The notes below the pieces were generated by a model, which did not search any database, was not told the DNA's origin, and saw nothing but the letters and a program-made list of their open reading frames with translations. From the NCBI GenBank assembly GCA_947447825.1, contig CANFLL010000001.1, positions 1 to 64,000 of the forward strand: a stretch of DNA of 64,000 nt. The letters run 5' to 3'. Source of the DNA: Chitinophagaceae bacterium. GTDB lineage: Bacteria > Bacteroidota > Bacteroidia > Chitinophagales > Chitinophagaceae. Below, piece by piece: positions 1 through 64,000 of this stretch. Within the stretch, counting starts at the first letter, position 1. Every line of letters starts with the position of its first letter. A program made the translations under genes and the position numbers.

Positions 1-291
1 AGTTCTTGCAAACAGTGGATAATATCCTCAAAAAAACAACTGAGGCAATCAGACCTAACAGAACCTTTCCCAGAAAACATAAACAGAAAAAACCTAAATC
101 AATGAACTATAAAATAATGTGATGAAATCTCTTAACTTAACGACATTGATTCTAACTCCAATTTCATCTTTTAAATTTATTTTGTTCAGATCTACACAGA
201 AACCTACAAATAGAACTCCAAAACTTAGTAGCCAGCACCTAGAGTGTCTGTACCTGTTGCTGCAATAAGTGCAGCCCCACGTTATTCAGAA

Positions 292-348
292 CTCTATTTT
301 AACAAGTAAGGCTTCGCTACAAGCGAAGCCTTACTTGTTAAAATAGAG
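292..348. repeat. Perfect 27-bp hairpin (57 nt)
   Basis: The arm at 292-318 is the exact reverse complement of 322-348, with a 3-nt loop ACA at 319-321. The inner part of the stem contains AAGGCTTCGCT. A weaker relative with the same word lies at 35722-35752. No T-run follows the stem, so it does not look like an ordinary terminator. Confidence 0.9.
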
Positions 349-622
349 AAATAATACTTTACAATATCGGCAAGTTATCTAATCGAATGCACACGCCACA
401 GGGGATGCGCTAGCCCTTGTAGATTGAAGTGAGTAACCCGGACTAGTTGGGGTGGTTTGCAACCTTCGCTTGCACAACGATTGCGGAAGACCTGCTTCCA
501 TCTTCTATACAACATTCAAGTATCCTCTTTGATAAGAGTAACTGATTCACGACACACCTCGCGCCAGAGGGAAACTTTGACCTTAGTTTATTCCAGTTAC
601 AAACTGGTTCGACTAGAAGGCA

Positions 623-681
623 CAAGTGATGCTTCGCAACACTTGCGCTAGTGGGTCACAAGTCATCCTGCGGAAGACTTG
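623..681. repeat. Pair of covarying 23-nt dyads, 36-nt spacing
   Basis: The first dyad pairs CAAGTGATGC (623-632) with GCAACACTTG (636-645). The second pairs CAAGTCATCC (659-668) with GGAAGACTTG (672-681). The arms differ at positions 6 and 9, and each change is matched in the opposite arm, while the same single internal mismatch is kept in both. This is the pattern of a REP-like element conserved as a structure. Confidence 0.75.
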
Positions 682-696
682 CGCGAGAGGTGAGAC

Positions 697-1893
697 TTAC
701 TTCTTACTTTTTGACTGATACTTTGCTATAAAATTAGTACTCCCTTCTTCTGCAATTTTAAAATCACCACCAACATATATATTTCCAAAACTATCTGCAC
801 AAAGAGTATGAATTAATTCACCATCAATTTTTTCAATTATTTTATTTGTTCCCCATAGATTTCCTTCCCATATCCCGTGAATAGAGTAAAGACCAACATT
901 TTCCCAGAAATATGAATCTTGACCATAGGCAGTATTATGAATTAGTTTTTCTATACCTTTTCCATTACTGGGTGGTACTCCAGAAACTACTCCATATACA
1001 TTATCTTTATTATCACAAACTATAAGATTAGCAGTTTGTGAACCAGTCCCAAGCATTGTCCATCTTTTATTATCCCATTTTCTGGGTGAATTTTCTCCAT
1101 TCTCATTAACAAAAGCACCCCCTATGTAAACATTGTTTTTTGAGTCTACAGCTATACTACTGATGTTGTCAATATTAAATTCAAGCGGTTCGCCAATGGT
1201 AACCCAGTTAGTACCATCGTATTTTAATATATGGTTTTTACTTTTACTAGTTGCTTCATCATTATTTTCAGCAGAAATAAAAATATTACCTAACCCATCT
1301 GTGGTTATACAATAGTCCTGAGTAATTTTGTATTTTTCAATGACTACTTCACTCCATTCTTTTCCATCCCATTTAGCAAATGCTTGATGTTGACGACTGT
1401 TATTTATACTCTTTTTAAAGATACCATAAGCGTATATGTTTCCTTTTGAATCAATAGCTAACGGCTTTTCATTTACCCGGAAGTTTTCTACATTTCCAAT
1501 TTTAGACCAAGTATTTCCATCAAATTGTATCACGTATGGTGTTGATAAAGTTTTCTTAGGATTATAAGGGTTAGGTTTTATGAAAGTAGCAATTGCATAT
1601 AAGTAACCAATGTTACTAAATAGTAAGGAGCTTATTGTTGAATTACTCGCTAAGCTATCTATCTTACCAACCTCAGCCCAACTTTTACCATCATATTTAG
1701 CAACATATAAATTGCCTTCTGCATTGGTAAAAGCACCTGCCGCATAAATATTACCTTTTTTATCGGCAATGATACTTGTTACTGAACCATTGAATGATCC
1801 CCCAAGTTGACTCACTTTAACATCTTGTGCAATAGCTCCAAAGAATAATGAAGCAAATAAAAAAATTAAAATAAAAAACTTTTTCATATACAA
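697..1893 (-). CDS. Secreted beta-propeller repeat protein, function unknown
   Basis: A 398-residue protein with a Sec signal peptide (about residues 1-22: MKKFF, then a hydrophobic stretch ending FGAIAQ) followed only by propeller-like repeats. The repeats alternate blade motifs such as GNIYAAGAF, KYDGKSW and NVYIGGAF about every 50 residues, as in kelch or NHL-like secreted propellers of Bacteroidota. No T9SS C-terminal domain is present, so it probably stays in the periplasm or is exported another way. The start could be M1 or M3; M3 (1887) gives the more normal MKKFF start. It lies downstream of another propeller protein on the same strand but is separated from it by a clear terminator. 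No enzymatic motif is visible, so function is not assigned. Confidence 0.7.
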   Translation of the reverse strand: MYMKKFFILIFLFASLFFGAIAQDVKVSQLGGSFNGSVTSIIADKKGNIYAAGAFTNAEGNLYVAKYDGKSWAEVGKIDSLASNSTISSLLFSNIGYLYAIATFIKPNPYNPKKTLSTPYVIQFDGNTWSKIGNVENFRVNEKPLAIDSKGNIYAYGIFKKSINNSRQHQAFAKWDGKEWSEVVIEKYKITQDYCITTDGLGNIFISAENNDEATSKSKNHILKYDGTNWVTIGEPLEFNIDNISSIAVDSKNNVYIGGAFVNENGENSPRKWDNKRWTMLGTGSQTANLIVCDNKDNVYGVVSGVPPSNGKGIEKLIHNTAYGQDSYFWENVGLYSIHGIWEGNLWGTNKIIEKIDGELIHTLCADSFGNIYVGGDFKIAEEGSTNFIAKYQSKSKK

Positions 1894-1898
1894 ATTTT

Positions 1899-1928
1899 AA
1901 AAAAAAGGGGCAGTACAAAGCTGCCCCT
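1899..1928 (-). terminator. Rho-independent terminator (minus strand)
   Basis: Read on the minus strand, AGGGGCAG and CTGCCCCT form an 8-bp stem with a 7-nt loop, followed by a run of eight T. It ends the transcript of the 816-residue propeller protein just before the next gene. Confidence 0.9.
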
Positions 1929-1938
1929 AAAATCAATC

Positions 1939-4389
1939 TTATTTGTTAACCACCAATTTTTCCTCATAACTGCCAGTTTCTGTTCTTACCTCAATAACAT
2001 AAATGCCGTTTACCAAATTCCCTGTATTTAGCTTTAGGGAGTTGGTGTTTGCCTTTATATTTTGGGTGATGACAGCCTTGCCAGCAATGTCATAGACTAA
2101 AATGGATGCCTTATTACTAGCACTACCAAAACCAATAGTTGTATAGTCTTTTGCAGGGTTAGGATAGACGGAGATTTCTTTCTTACCTCCATAATTTATT
2201 ACACTAACTACTTTACTGTAAGTAAAACTACCATCCTTATCTACATTTTTTAATCTGTAGTAGTTAATGCCATTAGCTGGGTTATTATCTGTAAAACTAT
2301 ACCCATTTGCCCTACTGCCTATTGCTTTTACGGTGCCTATATCTGTAAAGGAGCTGCCATCTGAACTGTGTTGGACAATGAAGCGGGAAGTGTTTAGTTC
2401 TGTTGATGTTTTCCAGCTTACTTCATTAACGCCATTTTTATTTGTAGCAACAATGTTAAGTAAAGTAACTGGTGTAGGAATACCACAATCTGTAGGTATG
2501 TTTCCTATAAAATTACCCAATGATACAGGCGAATTTCCAACGGTCAGATTACTGGTAACCTTATTGGTACTTGTGTTGATTACAGAAAGAGTACCACTTG
2601 TATAATTGCTAACAAATACTTTTGTACCATCAGGGCTAACGGATATGCCAGCTGGGTTGGTACCCACTTTTATGGTTGCAGTAACTTTATTAGTGGCGGT
2701 ATTAATAACACTAACTGTATTACCTGTCCAATTACTTACATAAACATTTAGTCCATCTGGGCTTACTGTTATACCAAAAGGTGCTTTACCTACTGGTACA
2801 GTTGCATCAACGCCTTTGGTTGCTGTGTTTATTACACTTACCGTATTACTTGTATTGTTGGCAACATAAAGTTTTGATCCATCTTGGTTCACAGAAATTC
2901 CTTTGGGATTATTACCAACTGATATTGATGTAACTAGAGTGTCTGACAATGCATTTATTACACTTACTGTATTATCAGTATTATTTGTGATATAAACTCT
3001 ATTTCCATCAGGCGATACACATACTCCCTCTGGGGCTTTACCTACTGGTATAGTTGCTATTACTTTATTGGTAGCGGTATTTATTACGCTTACTGTATTG
3101 TCTGTATTATTCGCTACATAAACTTTTGCTCCATCTGGTGTAATACTTATTCCTAGGGGCAATGTACCTACTGCTATTTTAGTAACGGTTGTGTTAGTAA
3201 CCGTATTTATCACGCTAACAGTAGTATCAACCAAATTTGATATATAAACATTTTTTCCATCTGGGCTTATGCAAACTCCGTACGGATTACTCCCTACATC
3301 TATTGTAGAGGTTATTGAATTATTTACGGCATTGATTGCATAAACATTGAAATATCCTTTATTAGCTACATAAGCATAAGGAGTATATCCATTATTATTA
3401 GTGAATTTTCCTACACTGGTATCTGTACCTATTTGTGTTTCTACTGTTACTTGTCCAACACTGTTAGGGGCTACGACTGCCGAAATGCTTGTGGGGCTAT
3501 TTACTTTATATGCCGTTACACTTTTCCCCCCCACGCTTACACTCAATGGTGTCTTGAAGTTAGTACCCGAAATAAAGATGGTAGCACTAGAATCAGGACA
3601 GGCTGCTTTTGGGGTAAAAGAGGCAATGGTTGGGTAAGCATCCGACCTTACAAATGAATCTACATTGGTAATACTCCAATTGCCATTATCGTCTAAGCTA
3701 CGTGCAAATAAGTAGTGTTTTCCAAGAGAAAGTTTAGTAATGTCTAGAGTGGTACTAATTGAGTCATCATAAGGAGAGGAAACATTTAATTTGGTATTGT
3801 TTCCAAACCCAAGCGTATCCTTATCAATAAAGTATTCTACATGTTTTAAATGAGGACGATTTACTATGCCCACTTTGTAAAAGAGTGAATTGTTGGTAAT
3901 ACTCCAATTGCCTAAAGCATCAAGGCTACGAACAAACAAATGATGGATTCCTTCTGAAAGTGTGGAGATGTCATTAATGGTAAAACTTACATTGCTTATA
4001 TCTGTGCTGGCAGTAAAGGGAATTTGAATTCCTTTGCCAAAATCGACTGTAGTGTCTATGAAATACTCGAGATAAGTAACATTTGGCGCAGTAATTTGCT
4101 TGGGTGAAACCTTATAAAACAAAGTGTTGTTGGTAATACTCCATCTACCACTATCATCTAAACTACGAACAAACAGGTGGTGAATTCCTTCAGAAAGATT
4201 GCGAAAAGTGGCACTAGTATCGTTTACTGAAACGGTTGTATCGTTTGTTGGGTTGAGTGGTATTGGCGTTCCATTGCCAAAATAAGGAGTAGCATTATCA
4301 TAGAAATATTCTAAAGCTATTACCTTTTGGCTAAAACTACATATACTCACTATACACCCTAACAGAACAAGCAGTATTTGCTTTTTCAT
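1939..4389 (-). CDS. T9SS-secreted YVTN beta-propeller protein
   Basis: An 816-residue surface protein. Order of parts: signal peptide (1-20); three repeats of about 75 residues (about 22-245), each with LEYF-type and HHLFVRSLD-type motifs ending in WSITN; an IPT/TIG-like domain (about 252-330); seven YVTN propeller repeats of 42 residues (about 335-630) with VYVANNTDNTVSVINTAT-like blades; an FN3-like segment (about 650-735, VSWKTSTE...FTDNNP...YYRLKNVDKDG); and a T9SS type A sorting domain (about 740-816, VYPNPAKDY...NLVNGIYVIEV). The sorting domain predicts export through the T9SS and anchoring or release at the cell surface, which agrees with porV elsewhere in the window. YVTN repeats are known from archaeal surface layers and bacterial adhesins; the ligand is unknown. 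Confidence 0.88.
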   Translation of the reverse strand: MKKQILLVLLGCIVSICSFSQKVIALEYFYDNATPYFGNGTPIPLNPTNDTTVSVNDTSATFRNLSEGIHHLFVRSLDDSGRWSITNNTLFYKVSPKQITAPNVTYLEYFIDTTVDFGKGIQIPFTASTDISNVSFTINDISTLSEGIHHLFVRSLDALGNWSITNNSLFYKVGIVNRPHLKHVEYFIDKDTLGFGNNTKLNVSSPYDDSISTTLDITKLSLGKHYLFARSLDDNGNWSITNVDSFVRSDAYPTIASFTPKAACPDSSATIFISGTNFKTPLSVSVGGKSVTAYKVNSPTSISAVVAPNSVGQVTVETQIGTDTSVGKFTNNNGYTPYAYVANKGYFNVYAINAVNNSITSTIDVGSNPYGVCISPDGKNVYISNLVDTTVSVINTVTNTTVTKIAVGTLPLGISITPDGAKVYVANNTDNTVSVINTATNKVIATIPVGKAPEGVCVSPDGNRVYITNNTDNTVSVINALSDTLVTSISVGNNPKGISVNQDGSKLYVANNTSNTVSVINTATKGVDATVPVGKAPFGITVSPDGLNVYVSNWTGNTVSVINTATNKVTATIKVGTNPAGISVSPDGTKVFVSNYTSGTLSVINTSTNKVTSNLTVGNSPVSLGNFIGNIPTDCGIPTPVTLLNIVATNKNGVNEVSWKTSTELNTSRFIVQHSSDGSSFTDIGTVKAIGSRANGYSFTDNNPANGINYYRLKNVDKDGSFTYSKVVSVINYGGKKEISVYPNPAKDYTTIGFGSASNKASILVYDIAGKAVITQNIKANTNSLKLNTGNLVNGIYVIEVRTETGSYEEKLVVNK

Positions 4390-4414
4390 ATTTAGTTAAT
4401 TTTTAGGGTGATGA

Positions 4415-5209
4415 TTAATTGTTGCTTTTGGTGCTAATGGTAAATTGCAATGAATTGCCTGCTTGTGATGGAACAGACAATTGATATATAGCAGGAACGG
4501 TTGACTGTAATGCTAAATGATATGGAAATTGACCTCCAAATGCTCCACAATCTGTACCATCAGATCCATGCCCAGATGCTGGTCCAGATATTACTTTGTA
4601 TCCTGCATCATAATTAAATTTTGGATCAGTTGCATAAGAATTACCATTTACAAATCCACTACTTATATTAGATGATTGACTATACAAATTTGAAGTACCA
4701 TAACTATTATTATTATTAACTGGTATTGCACCACTGAATACATTATAGTCTATGTTGGTACAATTGTAAAAGTTATAATAACCATTAGCATTAGGTCCAG
4801 CGATTATATTATTCTCAAATTCCGCATTATAGAACCGTAAATTTCCATATCCTGATATGTTTATTGTATTATTTGTTACTTTGGTTATGTCCGTATTGTT
4901 ATCTGTCACATATATATCCCTCGTGATATTATTTGAAATCACAACACCGCTACAACCATTACTTGTTGTACCATCGCCTATTTGAATGTCTGTTCCGTCA
5001 TTTGTAAGCAAACAACCATTTATTAGCAAATTAGTTGTTTGAGTGGCAGAAATTAACCCAGTTGAAAAACATCTTTTAATGACTAAATTTTTCACATTAT
5101 TGATAGTAATAAAGATGGAACGGTAACAATTATAGAAATACCGATTTAGTGAAAAGTGAAAGTCGATAGTCAAACATTTCAACTCTACACTTTCTACTTT
5201 AAAGCCCAT
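4415..5209 (-). CDS. Beta-helix protein remnant, 5'-truncated
   Basis: From about residue 32 the sequence has Asn-rich right-handed beta-helix rungs (INNVKNLVIKRCF, TTNLLINGCLL, VVISNNI, VTNNTI), as in secreted pectate-lyase-like proteins of Bacteroidota. A short tail with GAFGGQFPYHL follows at about residue 220. There is no signal peptide, no T9SS domain, and the first 30 residues are translated from a spacer with GAAAGTCGATAG-like words. The natural start and N-terminal half are therefore probably lost, and the head-to-head response regulator gene now overlaps the open frame by two bases. I regard it as a pseudogene remnant that still reads open; a short intact protein cannot be excluded. 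Confidence 0.55.
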   Translation of the reverse strand: MGFKVESVELKCLTIDFHFSLNRYFYNCYRSIFITINNVKNLVIKRCFSTGLISATQTTNLLINGCLLTNDGTDIQIGDGTTSNGCSGVVISNNITRDIYVTDNNTDITKVTNNTINISGYGNLRFYNAEFENNIIAGPNANGYYNFYNCTNIDYNVFSGAIPVNNNNSYGTSNLYSQSSNISSGFVNGNSYATDPKFNYDAGYKVISGPASGHGSDGTDCGAFGGQFPYHLALQSTVPAIYQLSVPSQAGNSLQFTISTKSNN

Positions 5210-5840
5210 GAAAATGAAAGTAATAATAGCCGATGATCATAAGATGTTTGCAGATCTATTGAGAGACTTTGTAAACAATTTGCCATCATTTGAGGTAGTG
5301 GGAATTGTAACGAATGGAAAGGAACTTTTGCAAACACTTAACCGATTACAGCCAGACATTATTTTACTAGACATAGATATGCCATTAATTGATGGAATAG
5401 AGGCTGCAAAGTGTATTAAGCAGAAATTCAAAAAGATAAAAATTATCTTTATCAGTATGCACTACAATGTAATTACTAAAAAATGTATTGATGAATTGAA
5501 CATAGACGGCTTTATTGCAAAACACGCAAGTGCTTTACTATTGAAAGATGCGTTTAGCAAAATTGAAAAAGGGGAAAGGGTATTCCTTACTACCCCAACA
5601 CAACAAATTTGTAATGAGCAAGAATCATTTGGAGAGGGAATAAAAAAATATAAACTAACAGAAAATGAAATAGATTTAATTAAACTCATTGCTGCTGGCA
5701 ATAGCAGTAAAATGATTGCTGATAAAAGAAAGCGAGCTCTAGATACCATAGAAAAACAACGGAGCATTATTATGAAAAAGTTAAATGCCAAAAACATGAA
5801 TGAGGTTGTCGCTTTTGCAGTAAGTAACAATTTGGTATAA
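5208..5840 (+). CDS. LuxR/NarL-family response regulator
   Basis: A 210-residue two-domain regulator. The receiver domain (about 1-120) has the acidic pair D9-D10, phospho-acceptor D55 in LLDIDMP, S83 and conserved K105 in GFIAKHA. The C-terminal LuxR-type helix-turn-helix (about 148-210) starts KLTENEIDLIKLIAAG and ends IMKKLNAKNMNEVV. It should bind DNA when phosphorylated by a histidine kinase. No kinase lies beside it, so it is an orphan here. The start may be M1 (5208) or M3 (5214). The recognition helix region (MIADKRKRALDTIEKQR) departs from the usual IA..L.IS..TV..H pattern, so target specificity may be unusual. Confidence 0.9.
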   Translation: MKMKVIIADDHKMFADLLRDFVNNLPSFEVVGIVTNGKELLQTLNRLQPDIILLDIDMPLIDGIEAAKCIKQKFKKIKIIFISMHYNVITKKCIDELNIDGFIAKHASALLLKDAFSKIEKGERVFLTTPTQQICNEQESFGEGIKKYKLTENEIDLIKLIAAGNSSKMIADKRKRALDTIEKQRSIIMKKLNAKNMNEVVAFAVSNNLV

Positions 5841-6153
5841 AGGTTATATATTATATTAGCTCACGTGTTTAGTAAGGCTGGTCACTTGGTCTTATCAGTT
5901 AAACCAGTTTTAATTGTAATTCCGCTACAAACCCTACATAAAACGATTGTTCATTTTCAGTTATATTTCTATGAAATGACATTTCGGGCAGGCTACTGCT
6001 TTTTGTAGTGAGTATGAATCAGGATTAGATTTATTTTAGGAATTGCAAGATTGGGCGTATTAATCCTACCTATCCTTTAATCCTGAAAACCCTGATTCTG
6101 ACAACAATTCATTTCCATCATTTAACCGTTATCTTCGAAGAAATTATTTAGTT
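5841..6153. other. Gene-free spacer holding left direct repeat
   Basis: No gene is seen. Most of the space (5939-6103) is the left copy of the 165-bp repeat that flanks the toxin-antitoxin pair; the rest is AT-rich and featureless. Confidence 0.7.
5939..6103. repeat. 165-bp direct repeat, left copy
   Basis: It matches 6778-6942 over the same 165-bp length at about 92-93% identity by eye. Inside it, GAATCAGGATT near the middle and AATCCTGATTC near the right end are exact reverse complements, so each copy has its own inverted repeat. The two copies bracket the toxin-antitoxin genes. Confidence 0.92.
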
Positions 6154-6387
6154 ATGCTAACAACTATCAGGGGATTATACGACAATGGGAAAATAATTCT
6201 GTACGAAAAGCCTCCTATCGACACCCCTACCGAGGTTTTGGTTACTTTCACAAAAGAAGTACCTTCAACCTCAGAAGCTACACTCCCACAAGGAAGGAGG
6301 GGAGGTTACGCTAAAGACTATATCCTTTATGTTGCCCCAGACTTTGACGACCCAATTGATGACCTTTTTGATGTATTTAAAGATTGA
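6154..6387 (+). CDS. Antitoxin of a PIN-domain TA pair (DUF2281-like)
   Basis: A 77-residue protein. The N-terminus TIRGLYDNGKIILYEKPP, followed by TEVLVTF, is typical of the small antitoxin family that precedes COG3744-type PIN toxins. The C-terminal acidic tail FDDPIDDLFDVF resembles the DUF2281 toxin-binding tail. Such proteins neutralise the RNase toxin and often repress their own promoter. The stop TGA overlaps the TTG start of the toxin gene by four bases (TTGA), indicating coupled translation. The gene begins 50 bp inside the right edge of the left direct repeat. The family assignment is from remembered sequence patterns. Confidence 0.75.
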   Translation: MLTTIRGLYDNGKIILYEKPPIDTPTEVLVTFTKEVPSTSEATLPQGRRGGYAKDYILYVAPDFDDPIDDLFDVFKD

Positions 6388-6780
6388 ACCTACTTTTAGA
6401 CACCCACGCGCTCATTTGGAATGCGAAAGAGGATCAACTTCTACCTGCCACTATTAAATCTATTATCGATAATCCCTCAAATAGAATTTATGTAAGTATG
6501 GTTTCATTTTATGAGCTTGCTATCAAAATGAACATTGGAAAATTAGGTATTGGGAAATCATTGTTACAATTTTATATGGATACTATGTCCGTTAAAATCG
6601 AGGTGTTGCCCATTGCGCCAAAATATCTCGAGGCTTTTGTCAGTCTTCCTTTATTCCCGAATCATAAAGACCCCTTTCGATAGACTTATCATTGCTACTG
6701 CACTTGCCGATAATTTAGCCATCATATCTGCCGATAATAAATTTTCACTCTATAAAGAATTTGTTACCATTATTTGGTAA
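6384..6780 (+). pseudogene. PIN-domain (VapC-like) toxin, frameshifted
   Basis: Two frames together encode a full PIN RNase of about 131 residues. The first frame begins at TTG 6384 (NLLLDTHALIW, then SFYELAIKMNIGKLG, then LPLFPNHKDP) and stops at 6681. The rest (DRLIIATALADNLAIISADNKF, ending in IIW) is in the +1 frame to 6780. Removing one C from the CCCC run at 6671-6674 joins them as HKDPFDRLII, which is the normal family motif. All four acidic positions of a PIN active site (first-strand D, E of YELA, D of PFDR, D of SADN) are then present. The gene is either inactivated by a one-base insertion, a sequencing error in a homopolymer, or read by +1 frameshifting at CCC-TTT. The stop codon touches the right direct repeat. 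Confidence 0.85.
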
Positions 6781-6942
6781 AACGATTGTTCATTTTCAGT
6801 TATATTTCTATGAAATGACATTTCGGGCAGGCTACTTCTTTTTGTAGTGAGTATAAATCAGGATTAGATTTATTTTAGGATATTAAAGATTGGGCGTATT
6901 AATCCTATCTATCCTTTAATCCTGAAAATCCTGATTCTAACA
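6778..6942. repeat. 165-bp direct repeat, right copy
   Basis: Second copy of the repeat at 5939-6103, in the same orientation. It begins inside the stop codon of the frameshifted toxin. The distance between copies is 839 bp, so recombination between them would delete exactly the toxin-antitoxin unit plus one repeat. Confidence 0.92.
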
Positions 6943-7490
6943 GTTTATTCATCTGAATAAGAATTAAACTAATTCTAGGAAAAGCAAGTTTAATACGCTC
7001 ATCAATCTTACCTGTTGTCTTTCTCCCTATTACCCCCTATGTGTTCAATCCCTTAACTTCTCCATAGAGTTGTTTAACTTATAAAAATTAGCCCCCTTAT
7101 TTTAAACGCTGTGGCAAAGGTTCTTTCCATCTTAGTGCCTTATTAGCATCAACTCCCCTCAAATCCTCCCCCACAAAATATATTTTACGTCTGCAAACAT
7201 TTATTTATTTCAGATAGTATTGTTTAATGAAAGCCTACTAGTAATTTGAGGGTCACTAAAAATAATTAACGATGTTTTCGCCGTCTATTTCTCCCATCAA
7301 ATGTTACCGCGCCTTACTAATAGGCGGTATATGGGCAAGACTTCTAGCCGAAATCATTTCACACTTACTTTCATTGTTTACAGGAACTGTTTATCCTGCA
7401 CAAGCTTCTCCACATCTTCCTGTCTAGCCAAAATAATTAACATTAAACCTCGCTGCCAGTCTTACCCCAAACGTGTTTTACAAAAAAACT

Positions 7491-7679
7491 GTTGAATAAT
7501 ACGTTACTAATCACGAATAAACATCAACAATGTGTCAATGTAGCATACACAAGGTCGAATAAACCTCAGGCGAGGTCGAATAAACTCCACCCATGTGTCA
7601 ATGTAACATACATTTTGACGAATAAAATACTGCCAACATTAAAAATAACACGGGTAATCTGAAATAAACAGCACCTATT
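7491..7679. repeat. 21-nt periodic dyad array 1 (nine units)
   Basis: Nine units in exact 21-nt register. Units begin near 7491, 7512, 7533, 7554, 7575, 7596, 7617, 7638 and 7659. Seven carry a GTCGAATAAAC-type head (the outer ones degenerate, for example TTGAATAAT and TGAAATAAAC). The units at 7533 and 7596 instead carry TGTCAATGTA followed by CATACA. Dyads include CCTC/GAGG around 7564-7575 and AATGTA-ACA-TACATT at 7600-7614. Edge units are decayed but keep the spacing. Confidence 0.85.
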
Positions 7680-7729
7680 TCAAACATTTTTCAGCGGTAT
7701 TTTTATAATTATCAATTAAAATCAAAAAA

Positions 7730-7870
7730 ATGACAAAAACACAAACGTCAAAATTCTCCTCTTATAACAGGATTATCAACTTCCTCTCCGCTTACGCATC
7801 AACTTTCACAGGTTTAGTACGTTTGTTAAAATGTTTAGTAGGTTTTAAGGCGGCCCTCGTTGCCCTATAA
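7730..7870 (+). CDS. Possible small protein, 46 aa (doubtful)
   Basis: An ATG-started frame of 46 codons with sequence beginning MTKTQTSKFSSYNRIINFLS and ending GFKAALVAL. It looks amphipathic to hydrophobic, and could be the remnant start of a longer gene. It follows the AT-rich stretch AATCAAAAAA that often precedes Bacteroidota starts and lies 51 bp after the 21-nt array. There is no terminator or conserved context, and no family was recognised. Confidence 0.25.
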   Translation: MTKTQTSKFSSYNRIINFLSAYASTFTGLVRLLKCLVGFKAALVAL

Positions 7871-8055
7871 CTAATTCTCCCAACTACCTCATCCTAATAA
7901 CTAAACCCTAATAACTATCGAATTTCGCCTCTTTTCAATTGACTTTTAACTATCGAATAATTTTTTTTGTCATTTTTAATATTGTAAATCAATTACTTAT
8001 GAAGGGGTGACAAAAAATCTTTTTTGGAATGCACATTTATTCAAAACCATAACCC

Positions 8056-8063
8056 TACATTTG
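8056..8063 (+). promoter_or_regulatory. Promoter -7 box of rplM operon
   Basis: TACATTTG matches the Bacteroidota sigma-A -7 consensus TAnnTTTG exactly, 55 bp before the rplM start. A clear -33 TTTG is not seen at the usual distance, as is common at ribosomal promoters of this phylum. Confidence 0.65.
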
Positions 8064-8082
8064 CAGCCCAATTAAAAAAAGT

Positions 8083-8100
8083 CTGGTGGGATAGCACCAG
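8083..8100 (+). promoter_or_regulatory. Leader hairpin before rplM
   Basis: CTGGTG and CACCAG form a perfect 6-bp stem with a 6-nt loop (GGATAG) in the 5' leader, 17 bp before the rplM start codon. Position and shape suit an autoregulatory ribosomal-protein leader. Leaders upstream of L13 genes have been proposed in Bacteroidia, but I cannot confirm that this is one. Confidence 0.5.
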
Positions 8101-8117
8101 CAAATAAAAAATTTACA

Positions 8118-8561
8118 ATGAGTCATTTACATTTCACAACAAAGCATGCCAACGCGGCTACCGTTACCCACAACTGGTGGATTGTTGACGGTACTAATCA
8201 AACCGTAGGACGTATTAGCGCAAGAATTGCGGCCGTCCTTCGAGGAAAAAATAAAACATATTTCAGCCCACACGTTGATTGTGGCGATTATGTTATCATC
8301 ATTAATGCAGACAAGGTTGTTTTTACTGGCAACAAGTTAGAAGACAAAACCTACATTAACTTCTCTGGCTACCCAGGTGGTAAAAAAGAAGAAGCTGCTG
8401 GAGATTTGTTGAAGCGCAGACCAGAGGCTCTTTTAGAAAGAACCATTAAAGGCATGCTTCCTAAAAACAAATTAGGTAGAAAAATGATTGGTAAATTATT
8501 TGTGTATGCTGGTGACAAACATCCGCACACTGCACAACAACCAAAAGAGTTTAAATTCTAA
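8118..8561 (+). CDS. rplM: 50S ribosomal protein L13
   Basis: A 147-residue L13, the usual length. The family core is intact: WWIVDGTNQTVGRISARIA near the N-terminus, the GDYVIIINADKVVFTGNK segment, then MLPKNKLGRKMIGKLFVYAG and HPHTAQQP at the C-terminus. L13 binds 23S rRNA early in 50S assembly. It opens the classical rplM-rpsI-rpsB-tsf operon, with 47 bp to rpsI. A -7 box and leader hairpin lie directly upstream, so the operon is probably driven from here and may be autoregulated. Confidence 0.98.
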   Translation: MSHLHFTTKHANAATVTHNWWIVDGTNQTVGRISARIAAVLRGKNKTYFSPHVDCGDYVIIINADKVVFTGNKLEDKTYINFSGYPGGKKEEAAGDLLKRRPEALLERTIKGMLPKNKLGRKMIGKLFVYAGDKHPHTAQQPKEFKF

Positions 8562-8608
8562 ATTACAAACAGCCGCCAATTTAAACTGGTAGCTAAAAGC
8601 AACAATAA

Positions 8609-8998
8609 ATGGAAAAGCAAAAAAATGCACTTGGTCGTCGTAAGGAAGCCGTAACTCGTGTTTTCATTAGCAGGGGAGAAGGAAAGATTACCGTTAACGA
8701 TAAGGATTATAAACATTATTTCCCGTTGGTTTATTTACAAAACCAAGTGGAAGCGCCTATCAAAACTGCTGATGTAGCAGGAAAATTTGATATTGTGATT
8801 AATGCACAAGGAGGTGGATTGAAAGGACAAGCAGAAGCAGCAAAATTGGGTATTGCCCGTGCGTTGCTAGAAGTGAATCCAGAATTCAGACCTGTACTTA
8901 AAGCTGCTGGTCAATTAACCCGTGACCCACGTGGTGTAGAACGTAAGAAATTTGGTCATAAAAAAGCAAGAAGAAGCTACCAGTTCAGCAAACGTTAA
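8609..8998 (+). CDS. rpsI: 30S ribosomal protein S9
   Basis: A 129-residue S9 with the typical start NALGRRKEAVTRVFI, the GGGLKGQAEAAKLGIARALLE core and the very basic C-terminus ending KKARRSYQFSKR, which in S9 reaches the ribosomal P site and touches peptidyl-tRNA. It follows rplM in the same transcript and precedes rpsB by 110 bp. Confidence 0.98.
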   Translation: MEKQKNALGRRKEAVTRVFISRGEGKITVNDKDYKHYFPLVYLQNQVEAPIKTADVAGKFDIVINAQGGGLKGQAEAAKLGIARALLEVNPEFRPVLKAAGQLTRDPRGVERKKFGHKKARRSYQFSKR

Positions 8999-9108
8999 AC
9001 CCCCTACCCCCTCAAGGGGGATGGACGGTATGTTATTATATTTTTTCAAACAAATCTGCTTTTACTATCTTTTTAATACAAAGATTGAAAGCATTAAATC
9101 TCAAAAAA

Positions 9109-10020
9109 ATGGAAGCAAACACTTCATTACAACAGCAACTACTTGAGGCCGGCGTACACTTTGGCCACTTGAAGAAGAAGTGGAACCCTAAGATGTTACC
9201 TTATATTTTCGCCGAAAAGAAAGGTATTCACATCATAGATCTAAATAAGACTGTAGACCATTTACAAGATGCTGCTGCCGCAATGAAACAAATTGCAAAA
9301 AGCGGTAAGAAAATAATGTTCGTGGCTACTAAAAAGCAAGCTAAAGAAATAGTTTCTGAATGTGCTAAGCGTGTAAACATGCCTTATGCTACCGAAAGGT
9401 GGTTGGGTGGTATGCTTACCAATTTCAATACAGTTCGTAAGAGCGTAAAGAAAATGCAAGGTATCGACAAATTATTGAACGATACTAGCGCTGAAAGCCT
9501 TACTAAGAAAGAAAAATTGACTTTATCTCGCGATAAAGAAAAAATGGAAAAAGTATTGGGTGGTATTGCTCAAATGAGCCGCTTGCCTCATGCTTTGTAC
9601 TTAGTAGATATTAGCGTTGAACACATTGCATTAGCTGAAGCAAAACGTTTAGGAATCACTTTGTTTGGAATGGTTGATACAAACTCAGACCCTAATAAGG
9701 TAGATTTCCCTATCCCTGCAAATGATGATGCTACTAAATCTATTGCTATCATTACTAACTACATTACTGCTGCAATTGCAGAAGGTTTGGCTGAACGTCA
9801 GGCTAATAAAGATGAAGAAGATGTGGCTGATGATGCAGGAAATGATAACGAAGCACAAGCTCGCAGACTAGAACAAGAAGCACAAGCAGAAGGTGGTCGT
9901 GGTCGTAGAGGTGCTGGTCGCACTCCAGCAGATGCAAATGCACCTGCAGGTGGTGGTGTTAAGCGTCGTGCACCAATAAACACTAACAATCGTCGTCCTG
10001 GCGGTCCGGGTGGAAGATAA
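9109..10020 (+). CDS. rpsB: 30S ribosomal protein S2, long C-terminal tail
   Basis: The start is taken at MEANTSLQQQLLEAGVHFGH, because the eight upstream codons have no family similarity. The S2 core (about 1-225) shows VHFGHLKKKWNPKM, FVATKKQAKEI, RWLGGMLTNF and LFGMVDTNSDP. The protein is 303 residues, about 60 longer than Escherichia coli S2. The extra tail is first Asp/Glu/Gln-rich (DEEDVADDAGNDNEAQ), then Arg/Gly-rich (GRGRRGAGRTP to RRPGGPGGR). Such charged tails are seen in Bacteroidota S2; the role is unknown. S2 bridges the 30S head and body and recruits S1. Confidence 0.97.
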   Translation: MEANTSLQQQLLEAGVHFGHLKKKWNPKMLPYIFAEKKGIHIIDLNKTVDHLQDAAAAMKQIAKSGKKIMFVATKKQAKEIVSECAKRVNMPYATERWLGGMLTNFNTVRKSVKKMQGIDKLLNDTSAESLTKKEKLTLSRDKEKMEKVLGGIAQMSRLPHALYLVDISVEHIALAEAKRLGITLFGMVDTNSDPNKVDFPIPANDDATKSIAIITNYITAAIAEGLAERQANKDEEDVADDAGNDNEAQARRLEQEAQAEGGRGRRGAGRTPADANAPAGGGVKRRAPINTNNRRPGGPGGR

Positions 10021-10027
10021 TTTCGTA

Positions 10028-10090
10028 TACTGGTTACAGGGTACAAGATGCAGGTTTTACCAGTAACTAGAAACCAGTAACTTGTAACAG
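10028..10090. repeat. Imperfect inverted-repeat spacer between rpsB and tsf
   Basis: The spacer is built of the words CTGGTTAC, CCAGTAAC and CTTGTAAC in opposing orientations and can fold on itself. The same words occur in the stronger hairpin at 49961-50021. Confidence 0.6.
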
Positions 10091-10201
10091 ATATTGGTAA
10101 TATTAAAATAACATTGGATAAATGGCTGCATTGATAAACTTTGCAGCCATTTCTAAATTTAATAACAGCTTCATATAATGGTGAGGCAAAATTGAAATAT
10201 T

Positions 10202-11044
10202 ATGAGTACAGCAGTAGCAATAACAGCAGCAGACATCAATAAGTTACGTCAAGCAACTGGTGCTGGTATGATGGATTGTAGAAAAGCACTTACCGAAGCT
10301 GGTGGTGACTTTGAAGCAGCAATTGATTGGTTGCGTAAGCAAGGACAAAAAGTAGCTGCAAAACGTAGCGATCGTGAAGCAAAAGAAGGTGTAATCATTG
10401 CACAAACTTCTGCTGATAACAAAACTGGTTTTATTATTACTATAAGTTCTGAAACTGACTTCGTTTCTAAGAATGCTGATTTCATCGCTTTTGCTCAAAG
10501 CATTGCTGATGCAGCAGTTGCAAATGATGTTAAGAGTGCAGAAGAACTGAATGAAGTAACAGTGGGTGGTGCTAAAGTAGCTGATTTAATTAATGATAAA
10601 CTTGCTGCTATCGGTGAAAAGATAGGTATCGCTCGTTTTGAAAGAGTTGAAGCTCCTTATGTGGCTTCTTACATTCACGGTGCTAACCGTATGGGTGTTT
10701 TGGTTGCTTTAAACAAAGAAGCTGTTGAAGCTGGTAAAGATGTAGCTATGCAAATTGCAGCTATGAATCCTTTGGCAGTTGATGCTGATAGCGTTCCAGC
10801 AGAAGTTGTGGATAGAGAAAGAGCAATTGTTATTGAAACAATGAAAGCTGATCCTAAAATGGCTGGTAAACCAGACGAAATGGTGTCTAAAATTGCAGAA
10901 GGTAAATTGAATGCTTTCTTTAAAGAACAAACATTGGCTGCACAAGCTTTTGTGAAAGATAATAGCAAATCAGTTGCTGAATACTTAAAGAGTGTTAGTG
11001 CAGACTTGAAAGTTATAGAATTTAAAAGGGTTGCCTTGGGTTAA
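10202..11044 (+). CDS. tsf: Translation elongation factor Ts
   Basis: A 280-residue nucleotide-exchange factor for EF-Tu. The N-terminal UBA-like module (LRQATGAGMMDCRKALTEAG) and the TDFVSKN motif that contacts EF-Tu (about residues 84-91) are intact, followed by two dimerisation-type domains. It is the last gene of the rplM-rpsI-rpsB-tsf operon, 181 bp after rpsB, with a possible extra -7-like box (TAAACTTTG) before it, and is followed by a strong terminator. Confidence 0.97.
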   Translation: MSTAVAITAADINKLRQATGAGMMDCRKALTEAGGDFEAAIDWLRKQGQKVAAKRSDREAKEGVIIAQTSADNKTGFIITISSETDFVSKNADFIAFAQSIADAAVANDVKSAEELNEVTVGGAKVADLINDKLAAIGEKIGIARFERVEAPYVASYIHGANRMGVLVALNKEAVEAGKDVAMQIAAMNPLAVDADSVPAEVVDRERAIVIETMKADPKMAGKPDEMVSKIAEGKLNAFFKEQTLAAQAFVKDNSKSVAEYLKSVSADLKVIEFKRVALG

Positions 11045-11066
11045 TCCTTTTAATAATACATAGCTA

Positions 11067-11101
11067 AAGGCGACTATCTTTTGAAGGTAGTCGCCTTTTT
11101 T
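11067..11101 (+). terminator. Terminator of the ribosomal operon
   Basis: AAGGCGACTA and TAGTCGCCTT pair, and the stem continues inward through a T-G wobble and CTT/AAG to a 3-nt loop; six T follow. It closes rplM-rpsI-rpsB-tsf. Confidence 0.93.
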
Positions 11102-11217
11102 ATTTCATTACGCTCAAATCAAAATTTTACCGTTCGACTTTAAAGAAACGCTAATTTTCCAATTTTCTTTTGTAGGCATCGTTAACTATTGATTACTTTC
11201 GATTTTTATTTTTTTAT

Positions 11218-12033
11218 ATGAAACGTATAATTTTTCTTTTAAGTCTTTCCACATTTCTTTTCAGTTGTGGAAGTAACAATAACCAACAACCCAATCAGGG
11301 TAATAATGTAACGATACAGTCCACTGCACTTCCTGGTTTTAATGTAAACAACTTTGCCAATCTGGTTAAGAGAACAAACAACCCGTCTGCCATCGAATCG
11401 GCTATTAATGCTCCTGATAATGACATTAACAACCTTGATTTAGATAAGGATGGTAAGGTTGACTTTCTGAAAGTAGTAGAATCTCCTAATAGGTTGCAAG
11501 TGGTGGATGAAGTAAATAACAATGATTCTGTTACCGTTGCTACGTTGAACATTACACCAAATCAAACAAATGATGCTGCCGAAATGCACATACAGGGTAA
11601 TCCTACTTATTGTGGTCCAGATTATAACTATCACTCTTCTTTTAGCATTGGGGAATTGTTGTTGCTATCTTATATGCTTAGGCCACACAGATATTATTAC
11701 CCTGTATATCACTATGGTTATTATCCATCTTATTATCATGGGTATAGCACAACAACCTATCGCACCGTAACGCATACTTATAATTCTGCTCCTTCTGGAA
11801 GTGGTGTTGTTCGTTCTGCTGCAAGCACAAGGAGTAGTTTGAGTAATCCTGTTCGTTCGCAACGTTCTTTTACTGCAAGAGATGCTTCTACGCCAGTACG
11901 TTCAGGCGGTTTTGGTACTAGTAGCAGTTCTTCAGGCAGAAGTGGATTTGGGTCTGGTAGCAGTAGAAGCTCATTTGGTTCTGGTCGTTCCTCTTTTGGA
12001 GGAAGCAGGAGTGGATTTGGAAGAAGACGATAA
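11218..12033 (+). CDS. Lipoprotein with Tyr-rich and Ser/Gly/Arg-rich tail
   Basis: A 271-residue lipoprotein: signal sequence MKRIIFLLSLSTFLF with lipobox LFSC (Cys17). The middle (about 45-115) contains one EF-hand-like acidic loop LDLDKDGKVDF followed by a short globular region. Residues about 150-190 are Tyr/His-rich (RPHRYYYPVYHYGYY). The last 80 are low-complexity Ser/Gly/Arg/Phe with repeated SGFGSG and RSSFG words, ending GFGRRR. It precedes pspA and the next gene on the same strand, suggesting a shared envelope-stress role, although a spacer of 116 bp with its own inverted repeat separates them. No enzymatic motif is seen and function is not assigned. Confidence 0.8.
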   Translation: MKRIIFLLSLSTFLFSCGSNNNQQPNQGNNVTIQSTALPGFNVNNFANLVKRTNNPSAIESAINAPDNDINNLDLDKDGKVDFLKVVESPNRLQVVDEVNNNDSVTVATLNITPNQTNDAAEMHIQGNPTYCGPDYNYHSSFSIGELLLLSYMLRPHRYYYPVYHYGYYPSYYHGYSTTTYRTVTHTYNSAPSGSGVVRSAASTRSSLSNPVRSQRSFTARDASTPVRSGGFGTSSSSSGRSGFGSGSSRSSFGSGRSSFGGSRSGFGRRR

Positions 12034-12120
12034 GTTAGTTGTTAGTGTTTAGTTATTAGTTGTTAGAAATACAATTTGATCGCTAACCACTAATAACTAA
12101 CCACTAACCACTAACAACTA
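12034..12120. repeat. Inverted-repeat spacer of TTAGTT words
   Basis: The left half repeats GTTAGT(T)-type words and the right half their complements (CTAACCACTAATAACTAAC), so the spacer can form a long imperfect hairpin. The same vocabulary is reused at 17895-17982 and 55089-55170. Confidence 0.8.
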
Positions 12121-12149
12121 TTTTTTAATCATTAATAAAACATACAATC

Positions 12150-12854
12150 ATGGGACTATTAGATAGACTATTCAGAATTAGTAAATCGGAAGTGAATTCC
12201 GTAGTTGACAAATTGGAAGATCCAATTAAAATGGCAGATCAAGTATTGCGCGAGCTGAAAGAAAATTATCAAACAGCTATTGCTGGGGAATCGGAAGTGA
12301 AAGCTGCTGCATTGCAACATCGTGCAGAAGAAGAAAAAGCTAGAACCAAAGCTGAAGAGTGGGAAAAGAAAGCTAATGACTTGCTCGACATGATTGAGGC
12401 TGGCAAACTTGAGGCTGAAAAAGGGAATACCTTAGCCAATACTGCTGCTGAAAGTGCTCAACAATCTTTATTGCATGCAAATGAATTTGCTGCAATGGCA
12501 CAAAAAGAAGAAAAGGCTTTGGAAGTAATGGATGTTGCAGTTCAGCAATTGAAAGATAAAATAAGCGAAACTGAAAACAGAATCACCCTTTTGAAGTCTC
12601 GTGCTAAAACTGCTGATGTAAGTGAAAAAATAAACAAAACCCTTTCCTCTGTAGATACTGATGGATTAATGAGTACGCTTGATAGAATGGATGCAAAAGT
12701 TTCAGCTACTGAGTTCAGAGCACAAGCTTATGCCGAAGTAAGAGATACCACTCTGTCTTCTGAGCAAGAAATAAATAAAATATTGGGTTCTTCATCCGCT
12801 TCATCTGCATTGGATGCTTTGAGGGCAAAGCGTAATGAAAATAAAACTGCATAG
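12150..12854 (+). CDS. pspA: Phage shock protein A / IM30 family
   Basis: A 234-residue, almost wholly helical protein beginning MGLLDRLFRISKSEVNSVVD, the membrane-binding amphipathic N-terminus of PspA/Vipp1. It is followed by long coiled-coil helices to about residue 210. The conserved early segment KLEDPIKMADQVLRELKEN is present. PspA oligomers bind stressed inner membrane and help keep it sealed. No pspB, pspC or pspF is nearby. Instead it is tightly linked (3 bp gap) to an unknown 253-residue gene, so regulation and partners probably differ from the enterobacterial system. Confidence 0.93.
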   Translation: MGLLDRLFRISKSEVNSVVDKLEDPIKMADQVLRELKENYQTAIAGESEVKAAALQHRAEEEKARTKAEEWEKKANDLLDMIEAGKLEAEKGNTLANTAAESAQQSLLHANEFAAMAQKEEKALEVMDVAVQQLKDKISETENRITLLKSRAKTADVSEKINKTLSSVDTDGLMSTLDRMDAKVSATEFRAQAYAEVRDTTLSSEQEINKILGSSSASSALDALRAKRNENKTA

Positions 12855-12857
12855 ATT

Positions 12858-13619
12858 ATGTCATTAACAGCAATTGATAAAAAGAATTTTGCCAGTATCG
12901 TCCTTTTAGATGAAATACTGAACAAAGGCCGAGTGTTTACCACCATCCTTAGTTCGGAGGATAAAGTGTTGGAACCGTTTTTGGTTGCTTTATTGTCTAA
13001 AGGATATTTATCTGTTAATGGCAATAAGTATCAGGTAACAAAAACAGGAGAAGACGCTTTTGATGTATTTATGAAACGATACACAGAGTTTCTTAAAATG
13101 TATGATGTATATTCTTTCGTGGATTTGGAAAAAGGCGAGTTTGCTTTTAGCAAATACTTCGATTTTGAAACAGATCAACAATGGGATAATTACAAGAACA
13201 ATCCACGCTTCGAAGATTTACGCATTGCTGTTGCGATGTTTAAAAAGCTGAATCCTGCTGAAATTGTTTTCATGTCTTTCATTAACGAGAATGCTTTCAA
13301 TACAGACGCAACCGGTTGGCAGATTGACCTAGTTGATGATGCAATATGGAATGAGATTGAAAAAGTTTGTGAAACAGCCATAAAACCTCAAGATCTAGGC
13401 AATGATGCAATGGAGGATATGATTGCACAAGGCGCAGAATTGCTTGTGAAAATATTAAAAGAAGAAGAAAAAAGGGGGCAAGAGGAAAGGCAGAATATTA
13501 ACTACAACACAACAGAAGTGGTAGAAGAAAGGGTGGTAGAAGAATATACTTATTATGAACCTTATTATGACCCATTTTATGTTTCCCCTTTTTGGTTAGT
13601 TCCTTTGTTTTTATGGTAA
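12858..13619 (+). CDS. Unknown PspA-linked protein
   Basis: A 253-residue soluble protein, starting 3 bp after the pspA stop and so co-translated. Residues about 5-75 resemble a winged-helix fold (LLDEILNKGRVFTTIL, then LLSKGYLSVNGNKYQVTKTGEDAF). The middle is acidic and unclassified (FDFETDQQWDNYKNNPRFEDLRIAVAMFKKLNPAEIVFMSF, interrupted here as separate motifs: FDFETDQQW, RFEDLRIAVAMF). The C-terminus is Glu- then Tyr-rich (YTYYEPYYDP) and ends in a hydrophobic YVSPFWLVPLFLW. The Tyr-rich tail echoes that of the lipoprotein upstream of pspA. I do not recognise a family; a role with PspA is inferred from linkage. Confidence 0.75.
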   Translation: MSLTAIDKKNFASIVLLDEILNKGRVFTTILSSEDKVLEPFLVALLSKGYLSVNGNKYQVTKTGEDAFDVFMKRYTEFLKMYDVYSFVDLEKGEFAFSKYFDFETDQQWDNYKNNPRFEDLRIAVAMFKKLNPAEIVFMSFINENAFNTDATGWQIDLVDDAIWNEIEKVCETAIKPQDLGNDAMEDMIAQGAELLVKILKEEEKRGQEERQNINYNTTEVVEERVVEEYTYYEPYYDPFYVSPFWLVPLFLW

Positions 13620-14010
13620 TTCCTTTCTCTATTCTCAGTGATCTCTGTGACAAATTTTATTAAATTCATTAGGATATGGATTGCCACTGAGGCGCAGAAT
13701 GAACAGAAAATAAATTGTTTACAATTTTCTACTTAAAAGCTTCACACATTTCAAGCGTGCCTTTTGGTTTTTTATAGCTAGAGGGCACGCTTGTTTTGTA
13801 ATTGATTAATTAGTGGAAACGCAATTCTTATTCCTATACTCTGGCCATCATATTATTTTGTTCAATCATTGATCTAATTACCCAAACAACCTTCTAAATT
13901 TACTTTTCTCCGATACTTTTCTATATTATTAAACCAAAATAACCTCAAAAAGTCTTGAGGGTGCAACTTTAATTTACACCCACAACTTCTGTTAACGACT
14001 TTCTTGTATT
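13620..14010. other. Spacer after the pspA operon
   Basis: No gene is seen. It holds a weak copy of the CAGTGATCTCTGTG-type word near 13640, the terminator at 13752-13797, and an AT-rich upstream region for the following outer-membrane protein. Confidence 0.6.
13752..13797 (+). terminator. Terminator-like hairpin after pspA operon
   Basis: CAAGCGTGCC (13752-13761) pairs perfectly with GGCACGCTTG (13784-13793) across a 22-nt loop and is followed by TTTT. The loop is longer than usual. Confidence 0.7.
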
Positions 14011-16809
14011 ATGTATAAAATTCTACTGCTTTCTTTTTTTGTGTGTATCGTATCTGAACTATTTTCACAGACTACGGGGGTTATTTCTGGTAAACTAATA
14101 GACTCAGTTGGTAAACAGCAGCTCAGATCTGCATCCATTTCTGTAATGGACGCTAATGATTCTACGGTTTTAGTGTTTGGATTGAGTAAAGAAAAAGGAG
14201 TCTTCGAAATAAAGAATGTGCCATTAGGTTATTTTATTTTGCAGATAAGTTATCAAGGATTTAAAACTGTTTCAAAAAAAATCAATCTTACAGAAGAACA
14301 ACCGAACCTCGATCTAGGAAATGTGTATATGAAGGTTGAGGCCAAAGAATTTGAAGAGGTAGTAGTAACCCAAAGTCCTATTTCTGTAAAAAATGATACA
14401 TTAGAATATAGAGCGAGCAGCTTTAAAACAAAACCAAACGCAGTAGTAGAAGATTTACTAAAAAAACTACCAGGCGTAACTGTGGATAATGATGGAAATG
14501 TTACTGCCCAAGGCGAACAAGTGCAACGGATTTTTGTGGATGGAAAACGCTTTTTTGGCAATGACCCCAAGATGGCAACCAAGAACCTTCCTCCAGACAT
14601 TGTTGAAAAAATTCAGGTATATGATGCCATGAGCGACCAAAGTGCTTTTAGCGGTTTTGATGATGGCACACGCATTAAAACCATCAACATAACCACAAAA
14701 AAAGGTAGAAAGAGGGGCTATTTTGGGCGAGGTATTGCAGGTGAGGGTAGCGATGGACGATATGAGGCAAATGTGAATTTTAGTAAGTTTAAGGGTGATC
14801 AAAAAATTACCGCCTTAGGGCAAACAAACAATATAAATATACAAGGTTTTACGCCTCAAGATGGTGGTGGTAGCGGACAGAATCGTGGTGGCATAACGGT
14901 AACGAAAGCAGCAGGATTGAATTATACGGATGTTTTGTTTAGAAATGCTGACGTATCGGGAAGTTATTTTTATAATAATTTACAGACTAACAAGGAAAAT
15001 AAAACTTTTACTGAAAGATTTACGCCAAATAGTGACACGTCTAGCTTTAGTAATGCTACCTCTACTTTTGAAAGAAAAAGTATTAATCACCGCATCAACC
15101 TAAACTGGGAACAAAAGTTTGATACAGCCAATATGCTAGTTATTCGACCAGACATTTCTTTTAATGATGGTAATTCTACCAATATTAGTGCATCAAACAC
15201 GTCAAAAAGCAAAGTTTTTAATAAAGACCCTATTAACCAAAATAACTACACGCACACTAGTAATGGCAAAAATAGCAGTGTGAGTGGAAGCATTTCGGCT
15301 ACTTATCGCCATCGGTTTAAAAAGCTAGGGCATACATTTTCTGTTTCTGTTAATGGCAATTTGAATAATAATGGTAGTGATGGCAACAACCTTTCTACCA
15401 CAAATTATTTTATACCTTATGATTCAACAAAACTGATTAATCAGATTAGTAAATATGAAGGCAAAAGCAACAATATTGGTGGTAATTTCTCGTACACCTT
15501 TCCTATAGCCAGAAACAATATTATTGAATTAAGCTATGGAAATAATTTTAGTAGGAATACTTCAGATGCGAAAGTTCACTCTTTAAATGGGATTACAACA
15601 CTTTATACAGACTTAGTGGATAGTCTTTCGAACAACTTTATTAATACAAATAGTTCAAATAGGGCCACAATAGGGTATAGGGCATTGATTGGAAAATGTA
15701 ATTTTAGTATTTCAAATGGTGTTCAGTTTACAAATCTTAGTAGTCAAAACATTAGCAAAGACACAAATATTTCTAGAAACTTTACCAATATATATCCTAC
15801 TGCAAGCTTCATGTACCAGTTTACCAAACAAAGACATTTACGAATAAATTACAACGGTCGTACCAATCAACCGAGTATTTCGCAAATGCAGCCAGTGCCA
15901 AATAATAGCAATCCTGCCAATATTATTACGGGGAATCCAGGTCTTACACAAGAGTTTAACCATAGTATTCACTTATTGTACACGTCTGTAAACCCCAATA
16001 GTTTCAATAATATTTCTATCATGTTCAACGGGGGTCTTACTTCCAATAAGGTAGTTTCTAGTATTACCCAACTGGCCAATGGTTATCAGACTACTACCTA
16101 TCAAAACCAAAATGGAGCATTTAATGCTAGGGTTCATGTTAGTTATGGTTTACAATTGAAGAATCCGAAAAGCAATTTGAGCTTCATCACTAATGCGGGT
16201 TACAACCGAGATATAAGCCTTATTAATACAGCAACAAACTATACCTACACTTCAAATATGGGTGAAAACATAAACTGGACAATGAACCTAAAAGAAAAGT
16301 TTGACATGAATTTCAATGTCGGTTACAATTATAACCTTGTAGAATACTCTATAAGAAAACAGAACAATAGGAACTATTATACAACCAGTTTTATGTTAGA
16401 ACCTACCTACACTTTTGATGGAGGATGGGTTTTAGGTAGCACTTTCAATTATTCTTATAATAGTGGATTGGCATCAGGCTATAATTCTAGCCTTCCATTG
16501 TGGAATGCCAGTTTTGCCAAACAACTATTTAGTAAAAAACAGGGTGAAATTAAAATTGGTGTCTACGATTTACTAAATCAGAATGTTAGTGTAAGCCGTA
16601 ATGCTACTTCAAACTACATTCAGGATGTGCAGAACAATGTGTTGAAACGTTATTTTCTAGTAACGTTTACATACAATTTACGCAAGTTTCCAGGGGAGAA
16701 TAGGCAGCTTGATAAAATTATTAATAAGATGACTGAAGGCACAGATAACAGTGGTGACAGGCAAAGAGAACGAAGCAGCGGCGGTGGCGGCGGCAAAAGA
16801 AGAGGCTAG
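14011..16809 (+). CDS. Outer-membrane beta-barrel protein (TonB-receptor-like)
   Basis: A 932-residue protein: signal peptide (about 1-19), a carboxypeptidase-regulatory-like beta-sandwich (about 22-115, GVISGKLIDSVGKQQLRSAS), a plug-like region (about 118-240, with LEYRASSFKTKPNAVVEDLL, KLPGVTVDNDGNVTAQG and RIFVDGKRFFGNDP), then an Asn-rich barrel of the OMP_b-brl_3 type. The C-terminus is unusual: after the last strand (YFLVTFTYNLRKF) come about 40 charged residues ending in a Gly/Arg-rich SGGGGGKRRG rather than a terminal Phe. No SusD gene is adjacent, so it is not a standard SusCD uptake pair. The substrate is unknown. Confidence 0.88.
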   Translation: MYKILLLSFFVCIVSELFSQTTGVISGKLIDSVGKQQLRSASISVMDANDSTVLVFGLSKEKGVFEIKNVPLGYFILQISYQGFKTVSKKINLTEEQPNLDLGNVYMKVEAKEFEEVVVTQSPISVKNDTLEYRASSFKTKPNAVVEDLLKKLPGVTVDNDGNVTAQGEQVQRIFVDGKRFFGNDPKMATKNLPPDIVEKIQVYDAMSDQSAFSGFDDGTRIKTINITTKKGRKRGYFGRGIAGEGSDGRYEANVNFSKFKGDQKITALGQTNNINIQGFTPQDGGGSGQNRGGITVTKAAGLNYTDVLFRNADVSGSYFYNNLQTNKENKTFTERFTPNSDTSSFSNATSTFERKSINHRINLNWEQKFDTANMLVIRPDISFNDGNSTNISASNTSKSKVFNKDPINQNNYTHTSNGKNSSVSGSISATYRHRFKKLGHTFSVSVNGNLNNNGSDGNNLSTTNYFIPYDSTKLINQISKYEGKSNNIGGNFSYTFPIARNNIIELSYGNNFSRNTSDAKVHSLNGITTLYTDLVDSLSNNFINTNSSNRATIGYRALIGKCNFSISNGVQFTNLSSQNISKDTNISRNFTNIYPTASFMYQFTKQRHLRINYNGRTNQPSISQMQPVPNNSNPANIITGNPGLTQEFNHSIHLLYTSVNPNSFNNISIMFNGGLTSNKVVSSITQLANGYQTTTYQNQNGAFNARVHVSYGLQLKNPKSNLSFITNAGYNRDISLINTATNYTYTSNMGENINWTMNLKEKFDMNFNVGYNYNLVEYSIRKQNNRNYYTTSFMLEPTYTFDGGWVLGSTFNYSYNSGLASGYNSSLPLWNASFAKQLFSKKQGEIKIGVYDLLNQNVSVSRNATSNYIQDVQNNVLKRYFLVTFTYNLRKFPGENRQLDKIINKMTEGTDNSGDRQRERSSGGGGGKRRG

Positions 16810-16841
16810 TAAAATTTGTGATTGATTGATGGTTTGTTATG

Positions 16842-16876
16842 GAAGACTTCACTTTTATGTGGAGTCTTCTTTTTTT
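16842..16876 (+). terminator. Rho-independent terminator
   Basis: GAAGACTTCAC and GTGGAGTCTTC form an 11-bp stem (one T-G wobble) with a 6-nt loop, followed by seven T. Confidence 0.93.
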
Positions 16877-16902
16877 GTAAATGCACAGTTAGGAGTTAAT
16901 TA

Positions 16903-17112
16903 TTTCCGTCGTTAAACGGGTCTGTTTTGTAATAAAACCTTTCAGTTCCGTCGCTAAACGGGTCTGTTTTGTGACAAAACCTTTCTGTTCCGTCGTTAAA
17001 CGGGTCTGTTTTGTGACAAAACCTTTCTGTTTCGTCGTTAAACGGGTCTGTTTTGTGACAAAACCTTTCGGTTTCGTCGCTAAACGGGTCTGTTTCGTGA
17101 CAAAACCTTTCG
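16903..17112. repeat. 21-nt periodic dyad array 2 (ten units, A/B alternating)
   Basis: Ten units of exactly 21 nt alternate between two types, so the higher-order period is 42 nt. Type A contains CCGTCGTTAAACGG (arms CCGT/ACGG). Type B contains GTTTTGTGACAAAAC (arms GTTTTG/CAAAAC, loop TGA). Boundaries are at 16903, 16924, 16945 and so on to 17112; a decayed start of an eleventh unit (GTTTCATAACG) follows. The array lies 278 bp before the next gene. Confidence 0.95.
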
Positions 17113-17390
17113 GTTTCATAACGCACAATTTGGTACTTGTGCTGGCAAAGTTCCTTTCAATCTGCCCATTCATCAGGTATTTAAGAGCCGAATATATATT
17201 TTAAAATACAAAAAACTTATATGCTCTCCATCTATTCTTATTAAATTAGTGGTATGCTTTAGTTAAGCCAAAACTGTCAAAAAAGTAGATGAAAGCAATG
17301 ATTTCTCCCCAATTTTTAATTTTTGTATTAAAATTGTACTAGTTTGCTTCATTTCTTTTACTTTTACCACTACCAAATAAACCCAATAGA

Positions 17391-17894
17391 ATGGCTGATA
17401 GAAATTATGTTTTAACAAAAGAAGTAGCTGAACAGAAACTACAAAGACTGGCTTTGGAAGTTGCGGAGAATCTGGAAGGCGATAATGCAGAACTGATAAT
17501 TATAGGTATTAGGAATAGCGGAAAAGTAGTTGCAGAAAAAATAGGTGCTTTATTGAAAGGTCATCTCAATGTGCCCATTAAAATTGTTTCTGTGATTCTA
17601 AATAAACAAATGCCGAAGGAAGTTTTTATTAGTGAACCGAATATTGATTTCAATAATAAAAATGTTATTGTGATGGATGATGTTGTTAATAGTGGCAAAA
17701 CGTTGCTTTATGCTTTGAGACCATTATTATATTTTCAGCCAAAAAAAATTCAAACATTGGTTTTAGTGGAAAGGTTACATAAACTTTTTCCTATAAAATC
17801 AGATTACATCGGGCTTACTATTGCCACTACATTAGAAGCCAACATTTTAGTTGAAACAAAAGATGGCGAAATTGTTGGGGCATATATAGAGTAA
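17391..17894 (+). CDS. PyrR-like phosphoribosyltransferase
   Basis: A 167-residue type I phosphoribosyltransferase. The PRPP-binding motif is VIVMDDVVNSGKTLLYAL (about residues 90-107), and GIRNSGKVVAEKI is the upstream loop. The C-terminal half (LVERLHKLFPIKSDYIGLTIATTL, shown here as ERLHKLFPIKSDYIG and TIATTLEANILVE) follows the PyrR pattern (R.LP...DYVG..I.T). PyrR proteins are UMP-sensing attenuators with weak uracil phosphoribosyltransferase activity. No pyr gene lies next to it, so whether it regulates or only salvages is open. The length (167) is close to PyrR. Confidence 0.82.
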   Translation: MADRNYVLTKEVAEQKLQRLALEVAENLEGDNAELIIIGIRNSGKVVAEKIGALLKGHLNVPIKIVSVILNKQMPKEVFISEPNIDFNNKNVIVMDDVVNSGKTLLYALRPLLYFQPKKIQTLVLVERLHKLFPIKSDYIGLTIATTLEANILVETKDGEIVGAYIE

Positions 17895-17982
17895 TTGTTA
17901 GTTATTAGTGGTTAGTTGTTAGTGTAAAGTTTAATAAACAAATAGCTAATAACTAACCATTAATAACTAACCACTAATAATT
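17895..17982. repeat. Inverted-repeat spacer of TTAGTT words
   Basis: The words TTAGTTATTAGTGGTTAG on the left and CTAATAACTAACCATTAAT on the right can pair imperfectly. Same vocabulary as 12034-12120. Confidence 0.75.
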
Positions 17983-18003
17983 AAATAATTAATAACTAGA
18001 AAT

Positions 18004-19731
18004 ATGAATGCTGCTACTTCAGAAAAAGTACAAGTTTGGCTCAAGGGTAACTATGATGAAGCCACAAAAGAAATAATAAGAGGTTTAGAAAAAGAAAACC
18101 CAACTGAACTAGAAGAAAGCTTTTATGCCAACTTAGAATTTGGTACAGGAGGTTTACGTGGAATAATGGGTGTAGGCACAAACCGTATGAATAAATATAC
18201 GGTAGGTATGGCTACCCAAGGGTTTTCGAACTATTTAAGAAAAGCTTTTGGAGAGGAAGAAATTAAAGTGGCAGTAGCACATGATAGTCGCAACAATAGC
18301 CGCTTTTTTGCTGAAACAACTGCTTCTATTTTTGCTGCTAATGGCATTAAAGTGTTTTTATTCGAAGCACTTCGCCCCACTCCAGAACTAAGCTTTGCCA
18401 TCAGACACCTTGGTTGCAAAGCTGGTGTGGTTTGTACTGCAAGCCATAATCCAAAAGAATACAATGGCTATAAAGCTTATTGGGATGATGGTGGACAATT
18501 AGTGCCTCCCCATGATAAAAATGTTATTACAGAAGTGGAAGCTATAGTTTCTGTTGATGACATTAAGTTTACTGGTGGAGAAGCTAACATTACCATCATT
18601 GGTAAAGAATTGGATGATGCCTACATTGAAATGGCAAAAGGACTGAGTGTTTACCCTGAAGTGATTGCTAAAGAACATGATCTTAAAATTGTATATACAC
18701 CAATTCATGGCACTGGTATCACTTTGGTTCCAAAAGTGCTTGCAGCTTTTGGCTTCACTAATGTAAATATTGTTGAAGAGCAAGCAACGCCTGATGGAAA
18801 CTTTCCAACAGTAGCTTATCCAAACCCAGAAGAAACCGCTACTATGAGTATCGGTTTGGCAAAAGCTAAGGAATTGGATGCTGACATACTTTGTGGAACA
18901 GATCCTGATGCTGACCGTGTAGGTGTGGGCGTTAAAAACCACAAGGGCGAATGGGTGCTTATGAATGGCAACCAAACGGCTGTTCTTGCTTTTGCGTACA
19001 TTATTGAAGCTAGAAAAAGTAAGGGAATTGCTAAACAAAATGACATGGTTGTTACCACCATCGTTACTACCGAAATGATTAATGAAATAGCAAGACAAAA
19101 TAATGTTGGTTGCTATAATGTATTGACTGGATTTAAATGGATTGCAGAAAAGATTAAAGAACTTGATGGTAAAGAAAACTATGTAATTGGAGGGGAAGAA
19201 AGCTTTGGATTGATGATTGGCGATCAAGTTCGTGATAAAGATGCTGTAACTGCTGTGGCAATTATGTGCGAAATGGCTGCTTATGAAAAAACAAAGGGAA
19301 GAACCTTGTTTGATAAATTAATAGACCTTTATATTCAATATGGGTTTTATTATGAAACCTTAATCAGCATTACCAAAAAGGGGATGAATGGTCAGAAAGA
19401 AATTGCTGATATGATGACAGGTTATCGCGAGAATCCTCCAGCAACCATTAATGGAAGCAAGGTTGTTCAGTTGTTAGATTATCAATTGCAAATTGGAAAG
19501 AACTTAATTACTGGATTGTCTCACCCAATCACATTGCCTAAGAGTAATGTATTGCAATTTGTTACCGAAGATGGAAGTAAGATTTCTGCAAGACCTAGTG
19601 GCACTGAACCTAAGATTAAATTTTATTTTAGCGTAAACACAACGTTGGCAAACAAAGAAGAATTTGATGAGAAGTATGCTGCTTTGAAAGATAAAATTGC
19701 AGCCATCATCGAAGAACTTCAACTGAAATAG
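18004..19731 (+). CDS. Phosphoglucomutase/phosphomannomutase family
   Basis: A 575-residue alpha-D-phosphohexomutase, matching the long (PgcA-like) Bacteroidota form. Active-site serine S147 is in TASHNPKEYNGYK. The Mg-binding loop is DPDADRVGVG. The sugar-specificity loop is GGEESFG, and the phosphate-binding loop is RPSGTEPKIKFY near the C-terminus. All four landmarks are intact, so it should interconvert hexose 1- and 6-phosphates for glycogen, lipopolysaccharide or nucleotide-sugar synthesis. Which hexose is preferred cannot be read from the sequence. It appears to be a single-gene transcript. Confidence 0.95.
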   Translation: MNAATSEKVQVWLKGNYDEATKEIIRGLEKENPTELEESFYANLEFGTGGLRGIMGVGTNRMNKYTVGMATQGFSNYLRKAFGEEEIKVAVAHDSRNNSRFFAETTASIFAANGIKVFLFEALRPTPELSFAIRHLGCKAGVVCTASHNPKEYNGYKAYWDDGGQLVPPHDKNVITEVEAIVSVDDIKFTGGEANITIIGKELDDAYIEMAKGLSVYPEVIAKEHDLKIVYTPIHGTGITLVPKVLAAFGFTNVNIVEEQATPDGNFPTVAYPNPEETATMSIGLAKAKELDADILCGTDPDADRVGVGVKNHKGEWVLMNGNQTAVLAFAYIIEARKSKGIAKQNDMVVTTIVTTEMINEIARQNNVGCYNVLTGFKWIAEKIKELDGKENYVIGGEESFGLMIGDQVRDKDAVTAVAIMCEMAAYEKTKGRTLFDKLIDLYIQYGFYYETLISITKKGMNGQKEIADMMTGYRENPPATINGSKVVQLLDYQLQIGKNLITGLSHPITLPKSNVLQFVTEDGSKISARPSGTEPKIKFYFSVNTTLANKEEFDEKYAALKDKIAAIIEELQLK

Positions 19732-19765
19732 CAATAATATTGCCTTTGAGGCAAAAACAAATTCT

Positions 19766-19833
19766 AAGAAGCACAAAGAGTTTATTGGTAAGATACTGTA
19801 GGTATTTTTAATTAAACTTTCTTTGTGCTTCTT
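19766..19833. repeat. Inverted repeat after phosphohexomutase gene
   Basis: AAGAAGCACAAAGA (19766-19779) and TCTTTGTGCTTCTT (19820-19833) are exact reverse complements, with a 40-nt intervening stretch. The words belong to the widespread 'cacaaag' intergenic vocabulary, as at 33291-33422. Confidence 0.88.
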
Positions 19834-20004
19834 CGTTTGTAACTAATATGGAGGTGTTTTAACTAGAAAATGCACTAAGGATTTTACAAAGAACATGAAT
19901 ATTGTGTACTATCTTGTTATGAAGTGCCAGTGGGAAATTTTGTCCTTAGTTTTTTCTTCTTAACCCATAATTGCTAACAAGCCTTTGAATAAAAAAATTG
20001 CTAT

Positions 20005-20985
20005 ATGTTAAAAGAAATCAGGTGGGGTATTTTAGGTGCTGGCAGAATAGCAAACGATTTTTGTACTGCCATTAATTTTACAGAAGGATCAACTGTTTAT
20101 GCAGTAGCCTCACGTAGTGAAGAATCTGGGAAGGCATTTGCTGTTAAACACAAGGCGACCGTTTATTACGACAACTATCTTTCCTTAGTAAATGATGCAA
20201 ATGTGGATGTGATATACATAGCCACGCCACACCCATTTCATTTTGAGCAAGCAAAGTTTTGCTTAAACCATAACAAACCTGTGCTTTGCGAAAAGCCAAT
20301 ATGCATGAATCATCAACAAGTTTTAGAATTAGTTGAACTGGCTACAAAAAACAAGTTGTTTATAATGGAAGCCATGTGGACATCATGTATGCCTTTTATG
20401 AATTCAATTAAAGAGATTATCAATGCTGGCATCATTGGTGAGTTACAATACCTTCATTCTAGTTTATGTTTTACTGCACCACACAATTATGAAGATCGGC
20501 TTTACAACAAAGCATTGGGTGGCGGATCTGTTTTAGACGTAGGCGTTTATGTGCTATCGTTTGCTACTAATATTTTAGGCACACCTTCTGGCATGAAATC
20601 GTTGGTTACTATGGCTTCTACTGGCGTTGATGCCTCTGCCAACATCATCCTTCAATATCCAAATGGAGTTACCGCTCATTTATTGTCATCCATTGCCATC
20701 ACCACTCCACAAGAATGCTCGATTGTAGGCACAAAAGGTAGAATTTATGTGAAAGAACCTATGTATAAAGCAACGGAATTCACGCTTTCATTACATAATG
20801 GCGAAACAAAAACTTATTTATATCCTCATTTGTGTAATGGTTTCGAATATGAAATTAAAGAAGTGGTGAATTGCATTCATCATGGATTTTTGCAAAGTGA
20901 AAAAGTGCCGCATACACAATCATTAATTGTAAGCAAATTGATGGATGAGATTCTACATGATGCAGGCATAGATTATGGCATTTAG
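20005..20985 (+). CDS. Gfo/Idh/MocA-family oxidoreductase
   Basis: A 326-residue NAD(P)-dependent oxidoreductase. The N-terminal Rossmann motif is WGILGAGRIANDF. The catalytic-region EKP motif is in VLCEKPICMNHQQ, and the C-terminal alpha/beta domain begins at EAMWTSCMPFM. The family acts on sugars, inositols or pyrroles; this subgroup resembles dimeric dihydrodiol/1,5-anhydrofructose-type dehydrogenases (GGGSVLDVGVYVLSFA). The substrate is not deducible. It stands alone between the phosphohexomutase and pcm. Confidence 0.9.
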   Translation: MLKEIRWGILGAGRIANDFCTAINFTEGSTVYAVASRSEESGKAFAVKHKATVYYDNYLSLVNDANVDVIYIATPHPFHFEQAKFCLNHNKPVLCEKPICMNHQQVLELVELATKNKLFIMEAMWTSCMPFMNSIKEIINAGIIGELQYLHSSLCFTAPHNYEDRLYNKALGGGSVLDVGVYVLSFATNILGTPSGMKSLVTMASTGVDASANIILQYPNGVTAHLLSSIAITTPQECSIVGTKGRIYVKEPMYKATEFTLSLHNGETKTYLYPHLCNGFEYEIKEVVNCIHHGFLQSEKVPHTQSLIVSKLMDEILHDAGIDYGI

Positions 20986-21075
20986 TAAATATGTCGTTAG
21001 TAAAAACAAGATTTATTTGTTTTCTTTCCACTAAAGTAATTTAGGTAATCAGTACCCTTTAAGTTTGTAAAAATT

Positions 21076-21729
21076 ATGAGGATATACGAGGATACATACC
21101 AACATAAGGGCTTACGCAAACAATTAATTGAAACTTTAAAGGGCAAGGGAATAACTAGTCAGGAAGTGTTGAATGCCATCAATAGCATACCACGTCATTA
21201 TTTTTTGGATAGTGCATTCGATAAAATTGCTTATGAAGACAGGGCATTTCCAATTGGTGAAGGTCAAACCATATCTCAGCCATACACCGTTGCTTTTCAA
21301 ACACAGTTATTGGAGGTTAAACGAAACGAGAAAGTGTTGGAGATTGGTTCTGGTAGTTTATATCAGACCACTGTTCTGCTGGAATTGGGTGCAAAAGTTT
21401 ATACCATAGAAAGACAAAAAAATCTGTTTGAAAAACATAAGCACTATTATTTCAAGAATAAATACCTCAATATAAAATTTTTTTATGGCGATGGATTCGA
21501 AGGACTACCCACTTATGGTCCATTCGATAAAATATTAATTACTGCTGCGGCTCCTTTTATTCCACCAAAGCTTATTGATCAATTGCGAATAGGAGGTATG
21601 ATGGTTTTACCTGTTGATGAAGGTGAACAACAAAGAATGCTTCGAATTACCAAACTTTCAGATGGCAGTTTACAAGAAGAATCTTTCCACAATTTTTCTT
21701 TTGTACCTATGCTAACAGGCAAAAACTAA
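21076..21729 (+). CDS. pcm: Protein-L-isoaspartate O-methyltransferase
   Basis: A 217-residue SAM-dependent enzyme that methylates L-isoaspartyl residues for repair of aged proteins. Diagnostic pieces are GEGQTISQPYTVAFQ (substrate/SAM loop), VLEIGSGSLYQTTVLLELG (SAM motif I), VYTIERQ and the late FDKILITAAAP. Motif I normally reads GTGSGYQ; here it is GSGSLYQ, a mild change. It is followed by a terminator shared with the convergent gene. Confidence 0.93.
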   Translation: MRIYEDTYQHKGLRKQLIETLKGKGITSQEVLNAINSIPRHYFLDSAFDKIAYEDRAFPIGEGQTISQPYTVAFQTQLLEVKRNEKVLEIGSGSLYQTTVLLELGAKVYTIERQKNLFEKHKHYYFKNKYLNIKFFYGDGFEGLPTYGPFDKILITAAAPFIPPKLIDQLRIGGMMVLPVDEGEQQRMLRITKLSDGSLQEESFHNFSFVPMLTGKN

Positions 21730-21764
21730 AAAAGCAGCCACCTTTTAAAGAGTAGCTGCTTTTT
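21729..21764. terminator. Bidirectional terminator between convergent genes
   Basis: AAAAAAGCAGC and GCTGCTTTTT pair with a short internal mismatch and a 10-nt loop. There is a T-run on both strands, so it can stop pcm (plus) and the 133-residue gene (minus). Confidence 0.85.
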
Positions 21765-21783
21765 GTGCTGACGATTTATAAAA

Positions 21784-22185
21784 CTAGTCTGCCGTTAGAT
21801 GAACCTTCGTCATGTCGTAATATTGATTTTGCAATTCATGCACAAACTTCACATGAGGATTGTGCCGTTTATCCTCCCTATACCACATTTCAAAATGAGA
21901 GAAGTCATCATGAAGCGTTGGGGTTACAATTCTGAAAGCACCTTTCATGTACTTCACGGAACCATCTTCAACCATGGTAGGCTGAAAATTCATTTTTAAA
22001 AGTGATTGAATGGTGAGGGGGATTGGAAACAGTTGCTCAGGATCGAACCAAAAATCCTGTACTTCAGTTAAAACCTGCACTAAATGCTGATCTTTTTGAA
22101 GGCCAATTACTTCGCCATCCCAGCGTTTTCCTTCATACTCGGCTTGTACATAATCGCCGATTTTAATGTCATTAAACTTAATCAT
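21784..22185 (-). CDS. Small protein with Tudor/KOW-like N-terminus
   Basis: A 133-residue protein. Residues about 1-55 (IKIGDYVQAEYEGKRWDGEV, then QVLTEVQDFWFDPEQLFPIP) resemble an SH3-like Tudor/KOW fold. It is followed by the PIPLTIQSLLKMNF motif, recurrent in small Bacteroidota proteins (often PIPLTEEILLKCGF). The C-terminal half ends VKFVHELQNQYYDMT, typical of the same group. The function is unknown. Such proteins are common in mobile or phage-related regions of Bacteroidota, but nothing else here indicates a prophage. Confidence 0.75.
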   Translation of the reverse strand: MIKFNDIKIGDYVQAEYEGKRWDGEVIGLQKDQHLVQVLTEVQDFWFDPEQLFPIPLTIQSLLKMNFQPTMVEDGSVKYMKGAFRIVTPTLHDDFSHFEMWYREDKRHNPHVKFVHELQNQYYDMTKVHLTAD

Positions 22186-22306
22186 AATGGTAGCAATTTA
22201 TTTGAAATTCAAGGTAAGGAAAATTGTTTACTATTTAATGATTTTAATGAAAAAAGTAATCCACAATTAATGCTAAACGTCTCAATACAAGCTTTCTACA
22301 ATATGC

Positions 22307-22382
22307 AAAAAAGAAGCCCTTGTAAAAACAAGGGCCGAAACATGAGAAAATTCTACTGTACCATTTTGCTCTAAACTAAAGA
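22307..22382 (-). ncRNA. Candidate small RNA, about 76 nt
   Basis: On the minus strand, a -7-like box CACTTTTG (22387-22394, one base from TAnnTTTG) is followed by a short CTCT/AGAG hairpin. Then comes an unpaired A/U-rich stretch (GTACAGTAGAATTTTCTCATG) given here as GTACAGTAGAATTTT plus CTCATG, and a perfect terminator: GCCCTTGT and ACAAGGGC, 4-nt loop, then TTCTTTTTT. No gene upstream on that strand needs this terminator. Promoter, single-stranded middle and terminator together suit a free-standing sRNA. I cannot match it to a known family. Confidence 0.5.
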
Positions 22383-22535
22383 GATACAAAAGTGAGTTGA
22401 TGTTGTTAAGCAATTATTAATTGCACATCAATTTAATGTTATGAAAAAAAATAGAATAGGGATTTTTCTCGATATTTCATTATTATCTAATTGTTAACTT
22501 ATTTTTTGTTTCTGCACACTTTGGATGGATACCTC

Positions 22536-22543
22536 TATTTTTG
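22536..22543 (+). promoter_or_regulatory. Promoter -7 box of DUF47-pit
   Basis: TATTTTTG matches TAnnTTTG exactly, 20 bp before the ATG at 22563, giving a leader of only about 13 nt. Confidence 0.65.
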
Positions 22544-22562
22544 TCGCATAAACTAGTCACAA

Positions 22563-23210
22563 ATGGGATTAAATACAATTGGCAGTTTCTTTATGCCGAA
22601 GAATAAAATTTTCTATGAATTGTTTGAGCAGGTAGCAGATACAGTAGTAGAAATGGCAGGAGTATTGAAGAAAATAGTGGCTGAACCTGATCGTGATAAA
22701 CGAGCCCCACTCATTAAATATGTTGAAGACCTTGAACATAAAAACGACGATCATACCCACAGACTCTTCACAGAGTTGGGTAGAAATTTTATTACCCCAT
22801 TCGATCGAGAAGACATACATTACCTTGCTACTTCTTTGGATGACATTTGTGATTTCATCTACAGTTCAGTTAAAAAAATAAACTTCTACAATATTAATCC
22901 TAGTGATCCTGGCATTCAAAGAATGGCGGAATTGATAGATTTAGGTTGTAAGGAAATTAAAACGGCTGTTTATGGCTTGAGGGATATGAACAACCTCCGC
23001 AGAATGACTGAAGCTTTAGTAAAAGTAAATAGCATTGAAAACCAAGCTGATGATGTGTTCGATCAATCTATTGAAAAATTGTTCGAAACAGAACCTGATG
23101 CAAAAGAAGTAATTAAGAAAAGGGAAATTTATCAAGCACTAGAAATCGCTACAGACAAGTGTGAGGATGCTGCTAATGTTATTGAAAGTATTATCATTAA
23201 ATACTCTTAA
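22563..23210 (+). CDS. DUF47 (PhoU-like) Pit accessory protein
   Basis: A 215-residue helical protein of the DUF47/PhoU-like family, usually encoded directly before a Pit-type phosphate transporter, as here (51 bp to the annotated ORF, 75 bp to the likelier start). Conserved family stretches are FYELFEQVADTVVEMAGVL, FITPFDREDIHYLATSLDDI and EIYQALEIATDKCEDAANVI (each within 20 residues). Family members are thought to couple metal/phosphate status to the transporter. This is an operon with the next gene; it has an exact -7 box and a very short leader. Confidence 0.92.
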   Translation: MGLNTIGSFFMPKNKIFYELFEQVADTVVEMAGVLKKIVAEPDRDKRAPLIKYVEDLEHKNDDHTHRLFTELGRNFITPFDREDIHYLATSLDDICDFIYSSVKKINFYNINPSDPGIQRMAELIDLGCKEIKTAVYGLRDMNNLRRMTEALVKVNSIENQADDVFDQSIEKLFETEPDAKEVIKKREIYQALEIATDKCEDAANVIESIIIKYS

Positions 23211-23285
23211 TTGGTTTACTCTTCTTGTTAATATCCTCTGATTAGGTATTGACGGATTGAATTGAATCAAAAATTAACTACCCTT

Positions 23286-24326
23286 ATGTGCACGTTACTA
23301 ATTGTTATAATAGTACTTTCTTTTATTTTCGACTTTATAAATGGTTTTCACGACTCTGCTAATTCCATTGCTACAATCGTTTCTACCAAAGTGTTAACCC
23401 CATTTCAGGCTGTTGTGTGGGCAGCTTTCTTCAATTTTGCTGCCTTCTTCATTTCAAAATATGTTTACCATGAGTTTGGAATTGGAAACACAGTTGCAAA
23501 ATGGGTAACTCCTGAGTTTGTGAACCTACAAGTGATTTTAGCTGGAATTATAGCTGCCATCATCTGGAATTTAATTACTTGGTGGTTTGGTATTCCGTCT
23601 AGTTCTTCGCACACTTTAATGGGCGGCTTTGTAGGAGCAGCTTTGGTTCATGCAGGTGGACTTAGCATTAATAATCATGATGTAATTAATTATGCTAAAG
23701 TAGTTCCTACATTCTTGTTTATCTTTTTGGCTCCATTGATTGGAATGATAATAGCTTTTTTTATCACGGTAATGATTGTTCATATCTGCAAAAAGAGTAA
23801 CCCTTATAAAGCAGATAAGTGGTTTAAAAAATTACAATTGCTTTCTAGTGCTGCATTTAGTTTAGGTCATGGAGGTAATGATGCCCAAAAGGTAATGGGC
23901 ATTATTGGTGCAGCAATCATATTTTATCAAGGTACTTTGGGCCATAAATTAACCTTCAATGAATTTGCTGACCAGTATCCTTGGGTGCCTTTTTGTAGTT
24001 TCTTGGCAATAGCACTAGGTACACTTAGTGGTGGCTGGAAGATTGTGAAAACAATGGGAACAAAAATTACTAAAGTGACACCACTTGAAGGTGTTGCTGC
24101 CGAAACAGCAGGAGCTATTACTTTATTTTTAACTGAACACTTTAAAATCCCAGTTTCTACTACTCATACCATCACAGGGTCAATAATTGGTGTTGGAGCC
24201 ACAAAGCGTTTAAGTGCTGTGCGTTGGGGTGTAACTATTAATCTTTTGTGGGCATGGGTTATTACGATTCCTATTTCTGCTTTAATGGCTGGCATTATTT
24301 ACTACATACTCCATTTGGTTTTGTAA
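23286..24326 (+). CDS. Inorganic phosphate transporter, Pit family
   Basis: A 346-residue membrane protein (PiT/SLC20), with about 10 hydrophobic segments. The two inverted signature repeats are present: GFHDSANSIATIVST near the N-terminus and GGNDAQKVMGIIG in the centre. PVSTTHTITGSIIGVG occurs near the C-terminus, and a matching PSSSSHTLMGGFVGA in the first half. Pit carriers take up neutral metal-phosphate complexes with protons. The start was set at MCTLLIVIIVLSFIFDFING because this is where the family begins; a TTG at 23262 would add eight residues. A strong terminator follows. Confidence 0.94.
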   Translation: MCTLLIVIIVLSFIFDFINGFHDSANSIATIVSTKVLTPFQAVVWAAFFNFAAFFISKYVYHEFGIGNTVAKWVTPEFVNLQVILAGIIAAIIWNLITWWFGIPSSSSHTLMGGFVGAALVHAGGLSINNHDVINYAKVVPTFLFIFLAPLIGMIIAFFITVMIVHICKKSNPYKADKWFKKLQLLSSAAFSLGHGGNDAQKVMGIIGAAIIFYQGTLGHKLTFNEFADQYPWVPFCSFLAIALGTLSGGWKIVKTMGTKITKVTPLEGVAAETAGAITLFLTEHFKIPVSTTHTITGSIIGVGATKRLSAVRWGVTINLLWAWVITIPISALMAGIIYYILHLVL

Positions 24327-24658
24327 CATATTCTTGCCAATAAGGCAATCAGCATTTTATATAGGCTGTCTCAAAATTTATTTTTTGAGACAGCCTTTTT
24401 TTTACCAAGCTCTATTCGTTTAATTAATTTTCAAAAAAAAAGAGAATATTTTAATCGTAAAGTTCACAAAAATACAAGGAGGTTAAAGTGTCCTGCCCAT
24501 TTATGGTTAAGTTTAGCAACCATCAGTTCATGATAGAAGTAATGAACTAGAACCCTGAAATTTATTTGCATGTAACGAGTTACGGATTCACGGGATAGGT
24601 GAGCTTGATTTGAAACGCTTATTTTTGGTGATGTATAGGTATTTATGAACCGAAATCA
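24327..24658. other. Spacer between pit and the R-M module
   Basis: No gene is seen. It contains the pit terminator and a small dyad AGTTCAT...ATGAACT (24525-24548, 10-nt loop) lying 3' of the endonuclease gene. Confidence 0.6.
24363..24403 (+). terminator. Strong terminator after pit
   Basis: AGGCTGTCTCAAAA pairs perfectly with TTTTGAGACAGCCT across a short T/A loop and is followed by eight T. Confidence 0.95.
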
Positions 24659-25723
24659 TTAACCAAAAACAAGCTCTGTCAATATCTCTTTAATATCTAG
24701 ATGTTTCGCCCCCTGTATTTTCTTAGAGTGTTGAGCAACCAAAGTTATCCAATCGATTATTTTATTTTTGTCATTTGTCTTGGTTTCCCAATAGGCAGAA
24801 AGCTCATCTTTTGAGGTGTTCATTAAAATTTGAATAACATGCTGGATATTATCAAATAAGGTTAAAAACATTCTAGGTATATCCTTATAGAGTTTTTTAT
24901 TAATTAAGAAATTCCCTTTTCCACCAGCCGTAAATATATCTCTTACATTAGGACATACAACGGCTTCTCTTGTAACCAGCCAAATAGCAAGCCTTCCAAA
25001 TTTATCATTACTGTTGCCAAATAATTCTGGGAAATATACCATTGCCTTGTCCCTAAGTTCTCTTTTTTCATTCAAGCCTAGATTACTCCAAATTTTGATT
25101 ACTATGCTACTCGCTTTACTGTTGTTATCTTGATCCATCCACCATAGTTCTTCCCCAGGCTTAAGTTTAGTTTTGTAATAATCTACAATTGGCTTAATAG
25201 GATTTTCTTTTTTACGCAAAATATCATAAGGCATTTCAATTTTGTCAAAAATAGTTTTGCCCTGCTCTAAATTCATATCAATCAAATAACGAGGCGAGTG
25301 TGTGACAACTATTTCAGATAATACTTCTTCATAAGGGCGACAACGAAATTCAATTGGACTAGCCAGTTTAGCAAAGAGCATAAATATTCGCTCTACATCA
25401 TCCACACGTGTACCTTCAAAAACACTATTACCTGTTGTTTTCCAATGGTTTTGGGTAGTGGTTTTTACTTCAATTCCATAATATTTTTTTGCAACTAAAT
25501 CAGGAAACTTTTGTCCTCCAATTAGTTCAATTGAATTTTCAAAAACTGTTCCAACAGCTAAACTAGACATAATATCTCGTACATAAGGTTCTAAATTTCT
25601 ACCTAAAAGTGTCGAAACTGTTTTAGATGAATTCTTAGCGTGAATATTTAGTTCTACAACAGTTAAATTTAATAACGAATCAAATTCATTTCTTTTGGAC
25701 TCTGAATTTATGGATACAATCAT
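24659..25723 (-). CDS. Type II restriction endonuclease, PD-(D/E)XK
   Basis: A 354-residue protein with a PD-(D/E)XK nuclease core: PD at residues 74-75 in GGQKFPDLV, and E85-x-K87 in YYGIEVKTTT, spaced as in type II enzymes. Its start overlaps the stop of the methyltransferase gene by four bases, the usual coupling in R-M operons. The rest has no motif I can name, apart from a possible helical C-terminus. The recognition site is unknown; it must equal that of the partner cytosine methyltransferase. Confidence 0.85.
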   Translation of the reverse strand: MIVSINSESKRNEFDSLLNLTVVELNIHAKNSSKTVSTLLGRNLEPYVRDIMSSLAVGTVFENSIELIGGQKFPDLVAKKYYGIEVKTTTQNHWKTTGNSVFEGTRVDDVERIFMLFAKLASPIEFRCRPYEEVLSEIVVTHSPRYLIDMNLEQGKTIFDKIEMPYDILRKKENPIKPIVDYYKTKLKPGEELWWMDQDNNSKASSIVIKIWSNLGLNEKRELRDKAMVYFPELFGNSNDKFGRLAIWLVTREAVVCPNVRDIFTAGGKGNFLINKKLYKDIPRMFLTLFDNIQHVIQILMNTSKDELSAYWETKTNDKNKIIDWITLVAQHSKKIQGAKHLDIKEILTELVFG

Positions 25724-27090
25724 AATTGTTTTTTAAAATATAAATCCCAAATTGTTTCAATCCTTTTAGCTAAATGATATGCTAATAATGGTGGCACCGC
25801 ATTTCCAATAATTTTATAAGCTTGTGATGGACTAACTAAAAAAGAACCCTTTCGTCCATATTTATTTTCAATTACAAAATCATAATCGGGTGGAAAGGTT
25901 TGTATCAATGCACATTCCCTGGGTGTCAATCTTCTTTCAGTTAAGCCAATCGAAAGTTCATCTTCTATTTTTCCTCCGTTCTCTTTAGAAAGTCTTCTAA
26001 ATTCTATATTACCATGATGCTCTGAACGAATGGTAGGGGCAATGCCTGATAATTTTATTTCTGTTTGTCCTTGACAATGACGACCCATGAATTTAGCCTT
26101 AGAATAGAACTTTTGTGATAAATCTTTTGTGTTCTCAGGTTCTTCTAAATTTTTGAATACATCCTTTAATTGAACTGGAGGTTTTAGATTGTCTCCTTTA
26201 ATTGTATAGGCATGTGTTGGCTGTGGGTATGGATTGTATTTTAGGGGTATGTTTTTTTGTAATAGTACAAATAATGCATTTTTTTTTAATGCTGATTTTT
26301 TTATGCCAATAAAAATAACCCTCTCTCTTGATTGAGGTACACCATAATCTGCGGAATGTAAAACCTGAGGATCCAATACTATGTATCCATCATCATTAGC
26401 CGACGAAAAGTCACTTTGGATAATTTCCTTTACATTAGAAAGATTTACAAGCCCTTTTACGTTTTCTGCAATGAATATATTAGGTTTGGTGATTTCGATA
26501 ACCTCTTTCATCCACATGTACAATTGCCCTCTTGTTTCAACCGTGGCAGCCTGATTTTCTACGAGTTTACCTTTATGATTTTTATGCGAGTTAAATCCAT
26601 TTCTTTTCCCTGCGATACTAAAATCCTGACATGGAAAACCACCAGTCACTATATCTACATCTTTTGGAAAAACGTTCACTCCATTGCGGTACATTTTAAC
26701 TAAATCCACAATGCTATCAGTATAAAAATTTTCTGCTTTTTGCCCTCTTTTTGAAAAATAATTTACCCAAGCATTTCTAGCATCAATGAAAATGTCATTT
26801 GCAAAAACAGTTTTGAATTTTGTTTTTTTCAATTGAATAAATCCATCATCTCCTTCCTTTTCTATAAGGTGTTGCGCCAAATCTTTATTTATTGACGAAG
26901 CCAAGACAGAGAATCCTCCCTCAAATCCCAGATCCATACCACCACATCCAGAAAATAATGAAAGTACATGTAAGACTTCAGTTTTAGTTTGTGGTATAAT
27001 TGGCTTTAATCTTGGTTCTTCTCTGTAAAACTGTATGTCTAGCTGCGGTTCTTCAACCAAGTTTATTGCTGTTTCATCTGTCAACATCAT
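25720..27090 (-). CDS. C5-cytosine DNA methyltransferase of R-M pair
   Basis: A 456-residue m5C methyltransferase. Motif I is LSLFSGCGGMDLGFEGGF (about 43-60). Catalytic motif IV is GGFPCQDFS with C154, and motif VI is ENVKGL. Motif VIII is QSRERVIFIGIK. A target-recognition stretch lies between there and RRLTPRECALIQTFPPDY (motif IX), and motif X is IGNAVPPLLAYHL. The spacing between motifs IV and VI is somewhat long (inserts with FFRNGV-like and NQAATVETRGQ text). It protects host DNA against the overlapping endonuclease gene and may mark self DNA. The pair lies between unrelated housekeeping genes, as for a horizontally acquired module. Confidence 0.93.
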   Translation of the reverse strand: MMLTDETAINLVEEPQLDIQFYREEPRLKPIIPQTKTEVLHVLSLFSGCGGMDLGFEGGFSVLASSINKDLAQHLIEKEGDDGFIQLKKTKFKTVFANDIFIDARNAWVNYFSKRGQKAENFYTDSIVDLVKMYRNGVNVFPKDVDIVTGGFPCQDFSIAGKRNGFNSHKNHKGKLVENQAATVETRGQLYMWMKEVIEITKPNIFIAENVKGLVNLSNVKEIIQSDFSSANDDGYIVLDPQVLHSADYGVPQSRERVIFIGIKKSALKKNALFVLLQKNIPLKYNPYPQPTHAYTIKGDNLKPPVQLKDVFKNLEEPENTKDLSQKFYSKAKFMGRHCQGQTEIKLSGIAPTIRSEHHGNIEFRRLSKENGGKIEDELSIGLTERRLTPRECALIQTFPPDYDFVIENKYGRKGSFLVSPSQAYKIIGNAVPPLLAYHLAKRIETIWDLYFKKQL

Positions 27091-27637
27091 TTAATTTTCT
27101 ATTTGTTAGTATTCTACAACAATTACCAATCTTTTTATGAAAGTAAAGATATGTTTCTTCTTTATACTGTTGACCAAATAGAAAAATCACTCCTTCTTAA
27201 TCCCCCCTCCAATAATAAATCTTCAAAGAATTGCGATACCTATAACTTTACTACTTCGGAGAAACAGTATGGCTTTAGAATGACTGTTTCTGCATAGCCT
27301 CACCTTCGTTAAAACCTTTCATTTTACAATTTATTGAGTAGTGCAGACTTTAAACTCGCTGGAGTTTAAAGTAAACTAGTTGGGATTTAAAGTAAACTCG
27401 CTGGGATTTAAATTAAACTCGCTGGGATTTAAAGTAAACTCATTGGAGTTTAAAGTAAACTCGCTGGAGTTTAAAGTAAACTCGTTGGGATTTAAATTAA
27501 ACTCGCTGGAGAATAGTTACTCAAGACTGCCATTTTAACCTATATAAACCCAATAGTATCATCACTAAATTATTTATTAGAAAGAATATTTATCAATCAC
27601 AAAAGCTTGCTTAGGTAAGTGGTTAAAACGTAGCAAT
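27091..27637. other. Spacer between divergent MTase and array-3 gene
   Basis: No gene is seen. The region carries the methyltransferase promoter side and array 3 (27334-27522), followed by about 115 bp of AT-rich leader for the next plus-strand gene. Confidence 0.7.
27334..27522. repeat. 21-nt periodic dyad array 3 (nine units)
   Basis: Seven clear units of 21 nt start at 27355, 27376, 27397, 27418, 27439, 27460 and 27481, with decayed units on both sides in register. The core is ACTCGCTGGAGTTTAAA in some units and CTCGCTGGGATTTAAA in others. At the first unit TTTAAACTC-GCTG-GAGTTTAAA is a perfect dyad (arms of 9). A second variable position alternates AAAGTAAA and AAATTAAA. Confidence 0.94.
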
Positions 27638-28339
27638 ATGAGAATATTAATCGAAAGTTCAGAAGAAAAGTTGGCTGTACAGATAAGAAAGTTTCGTAAT
27701 GGGTACTCTAGTGCCTATGCAGCACTTTTGAAAGTGCCAACCGATTTACTTGATAAGTTGGATAAAGGAAGTAACTATTTAGATTTTGTGCTGGAAATGC
27801 AGGGTAAAATTCATACTTCATCAACCACTTTTACTAGCTATAAAAATCTGGTATTGCATGGGAATGGTGCTGACATTTTGGGAGCATTGCCTGTGTTGCC
27901 TATTTACCCAACAGTGAAACCGCCTGTTTGTGAGGCAAATGTGGAAGGACTACTAAGGGAGATAGCCCAAGCATGTGTTAATTCTGGGAATCTAACTGAA
28001 GATATTGCCAAGGCATTGGGCCTTTTTGAAGACCCTGCTGTTGTTTTGCTGGAAAATGGAACACCAGCTCTTTTATTGAAATCGATGAGTGGGGGACATC
28101 CAATGTTGCATACTATTCTGAACAGATATGATGCTTTTGAAGTGTGGAAAGATTCGGGTAAAGGAGTTGGTTTTATTTTTCATAATGTAAGCACAGCCTC
28201 CGATTATAGTGATCAATCTGCACTGCCGGCATTGGGTGTTGAGGAAATTTGGAAATATAAAATCATCTTTCGTTACCAAAACTTACAGATTGGTCATTGG
28301 AGTACAACCATCTCTGTGTTGGTGAAAGGAAACGTGTAG
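27638..28339 (+). CDS. Unknown Bacteroidota protein
   Basis: A 233-residue soluble protein without signal peptide. The first half (about 1-110) is helical; the second (about 130-233) has strands ending in a FN3-like pattern (GKGVGFIFHNVSTASDYSD, WKYKIIFRYQNLQIGHWSTT). The combination of a SGGHPxLH motif, a DAFEVWKDSGKG segment and the WSTTISVLV end recurs in Bacteroidota hypotheticals as I remember them. The function is unknown. It lies 115 bp after array 3 and is followed by a terminator, so it is a single-gene unit. Confidence 0.8.
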   Translation: MRILIESSEEKLAVQIRKFRNGYSSAYAALLKVPTDLLDKLDKGSNYLDFVLEMQGKIHTSSTTFTSYKNLVLHGNGADILGALPVLPIYPTVKPPVCEANVEGLLREIAQACVNSGNLTEDIAKALGLFEDPAVVLLENGTPALLLKSMSGGHPMLHTILNRYDAFEVWKDSGKGVGFIFHNVSTASDYSDQSALPALGVEEIWKYKIIFRYQNLQIGHWSTTISVLVKGNV

Positions 28340-28759
28340 AACTTAACTTAGTCGTAAGTTGGTAGTTGGGGCATAAAAAGTCAAGATTTGTAATTCAAGC
28401 GTTTAGCGAAGTAGACTTATGGAAATAAAAGAGAGGCAGTTGAGAAGTTTTATCTTCCTAACTGCCCCTTTTTATACAATCCACCTAATTTACACTTTTC
28501 ACTTCATATTTCATTCATTGACCTATATGTTTATGGCATGTGGTGATTAAACCCATTTCGCTTTTAGAAATAAAAGTATTATTATATAATCTGATTAGCT
28601 TTATTATGAATAATTTCAGGCTAATAATGATGAATCCTGTTTAAAAAACTATAAGTTCGCAAAATAAAGTTTGTAGATAAAAACTCATTCTAGTATTTTC
28701 GCCTTGTCTATATACTTCATAGGATACTTTATTAATTATCATTTATCAACATAAATTAG
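28340..28759. other. Spacer before the reductase gene
   Basis: No gene is seen. It contains a terminator (28435-28473) and, near 28694-28701, TATTTTCG (one base from TAnnTTTG), a candidate promoter for the reductase. Confidence 0.6.
28435..28473 (+). terminator. Rho-independent terminator
   Basis: GGCAGTT and AACTGCC pair and the stem continues as GAAG/CTTC after a mismatch, with a TTTTAT loop; five T follow. Confidence 0.8.
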
Positions 28760-30865
28760 ATGCAAAGCTTTCGCACCGAGTTAGAAAACCCATTAGTAGA
28801 AAGGGATATAATAGAATTAGAACAAAAGATTAGGGCTTTTCGTGAAGGAAAAATTCCTGATGAAAAGTTCCGTAGCCTTCGTTTGGCACGTGGCGTTTAT
28901 GGCCAACGTCAACAAGGGGTTCAGATGGTGAGAATCAAATTGCCTTATGGCAAAATGTCCTTTGCACAATGGAAACGCATATCTGACGTTTCTGATGAAT
29001 TTTCCACGGGAAACCTTCACCTAACCACTAGGCAAGATGTTCAAATTCACTACGTAAGCCTAGAGCGTACGCCAGAATTGTGGAGCTTGCTAGAGGAAGA
29101 AAGCATCACGATGCGTGAAGCTTGTGGTAACACTGTTCGTAATGTTACAGGTTCTGATATTGCTGGTGTTGATCCAGAAGAACCATTCGATATTACCCCT
29201 TATGCTCATGCTATTTTCGAGTATTTCTTGCGTAAACCTTTTGGGCAAGAATTAGGTCGTAAATTTAAGATAGCTGTTTCTAGCAGCGAAAAAGATACTG
29301 CACTAGTTTTTATGCACGATTTGGGTGCAATCCCTCGCATTAAAGTGATTGATGGAAAAGAGGTTCGTGGATTTAAAGTGGTTGTAGGTGGCGGTTTGGG
29401 TGCACAACCTTTCCTTGCCCATACCACTCACGAGTTTTTGGAGGAAGATTTATTAATCCCTTACATAGAGGCTGTTATCCGTGTGTTCGACAGAAATGGT
29501 GAGCGCAATAGCCGTCATAAGGCTCGTATCAAATTTTTGATTAATCAAATTGGAATCGACGCTTTCAATGAATTAGTAGCTGCCGAACAAAAAGCTGTAA
29601 GTATTAAAACTTACAAAGTTGATACTAGTCGTCATTCCGAAAGTGCATTGCCTACTGCAAGCTTTACACCTACGGATGTTCAAATTAAGAATCCTTTGGC
29701 TTTTGAACTTTGGAAAACAACCAACGTGCAAGAGCAAAAACAAAAGGGATATTATTTAGCCTTTGTTCGTGTGCCAAATGGTAACATTAGTTCTGATGTT
29801 AGTCGTAGATTGATAGAGAAATTGCAACCAGTTATTGCTGATGATATTCGTGTTACAATCACTCAAAACTTGCAGTTCCGTTACATCAAGCCAGAACATC
29901 TGGAATATGTGTATAGCGTATTGGAAGCTGAAAATTTAGTTTCTCCTGGTTATGGTAGTGCTGCGGATATTGTTTCTTGCCCAGGAACTGATACTTGCAA
30001 CCTTGGTATTTCTAATAGTACTAGCCTAGCGGTTGTTTTGTCTGCTGTAATTGAAGATGAATATCCTGAGTTTTTATTAAATAAAGACATCGCAATCCGT
30101 ATTAGTGGTTGTATGAATTCTTGTGGTCAGCATGGCATTGGTACGATAGGCTTCCATGGTAGCTCTCTTAAAGTAAAAGATAAAGTGGTACCAGCCGTTC
30201 AGGTTTTGATAGGTGGTGGTAACTTAGGAAGTGGAGATGGACGTGTGGCTAATAAGGTATTGAAAGTGCCTAGTAAGCGTGCACCAGAAGTGGTTCGTTA
30301 TGTGCTTAATGACTTCAAAGCAAACAAGCAAGCCGAAGAAACATTGCTAGCATATACTTTCAGAGTAGGAGAGAGATATTTTTATGATTTATTGAAACCA
30401 ATAACCAATACTGCCACCCTTGAAGCTGATGAATACATCGATTGGGGTAAAGTGGAAACTTTTGCTACTGCCATTGGAGTAGGAGAGTGTGCGGGTGTAA
30501 TGATAGATTTAGTTTCTACTTTAATTTTTGAAGCAGAAGAAAAGATAGATTTAGCAGATTCGAGCATTGCTAATCATGCTTATGCTGATAGCATCTATTT
30601 TGCTTATGCAGGATTCATCAATACGGCTAAAGCATTATTGTTAAACCATCAAGTACAGTGCAATACGCAAACAGCTATATTGAAAGACTTTGATGCTAAT
30701 TTTACTGCCAAAGGATTATATAGCGGTGCAGAAAGCTTTACAGAGCTTGTGTTGCAAATTAACAAAAACGAACCTAGTGCAGAGTTTGCTGCCGCTTACT
30801 TACAACAAGCTAAAGCTTTTGTAGAATATGCTAAGGCATATAAGGAAGAAGCTGTAACTGCATAA
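28760..30865 (+). CDS. Nitrite/sulfite reductase with extra C-terminal domain
   Basis: A 701-residue siroheme/4Fe-4S reductase. The two ferredoxin-like half-domains contain GNLHLTTRQDVQIHYV and RVTITQNLQFRYI. Cluster cysteines are in SCPGTDTCNLGIS (about residues 407 and 413) and SGCMNSCGQHGIGTIGFHG (about 451 and 455). Such enzymes make sulfide from sulfite or ammonia from nitrite with ferredoxin. Residues about 560-700 are an added helical domain (YFAYAGFINTAKALLL, then AEFAAAYLQQAKAFVEYAKA) resembling a HEPN domain fused to reductases in some Bacteroidota. No cysteine or nitrate gene is adjacent, so the substrate remains open. Confidence 0.92.
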   Translation: MQSFRTELENPLVERDIIELEQKIRAFREGKIPDEKFRSLRLARGVYGQRQQGVQMVRIKLPYGKMSFAQWKRISDVSDEFSTGNLHLTTRQDVQIHYVSLERTPELWSLLEEESITMREACGNTVRNVTGSDIAGVDPEEPFDITPYAHAIFEYFLRKPFGQELGRKFKIAVSSSEKDTALVFMHDLGAIPRIKVIDGKEVRGFKVVVGGGLGAQPFLAHTTHEFLEEDLLIPYIEAVIRVFDRNGERNSRHKARIKFLINQIGIDAFNELVAAEQKAVSIKTYKVDTSRHSESALPTASFTPTDVQIKNPLAFELWKTTNVQEQKQKGYYLAFVRVPNGNISSDVSRRLIEKLQPVIADDIRVTITQNLQFRYIKPEHLEYVYSVLEAENLVSPGYGSAADIVSCPGTDTCNLGISNSTSLAVVLSAVIEDEYPEFLLNKDIAIRISGCMNSCGQHGIGTIGFHGSSLKVKDKVVPAVQVLIGGGNLGSGDGRVANKVLKVPSKRAPEVVRYVLNDFKANKQAEETLLAYTFRVGERYFYDLLKPITNTATLEADEYIDWGKVETFATAIGVGECAGVMIDLVSTLIFEAEEKIDLADSSIANHAYADSIYFAYAGFINTAKALLLNHQVQCNTQTAILKDFDANFTAKGLYSGAESFTELVLQINKNEPSAEFAAAYLQQAKAFVEYAKAYKEEAVTA

Positions 30866-30883
30866 TTCTTTTTTTATACTAAA

Positions 30884-30927
30884 AAAGGGTTGTTTCAAAA
30901 GTAAAAACTTGAGGCAGCCCTTTTTTT
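30884..30927 (+). terminator. Rho-independent terminator
   Basis: GGGTTGTTTCAA pairs with TTGAGGCAGCCC using G-T wobbles; loop of 10 nt, then seven T. Confidence 0.85.
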
Positions 30928-31074
30928 GTTTCATAAACTACTCTTTACACTTTTACTAATACTATTTTTAAGTCACTCATATTTTGTGGATAGGAGAAAA
31001 TGCTAATGCTAGTAAGTGTCATTTGTTTATAAATTCTTTCTAAAATATCCTATAAATCTTGGTTCTTTGCACCC

Positions 31075-32133
31075 ATGTATAAGCTTTTACGATCTATTCT
31101 GTTCCGATTTAATACCGAGTCAGTACATCACTTTAGCATGGGTTGTTTATCAGTAGTTTGTAAAGTTGGTTTCTTACGAAAACTATTGTCGGCTCAGTTC
31201 ACTCATAAACATCCTTCTTTACACAAAGAACTCTTTGGGTTGAAGTTTTCAAATCCAGTTGGACTAGGTGCAGGCTTTGATAAAAATGCGCTTTACCTCA
31301 CCGAATTGCAAGCTTTAGGCTTTGGTTTTGTTGAAATAGGAACTGTTACCCCTCGCCCACAAGCTGGTAATGACATGCCCCGCCTATTTCGTTTGCCACA
31401 AGACAAAGCCCTCATAAACAGAATGGGCTTTAACAATGATGGTGTTGAAGTAATTGCGAAACGGCTTAAAGTGTGGAAGAATAATTTGCCGTCAACCGTT
31501 GAACAGATTGTTATTGGTGGAAATATTGGCAAAAACAAGGTAACTCCCAATGAAGATGCTTGGAAAGATTATGAAATCTGTTTTAATGCATTATTTGATG
31601 TAGTAGATTATTTTGTGGTTAATGTGAGCAGCCCGAATACGCCCGGACTTCGTGAATTGCAAGAAAAAGATGCGTTACATAAAATTTTATCTAATCTTCA
31701 AACTATCAATCAAAACAAGCCTAAATCGAAGCCTCTATTACTAAAAATTGCACCAGACCTTACTAATGAACAACTAGACGACATTGTTAGCCTTGCTCTT
31801 GAAGTGAAGCTTGATGGGCTAGTAGCAACTAACACGACCATCAGCCGGGAAGGATTAAAAACTACTTCTTCTTTAGTTGCTTCCATCGGGTTAGGTGGTT
31901 TAAGCGGAAAACCAGTTCAAAAACGTAGTACAGAAGTGGTTGCTTATCTCGCAAAACAATTACAAGGGTGCATTCCAATAATAGCAAGTGGTGGCATATT
32001 TACGGGTAGTGATGCTAAAGAAAAACTTGCGGCAGGAGCATCATTGGTTCAGGTATGGACGGGCTTTGTTTATGAAGGACCCGCTATTGCTAAACGAATA
32101 TGTGTTGAGTTGAAAGTTAAAAGTTTAGAGTAG
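31075..32133 (+). CDS. pyrD: Dihydroorotate dehydrogenase (quinone), class 2
   Basis: A 352-residue FMN enzyme that oxidises dihydroorotate to orotate in pyrimidine synthesis, on the inner membrane face. The N-terminal helix region (about 1-45, LLRSILFRFNTESVHHFSMG) is the quinone-binding extension of class 2. It is followed by GLKFSNPVGLGAGFDKNA, the VNVSSPNTPGLRELQ loop holding the catalytic Ser, and FMN contacts TNTTISREG, GLSGKPV and IASGGIFTGSDA. A terminator follows. The ATG lies directly after a weak box CTTTGCACCC, so the leader may be short. Confidence 0.96.
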   Translation: MYKLLRSILFRFNTESVHHFSMGCLSVVCKVGFLRKLLSAQFTHKHPSLHKELFGLKFSNPVGLGAGFDKNALYLTELQALGFGFVEIGTVTPRPQAGNDMPRLFRLPQDKALINRMGFNNDGVEVIAKRLKVWKNNLPSTVEQIVIGGNIGKNKVTPNEDAWKDYEICFNALFDVVDYFVVNVSSPNTPGLRELQEKDALHKILSNLQTINQNKPKSKPLLLKIAPDLTNEQLDDIVSLALEVKLDGLVATNTTISREGLKTTSSLVASIGLGGLSGKPVQKRSTEVVAYLAKQLQGCIPIIASGGIFTGSDAKEKLAAGASLVQVWTGFVYEGPAIAKRICVELKVKSLE

Positions 32134-32140
32134 AACTATT

Positions 32141-32181
32141 AAAGGCATGTAGAATAATTATTATTTCTAGATGCCTTTTTT
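32141..32181 (+). terminator. Rho-independent terminator after pyrD
   Basis: AAAGGCAT and ATGCCTTT pair; after a G-G mismatch TAGAA/TTCTA continues the stem; seven T on the 3' side. Confidence 0.8.
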
Positions 32182-32393
32182 AATATCATACTATTCAATA
32201 ATGCTTACAGTCAATCTTTGTACTACTGAAATAAAAATCCTTTCATAATTTTTTAGTTACTTCTCAACCAAAACATAATAGGAGGTTGCTAATCATACCA
32301 TTCATTTAAGTGGCTAAAGTGTCAGAAAGTTATTCACATCTTTGTTGTCAAATAAGCACAATGATACAAGAACGTTTGGCACTAATTGAAGAA

Positions 32394-32801
32394 ATGATGA
32401 GCTTGAAAGTAATGATAGTAGATGATGACCCCATTTTTGTTATGCTAAACAAACTTAGGGTAAAGACAAGTAATCTTGCGGAAAACCCTTTGTCGTACAC
32501 CAATGGCAAGGCAGCTTTTGAGGCCATGATTAATGATAAGGAAGTGGATGACTCCTACCTAATATTTCTAGACATTAATATGCCTATAATGGATGGTTGG
32601 GATTTGTTGAATGCCATTCAGGGAACACCTATTGCTGATAGAATATTTGTGGTATTGGTTACTTCATCGATAGATGGCAGAGAAAAACTGAAGGCTAAAG
32701 ATTACCCACAAGTGATTGGCTTTTACGAAAAAGCAATCGACTTAAATACTTGTAAGGAGATAAGGGCAAATCCTGCCATCTCACACTTTTATCTTAATTA
32801 A
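32394..32801 (+). CDS. Single-domain response regulator
   Basis: A receiver-only protein of 135 residues if started at MMSLKVMIVDDDPIF (M1 or M2, 32394 or 32397). A GTG at 32310 or ATG at 32361 would add 28 or 11 residues with no receiver similarity. Acidic D10-D12, phospho-acceptor D60 in IFLDINMPIMDGW, T/S in LVTSSIDGRE and the Lys in GFYEKAIDL are all present. No output domain follows, so it is probably a phosphorelay or protein-protein regulator of the CheY/Spo0F type. It ends 8 bp inside the convergent ispF gene. No kinase is adjacent. Confidence 0.85.
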   Translation: MMSLKVMIVDDDPIFVMLNKLRVKTSNLAENPLSYTNGKAAFEAMINDKEVDDSYLIFLDINMPIMDGWDLLNAIQGTPIADRIFVVLVTSSIDGREKLKAKDYPQVIGFYEKAIDLNTCKEIRANPAISHFYLN

Positions 32802-33270
32802 TTTTTTGGAGCAATGCAGTTGCATAAGCTATCAACCCTTCCTCACGTCCTACAAAACCCATATTCTCGGTTGTAGTTGCCTTAATGGATATGTCCTTAA
32901 TAGTTATGTTTAGTATGCTAGCAATTGCTTCCTGCATAGCTGGAATATGAGGCTTAATCTTAGGTGCTTGCAAACACAAAGTAGTGTCAATGTTTATTAC
33001 CCCATAACCTTCATTTGTAATCAGGTCATAAGTACGTTTCAACAGTATTTTACTGTCAATATTTTTAAATTCATTGGAGGTATCTGGAAAGTGAACACCG
33101 ATATCTCCCAAACATAGTGCACCTAGCAAGGCATCACATATTGCATGTAGCAACACATCCGCATCGCTGTGTCCTAATGCGCCTTTTGTGTGGGGAATTT
33201 TGATGCCACCAATCCACAAATCACGTCCTTCAACTAATTGATGAAAATCTACTCCTGAACCTATTCTCAT
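32794..33270 (-). CDS. ispF: 2-C-methyl-D-erythritol 2,4-cyclodiphosphate synthase
   Basis: A 158-residue IspF of the non-mevalonate isoprenoid pathway, with the start set at MRIGSGVDFHQL. Upstream in-frame codons to 33333 are translated from the 'cacaaag' spacer repeat and are not protein. Zn ligands D8 and H10 (VDFH) and the later H of GHSDADVLLH are present, with the LGDIGVHFPDT loop, and KATTTENMGFVGREEG at the C-terminal end. The 3' end overlaps the response regulator gene by 8 bp. The gene provides precursors used by uppS elsewhere in this window. Confidence 0.96.
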   Translation of the reverse strand: MRIGSGVDFHQLVEGRDLWIGGIKIPHTKGALGHSDADVLLHAICDALLGALCLGDIGVHFPDTSNEFKNIDSKILLKRTYDLITNEGYGVINIDTTLCLQAPKIKPHIPAMQEAIASILNITIKDISIKATTTENMGFVGREEGLIAYATALLQKIN

Positions 33271-33290
33271 GATATAATATATTAAAAAAA

Positions 33291-33422
33291 TTAACCACAA
33301 AAAACACAAAGGAAGAAACCACAAGGAACACAAATATTATTGTGATACTACACTTATTTATAAGAAGTTTTCCTACAAACCTTTGTGTTCCTTGTGCAAA
33401 CCTTAGTGATCTTTGTGGTTAA
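33291..33422. repeat. Imperfect inverted repeat of 'cacaaag' words
   Basis: TTAACCACAAA and ACACAAAGG-type words on the left and their complements (CCTTTGTGTTCC, CTTTGTGGTTAA) on the right form a long interrupted stem of about 40 nt per arm. The vocabulary matches intergenic elements seen in many bacterial genomes. It lies between ispF and porV. Confidence 0.82.
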
Positions 33423-33442
33423 GTTTTTGTTTATTGAAAAAA

Positions 33443-34630
33443 TTAATTTGGATCTGTTGCTGGTGAAACGGTGTTGTCGGAACCACCATTCAAATCGAAG
33501 GTTACTCCAAACCTTAGTGTATTAGATAATGGATTTTGGTTGATGCCACTTCCTCCAGATGGAACCAAATAGGATAAATCGATGTTCACGATATTATATT
33601 TTAAACCAGCCCCAAAGGTTAAATATTTTAAGTTTCCTTGGCTTGCATCTTCATAATGATAACCTGTTCTTAAAAAGAATTGATCTGCATAGCAATACTC
33701 TATACCCAATGACCCTTGCAACAATTGAAGTTGGTTACCACCTTTAAATGATTTAAAATAACTACTAATAACACTTTGCGTACGGTAAGCTAAAGAATCA
33801 GCACTGTAAGCAGATGCATCTCCATTAGATACAGGGGCTGCTGGAACCAATAGTTTATTTACATCCAAAGAAAAAGAAATTCTGTTGCTTTCATTGGGTA
33901 CTGAAGTATAGGAAATACCTGCGCCTAAATTAGCTGGAATATAGTCTTTATTACGAGCATCATTTGTGTAGCCAATCTTAGCTCCTAGGTTTGATAGCGC
34001 AACTCCCCAACTGATACCTTCGCCGTTTTCGCCTGGTGCATTTTTAAATAGCGATATATCTCCTGCAACAGAGGTACCTGTTTTATAAACCACACCATTA
34101 CTACTAGCACCATTAGCAAGACTACTGCTAATGTATCGAAGGCTAACCCCTAAACCAAGTTTCTCCCCCAACTTACGAGTATAGCCAAAATCGAATCCTA
34201 ATTCGTAAGGATTGTATGAATTTAAATTGTCACCATTTTCGTTTGTAAATTGAATATTACCTAAACTAAAATAGCGTATTGATGCCGCAATAGCATTGAT
34301 GCCATCAATTTTGTGATAACCAGCGGCACTCAAAAAATATACGTCATTAAGCCCTAAAGCATGCAACCAAGGGGTATAGGTGGCGCCAACAGAATTGTCA
34401 TTCTTAGTGAAAGGAATTTTTGCTAGGTTCCAGAAGTTGGAATTCGCATCTGGTGTGGTGGCAACACCTACATCACCCATACCACCAGCACGAGCATCGG
34501 GCGTAATGCGTAAAAAAGGAACGGCGGTAGTAACGATGTTGATTTTGCTTGCATCTTGTGCATTAACACAACCAACAATACCAACAACCAATAATAATAG
34601 AGACAAACGCTTAACTGATGATTTTTTCAT
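33443..34630 (-). CDS. porV: T9SS outer-membrane protein PorV (LptO)
   Basis: A 395-residue barrel of the FadL-like PorV family, which carries T9SS cargo from the translocon to the PorU sortase. It has a signal peptide (about 1-24, MKKSSVKRLSLLLLVVGIVG) and the diagnostic FLRITPDARAGGMGDVGVAT followed by WNLAKIPFT, YTPWLHALGLNDVYFLSAAG, and the barrel end LRFGVTFDL. A short acidic tail (GGSDNTVSPATDPN) follows. It fits the many T9SS sorting domains in this window. PorU, which often sits directly upstream of porV in this phylum, is absent: 1.2 kb of gene-free DNA with array 4 precedes it. Confidence 0.95.
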   Translation of the reverse strand: MKKSSVKRLSLLLLVVGIVGCVNAQDASKINIVTTAVPFLRITPDARAGGMGDVGVATTPDANSNFWNLAKIPFTKNDNSVGATYTPWLHALGLNDVYFLSAAGYHKIDGINAIAASIRYFSLGNIQFTNENGDNLNSYNPYELGFDFGYTRKLGEKLGLGVSLRYISSSLANGASSNGVVYKTGTSVAGDISLFKNAPGENGEGISWGVALSNLGAKIGYTNDARNKDYIPANLGAGISYTSVPNESNRISFSLDVNKLLVPAAPVSNGDASAYSADSLAYRTQSVISSYFKSFKGGNQLQLLQGSLGIEYCYADQFFLRTGYHYEDASQGNLKYLTFGAGLKYNIVNIDLSYLVPSGGSGINQNPLSNTLRFGVTFDLNGGSDNTVSPATDPN

Positions 34631-35216
34631 CTAATTGATTAAATTTAAAGTTCTGCAAATAAAGTAAAGAAAACTACAATTTAGTTAAAAACGATTTCAA
34701 TAATGTAGTTACGCGTAGAGTTGTATTCTATAATCAGTAAGTTGTAAGAAGAATTTATATGGTGATTACTTTTTTCACCGATGCAATGATACAGCAATTG
34801 TTTTTAATTTTTTATCAGAAACAGGAACTTTTATGTTTGATTATATATTTTAACCAAGATTTTGCAATAAAATATTGAGTAACTATTCACGTGTATATGA
34901 ACAACAAAAACCACTTAGGATGTCACAAAGAACACAAGGATTTGTTGTTCTCGGTGTTCTATCCTATAGCTTTCTTTTGTATAGAATTTAATTAAAACGA
35001 TTTGCCTCTATTAGCACTGATAAAAAACGAATCTCTTTTATTGGCTTTAACATTACCATCAGCAGTAATTTTTTTTACATAAGTTATATAAATAGAAAAT
35101 AGGGGGGACACTAATTTCAGACTTTGCAATGAATTTGGCGTGCTTATGATTAAAATGCCCACTGATTAATAACAATCTTTATACTGATTACTGGTCGGTT
35201 TAGGTTATTATACCCC

Positions 35217-35572
35217 AACTTTTACGTCAATCAACCCGTGCTTTACGTTAGGCAACCCCGTGATATAGGTAAAAGACCACAATTTTTGATAGAGATAACC
35301 CATGGTTTAGGTAAATAAGTGCGTGCTTTACGTCAAACAACCCGTGCTTTAGGTAACCAGACGTAAAGCACGGGTTGATTGACGTAAAATTTTACGTAGG
35401 CAGACGTAAAGCTTTACGTATGAGGACGTAAAATTTTACCTAACAAACCTAAAGTTTTAGGCTAACAACGTAAAGCACGGGGTTGCCTAACGTAAAGCAC
35501 GGGTTGATTGACGTAAAACTTTACGTAGGGAGACGTAAAATTTTACGTCTCCCTACGTAAAGTTTTTAAGAT
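35217..35572. repeat. 21-nt periodic dyad array 4 with long inverted arms
   Basis: About 15 units of 20-22 nt. The left half reads CGTGCTTTACGT- and the right half its complement ACGTAAAGCACG, so the array turns over near 35357. Arms 35217-35262 and 35476-35521 are reverse complements over 46 nt with one mismatch. Nested arms 35330-35351 and 35364-35385 match over 22 nt with one mismatch. In the right half, the unit cores are perfect dyads with different centres: ACGTAAAATTTTACGT, ACGTAAAGCTTTACGT and CCTAAAGTTTTAGG. Positions 35515-35566 form a 52-nt perfect palindrome. Confidence 0.95.
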
Positions 35573-35634
35573 TGGTTAAACAGTTAAACTTTAAAAAAGC
35601 AATGGAGGAGGGTATAGAGGGGCGAAAATAAATA

Positions 35635-35665
35635 CGGTCAACAACCCTCAATGTGTTGTTGACCG
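35635..35665. repeat. Perfect 11-bp dyad near the 3' end of the YncE gene
   Basis: CGGTCAACAAC and GTTGTTGACCG are exact reverse complements with a 9-nt loop. On the minus strand it is followed by TATTTATTTT, so it may end transcription of the gene at 35800-36801. Confidence 0.7.
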
Positions 35666-35721
35666 TGCAAGTCATCAATTATTAATCAATGCTTTTTAGT
35701 TTATGGAAATTCTACATACAC

Positions 35722-35752
35722 AGGAAGGTTTGGCTTTAAGCGAAGCCTTCCT
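35722..35752. repeat. Dyad related to the 292-348 hairpin
   Basis: AGGAAGGTTTGGCTT pairs with AAGCGAAGCCTTCCT with two imperfect pairs around a single-base loop. It shares the word AAGCGAAGCCTT with the perfect hairpin at 292-348. Confidence 0.7.
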
Positions 35753-35799
35753 TAACTAAAAGGCTTTGAATTATTAATTGTCAATTCTCAATTATATAC

Positions 35800-36801
35800 C
35801 TATTTGCCAACAACCAATACCTGAAATGTACCAGGTATTGCTTTTGGTCTTTTACCTGTATTAGTAGCTTCCAAATCTGCTGTAGGAGTGTAGAGTAAAT
35901 GAGTGGCTTCATCTAGTGCAATTGTTCTTGCTCCTTTCTTTGATATAAAATTCTCAACCACAGAATATTTATTTGCATTATCCTCATGAATAACGGTAAT
36001 GGTTCCATCTTCGCCATTGGAAGTGTAGATGTTTTTACTTGCAGCATCAAAAGCATTACCATCGCAACCTCCACCAATTGGCAAATCGGCAACTATTGCT
36101 CCCGTTTCTTCATTCAGTACTATTAGTTTTTTGTTATCTCCACAAGCTGCAAACAATCTTTTAGTCTTGGTATCTATTGCCAAACCAGTTGGTGCTTCAC
36201 CTGGCGCAATAGGCCAATGTGCAGTAACCACCATCTTTTTTGTATCAATAGCAACCACTTCACTCTTGTCTTCAAGGTTCACAAAAATTTTCCCTTCGCC
36301 ATTACTCACTGCAGTTTCTGGCGCACCCCCCACTGCAATTGTAGCAACAACTTTATCTGTTTCAGGATCTATAAAAGATAAATCTTTGCTTTTGCCATTG
36401 CATACAACTACTTTTTTAATTGATTCATCATAAAAAATAGCATCTGGCTTTTCGCCAGTGGCAACTGTTCCTATCACTTCCAAAGTCTTTAAATTGAATA
36501 TGGAAGCATTGTTTGTTTTGCCATTTGTAGTGTAGCCTTTGTTTAATGATGGCACAAAAGCAATTCCGTGAACACCACTTGTGTTCGGAATTACGCCAAT
36601 TGAATCACCTGTTTTTTTATCAATTACATTCACTTGTGTAGCGTGAGATACAAACAATCTATTACTGTTTGGCTGTACTGCTAGGTAGTCCCAGCCACCA
36701 TTGCCACCAATCCTTAGGGTGCTAATTACTTTTATAGAACCTTGCGCTTGGGCTGCCATGGCAAATGCAACCATCAAACCAACAGAAACAACTTTTTTCA
36801 T
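35800..36801 (-). CDS. Periplasmic YncE-family beta-propeller protein
   Basis: A 333-residue protein with a signal peptide (about 1-20, ending AAQAQ) and a seven-bladed YVTN/YncE-type propeller (blades such as NRLFVSHATQVNVIDKKTGD, KDLSFIDPETDKVVATIAVG, KKLIVLNEETGAIVADLPIG). Family members are secreted or periplasmic binding or metabolic proteins; none of the motifs defines a substrate. It lacks a T9SS C-terminal domain. It has no linked partner and is separated from the adhesin gene by a 261-bp spacer. Confidence 0.85.
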   Translation of the reverse strand: MKKVVSVGLMVAFAMAAQAQGSIKVISTLRIGGNGGWDYLAVQPNSNRLFVSHATQVNVIDKKTGDSIGVIPNTSGVHGIAFVPSLNKGYTTNGKTNNASIFNLKTLEVIGTVATGEKPDAIFYDESIKKVVVCNGKSKDLSFIDPETDKVVATIAVGGAPETAVSNGEGKIFVNLEDKSEVVAIDTKKMVVTAHWPIAPGEAPTGLAIDTKTKRLFAACGDNKKLIVLNEETGAIVADLPIGGGCDGNAFDAASKNIYTSNGEDGTITVIHEDNANKYSVVENFISKKGARTIALDEATHLLYTPTADLEATNTGKRPKAIPGTFQVLVVGK

Positions 36802-37006
36802 TTTAAATTTATTTATTAGGGTGCAATATATACAGTCAATATTGATATTACTGAAAGAAAAATGGTTGATTTTTTTGAGAACCTTCTCAAATGGAGAAAC
36901 TATTCAGGGGGTATTTAACCGCAAGGGACACTAAGGTTTTCATGAGGTATACAATGTTTTTTGGGTATTGTTTTTTCAGAATATCATTACCACTATGTTC
37001 ACTAAT

Positions 37007-37036
37007 AAAAAAGCCATCGCAAATCTGCGATGGCTT
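37007..37036 (-). terminator. Terminator of the large adhesin gene
   Basis: On the minus strand AGCCATCGCA and TGCGATGGCT pair with a 4-nt loop and are followed by six T (A-run at 37007-37012). Confidence 0.92.
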
Positions 37037-37062
37037 CAACAATAATCAAACGCTCAAAAAAA

Positions 37063-40000
37063 CTATTTTCCGTTTATCACAATTTTTTGTGTGTTATAAT
37101 TAACTCCTGAACCTTGTAGTGAAACATAATACACACCTTTCTTTAACCCTTGAGTTAGATTGATGGATGTGTTGTTCTGACCAACAATTGCACTAACTGA
37201 AGAAGAACTTACTAATCGACCTGTATTATCGAAAATGCTTAACTGTAATTGTGTGGCCGATGGGCTAGCAAAGCTTACTTTGAAAGCACCATTGTTAGGG
37301 TTAGGACTGATGCCCACCGTTTTAGCTTGCAACGTTTTTTCGTAAGCTACATCCACTTTGCTAAATGCTGCATTTGTGATGCCAGCAGTGAAGTTGATGG
37401 ATTGACCTGTTGGATTTTCGATGTTGTAAACAACAGAAGTAACATCACTTAAATCGATAGAAGCTGGTAAACTAGCATCAGTTGATTTGAAATCGCTTGC
37501 ACCAATTTGGTACGTTTGACCGTCTTGCAAACCAGTAATGTAGTAGGTATATTGACTCTTCCAGTTGCTAACACTTTCTTTAGTGATAGTAACCTTCATG
37601 TTTAAGCCTTCTGCACTTGTGCTTGCAGTAAACTTGAATGATTTATAACCAGTAAGGTTTTCAGCACTTGCACCACCTTTCAAATATTTGTAAATAGATA
37701 CATAGCTTGGCGTTGTAACATTTGCTTTAACGTCTCTCAATAGAGCGTATTCATCATTACTAACCACTCTGCTGCTATTGTTTGATATATTAAATTGTGC
37801 CACCGAAGTGTTGTTGTCACCACTTGTACCCCAAATGCCATCTGCCATATACAGCATATCTGCTTTAGCGTTATTAAACACCACACTAATATTTGCATCG
37901 TAAGAATCACTTACAGGAATAGAAACAGTAGATTTTGCATTAGCACTAATTGTGAATGGTACAATTACTTTATTGCTAGAACCACTGTTTTCAGTAGCAT
38001 GTTGTGTTAATTCGAAATAACCAGATGTGTTAGCAGTTTTGTTATTGATGGTAAGATTAAGGTTAGTGCCAATTCTGTTTGCAGCAGAAACATACGCTTT
38101 AGGAAGATCGTTTCCAGTAGTCAATTCAACAACAGGCATTGTAGTTTGCAATCTGCTCAATATTTCCTTAACCATTGTTGTTGCATCAGTAGGTGTTGCA
38201 GCCCAAAGTTGATAGTTAACCATTGTGTCTTCGCCAATGTAGTCGGTCATTAACCATTTGCTTTGCAATGAGTAAGTGTTTCTACCAGCTTTTTGACCAG
38301 CAGAGAAACTGATTGCATATTCCTTAGTTCCATCAGCTTGAAGAATGGTGTAACGGATGAAAGGAAGACTAGCAATTTGAATGTTTTCTACGTTCAACAA
38401 TTGCGCACCTTTCAATCTGTCGCAGATTGGTTTAGTGTGCGAATAGATTCCTCCAATAGTCTTAGTTGCAAAAGCAACAGCCTTAGGTGAATTATTCAAT
38501 GTGAAATCTATTGTGCGAACCTCAATAGCATTTGTAATGGAAGTTAGGTCGGTAACAGAAGCAGATTTATCGTAAGCAGTGTATGCACTATTTACTTTGT
38601 AAGGCATTACAGATGATAGGTTGCTAACTGTAGTTCCAAAAGTGGTATAACTACCTTTTTTAGGCGTTGCAATTAACTCTTCTGCACTGTATTTAACAAC
38701 ACCATTTTTGCCATTCTTGTATAGGTTAAAGTTTCGTGTGCCTATAGCTGCACCAATTGGTTTACTTTCTAAACCACCAGTTGCACCAGAAGTAACTGTA
38801 CCAGTATCGCAACTAACTACAAAAGGAAGTGTTGCTGTGGCTGAACATCCACCGTTAGTTACTGTGTAAGTAATGTTTGTTTTGCCATCAGCAATAGCCG
38901 TAACAACACCTGTTGCATCAACAGTTGCAACTGAATTATCTGAAGAAGCCCATGTTCCACCAACGGTTGTTTCGGTAAGTGTGGTTGTAGTTGTTGCACA
39001 AATAGTATCTGTTCCCACAATTGCATCAACTACCGGAGAAGGCGTAACAGACAATACTAAAGTTGCTGAACTGTCACAGCCAGCTGCATTTGTTAAGTTT
39101 GCAGTTTGCGCTCCTGCAGCAATGAAAGAAAGACCATTCCAAGAGTATGGTAGTTCATTTGAACAAATAGTTTTTGTAGTAGTAGATGTGCTAGATGAAC
39201 TTACCGTTAACACCAGCGTTGCAGCACTATCACACCCTGCCGCATTCTTTAAGTAAATAGTGTAAGAACCAGTGGTATTGTAGCTTGTACCATTCCAAAC
39301 GTAAGGAAGAGATTTGCTACAAACGCTCACTACAGTTGAAGAGGTAGAAGTTTCTTTTACAGCCAATACTAAAGTAGCCGCACTATCACAGTTAACTGCA
39401 TTTGTTAAATGAATGGTGTAAGAACCTGCTGCATTGTAGCTTGTACCATTCCAAGTATAAGGAAGAGAACTACCGCAAACGCTTATTGTTGTTGTAGATG
39501 AAGTTGCGGCTTTAACGGTTACGTTCATTGTATCGCTACAACCAGTAATTGAATTATTCAACACATAACTATACACACCAGCAGATGCACCAGTGTAAGT
39601 AGCTACTGAATTTAAAACATCAATTTGTGTGAAAGAAGCACCAGAAGGATTAGTAGATAATGGACTCCAACCACCAATGTGCCATCCTACAGAGTTGTAG
39701 AATTTAACACTTTCTGTACTGCAAACCACAGCGTCAGAACCAGCATTAGGCTTTGGATTAACTGTAAGTACTAAAGAAGCAGCACTATCGCAACCTGCTG
39801 CATTCGTTAGGTGAGCAATGTAAGTTCCAGCAGAAGTATATGTTGAACCATTGAAAGTGTAAGAACCACCTTCGCAGATGCTTGCAGAAGTTGCAGAAGT
39901 AGAATTTGCTTTTATTGTTAACACCAGCGTTGCAGCACTATCACAACCTGCTGCATTCGTTAAATGTGCGGTTTGAGTACCTGCTGCATTAAAGGTTAAA

Positions 40001-41439
40001 CCATTCCATGAATAGGGTAATTGACTAAGACAAACACTAAGTGTATTAGCAGAAGTAGAGGTTGCTTTTAATGATAATACTAAAGTTGCAGCACTATCAC
40101 AACCTGCTGCATTTAATAAATGTGCAGTTTGGGTACCTGCTGCATTAAAGGTTAAGCCATTCCAAGTGTATGGCAATGCACTGGGGCAGATGCTTAATGT
40201 ATTTGAAGAAGTAGAATTTGCTTTTACTGTCAATACTAAGTTTGCAGTGCTATCACATCCACCAGCGTTTTTAAGAAGTGCTGAATATGAACCAGCGGTT
40301 GAATAAGTGCTACCATTAAATGTGTAAGAACCTCCAGCGCAAATACTAGCATTAGTTATTGAAGATGTTGCTGCACAAGCAACAGCACAACCAGTTACGC
40401 TTGGAGTAAAAGGATAATGATGTAATTCACCACCATTTTGGGTGAATGATTGCCCAATTACTTGTCCTTCAATATTTGATGAACTGTTTTTTGTAATTAC
40501 AGCGTTAGGTGCAAAAACAGTTCCTTCAACAGTTGCACCAGAAGGTATGTTAAGTGTTGTGGTGTTGTAGAAATTATAGATGATGTATGGAGCGTTTGAA
40601 CCACCAATGCCAGATTGATTCCACACATTCCAGTTATAAGTACCAGGTGCATCAACGTTAATTACTAAAATGTGGCTAGCATCGGGGCTATTGTTGAAAG
40701 TAATGTTATTAGCATTTGTTAAATCAGTGCCAGAAACGTTTAGAACATTAGTTCCTGAAGCAAGCGTAATTTTTACTTGACCACTGGTTAATACACTGTT
40801 GATGGTTGAACCAAATACATTTCCATTAGGATTAGAAAGTATTTTACCTGAGGTGCTGCATGCTGCCAAACTAACGGCTGTTGCTTTCATGGTTGTAAAA
40901 GCAGAAGAGAAACTTATTTCAGAAGCTGTATTCGCATCACAAACTGGGTTATTAGAAGCAGAAACTGCTGTGCCCCAAGAGTTGTTGTGTGCATTGATAT
41001 TTATGTTTGAACCAGAAGCATAAGAAGCATTGCTAGCGGTTACATACATATTTGAAGCTGCATTATTGTTATCTACATACCAAACTTTTATGTTTGATGA
41101 GGCACAGTTACCTATTTTAAGATAACTAGTACCATTAACTTGTAATGAACCACTAGATAAGTTAACCTGCCCACCTACAAACAATCCAATTGGAACATTG
41201 CTTACTTTAAAAGTTGAATTGCTGTGAATGTTTACTTGGTAACCACCTGCAACAGTTAAGTTGCCTCCAATGGCAATTCCACCTTCAGACTCGTTAGTGA
41301 TTAGTGTTGCATCATTTTGCAAAAAGGCATTAAACCCAAGTGCAGGTGCTGTCGGACTCTGTGCTGAAGCACAGAAACAAATTAAGAACGTTAGTGCGAA
41401 GAAGGAAAGTAACTTGTTTGTCATAACTTTTTTTGTCAA
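37063..41439 (-). CDS. Large T9SS-secreted adhesin, choice-of-anchor A type
   Basis: A 1458-residue surface protein. Order: signal peptide (about 1-26); choice-of-anchor A domain (about 30-345, LGFNAFLQNDATLITNES, then EGGIAIGGNLTVAGGY); eight tandem copies of about 50-60 residues (about 350-780) with LPYSWNGLTFNAAGTQTAHL and AAGCDSAATLVLT; a BIG2/Ig-like domain (about 790-880); a long beta-rich region; and a T9SS sorting domain (last 80 residues, VGISPNPNNGAFKV to TQKIVINGK). The Cys in each CDS motif is conserved and may pair. Such proteins are exported by T9SS and displayed on the surface, typically as adhesins. The ligand is unknown. Confidence 0.9.
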   Translation of the reverse strand: MTKKVMTNKLLSFFALTFLICFCASAQSPTAPALGFNAFLQNDATLITNESEGGIAIGGNLTVAGGYQVNIHSNSTFKVSNVPIGLFVGGQVNLSSGSLQVNGTSYLKIGNCASSNIKVWYVDNNNAASNMYVTASNASYASGSNININAHNNSWGTAVSASNNPVCDANTASEISFSSAFTTMKATAVSLAACSTSGKILSNPNGNVFGSTINSVLTSGQVKITLASGTNVLNVSGTDLTNANNITFNNSPDASHILVINVDAPGTYNWNVWNQSGIGGSNAPYIIYNFYNTTTLNIPSGATVEGTVFAPNAVITKNSSSNIEGQVIGQSFTQNGGELHHYPFTPSVTGCAVACAATSSITNASICAGGSYTFNGSTYSTAGSYSALLKNAGGCDSTANLVLTVKANSTSSNTLSICPSALPYTWNGLTFNAAGTQTAHLLNAAGCDSAATLVLSLKATSTSANTLSVCLSQLPYSWNGLTFNAAGTQTAHLTNAAGCDSAATLVLTIKANSTSATSASICEGGSYTFNGSTYTSAGTYIAHLTNAAGCDSAASLVLTVNPKPNAGSDAVVCSTESVKFYNSVGWHIGGWSPLSTNPSGASFTQIDVLNSVATYTGASAGVYSYVLNNSITGCSDTMNVTVKAATSSTTTISVCGSSLPYTWNGTSYNAAGSYTIHLTNAVNCDSAATLVLAVKETSTSSTVVSVCSKSLPYVWNGTSYNTTGSYTIYLKNAAGCDSAATLVLTVSSSSTSTTTKTICSNELPYSWNGLSFIAAGAQTANLTNAAGCDSSATLVLSVTPSPVVDAIVGTDTICATTTTTLTETTVGGTWASSDNSVATVDATGVVTAIADGKTNITYTVTNGGCSATATLPFVVSCDTGTVTSGATGGLESKPIGAAIGTRNFNLYKNGKNGVVKYSAEELIATPKKGSYTTFGTTVSNLSSVMPYKVNSAYTAYDKSASVTDLTSITNAIEVRTIDFTLNNSPKAVAFATKTIGGIYSHTKPICDRLKGAQLLNVENIQIASLPFIRYTILQADGTKEYAISFSAGQKAGRNTYSLQSKWLMTDYIGEDTMVNYQLWAATPTDATTMVKEILSRLQTTMPVVELTTGNDLPKAYVSAANRIGTNLNLTINNKTANTSGYFELTQHATENSGSSNKVIVPFTISANAKSTVSIPVSDSYDANISVVFNNAKADMLYMADGIWGTSGDNNTSVAQFNISNNSSRVVSNDEYALLRDVKANVTTPSYVSIYKYLKGGASAENLTGYKSFKFTASTSAEGLNMKVTITKESVSNWKSQYTYYITGLQDGQTYQIGASDFKSTDASLPASIDLSDVTSVVYNIENPTGQSINFTAGITNAAFSKVDVAYEKTLQAKTVGISPNPNNGAFKVSFASPSATQLQLSIFDNTGRLVSSSSVSAIVGQNNTSINLTQGLKKGVYYVSLQGSGVNYNTQKIVINGK

Positions 41440-41857
41440 TTTGTTTTAAAATACTATCACGCAGAACTGCAAATTTGCAGTCGTACTACTACAATGCCTA
41501 TCCCTAAAATTAGGGGGCATCCAATATATATAACGGATAAACGGCTGTTTTATTATCCAACATAAGAAAAAACGCATAAATTTTACAATTAAGTAGATAT
41601 TTTATGTTTAAATTTTAAGTGTGGCATGATCTGCCATCTACTAGTTTGTAGAACATGTAATACAATCTGATTGACAAGCTAGATTTTGCAAACGAAGATT
41701 CATTTGAGAAGCACTCAAAGTATTTTACAGTACTTTACAAATACTATCATGAAAACAAAAATGTTGGTAAGATCCCCTTCGATTTACTTTATTTATCACT
41801 TTGCTAAAGTGGTTTTATTACTTTTGCGAAATATTTAAATACAGGTAAACAAAAAGC
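41440..41857. other. Divergent promoter region of adhesin and uppS
   Basis: No gene is seen. At 41819-41826 TACTTTTG (matching TAnnTTTG) precedes uppS by 31 bp. The rest is AT-rich. Confidence 0.6.
41819..41826 (+). promoter_or_regulatory. Promoter -7 box of uppS-bamA operon
   Basis: TACTTTTG is an exact match to TAnnTTTG, 31 bp upstream of the uppS start; a TTTG at 41800-41803 lies upstream but closer than the usual -33. Confidence 0.6.
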
Positions 41858-42619
41858 ATGGTATCAACAATTAGCCTAATTGACAATAATAAGTTGCCTA
41901 AACACATTGCAATCATCATGGATGGTAATGGGAGATGGGCCGCTGAAAAGGGACAAGAAAGATTATATGGCCATTATCATGGTGTAGAAAGTGTTCGAAA
42001 TATTGTAGAAGGAAGTTCTGAACTGGGCATTGAATATCTTACGCTTTATGCCTTCAGTACAGAAAATTGGGATAGGCCACAACAAGAGGTTAGTGGGTTA
42101 ATGGCTCTTTTAGCAGATACAGTTAGAAAAGAAGTACCATTGCTTAATAAAAATAATATTAAACTTCACATAATCGGCGACATAGAATTGATGCCTCCAT
42201 TTGCTGTAAAGGCACTAGAAGAATCTATGTTCTTAACTAGCCAAAATACTGGATTGAATCTTATAATGGCGTTGAGCTACAGTAGTAGATGGGAAATGGC
42301 AAATGCTATAAAAAAGATTGCTAAAGAAGTAGAAGCTGGTAATCTTAAATCGAACGATGTTTCTCAACACACACTAGAACAGTATTTGTCTACAAGTAAG
42401 TTTCCCGATCCAGAACTGATGATACGCACAAGTGGTGAATTCAGAATAAGCAATTTTTTACTATATCAATTGGCTTATGCTGAGTTATATTTTACAGAAA
42501 CTCGTTGGCCAGATTTCAGAAAAGAAAATCTTTATGAGGCTATTGTAGACTTCCAAAATCGCGAAAGGCGCTTTGGAAAAACAAGCAAACAAGTTCAGCA
42601 AGAAGAACCTGTTGCATAG
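41858..42619 (+). CDS. uppS: Isoprenyl transferase (undecaprenyl-PP synthase)
   Basis: A 253-residue cis-prenyltransferase. Catalytic D22 is in HIAIIMDGNGRWA. Other motifs are LTLYAFSTENWDRP and the C-terminal DPELMIRTSGEFRISNFLLY with LAYAELYF. It makes the C55 lipid carrier for peptidoglycan and O-antigen from isoprenoid precursors (compare ispF in this window). It is the first gene of the envelope block uppS-bamA-ompH-ompH, 150 bp before bamA. In many relatives a porG-like gene lies in this block; none is present here. Confidence 0.95.
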   Translation: MVSTISLIDNNKLPKHIAIIMDGNGRWAAEKGQERLYGHYHGVESVRNIVEGSSELGIEYLTLYAFSTENWDRPQQEVSGLMALLADTVRKEVPLLNKNNIKLHIIGDIELMPPFAVKALEESMFLTSQNTGLNLIMALSYSSRWEMANAIKKIAKEVEAGNLKSNDVSQHTLEQYLSTSKFPDPELMIRTSGEFRISNFLLYQLAYAELYFTETRWPDFRKENLYEAIVDFQNRERRFGKTSKQVQQEEPVA

Positions 42620-42769
42620 CTATTCATTTATATGGCATTTGTTTAACGTCTTATTTAACAAAGACTTTTAAAATATGCCTTTAATTTGCCACTTTTAATA
42701 ATAATTATTAATTTTTTGAAAGCTGTCTTTTTTTTTCAGCCTTTAGGCAAAATACAAATTCCCAAGCGG

Positions 42770-45508
42770 ATGCAAAAAGTTTATAGATTCTTTTTTTTGG
42801 CTTTCTTTTCCACCCTTCTGTCTTTTAATATTTCATTTGCTCAAGATGTATCCGATACTTCTATTACATCTGTAAATACAGATTTAATTAACATTTTCAC
42901 TCAAAAAGTTCCCAAGAAGTATAAGATTGCCGCAATTAAAATAGTTGGCAACCATTTCTTCGATGAAAATTTACTTGTTTCAGTTTCCACCCTGAATGTT
43001 GGAGATGAAGTGGCCATTCCTGGTGGTGATAATTTTGCAAAAGCAATTAATAAGCTTTGGGGTCAGAACTACTTTAGCAATATCGCTATCAATATTACCA
43101 AGCTTGAAGGAAAAAATATAACTGTAGAAATTGCAGTAACAGAAAGACCTCGTTTAGCTAAATTTTCTTTTGTGGGTATTTCCAAGAGCGATGCGGAAGA
43201 CTTAAAAGCTAAGTCTGGACTTGTTGTAGGTAGGGTTGTTACCGAAAACATGAAAAAATCTGCAGCTTCCGCTATTCAAAAGTTTTATGCAGAAAAAGGT
43301 TATCAAGATGCCTCAGTAAAAATAGAAGAACAAAAAGATAAAACATTACAAAATTCTCTACAAATTAGTTTCATAATTGATAAAGGAACTAAAACGCGCA
43401 TAAACAATATCAATTTTGCTGGTAATACCATTGATGATGCTAAATTGAAAAAGAAACTAAAGGACACAAAGGAGCAATCAAGATTTACACTTTATCCTCC
43501 TGACAATAGTGGTGGTTTTATTACCCCAAAACGTTACACATTCGATGATTATCTAACAGATCATGGGTATATGACCTATACACTAACTAAAAAACTATTA
43601 GATCCTTACGTACGTTTAAAATTCTTTACTTCTGCTAAGTTCAATGAAAAGAAATATGCTGATGATAAAGAAAAGTTGATAGAATATTACAATACTCTTG
43701 GTTATAGAGATATGTCTATTGTAAAAGACAAAGTGTTTAAAAACTCAAAAGGTTCTCTCAATATTGACATTCAATTAAATGAAGGTCACAAATATTACTT
43801 CGGAAACATAAAATGGAGAGGAAATACAAAATACTCTGATTCTGTTCTTACTGCTATCTTGGGAATAAGCAAAGGCGATATCTATAACCTTGATGAATTA
43901 AATAAAAGACTAGGAAAAGGTGCGCCAGAAGGAACTGATATTGGTACATTATACCAAGATGATGGATACTTATTCTTCAGAACTGATCCAGTAGAAGTAG
44001 CTGTATATAATGATACAATAGATTATGAAATAAGAATTGTTGAAGGGCCACAGGCTACCATCAAGAATATTAGAATTTCGGGAAATGAAAAGACAAAGGA
44101 ATATGTTATCCGTAGAGAAATAAGAACTATTCCGGGAGATAAGTTTAGTAAATCGAATTTGATACGTTCACAAAGAGAAATTGCACAGTTAAACTTCTTT
44201 AATCCAGAGAAAATAGGTATTAACCCAATCCCTAATCCTGATGATGGTACAGTAGATATTAATTATACAGTAGAAGAAAAGTCAAGTGATCAATTAGAAC
44301 TTAGTGCTGGTTGGGGCGGAAATATCGGACTTACGGGTACACTTGGGGTAACGTTTAACAACTTCTCCATCAATAACATTTTGCATAAAAAAGCATGGGA
44401 TCCATTGCCAATAGGAGACGGACAAAAGCTAAGTATGCGTGTTCAGAGTAATGGAAAGGCTTTTCGTTCATATAACTTTTCTTTTACAGAGCCTTGGCTT
44501 GGTGGTAAAAAGAGAAATTCTCTTACTGTCTCTTTTTTCGATACCAAATATGCAAATGCGTATAATCCAGTTACAGGAAGCTATTCTAGCAGTGCTGCAA
44601 ATTCTTCCTACATCAGAACAACTGGAGTGGGTGTAAATTACGGGAAGCAACTAACTTGGCCTGATGACTTTTTCTCTTTCTCTGCAGGTGTCAACTTTGC
44701 TAGATACAAATTGAAGAATTATTATATTGATAGAGTAAACTTGCCAGGGTATAATAATGGATTCTCGCATAATTTAAATTTCAAGTTTGCTTTACAACGC
44801 AATTCTGTTAATCAGCCTACTTTCCCAAGTAGCGGTAGTAATCTTTTACTTACATTGGCACTTACACCTCCTTATTCTTCTGTATGGCCAGATGTAGTAA
44901 GTCAGTCGAATCCATATAAATGGATTGAATACTACAAAACTCGTTTTACTGGTGAATGGTATGTTCCTTTGAGTAAGCCTACTGGTGCTGATAGAAATCA
45001 AATGTTTGTTTTAAAAGCTGCTGCTAAATATGGTTTCTTGGGAAGATATAATACTAAATTGAACATTTCTCCATTCGAACGTTTTCAGGTTGGGGATGCT
45101 GGTCTTGCCAATCAGTTTGCGCTTTTAGGCTATGACATAATTGCACAAAGAGGTTATCCTGTTTATCAGTCATCAAATCCAACAGTTAATCCTGAACAAA
45201 GTGGGGCTTCTGAATACTTTACCATATTTAATAAATATACTCTAGAGGTTAGGTATCCATTAAGTTTGAATCCGAGTAGTACTATTTATGCGCTTACTTT
45301 TCTTGAAGCAGCAAATGGTTGGTACACTGTAAAAGATTACAATCCATTCCAACTTCGTAGGTCTGTTGGTGTGGGTATGAGGTTCTTTCTGCCAATGTTT
45401 GGATTGTTAGGTTTTGATTATGGTATTGGACTAGACAGAACTGAATCTGGTAATGGGTTAAAGGGAGCATCTAGGTTTACATTCATGCTTGGATACGAGC
45501 CTGAGTAA
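42770..45508 (+). CDS. bamA: Outer-membrane assembly factor BamA
   Basis: A 912-residue Omp85 protein. The start is placed at MQKVYRFFFLAFFSTLLSFN, because 28 upstream in-frame codons are not signal-like. It has a signal peptide, then five POTRA-like domains (about 40-505; one has RIVEGPQATIKNIRISGNEK), then the 16-strand barrel (from about 515, LSAGWGGNIGLTGTLGVTFNNF, ending RFTFMLGYEPE). The barrel includes the usual VRYPLSLNPSSTIYALTFLE near the end. It catalyses insertion of outer-membrane proteins. Two Skp/OmpH chaperone genes follow directly. Confidence 0.95.
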   Translation: MQKVYRFFFLAFFSTLLSFNISFAQDVSDTSITSVNTDLINIFTQKVPKKYKIAAIKIVGNHFFDENLLVSVSTLNVGDEVAIPGGDNFAKAINKLWGQNYFSNIAINITKLEGKNITVEIAVTERPRLAKFSFVGISKSDAEDLKAKSGLVVGRVVTENMKKSAASAIQKFYAEKGYQDASVKIEEQKDKTLQNSLQISFIIDKGTKTRINNINFAGNTIDDAKLKKKLKDTKEQSRFTLYPPDNSGGFITPKRYTFDDYLTDHGYMTYTLTKKLLDPYVRLKFFTSAKFNEKKYADDKEKLIEYYNTLGYRDMSIVKDKVFKNSKGSLNIDIQLNEGHKYYFGNIKWRGNTKYSDSVLTAILGISKGDIYNLDELNKRLGKGAPEGTDIGTLYQDDGYLFFRTDPVEVAVYNDTIDYEIRIVEGPQATIKNIRISGNEKTKEYVIRREIRTIPGDKFSKSNLIRSQREIAQLNFFNPEKIGINPIPNPDDGTVDINYTVEEKSSDQLELSAGWGGNIGLTGTLGVTFNNFSINNILHKKAWDPLPIGDGQKLSMRVQSNGKAFRSYNFSFTEPWLGGKKRNSLTVSFFDTKYANAYNPVTGSYSSSAANSSYIRTTGVGVNYGKQLTWPDDFFSFSAGVNFARYKLKNYYIDRVNLPGYNNGFSHNLNFKFALQRNSVNQPTFPSSGSNLLLTLALTPPYSSVWPDVVSQSNPYKWIEYYKTRFTGEWYVPLSKPTGADRNQMFVLKAAAKYGFLGRYNTKLNISPFERFQVGDAGLANQFALLGYDIIAQRGYPVYQSSNPTVNPEQSGASEYFTIFNKYTLEVRYPLSLNPSSTIYALTFLEAANGWYTVKDYNPFQLRRSVGVGMRFFLPMFGLLGFDYGIGLDRTESGNGLKGASRFTFMLGYEPE

Positions 45509-45556
45509 TATGTACATCTACTAGTTGTTATTCATTTACTGATTAAATAATAAGTT

Positions 45557-46078
45557 ATGAATAGGTTTTTTTTTATTGGATTTCTTTTCATTGTAGCATC
45601 AATCACTGCATCTTCACAAAGAATTGCTGTTATTGACACTAAATATATACTTAGTAATATTCCTGATTATAAAATTCTTGATAAGAGAATTCAAGTTACG
45701 AGTGCTGAATGGCAAAAAGAAATTGATGCCAAACAAGCTACTCTCGAAAGGATGTATAAGGACTATGATGCTGAGCAGTATATGCTTACCGATGAATTAA
45801 AAAAGAAAAGACAAGCTGACATAGCTAGTAAAGAGAAAGAAATTCAGGAATTACAAAAAAAAAGATTCGGTTATCAAGGAGATCTTTTTAAAGAAAGACA
45901 GAACTTGGTGAAACCTATTCAAGATAAGGTATACAACGCTATTCAGAAATTGTCTGTTGCAAGATCTTACGATTTGGTGCTCGATAAAAGTGAAGGCATT
46001 ACTGTTATATTTGCCGACCCTAAAATGGATAAGAGTGATGATGTGCTTAGAGAACTAGGTATCAGGGTTAATAATTAA
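45557..46078 (+). CDS. OmpH/Skp-family periplasmic chaperone (first copy)
   Basis: A 173-residue protein: signal peptide (about 1-20) then a coiled-coil rich in Lys/Glu (YILSNIPDYKILDKRIQV, then KKRQADIASKEKEIQEL). The OmpH-like C-terminus is AVARSYDLVLDKS followed by VIFADPK. Skp-type trimers hold unfolded outer-membrane proteins for BamA. It sits 48 bp after bamA and 39 bp before a second copy. Confidence 0.93.
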   Translation: MNRFFFIGFLFIVASITASSQRIAVIDTKYILSNIPDYKILDKRIQVTSAEWQKEIDAKQATLERMYKDYDAEQYMLTDELKKKRQADIASKEKEIQELQKKRFGYQGDLFKERQNLVKPIQDKVYNAIQKLSVARSYDLVLDKSEGITVIFADPKMDKSDDVLRELGIRVNN

Positions 46079-46117
46079 GGAACAAACAATTAAATAGATA
46101 AATAAAAAAAGGAAGTA

Positions 46118-46741
46118 ATGAAAAAATGTTTATTAGGCTGTGTAATAGTTGCAGCAAGTTTATTTATAAACTCTCAAGCACAGGCTCAGGTTAAAATTGG
46201 CACTTTCGATGAGCAAAGCGTTTTAGGTTTAATGCCAGGTATTCAGAAAGTAGATACTCTTTTACAGAAATATGTAAATGATTCTTTGAAGCCAGAGTAC
46301 GACTATGAAATGAGTGAATTAATGCGTATGGATAGTACTTTTAAAAAGGATTCTGCTACTATGCAACCAGGCACTCGTGGTATTGTTCAAAAGGAAATTA
46401 ACCAACATAAATATAAGATTGTAAACTGGCAGCAGTATCAAAACCAACAAGTGCAACAAAAAGAAGATGAATTGCTTTTTCCTTACAAGCAAAAGGTTTA
46501 TGCTTCTCTAGAAAAGATTATTAAAGAACAAAAATATACGCACGTTTTCAAAGGTGATCAACTATTAGTTGCTCCACCAAGTGATAACCTAGTTATTAAA
46601 GTTGCCTTAGATTTAAAATTGAAATTCCCTAAAGATGTGGAAGAGCAATTAAGAGCGCAAGGTTTATTGGATAGCAGCCCAACAAATACGTCTGCTTCTC
46701 AAAAGCCTGCTACTAAACCAGCTGCAAAGCCTAAGCAATAA
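46118..46741 (+). CDS. OmpH/Skp-family periplasmic chaperone (second copy)
   Basis: A 207-residue paralogue of the preceding gene: signal peptide to about residue 24, then VKIGTFDEQSVLGLMPGIQ and a shorter coiled-coil (YKIVNWQQYQNQQVQQKEDE). The distinctive C-terminal tail is Ala/Lys/Pro-rich (SQKPATKPAAKPKQ). Duplicated ompH downstream of bamA is typical of Bacteroidota. It ends the envelope operon, with a terminator. Confidence 0.92.
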   Translation: MKKCLLGCVIVAASLFINSQAQAQVKIGTFDEQSVLGLMPGIQKVDTLLQKYVNDSLKPEYDYEMSELMRMDSTFKKDSATMQPGTRGIVQKEINQHKYKIVNWQQYQNQQVQQKEDELLFPYKQKVYASLEKIIKEQKYTHVFKGDQLLVAPPSDNLVIKVALDLKLKFPKDVEEQLRAQGLLDSSPTNTSASQKPATKPAAKPKQ

Positions 46742-46765
46742 TTTTGTTTTCTATACATTTATTTG

Positions 46766-46797
46766 AGCTATCTAATTAATTTTAGATGGCTTTTTTT
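46766..46797 (+). terminator. Rho-independent terminator after ompH
   Basis: AGCTATCTAA and TTAGATGGCT pair (one T-G wobble) with a short loop; seven T follow. Confidence 0.88.
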
Positions 46798-46906
46798 ATG
46801 GCTTTAATTATTCTATATTTCAGAAGTCTATACTTTAGGATTGCTAACAATTTCTATCTTTTCCTGTTAAATGTAGCTACTTAACACGTGAGTTGTAACA
46901 AAAAGT

Positions 46907-46936
46907 AAGGGCCGTGAAGAATCACAGCCCTTTTTT
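46907..46936 (+). terminator. Second hairpin with T-run
   Basis: AAGGGCCGTGA and TCACAGCCCTT pair with one mismatch and a 4-nt loop; six T follow on the plus strand. A weaker T-rich tail exists on the minus strand, so it may also serve the convergent ndk transcript. Confidence 0.7.
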
Positions 46937-47031
46937 CAACCCTAAACCCTTAAAAAACATTACAAATGTAATGTCTTAAAATGAATAAATTAAAAAGCAA
47001 TTAAAATAATATTAATATTTTAAGGTTTCCT

Positions 47032-47448
47032 TTAGAATCTTTCTAGCTTCGAAAAGAAAAAGTCTCCTTCGATCACTGCATTTTCATCGCTATCACTTCC
47101 GTGAACTGCATTTTCGCCAATTGAAGCAGCAAAGTTTTTACGGATAGTTCCTTCGGCAGCATTTGCCGGATTAGTTGCACCAATCAGTGTTCTAAAATCC
47201 TCTACAGCATTTTCTTTTTCAAGAATGGCAGCCACAATTGGACCACTACTCATGAACGCAACCAATTCTGGAAAGAAAGGGCGCTCTCTGTGTATGTCAT
47301 AAAACAAACCAGCTTGTTCAATAGTCAATTTAGTCCATTTTAGTGCCTTAACACTAAATCCTGCTTTGATAATCTGATCCAAAATTGCGCCTGTGTACCC
47401 TTTGCTAGTTGCATCAGGCTTAATCATCGTGAAAGTTCTGTTACTCAT
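47032..47448 (-). CDS. ndk: Nucleoside diphosphate kinase
   Basis: A 138-residue enzyme that equilibrates nucleoside di- and triphosphates by a phospho-histidine intermediate. H116 is in [26 protein letters not shown] begins it and [17 protein letters not shown] contains the Arg ligands. Length and sequence are standard. A -7 box, read on the minus strand as TACTTTTG (47469-47476), lies 20 bp upstream of the ATG. Confidence 0.97.
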
Positions 47449-47468
47449 AATATTTGTATTTAATAGCG

Positions 47469-47476
47469 CAAAAGTA
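47469..47476 (-). promoter_or_regulatory. Promoter -7 box of ndk
   Basis: TACTTTTG on the minus strand, an exact TAnnTTTG match, with a leader of about 15 nt. Confidence 0.6.
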
Positions 47477-47597
47477 TGTAATTACATTTGAAGGATATTG
47501 CTAACAATAATGTTAACGGATAAAATATACAGGCCTGAGTAAAAGATAAATAACCTTAACGTACATTTTAAAGCTAGAGTGCCATAAGGAAACAATT

Positions 47598-47632
47598 AAA
47601 AAAATAAAGCCTCGGGAGGAATCCAAAGGCTT
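47598..47632 (-). terminator. Terminator of the GAF kinase gene
   Basis: On the minus strand AAGCCT and AGGCTT pair around a 14-nt loop and are followed by TTTATTTTTTT. Confidence 0.7.
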
Positions 47633-47657
47633 TTAACTAGTATTTAAACAAACCCCA

Positions 47658-48863
47658 TTATGCTTTTAGTTCAATATAAAAAGTAGTACCTGATTTCTTA
47701 TTGCTTTTGATGGTCATTTTGCCGCCAAGAGAATCAATAAAATCTTTGGTAAACATTAAGCCAAGTCCACTACCCATTTCCTTTTTAGTGCCAGGTGTGG
47801 TTAATTTTCCATCACCTGTAAGTATCTTTATTCTTACATTCTCATCCATTCCAACACCTGTGTCACTTACTGAAATTAAAACCTTTTCTCCTTCCCTGTG
47901 AGCATACACTGTGATAGTGCCATTTTCGGTAAACTTAATCGCATTACTCAATAAATTCCTGATGATAAATTGAATGGCATTAGGATCTGTATTCAATATT
48001 AAATCTGTGTCTACTAAATTTACCAATTCATTGTTTTTCATGGTAGCCGAAGCATACGCTTGGTAAAAACGTTCTTGCGTAATTTTAAATAAGTTCACAG
48101 GTTTCTTTTCAATGCCAGTTTTTGTCACCTGCATTCTTCCCCATTCTAGCAAATCTGACAATAAACCAAGCGTTCCATCTAAATGGGATTCTGCCATCAT
48201 CATCAAATCTGCAGATTCTTCTTCAGAAAGCATGTCACTCTTAGTGAAATCAATAATTTGTTTTAATGAAGCTAAAGGACTGCGAACATCGTGTGCAATG
48301 ATGGAAATAATTCTGTTTTGCATTTCAGACTGTTGCTTCATTTTAAGTTCTTGAAGCTTTAGTGCTTTATTGATTAATCGTAAATCCAATAATTTTATTA
48401 CTTGCTTTGCCAATACTTTCAAACCAAAAGATTGTTCATCAGTTAAATGTTGAGGTTCAGAATTGATTACACACAAAGTGCCTAGTTTTAACCCGTTTTT
48501 ACTAACTAACGGAACACCCGCATAGAACCTAATATTTGGCGCATCTGTAACAAGTGGACTATTTGCAAATCGTGCATCTTTACTAGCATCATCTATTTCA
48601 AAAATATCTTCCTCTTGCATTAACGTACAAGCACAAAATGATGATTTTCGAACAGATTCATTTATCATATAAAACGATTCTGCATTGTGCCATTGTCTTC
48701 CTGTTTCTAACAAGGAGATAAGCGAAATAGGTACATTGCATATTTGAGATGCAAGCTTTACAATATCATCAAATTCATCTTCCTTAGAAGTATCTAATAT
48801 TTCATAGTTATATTGTTCCCACAAACGTTGTGCATCTAATGAAAGGGTTGATAAATTTTTCAT
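47658..48863 (-). CDS. GAF-domain sensor histidine kinase
   Basis: A 401-residue soluble kinase. GAF domain about 18-165 (VPISLISLLETGRQWHNAES, FYAGVPLVSKNGLKLGTLCV, given as separate stretches). HisKA about 175-245 with the phospho-acceptor H in IISIIAHDVRSPLA. HATPase about 285-400 with N-box FIIRNLLSNAIKFTENG, G1 VSDTGVGMDEN and G2 GSGLGLMFTKDFI. The N-terminal GAF with RQWHNAESF and SSFCACTLMQEEDIFEIDD (19 residues) is of the type found in bacteriophytochrome-like or light/redox kinases. No membrane segment is present and no regulator is adjacent. Confidence 0.92.
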   Translation of the reverse strand: MKNLSTLSLDAQRLWEQYNYEILDTSKEDEFDDIVKLASQICNVPISLISLLETGRQWHNAESFYMINESVRKSSFCACTLMQEEDIFEIDDASKDARFANSPLVTDAPNIRFYAGVPLVSKNGLKLGTLCVINSEPQHLTDEQSFGLKVLAKQVIKLLDLRLINKALKLQELKMKQQSEMQNRIISIIAHDVRSPLASLKQIIDFTKSDMLSEEESADLMMMAESHLDGTLGLLSDLLEWGRMQVTKTGIEKKPVNLFKITQERFYQAYASATMKNNELVNLVDTDLILNTDPNAIQFIIRNLLSNAIKFTENGTITVYAHREGEKVLISVSDTGVGMDENVRIKILTGDGKLTTPGTKKEMGSGLGLMFTKDFIDSLGGKMTIKSNKKSGTTFYIELKA

Positions 48864-49367
48864 GATTCTCTAATTTGAAGGGTGAACAATTAATTTGCTG
48901 ACCTAAAAATAGGTAATCAACACAACCTAATCTATTAAAAAATCAGCTAATTTGATTCAATTAAACCGATAATCATCATTTCATCATAGTACTATCAAAG
49001 GGCATATCGAGGGTACTACTAAGGGTATCATCCAAACTACTACAAGGAACTTTTTCTATTAAGAAAATGAGAAGTTTTAGTGTTAAGCATAAGGATTAAA
49101 ACAAGGTGTACTAACCTTAAATTGAGACGTGAAATATGAAGAGTTAAAAAACAAAGGACATGATATACACTTTAGTAATGCTCCACAATGAATAACCCAT
49201 AGTCCTATAGATTTTTGCTAAACCCTAACTTTTTATGTGTGTGTGTAGGTGTTGGACTTATGCAAATTCTGCATAATCTTTCGTGAATTATTTCAAGCAA
49301 ATTTTATTTCTCTTTACTAAGGTTAATACGCTGTTTGAAAATATTGGATTAGTTGGTCTATTCCGAT
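48864..49367. other. Spacer without a gene
   Basis: No gene, terminator or array is evident. Words such as TACTAC and AAGGG recur near 48985-49055 but without constant spacing; they could be a decayed array. Confidence 0.5.
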
Positions 49368-49934
49368 TTATTGAGGAAGGCGTTTCATCAGTTCGTCATC
49401 TATTTTCTTAAAAAGATGATATGGTTTATATGTACGCCATTCGGGTATTTCCATTAGTTCAATGTAATAATTTAGCTTCCGCTTTCTGAAATCGTATTGG
49501 CTTTGTTCGGGCATGTTCAAGGATACAATCCATCCATTTTCATCTGTCACATTTTCAAACCATTCTTCATAATAGTCTTTGTCTCCACTATGGAAGTTCA
49601 GGATATTCTCGGTTATAAGAATGTATTTAGTAATGTTATAGTGCGCAAGTTTATCTATTACTTCCCGTTTAAGCTCCATAATATCATTTTCGATGGCATC
49701 ATTCCATTCACCAATCATTTCTATGATGGCAAAATTCAGCTCATAATCAACGTAAATAATTTTAAGGTAAAGGGTATTACTGCCAAAGTCTTCCCATTGT
49801 GGATGTATATAGTAGTTGTAAACGGTGGCAGAAAATTCGAATTCACTATGAACAACACCATAAAAAGGGGAGCGTTTGTCCTCCTCTGCATTGTACATAT
49901 ACCGCCAATTGAAATGTGGTTCTAAAAGATGCAT
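49368..49934 (-). CDS. Unknown conserved protein, 188 aa
   Basis: A soluble 188-residue protein with no signal peptide, rich in aromatic and acidic residues (MHLLEPHFNWRYMYNAEEDK at the start; EEWFENVTDENGWIV, PEWRTYKPYHLFKKIDDELM later). An alpha/beta pattern is likely (FAIIEMIGEWNDAIENDIMEL followed by YILITENILNFHS; the first stretch is cut here to FAIIEMIGEWNDAI). I do not recognise a family with confidence, though similar Bacteroidota hypotheticals exist. It is followed at 93 bp by the sugar-kinase gene upstream on the same strand, so the two may share a transcript. Confidence 0.7.
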   Translation of the reverse strand: MHLLEPHFNWRYMYNAEEDKRSPFYGVVHSEFEFSATVYNYYIHPQWEDFGSNTLYLKIIYVDYELNFAIIEMIGEWNDAIENDIMELKREVIDKLAHYNITKYILITENILNFHSGDKDYYEEWFENVTDENGWIVSLNMPEQSQYDFRKRKLNYYIELMEIPEWRTYKPYHLFKKIDDELMKRLPQ

Positions 49935-49960
49935 GAAATATTAATCTAATTTATGTTAAT

Positions 49961-50021
49961 GTTACTGGTTTCTAGATTCAAGTTACTGGTAACCTATAAC
50001 CTGAATCTAGTAACCAGTAAC
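49961..50021. repeat. 20-bp inverted repeat spacer
   Basis: GTTACTGGTTTCTAGATTCA (49961-49980) and the reverse complement arm (50002-50021) match over 20 nt with one mismatch. The words (GTTACTGGT, CTAGATTC) match those in the spacer 10028-10090. Confidence 0.92.
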
Positions 50022-50027
50022 TTGGAA

Positions 50028-50870
50028 CTACTCTTTATGAAACTCCACCAACCCATCCATTGGACTTTGCAATACTTTGCCCAATTCTAGTTCGTAGGTA
50101 TTGCAAAGATCTTGAAGTACATCCTTAAAACCAAAAGCAATGCTGCCCGTGAAGTTGATGGGCATCTTCCAAGACTCTTCATATTTATATAGATGATTGA
50201 ACACAAAATCGTTCAACCCATCTTCAATAATGTTTTCAATCATGTAATGCCCTCTGTTTTCTGCCAAAAAAATAGCATAGCTAGCCAAGTACCTATTTGC
50301 AAGAGGTTTTTTATAAACACTATCCAATATATCATCTTTAGATACATTGAAGTGCTTATTGAATCGGTGCATTAGGTCTTCATCGAAAGTATTGTATAGA
50401 TAATATTGAATTACTTTTTTGCCAAGATAGGCACCGCTACCTTCATCTCCCAAAATATATCCTAATCCAGGACTATTCTTCACAATCTTTTTTCCATTGT
50501 AATAACAAGAGTTTGCACCCGTACCCAAAATGCAAGCTATCCCTTTTTCATGACCACATAAGGCACGAGCGGCACCAAGCAAATCATCTTCTAGCGTTAT
50601 GTCTGCAGTAGAGAAAACTTCTTTCAAAGCTAATCTTACTATCTTTTCGTTGGATGGATTGCCCATTCCTGTGCCATAAAAATGCAGTTCTTCTATTTCT
50701 ATGTTCTTTAGTTCTGGCACCAAGTCTTGTTCCAACAAATCAACTATCTGCTCCCTTTTTACAAAATAGGGGCTGATGCCATGCGTATTAATAATCTTCT
50801 TTTTGCCATTATACAGCAAACACCATTCGCATTTTGTAGAACCGCTATCGGCAATTAATTGTACTGGCAT
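50028..50870 (-). CDS. BadF/BcrA-type sugar kinase (GlcNAc kinase-like)
   Basis: A 280-residue ASKHA-fold kinase. The N-terminal phosphate loop is LIADSGSTKCEWCLL. The second nucleotide loop is CILGTGANSCYYNGK followed by LGDEGSGAYLGKKV. The fold matches the N-acetylglucosamine kinase-like group of the BadF/BadG/BcrA/BcrD family found in Bacteroidota. It probably phosphorylates an amino sugar recycled from the wall; the exact substrate is not readable. No obvious partner lies beside it. Confidence 0.88.
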   Translation of the reverse strand: MPVQLIADSGSTKCEWCLLYNGKKKIINTHGISPYFVKREQIVDLLEQDLVPELKNIEIEELHFYGTGMGNPSNEKIVRLALKEVFSTADITLEDDLLGAARALCGHEKGIACILGTGANSCYYNGKKIVKNSPGLGYILGDEGSGAYLGKKVIQYYLYNTFDEDLMHRFNKHFNVSKDDILDSVYKKPLANRYLASYAIFLAENRGHYMIENIIEDGLNDFVFNHLYKYEESWKMPINFTGSIAFGFKDVLQDLCNTYELELGKVLQSPMDGLVEFHKE

Positions 50871-51067
50871 AATTATCTAATTTATATTTAGTCAACTTAA
50901 AACTAGCCTATCAAGGCTTAAATATAGTATTTCCTTGCAATAGTTTACCTATTAATGAACATAATATCAATTTAATAATCTTCTTAGAAATAGACATAAG
51001 CATCCTTTTAATGTAAAATCAATCGCTTGCCTGTCCTTAATCTCTATTGCCAATGAATGATTACAGA

Positions 51068-51075
51068 TATATTTG
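51068..51075 (+). promoter_or_regulatory. Promoter of the S41 protease gene
   Basis: TATATTTG (exact TAnnTTTG) has a TTG at 51047-51049, 18 nt upstream, at about the -33 position. The ATG follows 29 bp after the -7 box. Confidence 0.65.
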
Positions 51076-51104
51076 CCTCCTTTAAAACAGGTTAGAATAC
51101 ATTT

Positions 51105-52697
51105 ATGGCTAATAAAAAATTACAGGTTTGGTTGCCCCTTTTGTTCTCTGTTCTGGTAATAATAGGGATGATAATCGGCTTCCAACTACACGATAAAACC
51201 AACAGTGCCATCTTTATGGGCAGTGGCAAAAAGAACTCAATTCAGGAGGTTGTTGATCTCATTAAAGAACGCTATGTGGATGCTGACAAAGCTGATAGTG
51301 TGAGCCAAGCAGTGATTGATAACCTTTTGGCACACCTTGATCCTCACTCTGTTTACATACCCTCTAAATATGTGAAGGATGTGAATGATGATTTGCAAGG
51401 CAATTTTCAGGGAATTGGTATAGAATACCAATTGATAAATGATTCCGTTAACGTGATGAACGTGATTAAGGATGGCCCAGGCGAAAAAGCAGGATTGCAA
51501 GTGGGCGACATACTGCTTAAAGCTAATGACACTACCTTACTCTATGGCAAAAAGACTAACGGTGCTGAAATAAGAAAAACACTTCGTGGTGAAGCGGGTT
51601 CTACCGTTAAAATTACTGTTTTGCGCATTGGGAAATTGCTGAATGTTACCATTACCCGCGGCAATATCCCTGTTCCGTCCATAGATGCTGCTTACATTAT
51701 TGCCCCAGAAACAGGTTATATTAAACTGAATAAATTTGGAGATAGAACTTATGAAGAGTTTATGCAGAACCTAGAAAAACTGCAAAAACAAGGTATGAAG
51801 AAACTAATACTGGATTTGCGTGGTAACGGTGGTGGACTAGTAAACGAAGCAACCGCAATTGCTGATGAGTTTTTGGATGAAAACAAGTTAGTAGTATACA
51901 CCGAAGGGAATCAATCGCCTAGAACAGATTATAAATGTAGAAAAGAAGGACTGTTTGAAAAAGGTTCTTTAGCTGTTCTGATAGATGAAACCTCGGCTAG
52001 CGCTAGCGAAATACTAAGCGGTGCATTGCAAGATTGGGACAGGGCAACCATCATTGGTCGTAGAAGTTTTGGAAAGGGATTGGTGCAACAACAGTTTCAG
52101 TTGAGCGATGGAAGTGCCTTACGACTAACAGTGGCTCATTACTACACGCCTTTGGGAAGAAACATTCAGAAACCTTATGATAATAAAAGCAAACAGGATT
52201 ATGATGATGAACTAATGAAGCGTTATCATGATGGTGAACTTACTGGTAAAGACACTAGCATTAATAGAGGAAAGGCTTATAAAACACCCGCTGGGCACAC
52301 GGTTTATGGTGGTGGTGGCATTACTCCAGACATTTTTGTACCCATAGATACCTCCAAATCTTCTGTTGCTTACACTCGCTTTTATTTTAGAAACACGCTG
52401 AATTCATTCGTATATCATTATTTTTTAACCAATAGGAGTAAGTTTGATAAAATAACAACCACAACACAATTACAGCAACAATTTATTCCGGGAGAAGCTG
52501 AGTGGCAAAACATTAAATCAACCGCCCAAGAACGGGATGGTATATCTTTGGCTGAAGTGACACCCAAAGAAAAGGCAGATATCCTGCAGAGAATGCAAGC
52601 ACTAATGGCAAGACAATTATTCCGTACGGAAGGATATTATGAAATAGAAAACAAAAACGATAACACTATTAAGAAGGCGTTGGAAACTTTGAAATAG
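51105..52697 (+). CDS. S41-family C-terminal processing protease (CtpA/Prc)
   Basis: A 530-residue periplasmic serine protease. An N-terminal membrane/signal segment (about 8-28) is followed by the CtpA N-domain (LIKERYVDADKADSVSQAV), a PDZ domain (about 90-185, GIGIEYQ, GPGEKAGLQVGDILLKAND), then the protease core with LDLRGNGGGLVNEA. The catalytic dyad S299 (in DETSASASEIL) and K324 (RRSFGKGLVQ) are 25 apart, as in Prc. The last 140 residues are an extra domain. CtpA-like enzymes trim C-termini of envelope proteins. Confidence 0.95.
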   Translation: MANKKLQVWLPLLFSVLVIIGMIIGFQLHDKTNSAIFMGSGKKNSIQEVVDLIKERYVDADKADSVSQAVIDNLLAHLDPHSVYIPSKYVKDVNDDLQGNFQGIGIEYQLINDSVNVMNVIKDGPGEKAGLQVGDILLKANDTTLLYGKKTNGAEIRKTLRGEAGSTVKITVLRIGKLLNVTITRGNIPVPSIDAAYIIAPETGYIKLNKFGDRTYEEFMQNLEKLQKQGMKKLILDLRGNGGGLVNEATAIADEFLDENKLVVYTEGNQSPRTDYKCRKEGLFEKGSLAVLIDETSASASEILSGALQDWDRATIIGRRSFGKGLVQQQFQLSDGSALRLTVAHYYTPLGRNIQKPYDNKSKQDYDDELMKRYHDGELTGKDTSINRGKAYKTPAGHTVYGGGGITPDIFVPIDTSKSSVAYTRFYFRNTLNSFVYHYFLTNRSKFDKITTTTQLQQQFIPGEAEWQNIKSTAQERDGISLAEVTPKEKADILQRMQALMARQLFRTEGYYEIENKNDNTIKKALETLK

Positions 52698-53296
52698 TTG
52701 AATCTTCACTTCTATATAAAAATGGGGGGAATTAACCGAAAAGTCAGGAATGGTATTTCGCAAAATAAGAAGAAGTAATTGAGTAAAAGTGGATCAATTT
52801 AATGACGCTTAAGTTTAGAGGACGGGTTGCTACTAAAGATCTTTACCACGAAGGACAAAAAGAAAAAACAAAGAACATAAAGGTTTATAGTTCCTTACAC
52901 GCTGTCCCCATTTTGTCAATCGGATTGCCTCGCTTGACAATATTATTGCTTCGCTAGACAATCGGAATGATTCGTTTGACAATCGGATTGCGTCCTTTGA
53001 CAATCGGATTGCCTCCTTTGTCAATCGGATTGCCTCGCTTGACAATATTATTGCTTCGTTTGACAATCGGATTGTCTCGCTTGACAATCGGATTGAGGTA
53101 ATTGACAATCGGATTGTCAATTTTGATTGTGGCTACAAGCTGAAACTTTTTATGGATGGTATTAAACGATTTTACGATATCGCAGTTTAAAAATTCTAGT
53201 ACTCACACCGTGTTAATTTTGCTATAAGCACTAAATGTGTAGTTGATGACCTCAGTATTTAAAACAATATTTTTTACCCCTCAGCCTTATTAAACA
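52698..53296. other. Spacer with array 5
   Basis: No gene is seen. A minus-strand open frame here (52833-53120) is produced by the 21-nt repeats only, giving heptads such as AIRLSSE. The array is at 52915-53124. Confidence 0.8.
52915..53124. repeat. 21-nt periodic dyad array 5 (ten units)
   Basis: Ten units of exactly 21 nt. Unit starts: 52915, 52936, 52957, 52978, 52999, 53020, 53041, 53062, 53083, 53104. The core is CAATCGGATTG (CAATC-G-GATTG, a perfect dyad around one base) in seven units, and CAATATTATTG (CAATA-T-TATTG) in units 2 and 7. The paired changes C to A and G to T keep the dyad, while unit 3 (CAATCGGAATG) breaks it. Units 1-2 and 6-7 look duplicated at 105 nt. Flanking linkers are CCTCGCTT or similar. 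Confidence 0.97.
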
Positions 53297-54055
53297 TTGA
53301 AAAAAAAACTATTAATTGTTCTTGTGAACTTATCGGTAGTGCTACTTTCACAGTGCCTCCCTTTATTTGCACAACTGAAAACAAAACAAGTAACGAACTA
53401 TTCTCAAAGTTGGGTTGGCATTAATTCAACCATAAGATTAAACAATCATTGGGGGATTGCAGCCGATGCTAGCTATAGATCGAATAGCTTTTTTGCCAGC
53501 GAATTTTATACAATTACCCGTTTGGGCATCAATTATTGGGTGAATGATAATTTATCCTTTACAGGGGGTTATGGGCATCAGTGGAATGCGCCAACAGTCA
53601 AAGGTTGGCATACCATTGCCAACGAAAACAGGTTATATCAACAAGTTATTTTGACTACCAAAATGAGTAATGTTACTTTTACCAATAGACTAAGGAATGA
53701 AGAGCGGTGGCAAGAGAAGATTGTTGGCGACACTGATACGCACACAACCATCTTTACTAACAGGGTGCGCTATATGCTGGCCATAGAAATCCCTCTATCA
53801 TCAAAATCCTATCTACCTTCTTTATTAATATCTGATGAATTGTGTGTTCAAATGGGTAAAACAATTGTGTTTAATACATTCGATCAAAACCGGGCATTTA
53901 TTGGACTTAGAGAATATTTTACAAAACATCTTTATTGCGACTTGGGCTATTCATTAATAGACCAAGAAAAATCTTCTGGCTACCAATATGACCGTGACCA
54001 TCTTTTCAGATTATTCCTTTTCTATAACCCAGACTTGAGAAAAAACAGACACTAA
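53297..54055 (+). CDS. DUF2490-family outer-membrane barrel protein
   Basis: A 252-residue barrel. The signal peptide (about 1-25, LLSQCLPLFAQ) begins at a TTG codon, TTGAAAAAA; no ATG candidate gives a signal peptide. The DUF2490 pattern is QSWVGINSTIRLNNHWGIAA, YTITRLGINYWVNDNLSFTGGYGH (given as YTITRLGINYW), RLRNEERWQ and NRVRYMLAIEIPL. The function of the family is unknown. It lies 172 bp downstream of array 5 and its end is 9 bp from the convergent gpsA. Confidence 0.85.
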   Translation: MKKKLLIVLVNLSVVLLSQCLPLFAQLKTKQVTNYSQSWVGINSTIRLNNHWGIAADASYRSNSFFASEFYTITRLGINYWVNDNLSFTGGYGHQWNAPTVKGWHTIANENRLYQQVILTTKMSNVTFTNRLRNEERWQEKIVGDTDTHTTIFTNRVRYMLAIEIPLSSKSYLPSLLISDELCVQMGKTIVFNTFDQNRAFIGLREYFTKHLYCDLGYSLIDQEKSSGYQYDRDHLFRLFLFYNPDLRKNRH

Positions 54056-54064
54056 GAAAGTTGA

Positions 54065-55075
54065 TTAAACCAGCGCAACTTCGATCTGTTTAAAGCCTTC
54101 ATCTGCTGGCAAGTGTTCCCACAATATTTGGTAAATAGCCTTTGCTATTGGCAAATCTGCCAGTACAGTTTCGTTGGTTTTATGAATGCACTTACTAGCG
54201 TTATATCCTTCTGCAATCATCTTGAGTTCTAGTTGGGCTGCCGTAACACTATAACCTTTGCCAATCATGTTGCCAAATGTTCTGTTTCGGCTGTAAAGAC
54301 TGTAACAGGTCACTAACAAATCTCCCAAATAAACCGAAGAGGAGTAATTAATGCTTTTCTGCTCTTCCTCGCTTTCCTTATCCCACACCATCTTTTTGCA
54401 AAAGGCAACCATTTCATGGGCACAATTTGTGATGTACACACTCAGAAAATTATCGCCATAATCCAATCCATGTGCAATGCCTGCACCCAAAGCATAAATG
54501 TTTTTAAGCACAGCAGCATACTGAACACCCAATATGTCATGATTTACTTTCGTAAAAATATATTCTGTAGTAAAGCTGTTAGCAATTTTAGCCGCTAAAG
54601 CTTCGTCGATGCCAGAAAAAGTAAGATAGGAAAGCTTTTCTGCGGCTACTTCTTCTGCATGACAAGGCCCTAGAACAGTGAAGTAATCTTTTATATCAAC
54701 CTTAAAGTTCTGGTATAAATACTCATTTAATAGTTGATTGGTGGTAGGTAATATCCCTTTGATGGCCGAAATGATTTTCTTTCCTGCAAAAATATCATTA
54801 GGCAAAACGGATAAAGCTTCAATTACATAAGCCGAAGGAACAGCAATAATCAACAGGTCAGATTGCTTAATTACCTCTTCAATGTTAGCACTAAGCACTA
54901 ACTGTTTGGTGTCAAAATAGGCCGCACCCAAATAACGAGGGTTGTGTCTCCTTTTTTTCAGCGTGGCAATAGTACTTGTATTCCGTATCCACCAATGAAT
55001 GGTATTTCCATTATCTGTTAAAATCTTAGCCAATGCAGTAGCCCAGCTTCCACTTCCAATCATTCCAAATCTCAT
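54065..55075 (-). CDS. gpsA: Glycerol-3-phosphate dehydrogenase [NAD(P)+]
   Basis: A 336-residue enzyme that reduces dihydroxyacetone phosphate to sn-glycerol 3-phosphate for phospholipids. The Rossmann motif is GMIGSGSWATALAKIL; GPCHAEEVAAEKLSYLTFSG is the conserved substrate loop; the catalytic Lys region is VQYAAVLKNIYALGAGIA. Length and motifs are standard. It sits downstream of an adaptor/TolC pair on the same strand, across a repeat spacer. Confidence 0.96.
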   Translation of the reverse strand: MRFGMIGSGSWATALAKILTDNGNTIHWWIRNTSTIATLKKRRHNPRYLGAAYFDTKQLVLSANIEEVIKQSDLLIIAVPSAYVIEALSVLPNDIFAGKKIISAIKGILPTTNQLLNEYLYQNFKVDIKDYFTVLGPCHAEEVAAEKLSYLTFSGIDEALAAKIANSFTTEYIFTKVNHDILGVQYAAVLKNIYALGAGIAHGLDYGDNFLSVYITNCAHEMVAFCKKMVWDKESEEEQKSINYSSSVYLGDLLVTCYSLYSRNRTFGNMIGKGYSVTAAQLELKMIAEGYNASKCIHKTNETVLADLPIAKAIYQILWEHLPADEGFKQIEVALV

Positions 55076-55088
55076 AGCACCCCCTTTT

Positions 55089-55170
55089 TAGTGATTAGTG
55101 ATTAGTTATTACTTAGTGATTTGTGTTTAATATTTTTAGTTAATATCCAATCACTAACAACTAACCACTA
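55089..55170. repeat. TTAGT-word spacer
   Basis: Repeated GTGATTAGT and TTAGTGATT words facing CACTAAC words; same vocabulary as 12034-12120 and 17895-17982. Confidence 0.7.
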
Positions 55171-56502
55171 CTTTTTTTCTTCCTCAAATAATTTATCCTT
55201 AGCAACAACTTTCACCTTATCTCCTGTTTTAATGGTTTTGCTAATTAAGGTGTAAGGAGCCGTCACAATTTCATCTCCAGTTTTCAGTCCATTTGTAATT
55301 TCAATGTTATTTATATCCTGAATACCTGTTTTCACTTTTACCATTTTAACGGTACCTTCTTTTTGCAAAACGAATACCACTTCATCAAACACTTCTGCAG
55401 TTGTATCTATAGGTGCTTTGTCATCCTTTTTATCTGTCTTTGGTTTATCTACTTTATTGCTACGAGTGGTAACTGCATTTAGCGGCACAGACAAAACGCG
55501 TTGCTTTGTTTTGGTTTGAATATCGGCACTGGCACTCATGTTAGGCCTAAAAGGAAAGCTTTTGTGCGGCACAATTAAGTCTTTATAGCTATCCAATAAC
55601 AACCTGATATGCACTTTATATTCTGTAACATCTGTTGTAGAAGAACTCGATGAAGTGGTAGGATTAGCAATTTTATACACTACCCCCTTAAATTTTCTTC
55701 CTGTGTAAGCATCTACTTCTATCAGGGCCGTGTCGCCAAGTTTAACTTTCGGAATGTCATTTTCACCAACATCTACCCTTACTTCTATCGAACCCAAATC
55801 GGCAATGCGCATCATTTCTGTACCCACATTAAAACTATTTCCTGCCACCCTTTCTCCTTTTTCAACTGCCAATAAGCTAACCACACCATCCATTGGAGCA
55901 GTAATGATGGTTCTACTTAAATCTTTATCCGCTTTTGCCAATTGGGCTTTGTTTCCCAAAATGTTAGCATCACTACTTTTTAAACCTTCTAAAGCTGCTT
56001 TATAATTTGACTGGGCTGACAGGTATGATTGCTGTGCCGTCTCGAACTCAGAAGCAGCAATAACCTTATCCTTCAATAATCTTTGTTGCCTATCATAATT
56101 CAATTTAGCCTGATCTAAAGTTGCTTTCAAACCAGTTATACTAGCTTCCGAATTACTTTTTTGTGCTTGTGCTTGCACCAATCCAGCAGATACTTGGTCT
56201 CTCTGTGTGGCATAAATGTCAGCGTAAATCTTTGCCAATATCTGTCCTTTTTTCACAGTGTCTCCTTCATTAACATAGAGACCCACAATTTCACCACTAA
56301 TGTCAGGACTAATTTTCACTTCCACCTCTGGGTAAATTTTACCACTCGCATTAACAGTTTCTGTAATGGTTCGGGCAGTCGCTTTTTCGGTAGCCACTAA
56401 TGTACCTTCTTCCTTTCCAATTATTCCAGTTTTCTTTAGGCCAAACAATCCGCCAAGCAAAACCACTATGCCTATTATAATCCAAAGTAATGTCTTATTC
56501 AT
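55168..56502 (-). CDS. Periplasmic adaptor (HlyD/MacA family) of an efflux pump
   Basis: A 444-residue membrane-fusion protein. An N-terminal membrane anchor (about 5-27, LLWIIIGIVVLLGGLFG) is followed by the barrel-sandwich half GKIYPEVEVKISPDISGEIV, a long hairpin coiled coil (about 95-200), VVSLLAVEKGERVAGNSF, and beta-barrel segments. An insert rich in Lys/Asp (KVDKPKTDKKDDKAPIDTT, about 365-385) interrupts the C-terminal part. It is encoded 27 bp after a TolC-family gene on the same strand. The cytoplasmic-membrane transporter (MacB-type ABC or RND) is not visible next to them; gpsA follows instead. Confidence 0.92.
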   Translation of the reverse strand: MNKTLLWIIIGIVVLLGGLFGLKKTGIIGKEEGTLVATEKATARTITETVNASGKIYPEVEVKISPDISGEIVGLYVNEGDTVKKGQILAKIYADIYATQRDQVSAGLVQAQAQKSNSEASITGLKATLDQAKLNYDRQQRLLKDKVIAASEFETAQQSYLSAQSNYKAALEGLKSSDANILGNKAQLAKADKDLSRTIITAPMDGVVSLLAVEKGERVAGNSFNVGTEMMRIADLGSIEVRVDVGENDIPKVKLGDTALIEVDAYTGRKFKGVVYKIANPTTSSSSSTTDVTEYKVHIRLLLDSYKDLIVPHKSFPFRPNMSASADIQTKTKQRVLSVPLNAVTTRSNKVDKPKTDKKDDKAPIDTTAEVFDEVVFVLQKEGTVKMVKVKTGIQDINNIEITNGLKTGDEIVTAPYTLISKTIKTGDKVKVVAKDKLFEEEKK

Positions 56503-56528
56503 ACTATTGTTTTAATGGTAATTGATAA

Positions 56529-57986
56529 CTATAGTTTCAATCCTTGTCCTTTATAAAATTCCAACAATTTCATTTTAAATAAGTAGTCATATTCATTGCT
56601 TACTTGCTGAAGTTTAGCGCGTAACAAATTGTTTTGTGTGGTCAATAAATCTATGGTGCTTAATAAACCAAGTTCATACCGTTTAGATGCAAATTCAAAA
56701 GCCTTCTGATTGCTTTCAACACTTTTAAGTCCTGCATTCTTTTTTTGCAAAGCAGACACTGCATTAGAATAGGCGGTGTAAATGTTCTGCTTTAAAGTAA
56801 GGTTTGCTGATTCTTTATTAAGCACCTGAGCTTTGTAGGTAAGTTTACTTTGTTCGTAAGCAATTCTATATTGACCATTATTAAAAACAGGCACATTTAA
56901 ACTAAGCCCTACAGTCTGTCCAAAATTATTGTTCAATTGGTCACCATATCCTTTCCATAACCCACCAAAACTGTTATTAGATTTTGAGTAGGAAATAGTG
57001 GGTGACGTAATATAATAATCAGTACCCCCAATGTTCACTTTGTCGCCATTGGCACTGTACCCACTAATTGAATAACTATCTATTTTTTTAAATGAATTAT
57101 AAAAGTTAGATGACAAGTTTACGCCCAAACTAAGGCTAGGATATAGATAAGCCTTATTGATGTCAATGTTTTTCTCGGCAGCTTTAATCCTGAATTCATT
57201 ACCTTTTTGAAGTGGTTGCAAGTTCAACGCTAGTTGATAAACAGTTTCGGGTTGTAGCTCTCCGAATGACAATACAGGAATGGAACTCGCTTCTGGAATG
57301 ACCACTTCAAAGGGGGCTGCGGCATCAATGTTCAAAACACCTTTTAGGGCTTGTACTGACTGATCGAAACTAGTTTGTGCCGATATATAGTTGCTGCTAT
57401 CACTTGCCAATTGGGCTTCTATCTCTAATGAATTCAATTCTGGTAAAGCTCCTGCTTCCACTTTCTTTTTGGTAAGGGTAAGCTGTGTTTGCGTTTGCGC
57501 AATTTGCAATTGACTAATAATTACTTGTTCCTTAGCAGCCAGCACTTGAAGGTAATAGGTACAAACATTTAAAGAGGCATCACTTGCGGCTTTTTCAACA
57601 TCGGCAAGTGATGCTTGTGCATTGAACTTAGCATAAAAAATACTATTATTCAACCGGTTATAATTGTATATTCCTATCCCACTTTGCACTTGATAGTTTT
57701 GGTAAAGAGATTGAGTGTTGCTGTAAATGTTGGTTGTTCTATCGATAGACCTCCCAAATTGAACCCCCAAACCTGAAGTTAAACTAGCACTTGGATATTT
57801 TGCCAACTGTGCTTGTTTTAATTGCAATGCACTGATGCGTGCTTGAACATCCGCTTGTTTAACAGATATGTTATTCTTTGTAGCATAATCCACACACTTA
57901 CGCAAGTCCCACTTTTCTTGGGCAGTAGCTTGCAACACGAGCAAGAGGGAGAATAAAAAATAAAGCAAGGATTTCATAATCTTCAA
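56529..57986 (-). CDS. TolC-family outer-membrane channel
   Basis: A 485-residue TolC/OEP protein: signal peptide (about 1-22), then two repeated long-helix segments with outer-membrane strands. Typical is WDLRKCVDYATKNNISVKQ near the start, PSLSLGVNLSSNFYNSF in the middle, and GLLSTIDLLTTQNNLLRAKL in the second repeat. It forms the exit duct used with the adaptor encoded just downstream. No transporter gene lies upstream; serS comes next in that direction after a 382-bp spacer. Confidence 0.95.
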   Translation of the reverse strand: MKIMKSLLYFLFSLLLVLQATAQEKWDLRKCVDYATKNNISVKQADVQARISALQLKQAQLAKYPSASLTSGLGVQFGRSIDRTTNIYSNTQSLYQNYQVQSGIGIYNYNRLNNSIFYAKFNAQASLADVEKAASDASLNVCTYYLQVLAAKEQVIISQLQIAQTQTQLTLTKKKVEAGALPELNSLEIEAQLASDSSNYISAQTSFDQSVQALKGVLNIDAAAPFEVVIPEASSIPVLSFGELQPETVYQLALNLQPLQKGNEFRIKAAEKNIDINKAYLYPSLSLGVNLSSNFYNSFKKIDSYSISGYSANGDKVNIGGTDYYITSPTISYSKSNNSFGGLWKGYGDQLNNNFGQTVGLSLNVPVFNNGQYRIAYEQSKLTYKAQVLNKESANLTLKQNIYTAYSNAVSALQKKNAGLKSVESNQKAFEFASKRYELGLLSTIDLLTTQNNLLRAKLQQVSNEYDYLFKMKLLEFYKGQGLKL

Positions 57987-58368
57987 AATAAATGAACGGA
58001 TTAGATGTAGTCAAATATAGATTTGTTTTTTAAGCAGTTGAAATAATTTTAAAGAAATTATATAAATATGGAAGACAAATACTCGCAATGTGGGCAAATT
58101 TTACACAAAGAAATAATTTAAGAAGAGGTAAATAAGGTAAAAATCAAATTATGTAGGCAAAGAAGTAGCTTGTAAAAGTGTCATTTATTTAAAAGTTACT
58201 ACTTGATACTGTTCAAACAGAATTAAAAAGAGACCAATCAAAAGTTTTATCTTCTAACTGGTCTCTTAACTAAATGACAATATTATATTCTGCTTCTTTG
58301 CGAAAAACTTTGCGCATTTAGAGGTTAAATCTCCCAACAATTAGGTCAATACCTATGAAATAAACTCG
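57987..58368. other. Spacer between tolC-type gene and serS
   Basis: No gene is seen. The serS terminator (58225-58267) is within; the remaining sequence is AT-rich. Confidence 0.6.
58225..58267 (-). terminator. Terminator of serS
   Basis: Read on the minus strand, AAGAGACCA and TGGTCTCTT pair perfectly at the base of a longer imperfect stem; TTTTTAATT follows. Confidence 0.85.
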
Positions 58369-59640
58369 TTAGTTAATTATTCCAGCACCAAAATAAGAAT
58401 GCAAAACTTGTGGCAACTCAATGCCCGCTTCTGTCTGGTTATTTTCTAGTAGGCAAGCCACAATTCTTGGTAAGGCCAAAGAGCTACCATTTAAACTATG
58501 TGCCAACTGTGTTTTGTTGCTACCATCTTTAAAACGACATTTCATTCTGTTAGTCTGAAAGTTCTCGAAGTTGCTCACACTACTCACCTCTAGCCAACGT
58601 TTTTGTGCAGCACTATACACTTCAAAGTCGTAAGTAATGGCACTAGCAAAACCCATATCTCCACCACATAAACGCAAAATTCTATAAGGAAGGTTCAATG
58701 AAATGAGCAGCTTTTCAACATGAGACACCATTTCATCAAGCACTTTATAGCTTTTTTCTGGGTGAACAAGTTGAATAATCTCCACTTTTTCAAACTGATG
58801 TACACGGTTCAATCCACGTACATCTTTACCATAACTACCCGCTTCTCTTCTAAAACAAGGACTATAAGCCGTCATTTTCACGGGCAATTCATCTTCCTTC
58901 AAAATAGTATCGCGATACACATTTGTTACAGGCACTTCTGCCGTAGGTATCAAATACAATTTATCCTCAGTCACATGATACATCTGCCCTTCTTTATCTG
59001 GCAACTGACCCGTGGCAAAAGCACTTTGTTCGTTCACCATAAACGGTGGCAAGTATTCCAGATAGCCCGCTTCCACATTAAAATCTAAGAAATATTGCAC
59101 CAAACTACGTTGCAATCTTGCCCCCTTACCCGTGTAAACAGGGAAACCACTGCCAGTAATTTTGTTACCTAGTTCGAAGTTTACCAGTTTATATTTATCC
59201 AATAAATGCCAATGTTCCACTGCTTTTTCATATAAAGTGGGGATAGTGCCACCTTCCCTAACCACTTCATTTTCTTCGGGGGTTTTGCCCAATGGAACTT
59301 CTTTGGCAGGCAGATTTGGCAATTGAACCAATGCTTCATACAAATCCTTTTCTACAACAACCAATTTTTCAGCATAAGTGGCTGCTTGTTCTTTAAATGC
59401 CGCTACTTCTTTTTTTATGGCATCTGCTTGGTCGAGCATCCCCAAACTCATCGATTTACCTATTTCTTTAGATAAAGAATTGATGCTAGCCTGTGCATTA
59501 TCGTATCCTACTTGTATAGATTTACGTTCATCATCCAATGCCACAATCGTATCTACTAAAGCAATTTGCTTAAAATTTTTAACGCCCAAACGTTCTTTCA
59601 CCCAGTCTGGGTTATTCTTCAACACACTTACCTGTAACAT
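58369..59640 (-). CDS. serS: Seryl-tRNA synthetase
   Basis: A 423-residue class II synthetase. An N-terminal antiparallel coiled coil (about 28-110) binds the long tRNA-Ser arm. Motif 2 is FRREAGSYGKDVRGLNRVHQ with QFEKVE; the serine pocket has DMGFASAITYDFEVY; motif 3 contains LNGSSLALPRIVACLLENNQ. Standard length. Its promoter -7 box reads TATATTTG on the minus strand (59660-59667). Confidence 0.97.
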   Translation of the reverse strand: MLQVSVLKNNPDWVKERLGVKNFKQIALVDTIVALDDERKSIQVGYDNAQASINSLSKEIGKSMSLGMLDQADAIKKEVAAFKEQAATYAEKLVVVEKDLYEALVQLPNLPAKEVPLGKTPEENEVVREGGTIPTLYEKAVEHWHLLDKYKLVNFELGNKITGSGFPVYTGKGARLQRSLVQYFLDFNVEAGYLEYLPPFMVNEQSAFATGQLPDKEGQMYHVTEDKLYLIPTAEVPVTNVYRDTILKEDELPVKMTAYSPCFRREAGSYGKDVRGLNRVHQFEKVEIIQLVHPEKSYKVLDEMVSHVEKLLISLNLPYRILRLCGGDMGFASAITYDFEVYSAAQKRWLEVSSVSNFENFQTNRMKCRFKDGSNKTQLAHSLNGSSLALPRIVACLLENNQTEAGIELPQVLHSYFGAGIIN

Positions 59641-59659
59641 ATTTGTTTACAATTTGCCG

Positions 59660-59667
59660 CAAATATA
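59660..59667 (-). promoter_or_regulatory. Promoter -7 box of serS
   Basis: TATATTTG on the minus strand, an exact TAnnTTTG match, 20 bp before the serS ATG. Confidence 0.65.
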
Positions 59668-59724
59668 ACCTCCTGATGGTAAATAATTGGCTGACTGATA
59701 AGGAGCAATCAACAATTACTACCT

Positions 59725-59976
59725 ATCAATTTCGATATTCTATCAATAAATAAAGCCAATATCGGCTTGCCGATTTTGGATATCTTCATACCGATGGCGA
59801 TAATCGGTATCATTATCATCAATATCTTCCAACCGATTGTCTTCATCTATATAAAGATGGTCGACTTATTCATACCGATAATGACAATCGTTATACAGAT
59901 TTTTGCCATCGGTTTATCGATGATGATAATCTGTATACAGATATTTACAATCGATGTGCCGATTGTAAGCCAATTA
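59725..59976. repeat. 21-nt periodic dyad array 6 (twelve units)
   Basis: Twelve segments in exact 21-nt register (starts 59725, 59746, 59767, 59788, 59809, 59830, 59851, 59872, 59893, 59914, 59935, 59956). The better units begin ATACCGAT and end ATCGGT; others begin ATACAGAT or end ATCTGT. The boundary between 59914-59934 and 59935-59955 forms the perfect palindrome ATCTGTATACAGAT. Other perfect dyads are ATCGGC/GCCGAT at 59761-59774 and TACAATCG/CGATTGTA at 59946-59967. Several middle units are decayed. Confidence 0.92.
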
Positions 59977-60071
59977 GGCAAGTTTTTATGTTTTGAATTG
60001 GATATTTATGCTTAATTCAGTCCAATAATTTTATAATGCACATCTAAAATCTATCCCATTAACTTTGTCGC

Positions 60072-60416
60072 ATGTTGATAACCGATGATTTACAGCAACG
60101 CTGGTGGAACTTAGAAGCAAAATTGGTAGAACGTTTTGGTAAAAAACCAGATACAGAAGGGGTTTTATTTTTGATAGGATTGCAGGAAACAGGCTTTTTG
60201 GCTGAGAAAATTTCGAAGGAACAAAAGCAAGATTTAATGCACGTTGCCATCTGCACCATCCTTAGCCCTAGCGGTTATTACCTAAAAGAAGGACACGACG
60301 AGGAGGGATGGCCGCACTTTAAACAAGTGAAAGAACTGCCTAACATGCACATCACCGAACAAGATAATTTTATTAAAGACCACATTTTGCTTTATTTTGA
60401 GCAACAAGGATTTTGA
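60072..60416 (+). CDS. Unknown conserved Bacteroidota protein
   Basis: A 114-residue soluble protein without signal peptide (MLITDDLQQRWWNLEAKLVE, then FGKKPDTEGVLFLIGLQETG, FSKEQKQDLMHVAICTILSP with the first residues shifted, and GWPHFKQVKELPN). It is acidic, likely all-alpha, and followed by an overlapping upstream region of the cyclophilin gene. I recall related small Bacteroidota hypotheticals but no function. It begins 95 bp after array 6. Confidence 0.78.
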   Translation: MLITDDLQQRWWNLEAKLVERFGKKPDTEGVLFLIGLQETGFLAEKISKEQKQDLMHVAICTILSPSGYYLKEGHDEEGWPHFKQVKELPNMHITEQDNFIKDHILLYFEQQGF

Positions 60417-60484
60417 GGATAATTAAGGTTTTGAATTTTAAGGTTTTAATTTTTAATAAGATAAAAAAAGGAAATACATCAGTT

Positions 60485-61219
60485 ATGAAAAGAGTGCTTT
60501 TCACACTAAGTTTTATGAGTTGCGTAGGGTTGTTTGCGCAAACAAAATCAGTGGACACCACTGCAAAAACAGTCGATACTCCAAAAGTTGTTAAGTCTTC
60601 ATTTGATAATTCGAAGGAACAACTGGTGGAAATAACAACCAATTTTGGGGTTATGGTAGCTAAACTATACAATGCCACACCGCTGCACAGAGATAATTTT
60701 ATTGCTAAAGTGAAGGAGGGTTTTTATGATAGTTTATTGTTTCACCGTGTGATTCGTGAGTTTATGATTCAAGGTGGTGACCCTAATAGCAAGCATGCGC
60801 CCGATTCTGTTCAATTAGGAATAGGTTCTGCGCCTGGCCCAATGACACCTGCTGAATTTAATGGTAACATCATTCATAAAAGAGGGGCATTGGCTGCCGC
60901 ACGAGATGGTAATCCAACAAAACAAAGCAGCAACTGTCAGTTTTATATTGTGCAAGGAAAAAGGGCTGATACGGCAAGTTTGAGAAGAACAGAAGAGCAG
61001 ATTCAGCGCGAAAGCCATAACCCTAAATTTCATTATACTAAAGCACAAAAAGAGATTTATGAAAGGATTGGAGGCACGCCACAATTAGATCAGAATTATA
61101 CTGTTTTTGGTGAAGTGATTAGCGGATTGGATGTGATTGACAAAATTGCTTCTATCCCAACAAAACCAGGTGATAGACCCATGATGAATATAGTGATGAA
61201 GATGAGGCTACTGAACTAA
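60485..61219 (+). CDS. Periplasmic cyclophilin-type peptidylprolyl isomerase
   Basis: A 244-residue isomerase. The start is set at MKRVLFTLSFMSCVGLFAQT (60485), which gives a signal peptide; the 24 upstream codons come from a TTAAGGTTTT-word spacer. The cyclophilin fold is clear: FIAKVKEGFYDSLLFHRVIREFMIQGGDPN (given in parts as YDSLLFHRVIREFMIQGGDP), then GALAAARDGNPTKQSSNCQFYI, given as SNCQFYIVQGK, and NYTVFGEVISGLDVIDKIAS. An insert of about 35 residues with RADTASLRRTEEQIQRES lies between, typical of Bacteroidota cyclophilins. It catalyses cis-trans prolyl isomerisation in the periplasm. Confidence 0.93.
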   Translation: MKRVLFTLSFMSCVGLFAQTKSVDTTAKTVDTPKVVKSSFDNSKEQLVEITTNFGVMVAKLYNATPLHRDNFIAKVKEGFYDSLLFHRVIREFMIQGGDPNSKHAPDSVQLGIGSAPGPMTPAEFNGNIIHKRGALAAARDGNPTKQSSNCQFYIVQGKRADTASLRRTEEQIQRESHNPKFHYTKAQKEIYERIGGTPQLDQNYTVFGEVISGLDVIDKIASIPTKPGDRPMMNIVMKMRLLN

Positions 61220-61225
61220 GGCAAT

Positions 61226-61392
61226 AGTCGAAAGTCCTGAGTCGAAAGTGAAAAGTATTACGTTGTACGTTTTAAGTTTTACGTATTAGAATGTAGTCAG
61301 AATTAATTGAGTAACTAGATTGAGCAGTGCAGCCTCTCTTTGACTTGTTACCTAACACGTATAGCTTATAACGTAAAATGTATAACTTCCTA
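61226..61392. repeat. Word-repeat spacer before gcvH
   Basis: GTCGAAAGT occurs twice and TTACGT/ACGTAA words occur in opposed orientations across the spacer. It is imperfect but of the same style as the other inverted spacers. Confidence 0.55.
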
Positions 61393-61430
61393 AAAAAGAG
61401 TTTTAAATAATCATTAAAAAAATATAAGTT

Positions 61431-61808
61431 ATGAATTTTCCATCAACGTTACGTTATACAAAAGACCACGAGTGGATAAGTATTGAAGGCAATATTGCTA
61501 CCGTGGGGATTACAGATTTTGCACAGAAAGAACTTGGCGACATTGTGTATGTAGATATAAATACAGTTGGAAAAGAGATAAAAGCCGAAGAAATCTTTGG
61601 CACGGTAGAAGCCGTTAAAACGGTTAGTGATTTGTTTTTGCCTATAGATGGTACTATTTTAGAAACAAATCCATTGTTAGACAAACAACCCGAACTAGTA
61701 AACTCAGATCCTTATGGTGATGGTTGGATGGTGAAAGTGACGGTGGCTAATCCCGCAGATTTTGAAGGGTTATTGAGTGCTGAAGCCTATTCAAACTTGG
61801 TTGGATAA
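61431..61808 (+). CDS. gcvH: Glycine cleavage system H protein
   Basis: A 125-residue lipoyl carrier of the glycine cleavage system. Lipoylation Lys K63 is in [20 protein letters not shown]. The early [17 protein letters not shown] and the C-terminal [12 protein letters not shown] complete the family. It shuttles the aminomethyl group between P, T and L proteins. No gcvP or gcvT is adjacent, which is common in this phylum. A strong terminator follows. Confidence 0.97.
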
Positions 61809-61860
61809 ATATGCTTGAACAGTTTCGCTTTGCACAAATCAATTGACGTAAAGTATATTT

Positions 61861-61906
61861 AAAAAGAGGATTGAAACATTTAATGTAAATGTCTCAATCC
61901 TCTTTT
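61861..61906 (+). terminator. Terminator after gcvH
   Basis: AAAAGAGGATTGA and TCAATCCTCTTTT pair, continued by ACATTT/AAATGT; five T close it. On the minus strand the T-run is also present. Confidence 0.94.
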
Positions 61907-62507
61907 TAATTTATACATTAAGGAATTAGATGTGTTTTTTTTTGTTCAAAGTGAGAAATTAGGTGATTCCTATTTTTGATTATATAACTAATGGAAAAGT
62001 AAAAATTACCAAATAGACAAATAGGCATTTAGATTCACTTTCAAGGTTAAAGTAAGAACATATATAAATGCTCCTTCGTAGTGTTTAAACGCCTTTGTGA
62101 AATTAAGTTATTTAGTAGAATGCACTTTTCAACCGATTATATATGAGGAACAATAAACCTTAACATCTGAGTTGCCCCTTATTTCTTTGTTTGTATTGTT
62201 ACGTTGTATGTAGCTTTAAAACACAATCAAAGTAATATTTTTAAGTTTGAAATTAGTGTACAACCTTACAAATTAGCTTTTGCCTAAAGACATGTTAAGA
62301 TAAACAATAAAGCTATTTACTCCCAATACCAGAAGATGATTATCTTTTGATGAAACTTGAAATAAATTTTCAATCCCACTAAATATTCATACTAATCACA
62401 GCGTATTGGCCTCCGTTTATTAAAATGATTACTCGGAAACAATGAAAAAAATAGTTAACAGTCCTAAAAACTATTTCAATTCATTAAACCCATAAAGTGT
62501 GCTTCAT

Positions 62508-62515
62508 TATATTTG
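62508..62515 (+). promoter_or_regulatory. Promoter -7 box of comB
   Basis: TATATTTG, an exact TAnnTTTG match, ends only 6 bp before the ATG at 62522, so a start site at the usual distance is close to or at the ATG. Confidence 0.6.
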
Positions 62516-62521
62516 CGAGTA

Positions 62522-63241
62522 ATGAGCAAACCTGTTTTACATACCGTTCTTTCTCCCAAATTATTAAAATTATATGACTGCACAGACACTGTTGTGGTCA
62601 TCATAGATGTTTTTAGGGCAACTTCTACTATTGCAACCGCCTTGTTTAATGGCGCAACAAGGGTGATTCCTGTGGACTCAGTTGAAAAATGTATAGCCAT
62701 CGGCACACAAACCAAAGGTATCACTGCTGGTGAAAGAGATGGCAAAGTGATAGCTGGTTTACAATATGGCAACTCACCTGCTGAATATCCTGAAAGCTTT
62801 ATTAAAGGGCAAACTCTAGTGCTTACTACCACCAATGGTACCAAATTATTGCACATGGCTTTAAATGCAGGTGCTTCGGAGGTTATTACTGGTTCCTTCC
62901 CTAACCTTTCTGCCGTATGTGATTTCTTATTAAAAGAAAATAAAAACGTACTCCTTGGATGTTCTGGCTGGAAAGATAAATTTAATTTAGAGGATACATT
63001 GTTTGCTGGGGCTGTTATTAATGCCGTAAAAGAACATTTTACCATTCACTGTGATAGTAGTTTGATGGCTGAGGATATGTATTTGCAACACAAGGATGAT
63101 TTGCTTTCGTATATCAGAAAATTGACCCACTGGCATAGACTGGAGAAATTTGGTTTGGAAAAAGATCTTGAATATTGTTGCACAAATGATGTTGCTAATG
63201 TTTTGCCTAGATATAAAAATGGTGCATTGATTGTTGGATAA
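62522..63241 (+). CDS. comB: 2-phosphosulfolactate phosphatase family (ComB)
   Basis: A 239-residue protein whose start at MSKPVLHTVLSPKLLKLYD is chosen because the alternative TTG at 62513 lies in the -7 promoter box. The ComB core VVVIIDVFRATSTIATALFN (given here as VVIIDVFRATSTIATALF) with GATRVIPV, GITAGERDGKVIAG, TLVLTTTNGTKLLHMA and LLGCSGWKDKFNLEDTLFAG is intact. In methanogens ComB works in coenzyme M synthesis; in bacteria its role is uncertain. The neighbouring phosphohistidine phosphatase follows at 12 bp, so the two form an operon. Confidence 0.92.
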   Translation: MSKPVLHTVLSPKLLKLYDCTDTVVVIIDVFRATSTIATALFNGATRVIPVDSVEKCIAIGTQTKGITAGERDGKVIAGLQYGNSPAEYPESFIKGQTLVLTTTNGTKLLHMALNAGASEVITGSFPNLSAVCDFLLKENKNVLLGCSGWKDKFNLEDTLFAGAVINAVKEHFTIHCDSSLMAEDMYLQHKDDLLSYIRKLTHWHRLEKFGLEKDLEYCCTNDVANVLPRYKNGALIVG

Positions 63242-63253
63242 AAAATAAACGTT

Positions 63254-63751
63254 ATGAAACAATTACTTATTGTCCGCCATGCTAAAAGCAGTTGGGATGA
63301 GGCTATAAAAAATGATTTTGATAGACCACTTAATGCCCGTGGACTAAAAGATGCGCCTGCAATGGCAAATAAAATGTTGGATAGGAAAATTGTAATAGAT
63401 GCTTTCATTAGCAGTACGGCTAAAAGAGCCATCACAACGGCCACTTTTTTTTATGAAGAATACAAAAAAAGGGGAATTAAAACTACAGGGCTAATCGGCG
63501 TTCCTGAACTTTACTTAGCATCGCCAATTGTATTTGAAGAAACAATTGGCGAAACAGATAATGCACTTAACACCATTGCCATCTTTTCACATAATCCAGG
63601 CATAACTGAGTTTGCAAACTCGCTAACCAATGTTCGTGTTGATGAAATGCCTACTTGTAGTGTGTTTGCTGTGCAGGCAGACGTAGCTAGCTGGCATCAA
63701 TTTATGGAAGCAAAAAAGGAGTTTTTGTTTTTTGATTACCCAAAAATGTAA
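63254..63751 (+). CDS. sixA: SixA-type phosphohistidine phosphatase
   Basis: A 165-residue histidine-phosphatase. The catalytic RHG-like motif is LLIVRHAKSSWDEA (H9). Second-site features are DRPLNARGLKDAPAMA, SSTAKRAITTATFF, and the late H in IFSHNPGITEFANSL. In E. coli SixA removes phosphate from the phosphotransferase protein NPr or from ArcB; in Bacteroidota the target is unknown. It is co-transcribed with comB. Confidence 0.9.
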   Translation: MKQLLIVRHAKSSWDEAIKNDFDRPLNARGLKDAPAMANKMLDRKIVIDAFISSTAKRAITTATFFYEEYKKRGIKTTGLIGVPELYLASPIVFEETIGETDNALNTIAIFSHNPGITEFANSLTNVRVDEMPTCSVFAVQADVASWHQFMEAKKEFLFFDYPKM

Positions 63752-63858
63752 TGTTACTATTCTGGGTGGGGATTTTTACCACCAAGAACACAGTGCTAAA
63801 TTGTCTGTTACAGTATTTATATAGTTCTTGTGTTCTTTGAAGTAAGATATCCTATAAT

Positions 63859-64000
63859 CTATTTATTCATTTTGCTTATAAATAGGTTCCAATCTTCTAA
63901 CATTTTTCCTTTTAATACTCGTGGGAACTTGTGCTGGCCACCAATTTTTCCTTTTGAATTCATGAAGTCCATGAACGTTTGTTCGGGCAAAACTTTTAAG
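63859..64000 (-). CDS. GH3 auxin-responsive promoter family protein, C-terminus (partial)
   Basis: The last 46 residues of a minus-strand gene that runs out of the window. It reads LPEQTFMDFMNSKGKIGGQH, then KFPRVLKGKMLEDW, ending ISKMNK. The GKxGGQHKxPR motif is characteristic of the C-terminus of GH3-like acyl-adenylating enzymes of Bacteroidota. No function can be read from this fragment. Confidence 0.75.
   Translation of the reverse strand, partial: LKVLPEQTFMDFMNSKGKIGGQHKFPRVLKGKMLEDWNLFISKMNK

What the first reader, a model, noticed from the sequence alone, without database searches (positions are those of the whole stretch)
16903..17112. Array 2: alternating A/B units, 42-nt super-period
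Two different 21-nt units alternate five times with few changes. Type B has the perfect GTTTTG/CAAAAC hairpin; type A has CCGT/ACGG or GTTT/AAAC pairings. Regular alternation of distinct dyads resembles two interleaved binding-site types or a two-hairpin repeat. The low divergence suggests recent expansion.
Basis: seen in the sequence. Interest (0 to 1): 0.75.

Follow-up and report, generated by a model that had tools for sequence, protein, structure and literature searches.

The report
Two-helical-turn palindromic DNA repeat array
The repeat is real, and it is one of an estimated 330 short palindromic repeat arrays that sit between genes about every 10 kb in this uncultured Chitinophagaceae bacterium; nearly all share the same 21-base rhythm (two turns of the DNA helix) although their sequences differ, which suggests a DNA-level structural role that has not been tested.

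Summary
The array is confirmed: ten 21-bp units at 16904-17113, alternating A/B as five 42-bp dimers (94% match). It is not unique. A 1.26-Mb sample of this genome holds 90 arrays of at least 100 bp (about 330 genome-wide by extrapolation). In an unbiased scan 75 of 82 intergenic arrays have periods at multiples of about 21 bp. Unit sequences fall into many families; this family has five arrays in the genome. Dyads are about tenfold enriched over column-shuffled arrays. Orientation relative to transcription is random, which argues against an RNA or promoter role. Array positions are significantly over-regular (gap CV 0.54 against about 0.92 at random; median gap 9.6 kb), and this repeats in a congeneric genome. 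Seven of nine syntenic sites there also carry an array, two with unrelated units. One family is the core of a ~705-bp MITE-like element, close in kind to the BrickBuilt and MITE464 elements of Porphyromonas gingivalis. Best reading: a two-turn-phased palindromic minisatellite acting at DNA level, spread partly by MITE-like elements and possibly maintained as a chromosome-organising element. The A/B alternation is an ordinary higher-order repeat. Function is inferred, not shown.

The parts
16904..17113 (.). The array: ten 21-bp units alternating A/B, i.e. five 42-bp dimers
16904..16924 (.). First A unit (A units start at 16904, 16946, 16988, 17030, 17072)
   Evidence: CCGT/ACGG in copies 1-3, TCGT/ACGG in copies 4-5
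16925..16945 (.). First B unit (B units start at 16925, 16967, 17009, 17051, 17093)
   Evidence: perfect GTTTTG-TGA-CAAAAC dyad in copies 2-4
17114..17222 (.). Degenerate last unit plus a 'tail' shared (72% over 109 bp) with the right flank of the sister array on contig C69; left flank not shared
16841..16870 (+). Likely intrinsic terminator of the upstream gene, lying between that gene and the array
   Evidence: 12-bp stem followed by a T run
14011..16809 (+). Upstream gene: CarboxypepD_reg + OMP_b-brl_3 outer-membrane beta-barrel protein
17391..17894 (+). Downstream gene: PyrR-like phosphoribosyltransferase
27351..27510 (.). Another array of the same class (TAAACTC-GCTG-GAGTTTA-AAG, 21 bp)
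   Evidence: both flanks shared with the array at contig C5:40038
35297..35566 (.). Degenerate array of the same class with 21/22-bp spacing (ACGTAAAATTTTACGT type)
52913..53116 (.). Another array of the same class (TTGACAATC-G-GATTGTCAA, 21 bp)
7506..7636 (.). Shorter, more diverged array with 63-bp super-period
59869..59966 (.). Short (98 bp) array with 42-bp super-period

Best explanation
The feature is one of an estimated 330 intergenic palindromic minisatellites in this genome whose units are held at two turns of B-DNA (20-22 bp, usually 21), so that inverted half-sites recur on the same face of the helix. The units act at DNA level, most likely as a docking lattice for a DNA-binding or architectural protein, or as a cruciform or supercoil-responsive element, and one such array is kept roughly every 10 kb as a chromosome-organising element. 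Arrays spread at least partly inside short non-coding MITE-like elements. Each is then reshaped locally by slippage or unequal exchange; here that amplified an A/B dimer into five 42-bp copies. Shown here: the architecture, the period constraint, the dyads, the lack of orientation preference, the over-regular spacing in two genomes, the partial positional conservation with sequence turnover, and the MITE-like carrier for one family. Inferred: that a protein or cruciform uses the array, and that the spacing reflects chromosome organisation.
For: Period: 75 of 82 intergenic TRF arrays of at least 100 bp have periods at multiples of about 21 bp. Dyads: 175 perfect 6-bp-arm dyads against 16.6 in column-shuffled arrays, and 5.9 per kb against 1.8 per kb in array-free intergenic DNA; 51% of arrays individually beat column shuffles at p<=0.05. 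In arrays whose two halves are unlike, the second-best dyad lies 19.5-21.5 bp from the best in 13 of 32, with 4.4 expected. DNA rather than RNA: all three gene-orientation classes carry arrays, same-family arrays are oriented 9 with and 8 against transcription, and G.T pairs are not clearly preferred over A.C. Spacing: gap CV 0.54 against about 0.92 at random (P<0.0005), median 9.6 kb, repeated in congener G004, 0.56 against 0.86 (P about 0.001); array-free intergenic classes are less regular. Only 1 of 96 neighbouring pairs is of one family. Turnover at fixed sites: 7 of 9 syntenic sites carry an array in G004, two with unrelated units. MITE carrier.
Against: No binding protein or cruciform was identified. 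Predicted curvature is no higher than the period alone gives. Covariation within dyads is only weakly above shuffled (60 against 38 double changes). Density varies strongly among relatives: 5 arrays in 214 kb of G007 and none in 200 kb of UBA1930, so the arrays cannot be essential across this group. At the pyrR locus itself no relative examined has such an array within the 1.5 kb upstream stretch. Over-regular spacing could also come from transposition immunity or from selection against clusters.
Confidence: 0.42

Rival explanations
1. A BrickBuilt-like case: the arrays are minisatellite cores of non-autonomous MITE-like elements of many families, with no host function. The palindromes matter only to transposition or slippage, and spacing reflects target immunity or purging of clusters.
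For: Family 2 is a ~705-bp element with inverted ends AATTCTACTTTGACA/TGTCAAAGTAGAATT and a central array, with many paired ends about 600-700 bp apart in the genome. Other families share flanks. TIR-like 14-mers matching at 13-14 positions flank 11 of 108 arrays against about 3.5 expected. P. gingivalis MITEs carry 23-nt and 41-nt internal tandem repeats (PMC4596501).
Against: Most arrays, this one included, have no detectable TIR. Five family-1 arrays have different flanks apart from one 109-bp tail shared by two. It does not by itself explain why dozens of unrelated families share one period or why different families avoid each other.
Confidence: 0.33
2. Local gene regulation: A and B are two kinds of transcription-factor site acting on the neighbouring genes.
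For: Real dyads at fixed spacing.
Against: The same family sits between tandem, divergent and convergent genes. No relative examined has such an array within 1.5 kb upstream of pyrR. A dimer period is the commonest form in unrelated arrays.
Confidence: 0.08
3. RNA-level hairpin array: a terminator, stability element or small RNA.
For: Strong predicted folds on both strands; dyads have 3-4 nt unpaired centres like loops.
Against: Orientation relative to transcription is random (9 against 8); G.T is not clearly favoured (105 against 82); no credible Rfam match; a separate terminator already lies upstream.
Confidence: 0.07
4. Neutral minisatellite produced by replication slippage at hairpins.
For: Copy-number differences and dimer or trimer super-units are typical of slippage.
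Against: Slippage gives no known reason for a near-universal two-turn period, over-regular spacing in two genomes or arrays with different units at the same site.
Confidence: 0.1

Closest known systems
BrickBuilt MITE of Porphyromonas gingivalis (Klein et al. 2015, PMC4596501)
   Same: Bacteroidota; strictly intergenic; short tandem-repeat core (23 nt) with strain-variable copy number; predicted stem-loops; leader and tail with TIRs, matched here by family 2
   Different: One 23-nt repeat in 19 copies there; here many unrelated unit families at 20-22 bp with dyad enrichment and regular spacing; this particular array lacks detectable TIRs
MITE464/PgRS of P. gingivalis (41-nt internal tandem repeats; described in PMC4596501)
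   Same: 41-nt period, equal to two ~20.5-bp units, seen here in several arrays
   Different: Single family; helical phasing and dyads not reported in the passages read
REP/BIME elements (PMC2817692, PMC3733652; abstracts only)
   Same: Intergenic palindromes in alternating orientation, mosaic arrays, high copy per genome; gyrase and nucleoid-protein binding known
   Different: Conserved REP sequence classes with GTAG/CGTC tags and RAYT transposases; no 21-bp tandem lattice
BOX elements of Streptococcus pneumoniae (PMC3049150)
   Same: MITE-like modular element with a variable number of internal tandem units (boxB)
   Different: Fixed boxA/boxC ends and one family; enriched between convergent genes, which these arrays are not

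Membership tests
BrickBuilt-type minisatellite MITE | Spacer-free internal tandem repeat of about 20-40 nt | tested here: met
   21/42-bp tandem, no spacers
BrickBuilt-type minisatellite MITE | Terminal inverted repeats in leader and tail | tested here: not met
   No TIR pair bounds this array; met for family 2 elsewhere in the genome
BrickBuilt-type minisatellite MITE | Leader and tail conserved among copies | tested here: not met
   Only a 109-bp right tail is shared, with 1 of 4 sister arrays
BrickBuilt-type minisatellite MITE | Strictly intergenic | tested here: met
   all five family members lie between predicted genes
BrickBuilt-type minisatellite MITE | Target-site duplication / empty site | tested here: inconclusive
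   One empty site compared for another array (C24:6876), boundaries not sharp; none found for this array
REP/BIME | GTAG- or CGTC-tagged conserved palindrome common to the genome | tested here: not met
   Unit sequences differ between arrays, many families; no tag at the stem foot by inspection (A units hold CGTC, but inside the dyad)
REP/BIME | Associated RAYT transposase | not tested
   Not searched
CRISPR array | Identical repeats separated by unique spacers | tested here: not met
   Head-to-tail units, no unique spacers
Structured RNA of a known family | Match to an Rfam model above the curated threshold | tested here: not met
   only sub-threshold eukaryotic microRNA models

The most novel reading that the evidence does not exclude
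A bacterial genus maintains a near-regular lattice of about one ~200-bp palindromic array per 10 kb, each with its own sequence but the same two-turn helical phase and dyad symmetry, recognised by structure rather than sequence, as domain-scale chromosome-organising elements: a functional bacterial analogue of interspersed satellite DNA.
Probability: 0.27. Interest if true: 0.87.

Novelty: new variant of a known kind. Interest (0 to 1): 0.62.

Why it matters
Bacterial interspersed palindromes are usually one or a few sequence families per species. Here dozens of unrelated sequences share one geometry and avoid each other along the chromosome in two species. If the arrays organise the chromosome, they would be visible, countable marks of domain structure about every 10 kb, open to test by Hi-C, supercoil mapping and pull-down. 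If they are MITE cores, they extend the BrickBuilt idea to a genome-wide scale and call for a transposition-immunity explanation of the spacing. Some arrays lie at contig ends, so they probably also fragment short-read assemblies.

Tried and rejected
Intrinsic curvature: bend per 105 bp is 84.7 degrees for arrays and 85.0 for column-shuffled arrays that keep the period, so curvature is not selected beyond the period; wedge values were recalled from memory and used only for comparison. Transcription-terminator or RNA role: orientation and G.U tests negative. Promoter role: promoter-like matches are at shuffle level. Coding origin: no ORF of at least 100 aa covers the array, although 21 bp keeps frames open in some arrays. 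Plasmid or phage origin: no match. Orthologous conservation at pyrR: none found in relatives within 1.5 kb upstream. In G004 the orthologous OMP gene has an unrelated array (GGGAACACGTGACAGAAAGTT type) about 800 bp downstream. The 10.5-bp dyad spacing was first read as extra evidence; it follows automatically from tandem palindromes and is not counted. For the same reason the second dyad at half a period says that each half is itself palindromic, not that two sites are independent. The idea that all arrays lie in TIR elements was tested and only partly holds.

Full report
What is there. Type B carries a perfect GTTTTG-TGA-CAAAAC dyad in copies 2-4, with one mismatch in copies 1 and 5. Type A carries CCGT/ACGG in copies 1-3 and TCGT/ACGG in copies 4-5. 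The array lies between an outer-membrane beta-barrel gene, which has its own likely terminator at 16841-16870, and a PyrR-like gene.

It is one of very many. In 1.26 Mb of its own genome (an uncultured Chitinophagaceae, judged from its named relatives; 4.65 Mb, 187 contigs) there are 90 arrays of at least 100 bp, 84 of them placed between two predicted genes, or about 330 genome-wide by extrapolation. An unbiased tandem-repeat scan gives 82 intergenic arrays of at least 100 bp, of which 75 have periods at multiples of about 21 bp: 21 (18), 41/42 (26), 62/63 (18), 82-85 (11), 105 (1) and 126 (1). Heptamer-type repeats and a few odd periods make up the rest. Mean array length is 212 bp, about ten units. 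The 42-bp A/B super-period of this array is therefore the commonest form, an ordinary higher-order repeat that arises when a dimer of diverged units is the block that expands.

Families. All-against-all comparison of 133 arrays from two genomes gives many families and many singletons. The family of this finding has five arrays in its genome at the search threshold (C1, C51, C69, C18, C33) and relatives in two congeners. Those five sit between tandem (2), divergent (2) and convergent (1) gene pairs. The unit is not scattered singly.

Geometry. Perfect dyads are about tenfold more frequent than in column-shuffled arrays and threefold above other intergenic DNA, and half of all arrays individually beat their own column shuffles. 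Arrays of period 41-43 whose two halves are unlike still tend to have palindromic halves: the second-best dyad is 19.5-21.5 bp away in 13 of 32 arrays, with 4.4 expected. For example, contig C10:28517 alternates CACGATAGCGCTATCGTG with CTTGAATAACTTTCAAG. The conserved property is thus the helical phase and the dyad, not the sequence. Predicted curvature is only what the period gives.

DNA or RNA. Arrays show no strong preference for convergent, divergent or tandem gene pairs. Same-family arrays are oriented 9 with and 8 against transcription. Non-Watson-Crick pairs in dyads are 105 G.T against 82 A.C on the sense strand, not a clear RNA signal. Compensatory changes are only weakly above shuffled. 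This favours a DNA-level property.

Spacing. Gaps between arrays are much more even than random choice of intergenic regions: CV 0.54 against 0.91-0.94, with 0 gaps under 2 kb against 7 expected and 2 under 4 kb against 15. The result holds with stricter candidate lists, with unassigned and short arrays included, and in the congener G004. Array-free long, convergent and divergent intergenic regions show CV 0.65-0.98, so a weak regularity of gene layout exists but does not reach the array value. Neighbouring arrays belong to the same family in only 1 of 96 pairs, so homology-driven deletion between neighbours is an unlikely cause.

Evolution. G004 has an array at 7 of 9 syntenic non-coding sites. 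Several are nearly identical in the two genomes; two have unrelated units in the same intergenic region. Arrays are sparse or absent in other relatives: 5 in 214 kb of G007 and none in 200 kb of UBA1930.

Mobility. One family (TGACTCAGGTGAGTCGTCGAC) is the core of a ~705-bp element with terminal inverted repeats AATTCTACTTTGACA/TGTCAAAGTAGAATT; matching end pairs about 600-700 bp apart occur at many loci of the genome. Other families share flanks more loosely. TIR-like ends are found at 11 of 108 arrays against about 3.5 expected, so a MITE carrier is demonstrated only for a minority. The array of this finding has no TIR; its right 109 bp are shared with one of four sister arrays.

Relation to known systems. 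The nearest known elements are the BrickBuilt (23-nt) and MITE464/PgRS (41-nt) minisatellite MITEs of Porphyromonas gingivalis, also Bacteroidota (PMC4596501). BOX elements (PMC3049150) and REP/BIME (abstracts) are more distant. This array resembles a BrickBuilt core in anatomy but fails the tests for TIRs and for conserved leader and tail, so it is not filed as a member. The paper searches found no description of such a two-turn array class in Chitinophagaceae; the library holds open-licence papers only.

Verdict. Observation confirmed; the two-site reading is not needed; recent local expansion is supported. The array belongs to a genome-wide class of two-turn palindromic minisatellites that is over-regularly spaced. 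A DNA-structural or chromosome-organising role is the best single explanation but is inferred; a selfish MITE-minisatellite origin with immunity-like spacing is a serious rival.

Noticed in passing
window 27351-27510, 35297-35566, 52913-53116, 7506-7636, 59869-59966: Further arrays of the same 21-bp palindromic class with different unit sequences.
   Followed up: yes
G000 C1:135918-136625 (in L126), C1:211738-212446 (in L130), C2:33583-34310 (in L016), C10:35575, C20:12578, C33:29332: A ~705-bp MITE-like element with inverted ends AATTCTACTTTGACA and a central 21-bp array; matching end pairs at many other loci. Its autonomous partner was not sought.
   Followed up: partly
window 12083-12120 and 17932-17998; many other loci: A second class of intergenic repeats built of heptamers (TTAGTTA/TTAGTGG); 7 x 3 = 21, also seen in relatives. 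Not explained.
   Followed up: no
window 414-499 (-): Group II intron D1D4-2 match just above the Rfam gathering threshold.
   Followed up: no
window 39893-40257: 156-bp tandem repeat (2.3 copies) inside the large ORF 37063-41439 on the minus strand.
   Followed up: no
L069, L077, L095, L096, L184-L190 (G007); L070, L097, L098, L191 (G011); L172-L181 (UBA1930/G029): Array density varies widely among relatives, from about one per 10-12 kb (G000, G004, possibly G011) to none in 200 kb (UBA1930), so the class expanded or was lost by lineage.
   Followed up: partly
contig starts G000:C29:1, G011:C46:1 (L070), G011:C2:1 (L097): Arrays occur at contig ends, so short-read assemblies of this genus probably break at arrays and undercount them.
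   Followed up: no

Follow-up and report, generated by a model that had tools for sequence, protein, structure and literature searches.

A tandem array of short palindromic units, referred to here as array 4, lies between a YncE-like beta-propeller gene and a PorV-family gene. Positions are those of the window, the whole 64,000-nucleotide stretch of Chitinophagaceae DNA that was analysed. The features of the locus are given below, with strand where one is assigned.

33443–34630 (-): PorV-family gene, downstream of array 4 (Pfam PF19572, E 1.8e-50)
about 35187–35572: array 4, whole element, the stretch homologous to the copy on contig C58
35217–35262 (+): left outer arm, 46 nt, one mismatch
35327–35354 (+): left inner arm, 28 nt, 93%, inverted-repeat pair I7
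35361–35388 (-): right inner arm, 28 nt, 93%, inverted-repeat pair I7
35382–35445: central palindromic units ACGTAAA-NN-TTTACGT, linkers of 5–6 nt, period 22
35476–35521 (-): right outer arm, 46 nt, one mismatch
35510–35531 (+): 22-nt unit with linker AGGGAG, missing in the C58 copy (two-copy alignment)
35515–35566: perfect 52-nt palindrome
35634–35666: stem-loop after the YncE-like gene and before array 4 (inverted repeat I21 and position relative to the gene)
35800–36801 (-): YncE-like beta-propeller gene, upstream of array 4 (Pfam PF21783, E 1.6e-10)

Architecture of array 4 and its locus

Array 4 is an intergenic run of the half-sites ACGTAAA / TTTACGT at a step of 21–22 nt, in which the variants CCTAAA / TTTAGG also occur. 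The units are of two kinds, palindromic (ACGTAAA-NN-TTTACGT with a linker of 5–6 nt) and asymmetric, of the form ACGTAAA-GCACGGGTTGATTG; the asymmetric units on the left are oriented opposite to those on the right. A sequence-only reading of the same DNA had described outer arms of 46 nt with one mismatch, about 213 nt apart, together with inner arms, unit centres AT, GC and AC, and the two kinds of unit ends. The coordinates bear out the outer arms, which extend to 54 nt at 93%; the inner arms are present, and the centres and ends match. The perfect 52-nt palindrome was confirmed from the sequence and is the longest zero-loop palindrome of the window, the runners-up being 16 nt long. The claim that the left half of the array mirrors the right holds for the orientation of the units and for the outer 54 nt, and does not extend to the array as a whole.

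Single-strand folding of 35190–35580 was compared to dinucleotide shuffles and gave z-scores of -18.4 for RNA of the plus strand, -20.3 for RNA of the minus strand and -19.5 for DNA. When the control preserves the 21-nt periodicity, RNA folding remains at a z-score of about -18, a value more extreme than that of any other among the 58 arrays folded.

The stem-loop at 35634–35666 is probably the terminator of the YncE-like gene. In the window genome (G000) the two flanking genes are separated by 1170 nt. The pair was seen together in six congeneric species (G001, G002, G003, G004, G006 and G010), where the two genes are 301–390 nt apart with no array between them; array 4 was thus gained in the window genome. 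Next to array 4, at 34866–34948, is a repeat about 70 nt long that is dispersed in the genome, with some 40 relatives of 73–84% identity; it belongs to the extra sequence, roughly 800 nt, by which G000 exceeds its congeners at the locus. Upstream of the YncE-like gene, three congeners (G004, G003 and G001; loci L190, L191 and L193) have tandem 21-nt-like repeats whose sequence is unrelated from species to species, and the neighbouring genes on that flank likewise differ among the three.

A genome-wide class of 21-nt arrays

Tandem Repeats Finder, run on 864 kb of the genome with a minimum array length of 80 nt and a period of 21/22 or multiples of it, gave 56 arrays of period 21/42/63, mostly of unrelated sequence: 48 are intergenic, 6 coding and 2 at the edge of a stretch. 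Scaled to the 4.65-Mb genome, this corresponds to about 300 arrays; the assembly is a draft of 187 contigs, and array densities and family counts rest on samples of it. Autocorrelation gives sharp peaks at 21, 42, 63, 84 and 105. Congeners mostly have 3–8 arrays per 100 kb (about 1 in G007), and zero such arrays were found in 339 kb from other genera of the family. Three further arrays of the class lie in the window:

16904–17141: array with a 42-nt period, of unrelated sequence
27351–27510: array with a 21-nt period and relatives on contigs C3 and C5
52913–53120: array with a 21-nt period

The window also holds heptamer arrays of the GTTAGTT / CTAACAA type (12034–12120 and 17897–17998), oppositely oriented across a short gap. 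They resemble in kind the TAACTGA repeats that have been reported from Beggiatoaceae (PMC4679880). At 414–499 (-), a group II intron domain (RF01999) matches marginally in Rfam, at 36.5 bits where the cut-off is 36.

Dyad symmetry is a property of the class. Columns were permuted within the 21-nt unit, which keeps period and composition and destroys dyads, and compared to these permutations the dyad score of the consensus units reaches a Stouffer z of 9.6, against 2.4 for a mirror-symmetry control. Perfect inverted repeats occur at 14.8 per kb in arrays and 3.7 per kb in other intergenic DNA. Folding against period-preserving controls is given as counts, the mean being undefined with one permuted set of zero variance: 38 of the 58 arrays fall at z<-2 and 0/58 at z>2. 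A universal array motif was sought and rejected. CGAC is found in 24/58 arrays (11.9 expected), and CGAC and CGTC are enriched about twofold, an enrichment that is only partial. Compensatory covariation across hairpin arms, hinted at by arrays in G140, a genome of the same order, gave a table p of 0.13 and is not claimed.

With gene calls from a simple codon-model caller, arrays avoid the 49 nt preceding start codons, yet reach stop codons. The intergenic settings are codirectional in 20 cases, divergent in 19 and convergent in 9, compared to 28.6, 13.7 and 5.7 expected by length (p 0.04). Along eight contigs the arrays are more evenly spaced than expected, with a coefficient of variation (CV) of 0.53 (58 arrays, mean 12.1 kb) where nulls give 0.85–0.93 (p<=0.001), and a set of 71 arrays behaves likewise (CV 0.62, mean 10.6 kb; nulls 0.85–0.93, p<=0.001). 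The result is stable under length-weighted, gap-weighted and uniform nulls and with larger candidate gaps, and each part of the sample shows it separately (C1, p 0.004; C2–C8, p 0.0007). In G004 the effect was not replicated (p 0.04–0.09 at the looser threshold, 0.28–0.38 at the stricter), and G006 has too few arrays for the comparison. The over-even spacing is strong in this genome, the only one in which it is shown.

Many arrays have relatives at other loci. Within the sampled 16–19% of the genome, 37 of 71 arrays have a relative elsewhere, giving 13 families and 34 singletons. Dispersed families share 68–89% identity, and the gaps between family members cluster at 21 (9 cases), 42 (5) and 84 (3), plus small ones. 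Two other arrays have counterparts in G004 at 94% identity. One intergenic array (G000:C1:73420-73619) has 94% identity to its G004 counterpart, compared to 91% and 81% for the two genes that flank it; this excess is a hint of constraint or recent exchange.

The TGAGTC family is carried by a MITE-like element of about 580–730 bp, present at G000:C1:211738-212445 (L296 1501-2208) and at some 30 further sites in the genome. The element has 17-nt terminal inverted repeats, TTAATTCTACTTTGACA, of which 56 ends were found compared to 8 for a reversed control pattern, and its TGAGTC-family 21-nt array differs in length among copies by multiples of 21 nt. Terminal inverted repeats were rejected as a general feature of arrays (4/58 compared to 2 in the control), and in the case of array 4 none of at least 12 nt was found within 400 nt.

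The distribution of array 4 is patchy. Of 396 genomes of the order, 2 have its two-unit motif, and in a draw of 395 genomes from the class the window genome alone has it. A related family is present in another Chitinophagales assembly and a similar palindrome in Flavobacterium jejuense; in a pattern scan of genome contigs, which also drew many unrelated 21-nt repeats, some within open frames, the palindrome ACNTAAA-NN-TTTANGT was shared only by the Flavobacterium jejuense and MAG-366 loci. Mobile carriers were considered and rejected, phage and plasmid records being unmatched and the two-unit pattern having no match in viral contigs.

Origin of the 52-nt palindrome

The copy on C58 aligns along the whole of array 4 with a mean column identity of 86%. 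Homology between the copies on C1 and C58 begins at ACTGGTCGG and stops at about TTTTTAA. The two differ by whole 22-nt units. One additional unit is present in C58, on the left, and the 22-nt unit GACGTAAAACTTTACGTAGGGA at 35510–35531 is present only in C1. The linker of this unit (AGGGAG) is inverse to the one that follows (CTCCCT), and it is their adjacency that completes the 52-nt palindrome. In the relatives of array 4 on C58, C20 and C21, unit orientation likewise switches from outward to inward. Near-perfect palindromes of 48–50 nt are also present in the TGAGTC family, at two loci.

The sequence-only reading had offered an active generating process or a very recent origin for the palindrome. 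Both find support, as C58 lacks exactly the unit at 35510–35531, the six congeners have no array here, and other families differ by steps of 21, 42 and 84 nt. The half-sites are themselves palindromic, so that a unit may re-insert in either orientation; a single insertion of a unit in the inverted sense would have made the palindrome, the inversion being deduced from the unit difference. The same reading had also argued that a palindrome this long should be unstable in bacteria and that its persistence could point to selection. This argument fails, because four inverted repeats of 54–68 nt are present outside arrays in 764 kb of the same genome, one of them perfect and without a loop, and a 52-nt palindrome is therefore unexceptional for this organism. 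Three of the four have the A-tract/T-tract form of bidirectional terminators. In E. coli, strong palindrome instability goes with clearly longer palindromes.

That array 4 belongs to a class defined by its architecture of 21–22 bp dyad-symmetric units, and that its palindrome arose in a unit-wise manner, can be held with considerable confidence. The long palindrome would then be a by-product rather than a selected feature. A striking long palindrome can arise as a side-effect of array evolution and need not itself be the object of selection.

Explanations for the arrays

Tandem repeats of constant size (20–21 nt), variable sequence and unknown function have been described in Bacillus and other bacterial groups (Subirana and Messeguer, PMC8161180; background in PMC6749651), mostly in non-coding DNA, with several families per genome and lineage-specific abundance. 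The arrays in this genome are alike in a length that is constant over unrelated arrays (21–22 nt in array 4 itself), in their mostly non-coding position (48/56 intergenic) and in their several families (13, plus 34 singletons). Neither "palindrome" nor "hairpin" appears as a word in PMC8161180; what the present analysis adds, for a genus of Chitinophagales, is dyad symmetry, even spacing and unit-wise inversion. In Porphyromonas gingivalis, also a member of the Bacteroidota, the BrickBuilt MITE (PMC4596501) occupies 19 places with a single 23-nt family. It too is a minisatellite between genes whose repeat spans about two helical turns, some of its copies lie within elements bearing terminal inverted repeats, and the TGAGTC family closely resembles it. 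BrickBuilt is a single family, whereas many unrelated 21-nt families are present here and array 4 was found without terminal inverted repeats.

Other systems are less close. REP, BIME and REPIN elements (RAYT-associated, CGTC-tagged; PMC3733652, PMC6006769) are likewise small palindromes between genes and can form clusters in which orientation alternates, but the arrays here differ in being unrelated in sequence from one to the next and in their fixed 21-nt step. RAYT-driven REPs were rejected: near five PF01797 (Y1 transposase) loci one 21-nt array was found, about as chance would give, and the motif cluster of array 4 was absent. At one locus (L164, G000:C114) an intact-looking Y1_Tnp gene (153 aa) lies beside repeated CCTCCAGATTTATCTGGAGG-type palindromes; the two likely form a genuine REP-transposase pair that is not related to the 21-nt arrays. 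CRISPR arrays share regular repeats with partial dyad symmetry, but the linkers of array 4 are 5–6 nt long, unique spacers of 30–40 nt are absent, and the only Cas1 is on another contig, C111. Rfam gave array 4 sub-threshold matches only, mostly to miRNA precursors, as is typical of any long hairpin.

An assembly artefact such as a fold-back chimera might be suspected in a draft of 187 contigs. It is very improbable here, because the arms have diverged at several positions and the same orientation flip is seen at C58, C20 and C21, with different flanks; the 48–50-nt palindromes of another family at two loci and the related family in another Chitinophagales assembly also argue against it. A function at the RNA level, in which transcribed tandem hairpins act as terminators, mRNA stabilisers or small RNAs, agrees with the strong single-strand folding of the arrays, with the terminator-like GC-rich stem and T-run on both strands at the palindrome (35519–35562), and with the small RNAs discussed in the literature. 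However, the arrays are not concentrated after genes (19/48 lie between divergent genes, compared to 13.7 expected), the YncE-like gene has its own, nearer stem-loop ahead of array 4, and Rfam has no match to array 4 at its cut-off. An RNA wobble signature was also looked for in the arrays and none was found, G-U mismatches not exceeding A-C on the sense strand (5 compared to 9, few cases). This role is improbable.

The chief rival holds that the arrays are selfish or neutral dispersed minisatellites, copied between loci (some in MITE-like elements) and growing or shrinking through slippage of units, without serving the host; their 21-nt step would stem from the way they are amplified, such as hairpin-primed template switching. 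Family dispersal at 68–89% identity agrees with it, as do the family within an element of roughly 600–730 bp with 17-nt terminal inverted repeats (56 ends compared to 8), the patchy occurrence of the array 4 motif (2/396 genomes of the order) and the species-specific gain of array 4. The avoidance of the 49 nt before starts, with arrays running up to stops, is what tolerated insertions would give. However, the over-even spacing needs an extra cause, as does a constant 21-bp step with dyad symmetry over unrelated sequences, and one array is 94% identical in G004 with flanking genes at 81–91%. Overall, this explanation is a serious possibility, though a somewhat doubtful one, and it is compatible with a binding role if mobile arrays were co-opted.

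The reading preferred here, with a probability of about 0.5, combines the two aspects: the arrays would be mobile and unit-wise evolving, and may give a dimeric DNA-binding protein phased platforms on which to bind. It builds on the class with its period and symmetry, the dispersal of families, the gain at this locus, the whole-unit differences and the over-even spacing in this genome, all of which were observed. Arrays would evolve through gain and loss of whole units, and the 21-bp step, two turns of B-DNA, would be kept because a predicted dimeric protein binds each unit on the same helix face. The putative protein may polymerise, forming a nucleoprotein node roughly every 11–12 kb; Subirana and Messeguer (PMC8161180) suggested that 20–21 nt repeats may let a protein polymerise on DNA. 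The platform role taken alone, for a predicted protein, is a tentative proposal at somewhat below even odds. The lack of a motif shared by all arrays is odd for a sequence-specific binder. Since array 4 is absent at this locus in six congeners, no single array position is essential.

A broader and rather unlikely possibility is that the arrays are a lineage-specific chromosome organiser, free in sequence and fixed in geometry, with dyad-symmetric units per two helical turns and arrays at intervals of about 11–12 kb. A predicted protein would read symmetry and phase instead of sequence, and the arrays would be continually renewed by unit-wise inversion and copying. Arrays of 20–21 nt are a published puzzle with no mechanism attached. 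The symmetry, even spacing and unit-wise change described here make predictions testable, namely a dimeric binder, domain boundaries near 11–12 kb and hairpin-mediated gain of units.
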